This document shows, piece after piece, positions 1 through 11,171 of a DNA stretch of 11,171 bases. Each line of letters opens with the position of its first letter. The first letter of the stretch is position 1. A model generated the notes under the pieces. It made no database searches and was not told the origin of the DNA. It saw only the letters and a list, made by a program, of their open reading frames with translations. This DNA is from Cyclostephanos tholiformis. Taxonomy: Eukaryota; Bacillariophyta; Thalassiosirophyceae; Thalassiosirales; Thalassiosiraceae. The stretch spans positions 1 through 11,171 of the forward strand of contig JALLPB010001111.1 in the NCBI GenBank assembly GCA_036939975.1, written 5' to 3'. The position numbers were made by a program, and so were the translations under genes.

Positions 1-725
1 GCAGCCAAGCAGCAGTGCTACTACATCAGTAATGTGCTAAAGAAGCCCCAGCAAGCCCCTGTAAGGTATTTCTTCCACAAGTAAAACAGCTCAATGGCTA
101 CCTCTTTTACCTACCTTGTACCTACGACAGCCCTTGCACGACCACATCAACTAAGCCCATCGTAGCCTACAATGAGGCTGAACTAGCGAGCCTTCTCCTT
201 TGCATGTGTCCCGAGTCTTGGCAGGACCAATACGATCTCAATCAGGAAGCACTTCCCACAAGTGTTAGGAAGCTCCTGGTTGTTCTTGAGAACATTAAAA
301 AAATCGTAGTGAATTCCAATGCAAAGGAAAAGACCGCAAAAGAAAGCTCTGAGAAAACCACTGGAAAGCAAAAGAAAGGTGAGTGCAAGGGTAGTAGTTC
401 CAACAACTAAAGTATCCTTAAGAAGGTGAGAGTCGAGAAAAGCTGTGCACTGTGCCAGAAACATGGGGGCGAGCACACAACCCATAATACCGGTGAATGC
501 CATAAGTACGAGAAAGATGGAACCATTAAGAAGGGTTTCAGCAGAAAGGCAGCCATTGGACAGAAACACAATGGCTATAATAAGAAAGAAAATGCCAATT
601 CCTTTGCGCAGTTTACGGACCATTTCTTGAAACTTGAGAAGACTGTGAAAAAGGCCCAGAAAAGCTTGCGCAAGAAGAAACATTGCCACAAATACAGCGA
701 CTCTAGTGATTCCAACTCGGAATAG
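1..725 (+). pseudogene. Ty3/gypsy-like Gag fragment, broken
   Basis: This is the C-terminal part of a retrotransposon Gag, cut by the left window edge. Reading begins in frame 1 (YYISNVLKKP...VRYFFHK), hits a stop at 82-84, and resumes one frame over at about 81 with VKQLNGYL. It then stays open through IVAYNEAELA and CPESWQDQY to a single in-frame TAA at 408-410, and continues in the same frame to TAG at 723-725. A zinc knuckle CX2CX9HX4C (CALCQKHGG...HNTGEC) lies at about 447-503, followed by a Lys-rich, probably coiled segment and a Ser/Asp/Glu tail (SDSSDSNSE). Gag packages element RNA into virus-like particles in the cytoplasm. The residue pattern resembles diatom gypsy-type Gags from memory. 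The frameshift and stop mark it as a fossil. The matching protease end at 2712-2841 probably belongs to the same element. Confidence 0.6.
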
Positions 726-762
726 GATAGTGGGTATGGTAGTACTGTAGGATCTGTACAAG

Positions 763-828
763 CTAATATCGAATATCGGTAACATTGCAGTTAAGTACAT
801 AGCTCTGTCGTAACTTCAAAGTTATGGG
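763..828. repeat. Degenerate copy of the palindrome family
   Basis: Bases 763-776 (CTAATATCGAATAT) are an exact inverted copy of 885-898 in the first full palindrome. Bases 809-828 (CGTAACTTCAAAGTTATGGG) repeat its core with a few changes. The piece looks like a decayed or partial third member of the array and separates the Gag remnant from the full palindromes. I see no gene between 726 and 883. Confidence 0.5.
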
Positions 829-883
829 TTCATTCATGAACATAATTTCAACATTACAGGAAATGTAGTCATTTTGTAAGGGT

Positions 884-963
884 CATATTCGATATTAGAT
901 ATGGAAGGAGTAACCCGTAACTTCGAAGTTACGGGTAGCTCCTCCCATCTAATATTGAATATG
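884..963. repeat. 80-bp near-perfect palindrome, copy 1
   Basis: The segment runs from CATATTCGATATTAGAT to ATCTAATATTGAATATG and folds on itself. The centre 913-936 (ACCCGTAACTTC/GAAGTTACGGGT) is a 24-bp perfect palindrome. A 2-bp internal mismatch (911-912 against 937-938), an isolated A/C mismatch at 905/944 and a 2-nt bulge near 900 interrupt the stem. It has the form of a foldback or MITE-like element and would make a strong cruciform or RNA hairpin. No protein can be assigned. Confidence 0.85.
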
Positions 964-970
964 CAGCAAT

Positions 971-1054
971 ATCATATTCAATATTAGATGGAAGGAGTAA
1001 CCCGTAACTTCGAAGTTATGGGTAGCCCCTCCCATCAAATATCAAATATATGAT
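971..1054. repeat. 84-bp palindrome, copy 2 in tandem
   Basis: A second palindrome of the same family starts only 7 bp after copy 1. Its ends are ATCATAT (971-977) and ATATGAT (1048-1054), and its core is 1001-1022 with one G:T change from the copy 1 core. The left arm (TATTCAATATTAGATGG) matches copy 1 closely. The right arm has drifted (CCCATCAAATATCAAATAT). It abuts the LarA-like pseudogene. Confidence 0.8.
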
Positions 1055-1595
1055 TTACGGCAGCACGGACAACGAGACCGGTGAGGTTGTCATGAGGGGA
1101 CTGTACATTGGCAATGACGTGCGGTGCTACGACATGGTGGTCAATATACAGGACGAGGATGGCCATCAACGACGGGGGAGAATTGATTGTACTGGCCCCG
1201 TACGTCAAGACGTTTGGCAAGGACGAGCGAATTGACAATCTCATCCGCAGGGTGGGCTATGTTTGCACACCCACGATCATGAAGGCCATGAAGGAGGACA
1301 ATGAATTGAAAAATCGGGCCCACCTAATCCACAGCAGCTCGGAGGGTCGATTTGCAGTACTGTCCCGGGAAGTTGATTGGAATACGGCATCGGTCTTGTG
1401 AGCGAATTTTATTACATAAGCAATCCTGCCCTTGGCCTATGGGCGGTTTCTTTGCAGTTCGAGGAAAACGCAGTCGCCGCATCCTCGGCCGTGGCACACG
1501 GCAATGGAGGTACCAGTATAATATCAGGCGATCAGAAAGTGGTCAACATGAGTGGTGGTGTTGGAGGTTGGAAGCAGCCACCGTACTTTAATTAA
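1050..1595 (+). pseudogene. LarA-like (DUF2088) C-terminal pseudogene
   Basis: Fragments in two or three frames line up with the C-terminal half of nickel-dependent lactate racemase (LarA/DUF2088) family proteins. In order they are: an N-terminal piece (TGEVVMRGLYIGNDVRCYD); YRTRMAINDGGELIVLAPYV followed by FGKDERIDNLIRRVGY at about 1145-1260; AHLIHSSSEGRF at about 1318-1353; YCPGKL; and FYYISNPALGLWA at about 1408-1446. The reading ends at a TAA near 1593. LarA interconverts D- and L-lactate using a pincer nickel cofactor; other family members act on different 2-hydroxy acids. The frame changes near 1150, 1350 and 1375, about 35 residues seem missing after RCYD, and a few more before AHLIH, so it cannot be functional. 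The N-terminal catalytic half is absent. The call rests on remembered family motifs. Confidence 0.55.
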
Positions 1596-1666
1596 CTGCA
1601 CTAAACAAGAAAATGCAACATAGGCGATGCATCAATCTAACTGTAATTTCTTAGAGAAGCAGTAGT

Positions 1667-2692
1667 TTAACAAAAGGTAACATTAATCATCCTAGTTAGC
1701 CCCCCAAAATAAATTAGAATCCAATTTGGGTGAATCCCGCCTTCTGATGGATGTGAGAAATATCGCTTTGGAATTGGAGGGGAATCATCCAACCGTTCTT
1801 CACGGCAGAGGCTACGGAGGATGCGCCTGGCGGGACGGGTTCCTGCATGGAGAATGCGTATCAGGGACGTCCTCCCACCACACCCCCGACCGTACTTGTT
1901 GTCTCCCTCTTGCTCCTCTTCCTCTTCTCCTTCCTGCTCACCATCGACGTGGCGGTTCCCATTTTCGACACTGAGCAAAGGCAATGGCTTTGCCATCGAG
2001 ATACCACCGACGGGTGGGGCTTGAATGTCGGACGGACCAACGTCGAATCCACCGCCCCCTCGACACTGGGGCGGCTTTGATCCCACGCTGCCCTTGTTGG
2101 TAGATGGTCGTGGCATTGCTTCATCCAACATGTCGCGCTTCTTCCACGAGCTGGCCCTCTTCTGACCCAAGCTGGGACGACCCCTCCTGCAGCTGCCCTC
2201 GCCGCCCTCGTTCATGCCGGGGACAGACAGGTCCAACACCAACGTGGGTCCCCCAACAATGTAGGACACGGCACTGGAGATTTCGGTGGGGGTCGGCGCC
2301 GGGACGTACATCCGCTGGCACTTCAGGGCCCCAGAGATGGGATTTAGGGATCCCACGATTTCGAACGCACCAAAAGCATTGGCCCCATAGCCGCGCACAT
2401 GGACGTGCAATTCCGGTAGGAGAAAGTCGCGCCAAAGTTTATCCCCCCCATCGTTGCCCGCACCATCGCCACTGCCATCAACAACGATGTCAGCATCGGC
2501 CTTCCCCTCGAGCATCTTGTTCACGATGATGGTCAAATCGTTCTCGGCAAACACCACCTTGGCATCCATCGGGGGCAAAGAGTTGAAGTAGAGGTAGAAC
2601 ATCTCGTGTAAGCAATCTCCACCCCCTCCACCGTGGACATGGGCTATGACATTCCTAAAGTGCCCCTTGAACCTCCCGGAGGATGGACACAT
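1667..2692 (-). CDS. Hypothetical protein, G-x-G-x-N-x-FG-x-F domain
   Basis: This is a 341-codon open frame in GC-rich sequence, convergent with the LarA-like pseudogene. Residues from about 1 to 155 look like real protein: GRFKGHF, then FNSLPPMDAKVVFAENDL, an acidic Asp/Gly stretch, LWRDFLLPELHVHVRGYG, NAFGAFEIVGSLNP and LKCQRMYVPAP. The motif GYGxNxFGxFEIxGxLxxxxGxLxCQRxYVP is one I associate with unnamed diatom domain proteins. After about residue 160 it becomes low complexity (Gly-rich, an acidic EGEEEEEQEGD run) and the frame assignment is uncertain. The ATG at 2690-2692 lies inside a short hairpin next to gypsy protease sequence, so the true N-terminus is probably missing. Function is unknown. 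It is probably a truncated host-gene copy, not an active gene. Confidence 0.5.
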   Translation of the reverse strand: MCPSSGRFKGHFRNVIAHVHGGGGGDCLHEMFYLYFNSLPPMDAKVVFAENDLTIIVNKMLEGKADADIVVDGSGDGAGNDGGDKLWRDFLLPELHVHVRGYGANAFGAFEIVGSLNPISGALKCQRMYVPAPTPTEISSAVSYIVGGPTLVLDLSVPGMNEGGEGSCRRGRPSLGQKRASSWKKRDMLDEAMPRPSTNKGSVGSKPPQCRGGGGFDVGPSDIQAPPVGGISMAKPLPLLSVENGNRHVDGEQEGEEEEEQEGDNKYGRGCGGRTSLIRILHAGTRPARRILRSLCREERLDDSPPIPKRYFSHPSEGGIHPNWILIYFGGLTRMINVTFC

Positions 2693-2711
2693 CCCTGGGG
2701 GGAGGGATGTG
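2688..2711. repeat. Short inverted repeat at block junction
   Basis: CACATCCCT (2688-2696) and AGGGATGTG (2703-2711) form a 9-bp stem around a GGGGGG loop. It falls where the GC-rich host-like block ends and gypsy protease sequence resumes, so it may mark the recombination point. It could also be chance. Confidence 0.5.
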
Positions 2712-2841
2712 GAATGTGTTTGAATATGACCAAAACATGGGCAAGCCAGTGTTTGACCTCATCATTGGGTGCAACTCAATGGAGAAATTAGGTATTGTCA
2801 TGGTTTTTAAGACCAAATCAATAAGGAAAATTTCTCCAACA
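2712..2841 (+). pseudogene. Ty3/gypsy-like protease C-terminal fragment
   Basis: The + strand reads FEYDQNMGKPVFDLIIG, then CNSMEKLGIVMVFKTKSI, then RKISPT. The pattern DLIIG..(S/T)ME.LGIV..F..K(S/T)I is the C-terminal part of a gypsy-type aspartic protease leading to the reverse transcriptase. The catalytic D(T/S)G and the N-terminal half are absent; the sequence upstream is the unrelated GC-rich block. The reading is lost at the left end of the TIR element. Sequence at 11085-11171 appears to continue the same polyprotein. The assignment relies on recalled family motifs. Confidence 0.55.
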
Positions 2842-2911
2842 TACATTGAATGAAAAAGTGATTTGATGGACCACACCCAACTTTGTAATGATCTACAGGC
2901 CTCTCCAAAAA
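2842..2911 (+). repeat. Left terminal inverted repeat
   Basis: The repeat begins TACATTGAATGAAAAAG and contains ATTTGATGGACCACAC and TGATCTACA, ending in CCTCTCCAAAAA. It pairs with the reverse complement of 11015-11084 at 61 of 70 positions without gaps. Outside 2842 the similarity stops. Confidence 0.85.
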
Positions 2912-3470
2912 AATACCTGCTGTAATATGACATCACCATGAATTCATAGACGTTTAATAAGATTGTGATAGCTTATTTGCATCATAATCAAAATTTATAA
3001 TTTCCTTTGCATCACTGCAGTGATTGTAGGCATCTGTTTGCATCACCAGTTGAAATAGTTATTCAATAACCTCACCAAAATATGATAACACCCATTGGGT
3101 AGGTCACATATTATCCTTCATTAAGTCGCACCATCTCTCCCCTCTCTGTGGCAATGTCCCAAATTGTATTGTACCACCTTATTCAATTACATCACCAAAA
3201 AAATTATTGATCTGTGGGCCTCGCTGTATTGTTTTACCATATCTATTAGCATCACCAAAAACAATTAATGATTTTTGAACCTCACCATATTAATTTTTGT
3301 AACTTTTTTAGCATCACCATCAAATTTGGGTATTAAGTAGCCTAACTAAATATAAATTGATGAATTATTAGCCTCACCGTATTAATAAAATAATTTGTCT
3401 GCATCACTATTTTGCTTATATATTTATCTATGCCTCATTAATAAATATTTGTAAATTTTAACAACCTCAT
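2900..3470 (+). repeat. Left subterminal array, ~30.5-bp period
   Basis: The motif CCTCACC or CATCACC, usually followed by A-rich sequence, recurs at 2900, 2931, 2980, 3010, 3041, 3070, about 3130, 3190, 3219, 3250, 3280, 3312, 3341, 3372, 3402, 3433 and 3465. From 3190 to 3465 the spacing is 29, 31, 30, 32, 29, 31, 30, 31 and 32 bp. Several units alternate between the CATCAC and CCTCAC forms. The intervening DNA is AT-rich and not conserved, so this is a phased array of short sites and not a classical satellite. I see no gene in 2912-3437. Confidence 0.8.
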
Positions 3471-4575
3471 GGTTTGTTCTATTTTTGCCATTGGCATCCA
3501 CATACACACAATATCCAGAATGAGGTGCTGGCCTGCAAATTCTTTTATTTTTCTCTGCAGGACCAGGTTCTTTGATTTGAGATCTGCTACATTGTCATTA
3601 TCCTCCCCATCATCATACTCATCCCACATATTCATGTAATTGTCAAAAATCTCATCATCAACAATAACGGTCTTGAACTTGATATGATAACCGATGTGCC
3701 TTGATCATTAAGGTTTCTGAGGGCAAGTTCAAATCAAGCCACCTGCATCGTGTACATCTTGATTTCCTCAAACAGCTTATCAGTCTTCCGATTTCAGCCT
3801 CCTCCCTTTCACTATCCATTCTTTCTATATTCAACTTCATCTTCTCAATTATTTTAGAGCTCAAGTGAGCCACCGCCTCAGCGGTTTTATCTTGAGATCT
3901 CTCTGCCTTACCATCGATGGATAATCGGTCAGTGCCTTGGAAGCAAGCATGAAACTCAAATCCCCCCTGTGAGAGGATGATTGAGGATCATTGGCTGCAA
4001 TGTTCACATCAGCCAATTTAGAATGATGTTACAACCCCGCACCATTGACTCCACTGGCTGCAAGACATAGTCGATCAATCTTGCCATCCCTCAACTCAAG
4101 ATCCAATTCGAGTTTTGTGGTCCATTCCCTTGCAATGATGGCGTCATTCTTGGACAAATCTGCCACCAATTTGAGGTTATCGAATTTTTGCCATAGGTTG
4201 TCGTAACATTCAGCATCATTCAATATTACCATCCCTCTTGCTCAAAGCACAATCTCTTGACCTCAGATGCCATCCTAGACACGGTCCGCAGCAGCTGCAT
4301 TGGACAGGTAGGAGGATCTCTTTTGCAATTCCCTCCTCCATCTACCCTGATGCTTTTCGAGTTCCAGGACAGCAGCATTCAACACGATGTTGTTCATGAT
4401 TCGGTAAGCATGAGGATGTCATCCAATGTGGCCTCCAGCTCCCTCTTGAGATGACACACCTCCCCTCTATTCTCATGCAGGTTGATCAAAACATCCTCGC
4501 ATTCCTCTTCCCCCCTCCCCAATTTTGCCAGTTCATTGTTGTCTCCAAAGACAATGACAATGACATCTACAACAA
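3440..4575 (-). pseudogene. Decayed coiled-coil protein gene (captured?)
   Basis: On the minus strand, successive pieces in different frames make a charged, helix-rich protein. In order they are: NNELAKLGRGEEECEDVL and HLKRELEATLDDI (about 4575-4400); LNAAVLELEKHQGRWRREL (about 4390-4300); ECYDNLWQKFDNLKLVADL to LELDLELRDGKIDRL (4232-4050), ending in a TAA at 4029-4031 but open beyond it in the same frame; DKTAEAVAHLSSKIIEKMK to RMDSEREEAEIGR (about 3895-3770); LFEEIKMYTMQVA; and FKTVIVDDEIFDNYMNMWDE to ADLKSKNLVLQRKIKEF (about 3690-3530). Heptad-like Leu/Ile spacing suggests coiled coil. The upstream end appears to continue on the far side of the copia insertion (10389-10445). I do not recognise the protein. 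Position between two subterminal arrays suggests cargo captured by the TIR element. Confidence 0.5.
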
Positions 4576-4590
4576 ATGCAACAGTGATGA

Positions 4591-4595
4591 TTGAT
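4591..4595. repeat. Target-site duplication, left copy
   Basis: TTGAT directly precedes the 5' LTR and is repeated exactly after the 3' LTR at 10384-10388. Five bases is the usual duplication for Ty1/copia integration. Confidence 0.9.
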
Positions 4596-4864
4596 AGTTG
4601 GAACTCTCCCTAAAGGGTACGTACGTAATGTGCCCTTACCTAGAGTACAGAGACTCCAGAGTGCCATGTCACGACAGGTACATAAAATACCTGATTACTA
4701 CAAAGGACCATATGGAGTTCCTACATATGATACTCCTCGTAGATTAGTTGAGAGAGCAGCATATGCATTCTCACCCGCATGGTATGCCATTGCCATTAAT
4801 ACTTAGAACAACCTTTTGTCTAACAGTTAATGGTAATTGCATTGCCATTTAGTTGCTCTCAACA
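4596..4864 (+). repeat. 5' LTR of copia element
   Basis: The LTR runs from AGTTGGAACTCTCC to GCTCTCAACA. The 3' copy starts with canonical TGTTG, so the first base here has mutated T to A; CAACA at the end is the inverted partner. Alignment with 10115-10383 is gap-free, with 252 of 269 matches. The reading frame that encodes the polyprotein tail in the 3' LTR is still open here (TLPKGYVRNVPLPRV to about 4806), but lacks an upstream coding region. Confidence 0.93.
4799..4809 (+). promoter_or_regulatory. Candidate self-primer / R start in LTR
   Basis: ATACTTAGAAC inside the LTR is perfectly complementary to the 11 bases immediately after the LTR (4865-4875). In Tf1-type elements the first 11 nucleotides of the transcript pair with the primer-binding site and are cleaved off as primer. 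If that holds here, transcription would start at about 4799. No convincing TATA box is visible at the right distance; ATATGCAT at 4761 is about 38 bp upstream. The 11-mer is unchanged in the 3' LTR at 10318-10328. Confidence 0.5.
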
Positions 4865-4875
4865 GTTCTAAGTAT
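4865..4875 (+). promoter_or_regulatory. Primer-binding site, LTR-complementary
   Basis: GTTCTAAGTAT starts at the first base after the 5' LTR, the position of a primer-binding site. It does not start with TGG, so it is not complementary to the CCA end of a tRNA. It is complementary to 4799-4809, and pairing fails at the next base on both sides, so the helix is exactly 11 bp and ends at the LTR border. An alternative is priming by an internal tRNA fragment, as in Drosophila copia. Confidence 0.55.
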
Positions 4876-4999
4876 CCCTAAGACATATGGTTAGCACTAT
4901 GCCTAGTGCCGCCCATGATGCTCCCACTGCAATGCCTCGTATAACCATACACATTGTAAGCCCATTGCCTCATGTTTGACGTGACAATCAACAAAAATA

Positions 5000-6592
5000 A
5001 TGGGCATAACGATCACTATGGAAGAAGTGGCAGGCCTCCTTGGTCCAACCCTTCCTTCCACTAACCCTAGAACTAACTTCAAAAATATTCAACCCCTTTG
5101 CCAACACATTGAGCAAGCACTTCAAACTCTTCCATGCCCCCAGAGTATTCATCTTGGGTGGAAGGGCCTTGTCATGTCCCATGGCATGTATGCTTTGTTA
5201 ACACCTAACCCATTCTGCTGTCCCAATGATCCTGGCCCCACAGCAATATATACAAGGAATGACCCTGCAGACATGACCCCATTAACATGTGCAGAACAAG
5301 CATCCATAGACACTGCCTTTGCACGTGAACGACATTATTACCAGTCACTTATTAACATCGAACAAGCGTGTTTCATTGCACTCAATGCAAACATTGACAA
5401 TGCTTTCAAGGTTAGTAACATACCCACCATAGTTGGGTGGCATGCAGGCATGGAGACACGTGATATCCTTGACCAATTGTCTCAGACGTATGGCCAACCC
5501 ATGCCTGCAGCATTGGAAATAAACAATGCTACCTTTTGCGGCCCGTATTCCGCAGCAGATGCCCCCAAAGTACTCTTCCGATGCGTCAAAAATTGTGCAG
5601 AAATTGCAATCCTAGGGAATAACCCCTACACGGATAAGCAGTTGATAAATAATGCTATTTGCCTCCTCCTAACAATGGGCCTGTACCTCAGGGCCTTCAA
5701 AGAATGAGACCGTTCTCCTACCAGCAGCACAGACCTGGATTGAATTGCATTGACTAATTCAAGAATCATTCCAAAGGAGGTTAAATGCCATGGCTCTTAC
5801 AGCAGGAGGACACGGTTATGCCCCCCTGCATTTCATCAAAATGCATTCAGTATTCTAGGCACAACTGACAGCAATGATGAAGAATTGATTGCCAACACAA
5901 TTGCAACACAAGTTGCTGCTCTGACATATCAGAGCCAATTGACACTATCAACCACAGCCACAACAGGGCAGCATCAAGAAATCCAACTGGCCCAACTCAC
6001 CACCACACAAGAGGCCCAGCATGCGACAATGCATCAATTGATTGAGAGTTTGAATGCCATTGCATTCAACATCAGTGATATGGGACGTGGAATTGCCCAC
6101 TTTGGTGGTCATGGAAATGGCTGGGGACATAACCAGCACGGAGGCCATGGCTGCGGCCATGGCCCACCATTCAGGGGGGATGCTTATAATAGCAGTACGT
6201 TTCCCTTGACTGTTATGCACCCTGGCAATGCACAACATACAACAATCCCTTGACAATTTCAAGGAAATGCTCCAAGCAATATACCTGCATATTGTCTGAC
6301 TCCTCCAAATCTGGGCAGTGGAGGTTTCAGTCCCCCAGGCATCTCCCAAGGAAGCATAGTCCCCATAGGATACCCACGTGCCCCTGCCGGGCCAGCTAAT
6401 CAAGTACAACATCAACCATACTCCAAAGTGATAAAATGGTATTCCAATTGGAATAAATGCTACTTGTGTGGATTTGATGTCACTGATGGCCACACCAGTA
6501 TACAGTGCCCACCCCACCAGTGCAAAGCATCACACCAGATCACGTTCAATTGCCAGAATGCACAACAATTCATTGACCTCGGACATCCCTAG
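5000..6592 (+). pseudogene. Copia Gag, disrupted
   Basis: Gag starts at ATG 5000 (MGITITMEEVAGLLGPTLP), about 125 bp downstream of the putative primer-binding site. The first 235 codons contain CPQSIHLGWKGLVMSHGMYA and NDPGP, then IVGWHAGMETRDILDQL and QLINNAICLLLTMGLY. TGA at 5705-5707 replaces what is probably Trp before DR. The frame then shifts for about 100 bp (LPAAQTWIELH, QRRLNAMALTAGGHGYAP, with TGA at 5751-5753) and returns near 5825. A His/Gly-rich tract lies at 6098-6170. TGA at 6251-6253 is followed in frame by a zinc knuckle CX2CX7HX4C at 6458-6508, wider than the classical CX2CX4HX4C. The frame ends at 6590-6592. Gag would form particles around element RNA; this copy cannot make a full protein. 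Confidence 0.85.
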
Positions 6593-7059
6593 GCATGAGA
6601 TGCAATTCCCTGCAAACATGTGATGGGGAGGGGCAGCAAATAGGAGCGTAGCATTTAAACATGTAAACCCATTTTATGTAAACCCAGTCGACTCGTTGTA
6701 CCCCACCAAAAAGTGCTTTACTTGTGTATATGACATGGATGATGACAACATCACCATCCCCACATCAAACACTATACAAATGACACATCAAACGTGACCA
6801 CCATATCCAACTGAATATGACAACCGGGGTTGTTCAACTCCCCACAGAACATGCAATTGCAGATTCTGGGGCTACACAAATTTTTGTCATGGAAGGAATC
6901 CCTGTCATAAACAAACACCCAACTATGCAACCACTTAAAGTTGCACTGGCAGATGGATGCCAGGTGATGTCCACACACATGTGCGACATTCATATAGATG
7001 GCCTCCCAGTAACATTAACTGGGCACATCATTCTTGACCTCTCCATCGCCTCACTTTTT
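6593..7059 (+). pseudogene. Copia aspartic protease, truncated
   Basis: After a linker (HVNPFYVNPVDSLYPTKK, then DMDDDNITIPTSNT, in other frames) the frame from about 6817 reads AIADSGATQIFVMEG. It contains the DSGA active-site motif, then GHIILDLSIASLF, a typical C-terminal strand of this protease. The protease cuts the Gag-Pol polyprotein. The sequence breaks right after ASLF (about 7056): the following residues, GENVCFLIVYH, belong to integrase, so the protease C-terminus was lost in a deletion. Confidence 0.8.
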
Positions 7060-7790
7060 GGGGAAAATGTGTGTTTCCTCATTGTATATCACTAAGAAAC
7101 CAATGCCATCTTGGCAGCGCCAATCCCAAACTTTACCTATCCTTACAGCATTTCAGCACCAATTCGAGTTGCTAGAATCCAAAGGCCACAAATTGTGCCT
7201 CAATATAATAGATAATCAGGTAAGCACAGTCATCAAACAATAACAATATCTCACCACAAAACAATGTCAGAATATGCTCATCGAGCCAAATAATCACAGG
7301 TTCAATGTGGCAGAATGAGCCATTCAAACTTTTAAATCGCACTTGCCACAACAGATAGTGATTTCCTGCTACAATTGTTGGATCGACTTACCCCGCAAGT
7401 TGTCACAACTTTGAATATGCTATGGCCATCAAGAATCAATCCCACCATGTCTGCCTATGAGGCCGTACATGGCCCTTACAATTGGAATTGATTTCTGCTT
7501 GCCCTCCCAGGATGCAAGGCAGTTATATATGAGTACCCTGTAGCACGAGGTTCATGGGCTAGCCATGGTACTGATGCATGGTACATGAGACCATCCCTCG
7601 ATCACTACCATTGCAACCATTACTTTGTACCCAAACATGCGCATACCAAATCTTGGGATCAGCTGAGCTGTTCCCACAACACTGCCAAGTCCCTTTCCTC
7701 CTGTGGAATGAGAACTTACAGGAAGTGATTAATGAATTACATACAACGCTCAGCATGTTTCTTACCTCACAAACGTCTTCCTACGGTTAC
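7060..7790 (+). pseudogene. Copia integrase, N-terminal half deleted
   Basis: The reading begins mid-core: FLIVYH, stop TAA at 7093-7095, ETNAILAAPI in the same frame. The frame then moves by one at about 7130: FELLESKGHKLCLNIIDNQ (second catalytic Asp), TAA at 7241-7243, IEPNNHRFNVAE (catalytic Glu) and TGA at 7316-7318. It moves again at about 7342: LATTDSDF, LTPQVVTTLNMLWPSRINP, YNWN, TGA at 7489-7491, PGCKAVIYE, GSWASHGTDAWYMRPS. Another shift leads to GSAELFPQHCQVP. The Asp-Glu spacing is about 32 residues, close to the family's 35. The zinc-binding HHCC region and the first catalytic Asp are absent, so the protein could not join DNA strands. Confidence 0.8.
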
Positions 7791-8400
7791 AAACACAACA
7801 ACCCAATGAGCCAACTTGAACTTGAACATTGACAGCCCCTACACAGGCATGGATGTTGCCACAAGAGGACATTCAATTACACCCTTATGTCTCACCTTCC
7901 GCATTACAAAGTCCCCCCCTGGAACAAAGGGTGATGCTCCCTTTCACCCCTATCCCATGAATCATGGATGCACCATCCATTATGCATGCCCCCAATATAA
8001 CAGCAAAGTCATGTTTAAAAACAACAAAGCGAATGCACGCAAGATGCACATGCAACAATGTGCCAGGTGGAGTCCCCACAATCACTACATCAGCACCACA
8101 GCAGTAAATCCCCCTTATGCCTCCACCACCTGGAACCATGCCTCCACGCTGGTCCCACCGAAAAGCCACATCTGTATTGGCTACACCTCCTGGTGCCAAT
8201 GCAACAAATATACCTCAAGTACATTTCCAACCAAGCCAATTAGGAATGTGAAACAACAACATTATCTCACAAGAGGCGATAAACTTTGTTTCAGAATGCT
8301 TATGGGCCTACTCTACAGATTTTTTCATGCCAAAAAATCTAGAACAACATTCACCACCATCAAGCTTGGACCTACAGCAAATACCAATGCCCATGATTCA
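7791..8400 (+). pseudogene. Integrase-reverse transcriptase linker, degraded
   Basis: Copia polyproteins have a poorly conserved linker here. The longest open stretch (about 7816-8433) is rich in His, Asn, Thr and Pro and shows no recognisable motif; it may not even be the ancestral frame. The ancestral frame is recovered at about 8390 with the Pro/Thr-rich MIHPTTGKTISSYKRLM leading into reverse transcriptase. I see no independent gene. Confidence 0.4.
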
Positions 8401-9389
8401 TCCCACCACTGGCAAAACAATAAGCAGCTATAAAAGGCTGATGAGTGACCAAGCAACATCAGAAATATGGCAAACTGCATTCGGAGAGGATTTTGGGGGC
8501 AAGGCACAAGGTGACAATAAAACAGGCCAGAAAGGAACAAATTCAATATTTATCATGTTTCACAATGAGATACAATGAATCCTGGTCACTCAAACAGTTA
8601 CATATGCTCAAGTAGTCATGGATTTTTGCCCTCAAAAGTTGGATCCACATTGTATACTTGGAACCTCATTAATTACCCAGGTGGACTCTCAACATTCACA
8701 GCAGATCTCACCACATCAAAAACTGATGTGGAACAGTGTCCTCAGCACTGAAGGGGCAAAATACATGTGCTTAGACATCAAAATTTTTTACCTGTCGGCC
8801 CCCCTCGACCAGTACGAATACATGAAAATGCCAATTTCCTTGTTTCCAACATAGATCATAAAACAGTATGATTTAACGAAACACGAATCAAAGGGATTTA
8901 TTTACCTCAAAATGAGATGTGCTGTGTGGGGCCTCCCCCAAGCAGGCATCCTAGCCAACAAGCTACTTAGATGGCGACTCCTCCCACATGGGCATTACGC
9001 AATAACACACCTGGACTGTAGAAACACAAAATGAGGCTAATCTGTTTCACGTTAGTTGTCGAGACTTTGGTGTAAAATACTTGGGAAAGGAACATGCAGA
9101 TCATTTAATATGGTGCATTAAACAAAAATATGATCTCAGCAAAGACTGGAGCGGTGACCTCTACTGTGGTATAAAGTTACATTGGGACTATGACATGAGA
9201 ACGGTAGACCTATCCATGCCAGGATACATAAAAAAGGTCCTCCAGAAATACAAACATGACATGCCAGTGAAACCTCAACATTGCCCATATGCACTGGCCC
9301 CTAAACAATATGGCACAAAGGCAGAAGTCCCAATCCCAGTTGACATCTCTCCCAAGTTATCACTGGATGAAATAAAAGTCATACAATGA
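8401..9389 (+). pseudogene. Copia reverse transcriptase, catalytically dead
   Basis: One frame from about 8396 reads TSEIWQTAFGEDFGG, QGDNKTGQKGTN, stop TGA 8576-8578, VVMDFCPQKLDPH, SVLSTEGAKYMCLDIK (first catalytic Asp codon 8774-8776), FYLSAPLDQYEYMKMP, stop TAG 8852-8854, and AVWGLPQAGILANKLL. It then changes frame for PGL-stop-KHKMRLICFTLVV (TAG 9019-9021 where Trp is expected). The catalytic VDD should follow, but GTCGAGAC at 9058-9065 lacks one base, so the second Asp and DFGVKYLGKEHADHL continue in the next frame. That frame stays open to TGA 9387-9389 (GDLYCGIKLHWDY, MPGYIKKVLQKYKHDM). The enzyme would copy element RNA to cDNA; this copy cannot. Confidence 0.88.
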
Positions 9390-10325
9390 GTGATTGGAAG
9401 CATACTTTATTATGCCTGTGCTGTTGACATCACTGTCCTCATGGCGCTAAGCTCTATCGCAATCAAACAATCCAAGGGAACAAAAAACACGATGGCTCAA
9501 GCAAAACAATTACTTGACTATTTGGCCACTTACCCCGATGCGACCATCCATTTCCATGCATCGGATATGATCATGAACAAACACTCGAATGCATCATACT
9601 TATTGGAAATTTATGCCCGCAGCAGAGCATGCGGACACTTCTTCATGGGATGGTTGCCAAAAGAAGGAGACCCCATACTACTCAATGGTGCATTTTTTAC
9701 ATTATGTGCAATATTAAGCTTTGTCATGGCATCAGTGGCCAAGGCTGAGTTGGGTGCCCTCTTCCTTAATTGCAAAGAAGGCATGATTTCTTGGTTGACC
9801 CTCAAAGAATTGGGTCACCCTCAACCCAAAACCTCCATCCATTGTGACAATGCCACCACAGTTGAAATTACCAACAACACAGTGAAGCATCAACGTTCCC
9901 GAAGCATGGAAATGTGATATTTCAGGGTTTGTGATAAGATTGCCCATAACACATGTGATGTAAAATGGCATCCGGGACAAGAAAATTTAGCTGATTATCA
10001 GAGCAAACATCACCCCAGGGAACACCATACTGCTGTACGCCCATGGTATCTTCACGATAAAAATTCCCCCCTGGTACTCCCACGGATGATCAGACCTAGC
10101 ACTCTGAAAGGGTGTGTTGGAACTCTCCCTAAAGGTTACATACATAAGGTACCCTTACCTAGAGTACGGAGACTCCAGAGTGCCAAGTCACAACAGGTAC
10201 ATACAATACCTGATTACTACAAAGGACCATATGGAGTTCCTACATCTGATAATCCTCGTAGATTAGTTGAAAGAGCAGCATATGCATTTTCACCCACATG
10301 GCATGCCATTGCCATTAATACTTAG
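9390..10325 (+). pseudogene. Copia RNase H and C-terminal tail
   Basis: The frame reads VIGSILYYACAVDITVLMAL, AKQLLDYLATYPDATIHFHA, RSRACGHFFMGW, ASVAKAELGALFLNCKEG (catalytic Glu), IHCDNATTVE (catalytic Asp), RSRSMEM, TGA at 9915-9917, WHPGQENLADYQSKHHPRE and VRPWYLHDKNSPLVLPR. The residue expected to be the first catalytic Asp, in HS(D)ASYL, is Asn (AAT at 9588-9590). The frame then crosses into the 3' LTR and stays open for 70 more codons (VGTLPKGYIHKVPLPRV, DYYKGPYGVPT) to TAG at 10323-10325. GTG at 9390 is not a real start; the frame is continuous with reverse transcriptase apart from the stop. Confidence 0.87.
10106..10112 (+). promoter_or_regulatory. Possible polypurine tract
   Basis: GAAAGGG ends two bases before the 3' LTR start and could prime plus-strand synthesis. 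It is short and is constrained by also being coding (Lys-Gly), so the call is tentative. Confidence 0.4.
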
Positions 10326-10383
10326 AACAACCTTGTGTCTAACAGTTAATGGTAATTGCATTGCCATTTAGTTGCTCTCAACA
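10115..10383 (+). repeat. 3' LTR of copia element
   Basis: The LTR runs from TGTTGGAACTC to CTCTCAACA, with perfect TGTTG/CAACA inverted ends. It differs from the 5' LTR at 17 positions without gaps. Its first 211 bases encode the polyprotein C-terminal tail. The 11-mer ATACTTAGAAC (10318-10328) matches the putative self-primer and contains the TAG stop. Confidence 0.93.
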
Positions 10384-10388
10384 TTGAT
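10384..10388. repeat. Target-site duplication, right copy
   Basis: TTGAT follows the 3' LTR directly and matches 4591-4595 exactly, fixing both LTR borders. Confidence 0.9.
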
Positions 10389-10445
10389 ATTCGACAATTC
10401 TCTCCTCAAGGCATGCCAATTTCCACGAAACTTCAACCTTGCATA
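10389..10445 (-). pseudogene. Upstream part of decayed coiled-coil gene
   Basis: On the minus strand this short stretch reads CKVEVSWKLACLEERIVEYQ, charged and helix-like. With the copia element removed it runs directly into the minus-strand coiled-coil remnant at 4590 and below, after one frame change. That would place the copia insertion inside the captured gene. The piece is short and the link is inferred. Confidence 0.35.
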
Positions 10446-10451
10446 TGATTT

Positions 10452-10871
10452 GGTGAGTTAGAAAATTTTATGAAAGGTTCGGTGATGTTGAACAAAGGTA
10501 ATCTTTCTATTTAGTGAGGTTGATAGGTCAGTTGATTTATTTTAGTGAGGTTGACGAATTCTAATTTAGTGAGGTTCTTAGTAAATAATAATATGATGAC
10601 TGTTTAGTGAGGCTACTAGATACAACTTATTAAATATTCCAATTTGGTGAGGTTAACAAATTGCAATTTCTTTTTTAGTGATGTTTAAAATAACAAAATC
10701 CTAATTTGGTGAGCTTATAAAATAATATGATGACTGGTCAGTGAGGCTAATGGATAATAATAATTGATTTTAGTGAGGTTAATGAATTTTTTATTCCATT
10801 TTGGTGAGGTTAACAGAATGCATTTTCTTTATTAGTGAGGTTAATAAAAGCTTATGAACATAAATGGTGAC
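10452..10871 (-). repeat. Right subterminal array, ~31-bp period
   Basis: The motif (A/G)GTGAGG, commonly TTTAGTGAGGTT or TTTGGTGAGGTT, occurs at 10452, 10481, 10513, 10544, 10568, 10606, 10646, 10677, 10708, 10740, 10772, 10803, 10834 and 10866. The last eight starts are 31, 31, 32, 32, 31, 31 and 32 bp apart. It is the reverse complement of the left-array motif, so the two arrays face each other. From 10872 to 11014 I see only AT-rich sequence with no gene. Confidence 0.85.
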
Positions 10872-11014
10872 ATTGAAAGACAGCAATGATATTGAAGTTC
10901 GAGGAATGCAAGGGTTAGGGTTGAGAGCTTGCTCCGCATCTTCTCCCACATCAGAAAATGAAATACAAAATGACCAGATTATGGTTTGATTTTAATTAGG
11001 TTATTAGGTTCTGA

Positions 11015-11084
11015 TTTTTGGTGAGGCTTGTAGATCAGTACAAACTTTAGTGTGGTCCATCAAATTGCTTTTTCATTAAATGTA
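11015..11084 (-). repeat. Right terminal inverted repeat
   Basis: Read on the minus strand it begins TACATTTAATGAAAAAG, contains ATTTGATGGACCACAC and TGATCTACA, and ends GCCTCACCAAAAA. It pairs with 2842-2911 at 61 of 70 positions. Confidence 0.85.
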
Positions 11085-11171
11085 ATCATCTTGTCTGACC
11101 AATAAGTCTAAGGTACAAGAAGCCTGGGCAATAAGCAATGCCTTAGCCCATGAGCCAATCAGCACAGAGCT
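11085..11171 (+). pseudogene. Gypsy protease-RT linker, resumed
   Basis: Immediately beyond the right TIR the + strand reads LTNKSKVQEAW then AISNALAHEPISTE, open to the window edge. This resembles the segment between protease and reverse transcriptase of the gypsy-type element whose protease end is at 2712-2841. Finding the two halves on either side of the TIR element supports insertion into that element. The evidence is short and comes from recalled motifs. Confidence 0.5.

Follow-up and report, generated by a model that had tools for sequence, protein, structure and literature searches.

Covarying LTR and primer-binding sequences suggest self-priming in a copia-type retrotransposon lineage of a probable diatom

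Which RNA primes the retrotransposon in the window (the whole stretch of DNA analysed, 11,171 nucleotides) is the question raised by the 11 bases that directly follow its 5' LTR. The sequence-only reading had taken these bases for the exact reverse complement of a segment inside the LTR and had proposed priming by the element's own RNA in the manner of Tf1. Sequence comparison confirmed the match, GTTCTAAGTAT (4865-4875) being the exact reverse complement of ATACTTAGAAC (4799-4809) over 11 bp. The window contains a single LTR retrotransposon, bounded on both sides by TTGAT target duplications, with the following parts.

4591-4595, + strand: target-site duplication TTGAT, left copy
4596-4864, + strand: 5' LTR, 269 bp, with first base A against T in the 3' LTR
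4793-4799, + strand: CCATTAA, a (Y)CATTAA-like motif found just 5' of the primer in many relatives and absent in C2
4799-4809, + strand: putative self-primer sequence in the 5' LTR, from the sequence match
4804-4806, + strand: TAG within the primer, matching the codon at which the long pol frame of related copies stops
4810-4823, + strand: conserved AACCTTTTGTCTAA 3' of the primer, able in copies of the window's subfamily to form an alternative hairpin with it
4865-4875, + strand: putative primer binding site (PBS) adjoining the LTR end, from the sequence match
5000-6589, + strand: gag region, broken (tblastn, 50% identical to the gag of C1395; ORFs)
6693-10325, + strand: pol region, broken, in several frames (tblastn with the pol of C1395, matching 6693-10322; U3 frame)
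10104-10114, + strand: polypurine-tract-like CTGAAAGGGTG directly 5' of the 3' LTR, named by position
10115-10383, + strand: 3' LTR, 269 bp
10318-10328, + strand: second, exact occurrence of the primer 11-mer, within the 3' LTR
10384-10388, + strand: target-site duplication TTGAT, right copy

Apart from the changed first base of the 5' LTR, the TG...CA LTR ends and a 5-bp target duplication were found; the two LTRs agree at 252 of 269 bases, and this copy of a copia-type LTR retrotransposon is old and broken. The last part of its pol continues through the U3 of the 3' LTR as far as the TAG of the primer copy. A Pfam search with five single ORFs of the window returned nothing useful. The window also carries two inverted arms of 70 nt (2842-2911 and 11015-11084, 87% complementary), inward of which CTCACC/GGTGAG repeats are numerous (about 3000-3480 and 10500-11080), and from this layout the copia copy seems to lie within a larger inverted-repeat element. 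Nested palindromes with the core AACTTCGAAGTT are repeated at 901-1049.

The assignment to Ty1/copia made by the sequence-only reading is supported by the domain order of a relative and by mostly weak RVT_2 matches. The relative P0083, which shares 53% identity with the C1395 pol and covers 99% of the 501-residue query, contains an Asp protease (66-111, below cut-off), an SH3_retrovirus domain (482-539, over cut-off), which we take to belong to the integrase, and RVT_2 (935-1097, below cut-off), and thus has the copia order of protease, integrase and reverse transcriptase (RT); an integrase after the RT, the arrangement of the Tf1/sushi group, was not seen in the domain order of the relatives. 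RVT_2 was matched at E 0.01 or less by 12 of 18 aligned pols (best 2.4e-8), most of the matches displayed lying under the curated cut-off; C1407 was over the cut-off, C1169 below it, and C1395 had no match. Protein relatives numbered 1462, and among the 120 listed the labelled ones were mainly from diatoms: Cyclotella meneghiniana, Skeletonema menzelii, Skeletonema dohrnii and, once, Alexandrium tamarense were named among the matches listed, and many more of these carry CCRYP labels, presumably standing for Cyclotella cryptica. These labels suggest that the host is probably a diatom.

The PBS arm is placed at the first base 3' of the 5' LTR because the LTR borders are set by the LTR pair and the TTGAT flanks, so that the earlier observation of one end coinciding with the LTR border is borne out. 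When the PBS was held fixed and 200 LTR bases were shuffled with dinucleotides kept (n = 2000), one shuffle equalled the match of the window copy over 10 bp. The evidence from related copies, as judged by sequence comparison, is far stronger than this single-copy test.

Relatives were sought in the window's genome (an assembly of 25 Mb in 1566 contigs) and in public sources, and 23 LTR-PBS junctions were obtained, of which the window's genome supplied 22 and a public contig (L158) one. The LTR had 21 matches in the window's genome, including the window's own two. Ten 5' junctions of the subfamily were located by the PBS pattern, and 12 more distant ones in the same genome were found via gag similarity (nine) or LTR similarity (three), the stretch 5' of gag being examined for a junction in distant relatives. 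Outside the 23-junction set, the window's genome holds further copia candidates (151 RVT_2 matches; 82 and 134 gag matches). In two gag relatives no junction could be read: C1003, in which 801 bases contained no recognisable LTR, and C1435, which meets a contig end. Among one set of 14 stretches, C1197 and C1524 alone yielded junctions: C483, C847, C1272 and C111 (at 20550) had LTRs with no PBS behind them, no partner was found in C247, C893 and C226, one stretch in C1365 and two in C1541 met a contig end or showed no LTR start by motif search, and no LTR start was seen by motif search in C1095 and C395. A PBS-like word also follows CAACA at three more sites, where neither a partner nor such an LTR was present.

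In the public sources, the scan of genome contigs gave one relative, L158 (JAAELC010000737.1); no relatives were found among viral contigs, searched by protein and by alignment, or among plasmids and phages. A search of the viral contigs with the 16-mer CAACAGTTCTAAGTAT returned 45 stretches, which were rejected as relatives and taken as chance matches, none of the 45 having an LTR partner within 400 bases. L158, 3.7 kb long and binned with a Gammaproteobacteria MAG, carries a copia element resembling the diatom ones and is probably foreign DNA in that bin; its order of pol, LTR and gag may alternatively come from a tandem or circular form. Its LTR site is TACGTAGCAC, with GTGCTACG after the putative LTR-end CA; 8 bp pair, followed by a one-base bulge and then, by eye, further pairing, the LTR end being taken from one LTR only. 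As side observations, C111 contains two LTRs of one subfamily with the identical left flank GCAACAATTGCCA, L089 (20550-21100) and L100 (8600-9450), of which one is followed by a PBS and gag and the other, at 20550, is without a PBS, and L082 (C1197:4700-5400) shows a tandem arrangement with one LTR in common, placed after a pol end and before a new PBS with gag.

Across the set, primer sequences range from TACTTAGAAC to ATCTAATCAC. In the window's subfamily, six of the eight readable LTR sites pair over all 11 bp, one includes a G-U pair and one a mismatch; at the two other subfamily junctions, the LTR site was deleted (C293) or cut off at a contig end (C1427). Individual copies pair as follows.

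C1436: primer TAATTAGAAC, PBS GTTCTAATTA, 10 bp, errorless
C1524: primer AGATTAGAAC, PBS GTTCTAATCT, 10 bp, errorless
C1197: primer TTATCAGAAC, PBS GTTCTGATAA, 10 bp, errorless
C184: primer TCAATAGAAC, PBS GTTCTATTGA, 10 bp, errorless
C111: primer TTAATAGAAC, PBS GTTCTATTGA, one G-U
C1407: primer CTTTAGCAATGTC, PBS GACATTGCTAAAG, 13 bp, errorless
C2: primer ATCTAATCAC, PBS GTGATTAGAT, 10 bp, errorless
C1315: 12 bp paired
C536: 12 bp paired, one G-U among them
C1542: 12 of 13 paired, one mismatch
C1169: 8 bp, then a mismatch (33 of 2000 shuffles as good)
C651: mismatch within 10 bp (48 of 2000 shuffles as good)
C838: 9 of 10 paired, one a G-U, with a mismatch within 10 bp (90 of 2000 shuffles as good)
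C962: 8 of 10 paired, one a G-U, at a site placed by the flanking motif; the automatic search picked a different site at chance level (1144 of 2000 shuffles)

The pairing in the window ends after 11 bp, as the sequence-only reading had stated; as a general rule this length does not hold, relatives pairing over 10, 12 or 13 bp, and the clade as a whole spans 10-13 bp. The LTR site lies 25-58 bases 5' of the LTR end. In all 15 distinct rows of the comparison below, the stem begins immediately 3' of the CA that ends the LTR. For the window, C1168, C1395, C2 and C1169, a second LTR confirms this end, and in C1436, C1524, C1197, C184 and C111 the LTR ends are as in the window's LTR (TGTTGG...CAACA). 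For C1407, C838, C962 and L158, the border was set with the aid of the match itself; the C1407 and C838 stretches showed no second LTR. In C1395 both gag and pol are open and the two LTRs show no difference over 279 bp, indicating that the feature is present in a young copy; a target duplication was absent there.

For the covariation analysis, C293 and C1427 were omitted together with C1108, in which a PBS-like sequence was present and no partner was found in the preceding LTR piece. The remaining 20 junctions gave 15 distinct primer/PBS rows with 10 pair positions, all rows but one coming from one genome. Results revealed that 142 of the 150 cells were paired (138 Watson-Crick), against a mean of 94.0 and a maximum of 119 when the PBSs were re-dealt among the rows, and that 40 cells were changed on both arms, compared with 10.0 expected (re-deal maximum 25); neither value was reached in 2000 re-deals. 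These re-deal figures are not probabilities, because the rows share descent. Double changes occurred at nine of the 10 pair positions, a less decisive measure that 68 of 2000 re-deals matched. A restricted set of 11 distinct rows, in which the border was found independently of the match, gave 107 of 110 paired cells (re-deal mean 76.3, maximum 95; 0/2000) and 24 double-change cells (mean 5.8, maximum 18; 0/2000), with double changes at eight positions, which is not decisive (73/2000 re-deals reach as many). Moreover, among nine primer types from one genome, every LTR scored highest with its own PBS (own-PBS mean 19.0, other-PBS mean 10.8, top other 16, maximum 20), and common letters alone would not be expected to produce this best fit of every LTR to its own PBS. 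The comparison of the two arms in related copies, which the sequence-only reading had put forward as its check, was therefore passed, and the aligned arms show that LTR-PBS complementarity has been kept through compensating changes in families whose letters are mostly different.

Folding of the RNA was in line with this pairing when the fold was started at the primer, the mean primer-PBS probability being 0.87-0.99 in 10 of the 12 junctions; C1542 reached 0.65 and C2, for which another structure was preferred, 0.14. Adding 12 upstream bases lowered the pairing in the window (0.16), C1168 (0.34), C994 (0.53), C1395 (0.74) and C1436 (0.77), and left it in place in C628 (0.93), C1197 (0.98), C1524 (0.94), C184 (0.96) and C1407 (1.00). 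An LTR hairpin that encloses the primer (window 4784-4841) competes with the primer-PBS pairing; its shuffle z was -1.9 to -7.2 in 11 of 18 rows (eight of the window's subfamily, C1436, C1524 and C1197) and above -1 in the remaining seven, more distant rows. If transcripts begin at the primer, the full hairpin would be possible only in the 3' LTR, where it might mask the second primer copy; this is offered as a suggestion only. Folding also predicted stems within the loop between primer and PBS, and a further RNA structure in Tf1-type self-priming, the U5-IR stem-loop, was reportedly described by Lin and Levin in 1998. A second, crossing helix (GTCTAAT in the LTR with ATTAGAC after the PBS) was dropped, having been seen by eye in C1395, C628 and C651 only.

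The primer in the window's subfamily also overlaps the end of a reading frame. The pol frame continues for 68-82 codons through U3, with the primer's TAG as its stop, in eight of the 14 LTRs tried (both of C1081, the 3' LTRs of C1168 and C1395, C30, C1287, C994 and C536); the 5' LTR of C1168, C651, C39 and C293 are interrupted, read on or lack the site, and no start motif for the U3 frame was found in C1264 and C123. In C1395, a single open pol frame spans the whole U3 stretch. Differences among all pairs of seven open U3 frames numbered 226, 237 and 371 by codon position, and this third-position excess makes U3 look coding. Thus, the LTR in the window's subfamily seems, from its pattern of substitutions, to code for the end of Pol (window 10115-10325).

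Priming by the element's own RNA in the manner of Tf1 is very probably the best explanation of these data, favoured because the complementarity at the border is kept by compensating changes and no tRNA partner was found; the original proposal thereby gains support from the covarying arms and from the failure, so far, of the tRNA alternative. The PBS is complementary to the element's own LTR, with pairing that begins at the LTR/PBS border, and no tRNA matching the PBS was detected, the 11-mer search having covered the whole assembly, itself perhaps incomplete. In the mechanism proposed, the LTR segment in the RNA would fold back onto the PBS, the element's RNase H would cut the RNA just after the paired segment, and the freed 3' end, placed precisely at the LTR border, would prime minus-strand strong-stop DNA by analogy with Tf1, for which such priming is established. 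Judging from the geometry and the folding, the primer would coincide with the transcript start or lie a few bases from it. An LTR-derived primer might instead be supplied in trans by the RNA of another copy, with no fold-back in cis. Tests of pairing see cis and trans alike, but the short loops of 25-58 bases favour cis, as does the readiness with which primer-first folds form the helix in 10 of 12 junctions, and supply in trans seems rather improbable.

The 5' leaders of retroelements contain structures of the kind used in packaging, dimerisation and translation control, and covariation demonstrates pairing, not priming, so that the arms could form a stem for one of these other purposes with no role as a primer. 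The stem begins, however, at the first post-LTR base in 15 of 15 rows, with the border confirmed by a second LTR in five elements, and this is where the 3' end of a primer must sit to define the LTR border. With no PBS of tRNA type found at the position of the stem, a purpose other than priming appears distinctly unlikely.

Another possibility is that a host tRNA or tRNA half pairs with the PBS, as in other copia elements, and that the LTR match is coincidental. Half-tRNA priming does occur in copia lineages, according to passages of PMC6317226. The tRNA set available here (36 predictions from the assembly, some alike) is incomplete, with at least 30 matches and 63 of 584 candidates scored, and an intron-split tRNA gene would escape an 11-mer search. 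Nevertheless, the 26 exact copies of the 11-mer in the whole assembly (18 for the reversed pattern as control) comprise 22 in this element family and four elsewhere, none of them in any tRNA gene found, and ARAGORN detected no tRNA gene in 3 kb around each of the four outside copies. When 11 PBS types were compared with the 36 predictions, no run from the first PBS base exceeded six bases, shuffled PBSs averaging about five, and the longest match anywhere within 13 PBS bases was 6-8. None of the PBSs begins with TGG, which extends to the relatives what had been noted in the window, and the PBS varies between families along with the LTR, which a tRNA primer would not require. Complementarity of the PBS to an internal tRNA segment, a feature of tRNA-half-primed copia elements, was likewise not seen in this incomplete set. 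A tRNA or tRNA-half primer was therefore rejected on the location of the 11-mer copies and the short tRNA runs, within an incomplete tRNA set, and is considered highly unlikely; the comparison with predicted tRNAs that the sequence-only reading had proposed thus ended without a match. A chance match, or a duplication leftover in one copy, is practically negligible, for although one shuffle in 2000 does as well in the window alone, the pairing of 142/150 cells across 15 rows (107/110 in the restricted set) was never reached by re-dealing, in agreement with the earlier estimate that chance was an improbable cause.

Self-priming by the element's own RNA, the preferred reading, may be part of a wider picture, in which it is general and perhaps original in the diatom copia lineage, the letters of the two arms having been re-invented together repeatedly, and in which the window's branch has a U3 hairpin in the 3' LTR that would mask the primer, mutually exclusive with the 5' primer-PBS helix, and a pol stop inside the primer. 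This combination is conceivable from the sequences compared, yet we regard it as somewhat doubtful.

Among known systems, the elements resemble the Tf1/sushi group of Ty3/gypsy in having a PBS that adjoins the LTR and matches, as its complement, a short stretch within that LTR. In Tf1 of Schizosaccharomyces pombe, the primer is given as the first 11 bases of the RNA, with the RNase H cut between bases 11 and 12 (passages of PMC7175516), and the window likewise pairs over 11 bp. This agreement is probably incidental, because the length varies between families, the clade pairing over 10-13 bp rather than the 11 of Tf1; a further difference from Tf1 is the copia-type order, with the integrase SH3 domain before the RT in a close relative. 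In the sequence-only reading, self-priming was not known to have been described in Ty1/copia, which did not hold up: it has been predicted from sequence for plant elements of the TAR lineage, Houba and Osr-1 among them (PMC6317226, in part). The present elements are similar to the TAR lineage in being Ty1/copia elements with self-priming predicted from sequence, whereas TAR hosts are plants and the clade described here has diatom-labelled relatives and is weakly recognised by Pfam RVT_2. A resemblance to CoDi, the copia-type elements of diatoms, lies in the labelled protein relatives, mainly diatoms (Cyclotella, Skeletonema) among the matches listed; a text search of the CoDi publication (PMC2806351) found no instance of tRNA, primer binding or self-prim and a single one of PBS, as a buffer. 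Fungal GalEa copia elements also lack a tRNA-type PBS and have a conserved palindromic hairpin site instead, for which the authors, in the passages available, found no LTR partner (PMC5445492); the elements here, unlike GalEa, do have an LTR partner. Among the titles and abstracts listed in searches of open-licence papers on copia priming in diatoms or stramenopiles and on self-priming, none reported it for diatoms.

The annotation of Cyclotella cryptica retained only LTR elements with a detected PBS, as stated in part of PMC7466962, and annotation filtered in this way could lose elements such as these if PBS detection relies on tRNA matches. Self-priming in diatoms also bears on the idea, put forward in passages of PMC3601003, that a precursor of LTR elements was self-primed via a 5' hairpin and that tRNA priming came later. 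With nine primer types in one genome, in which LTR and PBS change together, the self-priming model becomes directly testable. Moreover, the finding points to a lineage distant from those of yeast, fish and plants in which priming would be independent of host tRNA.
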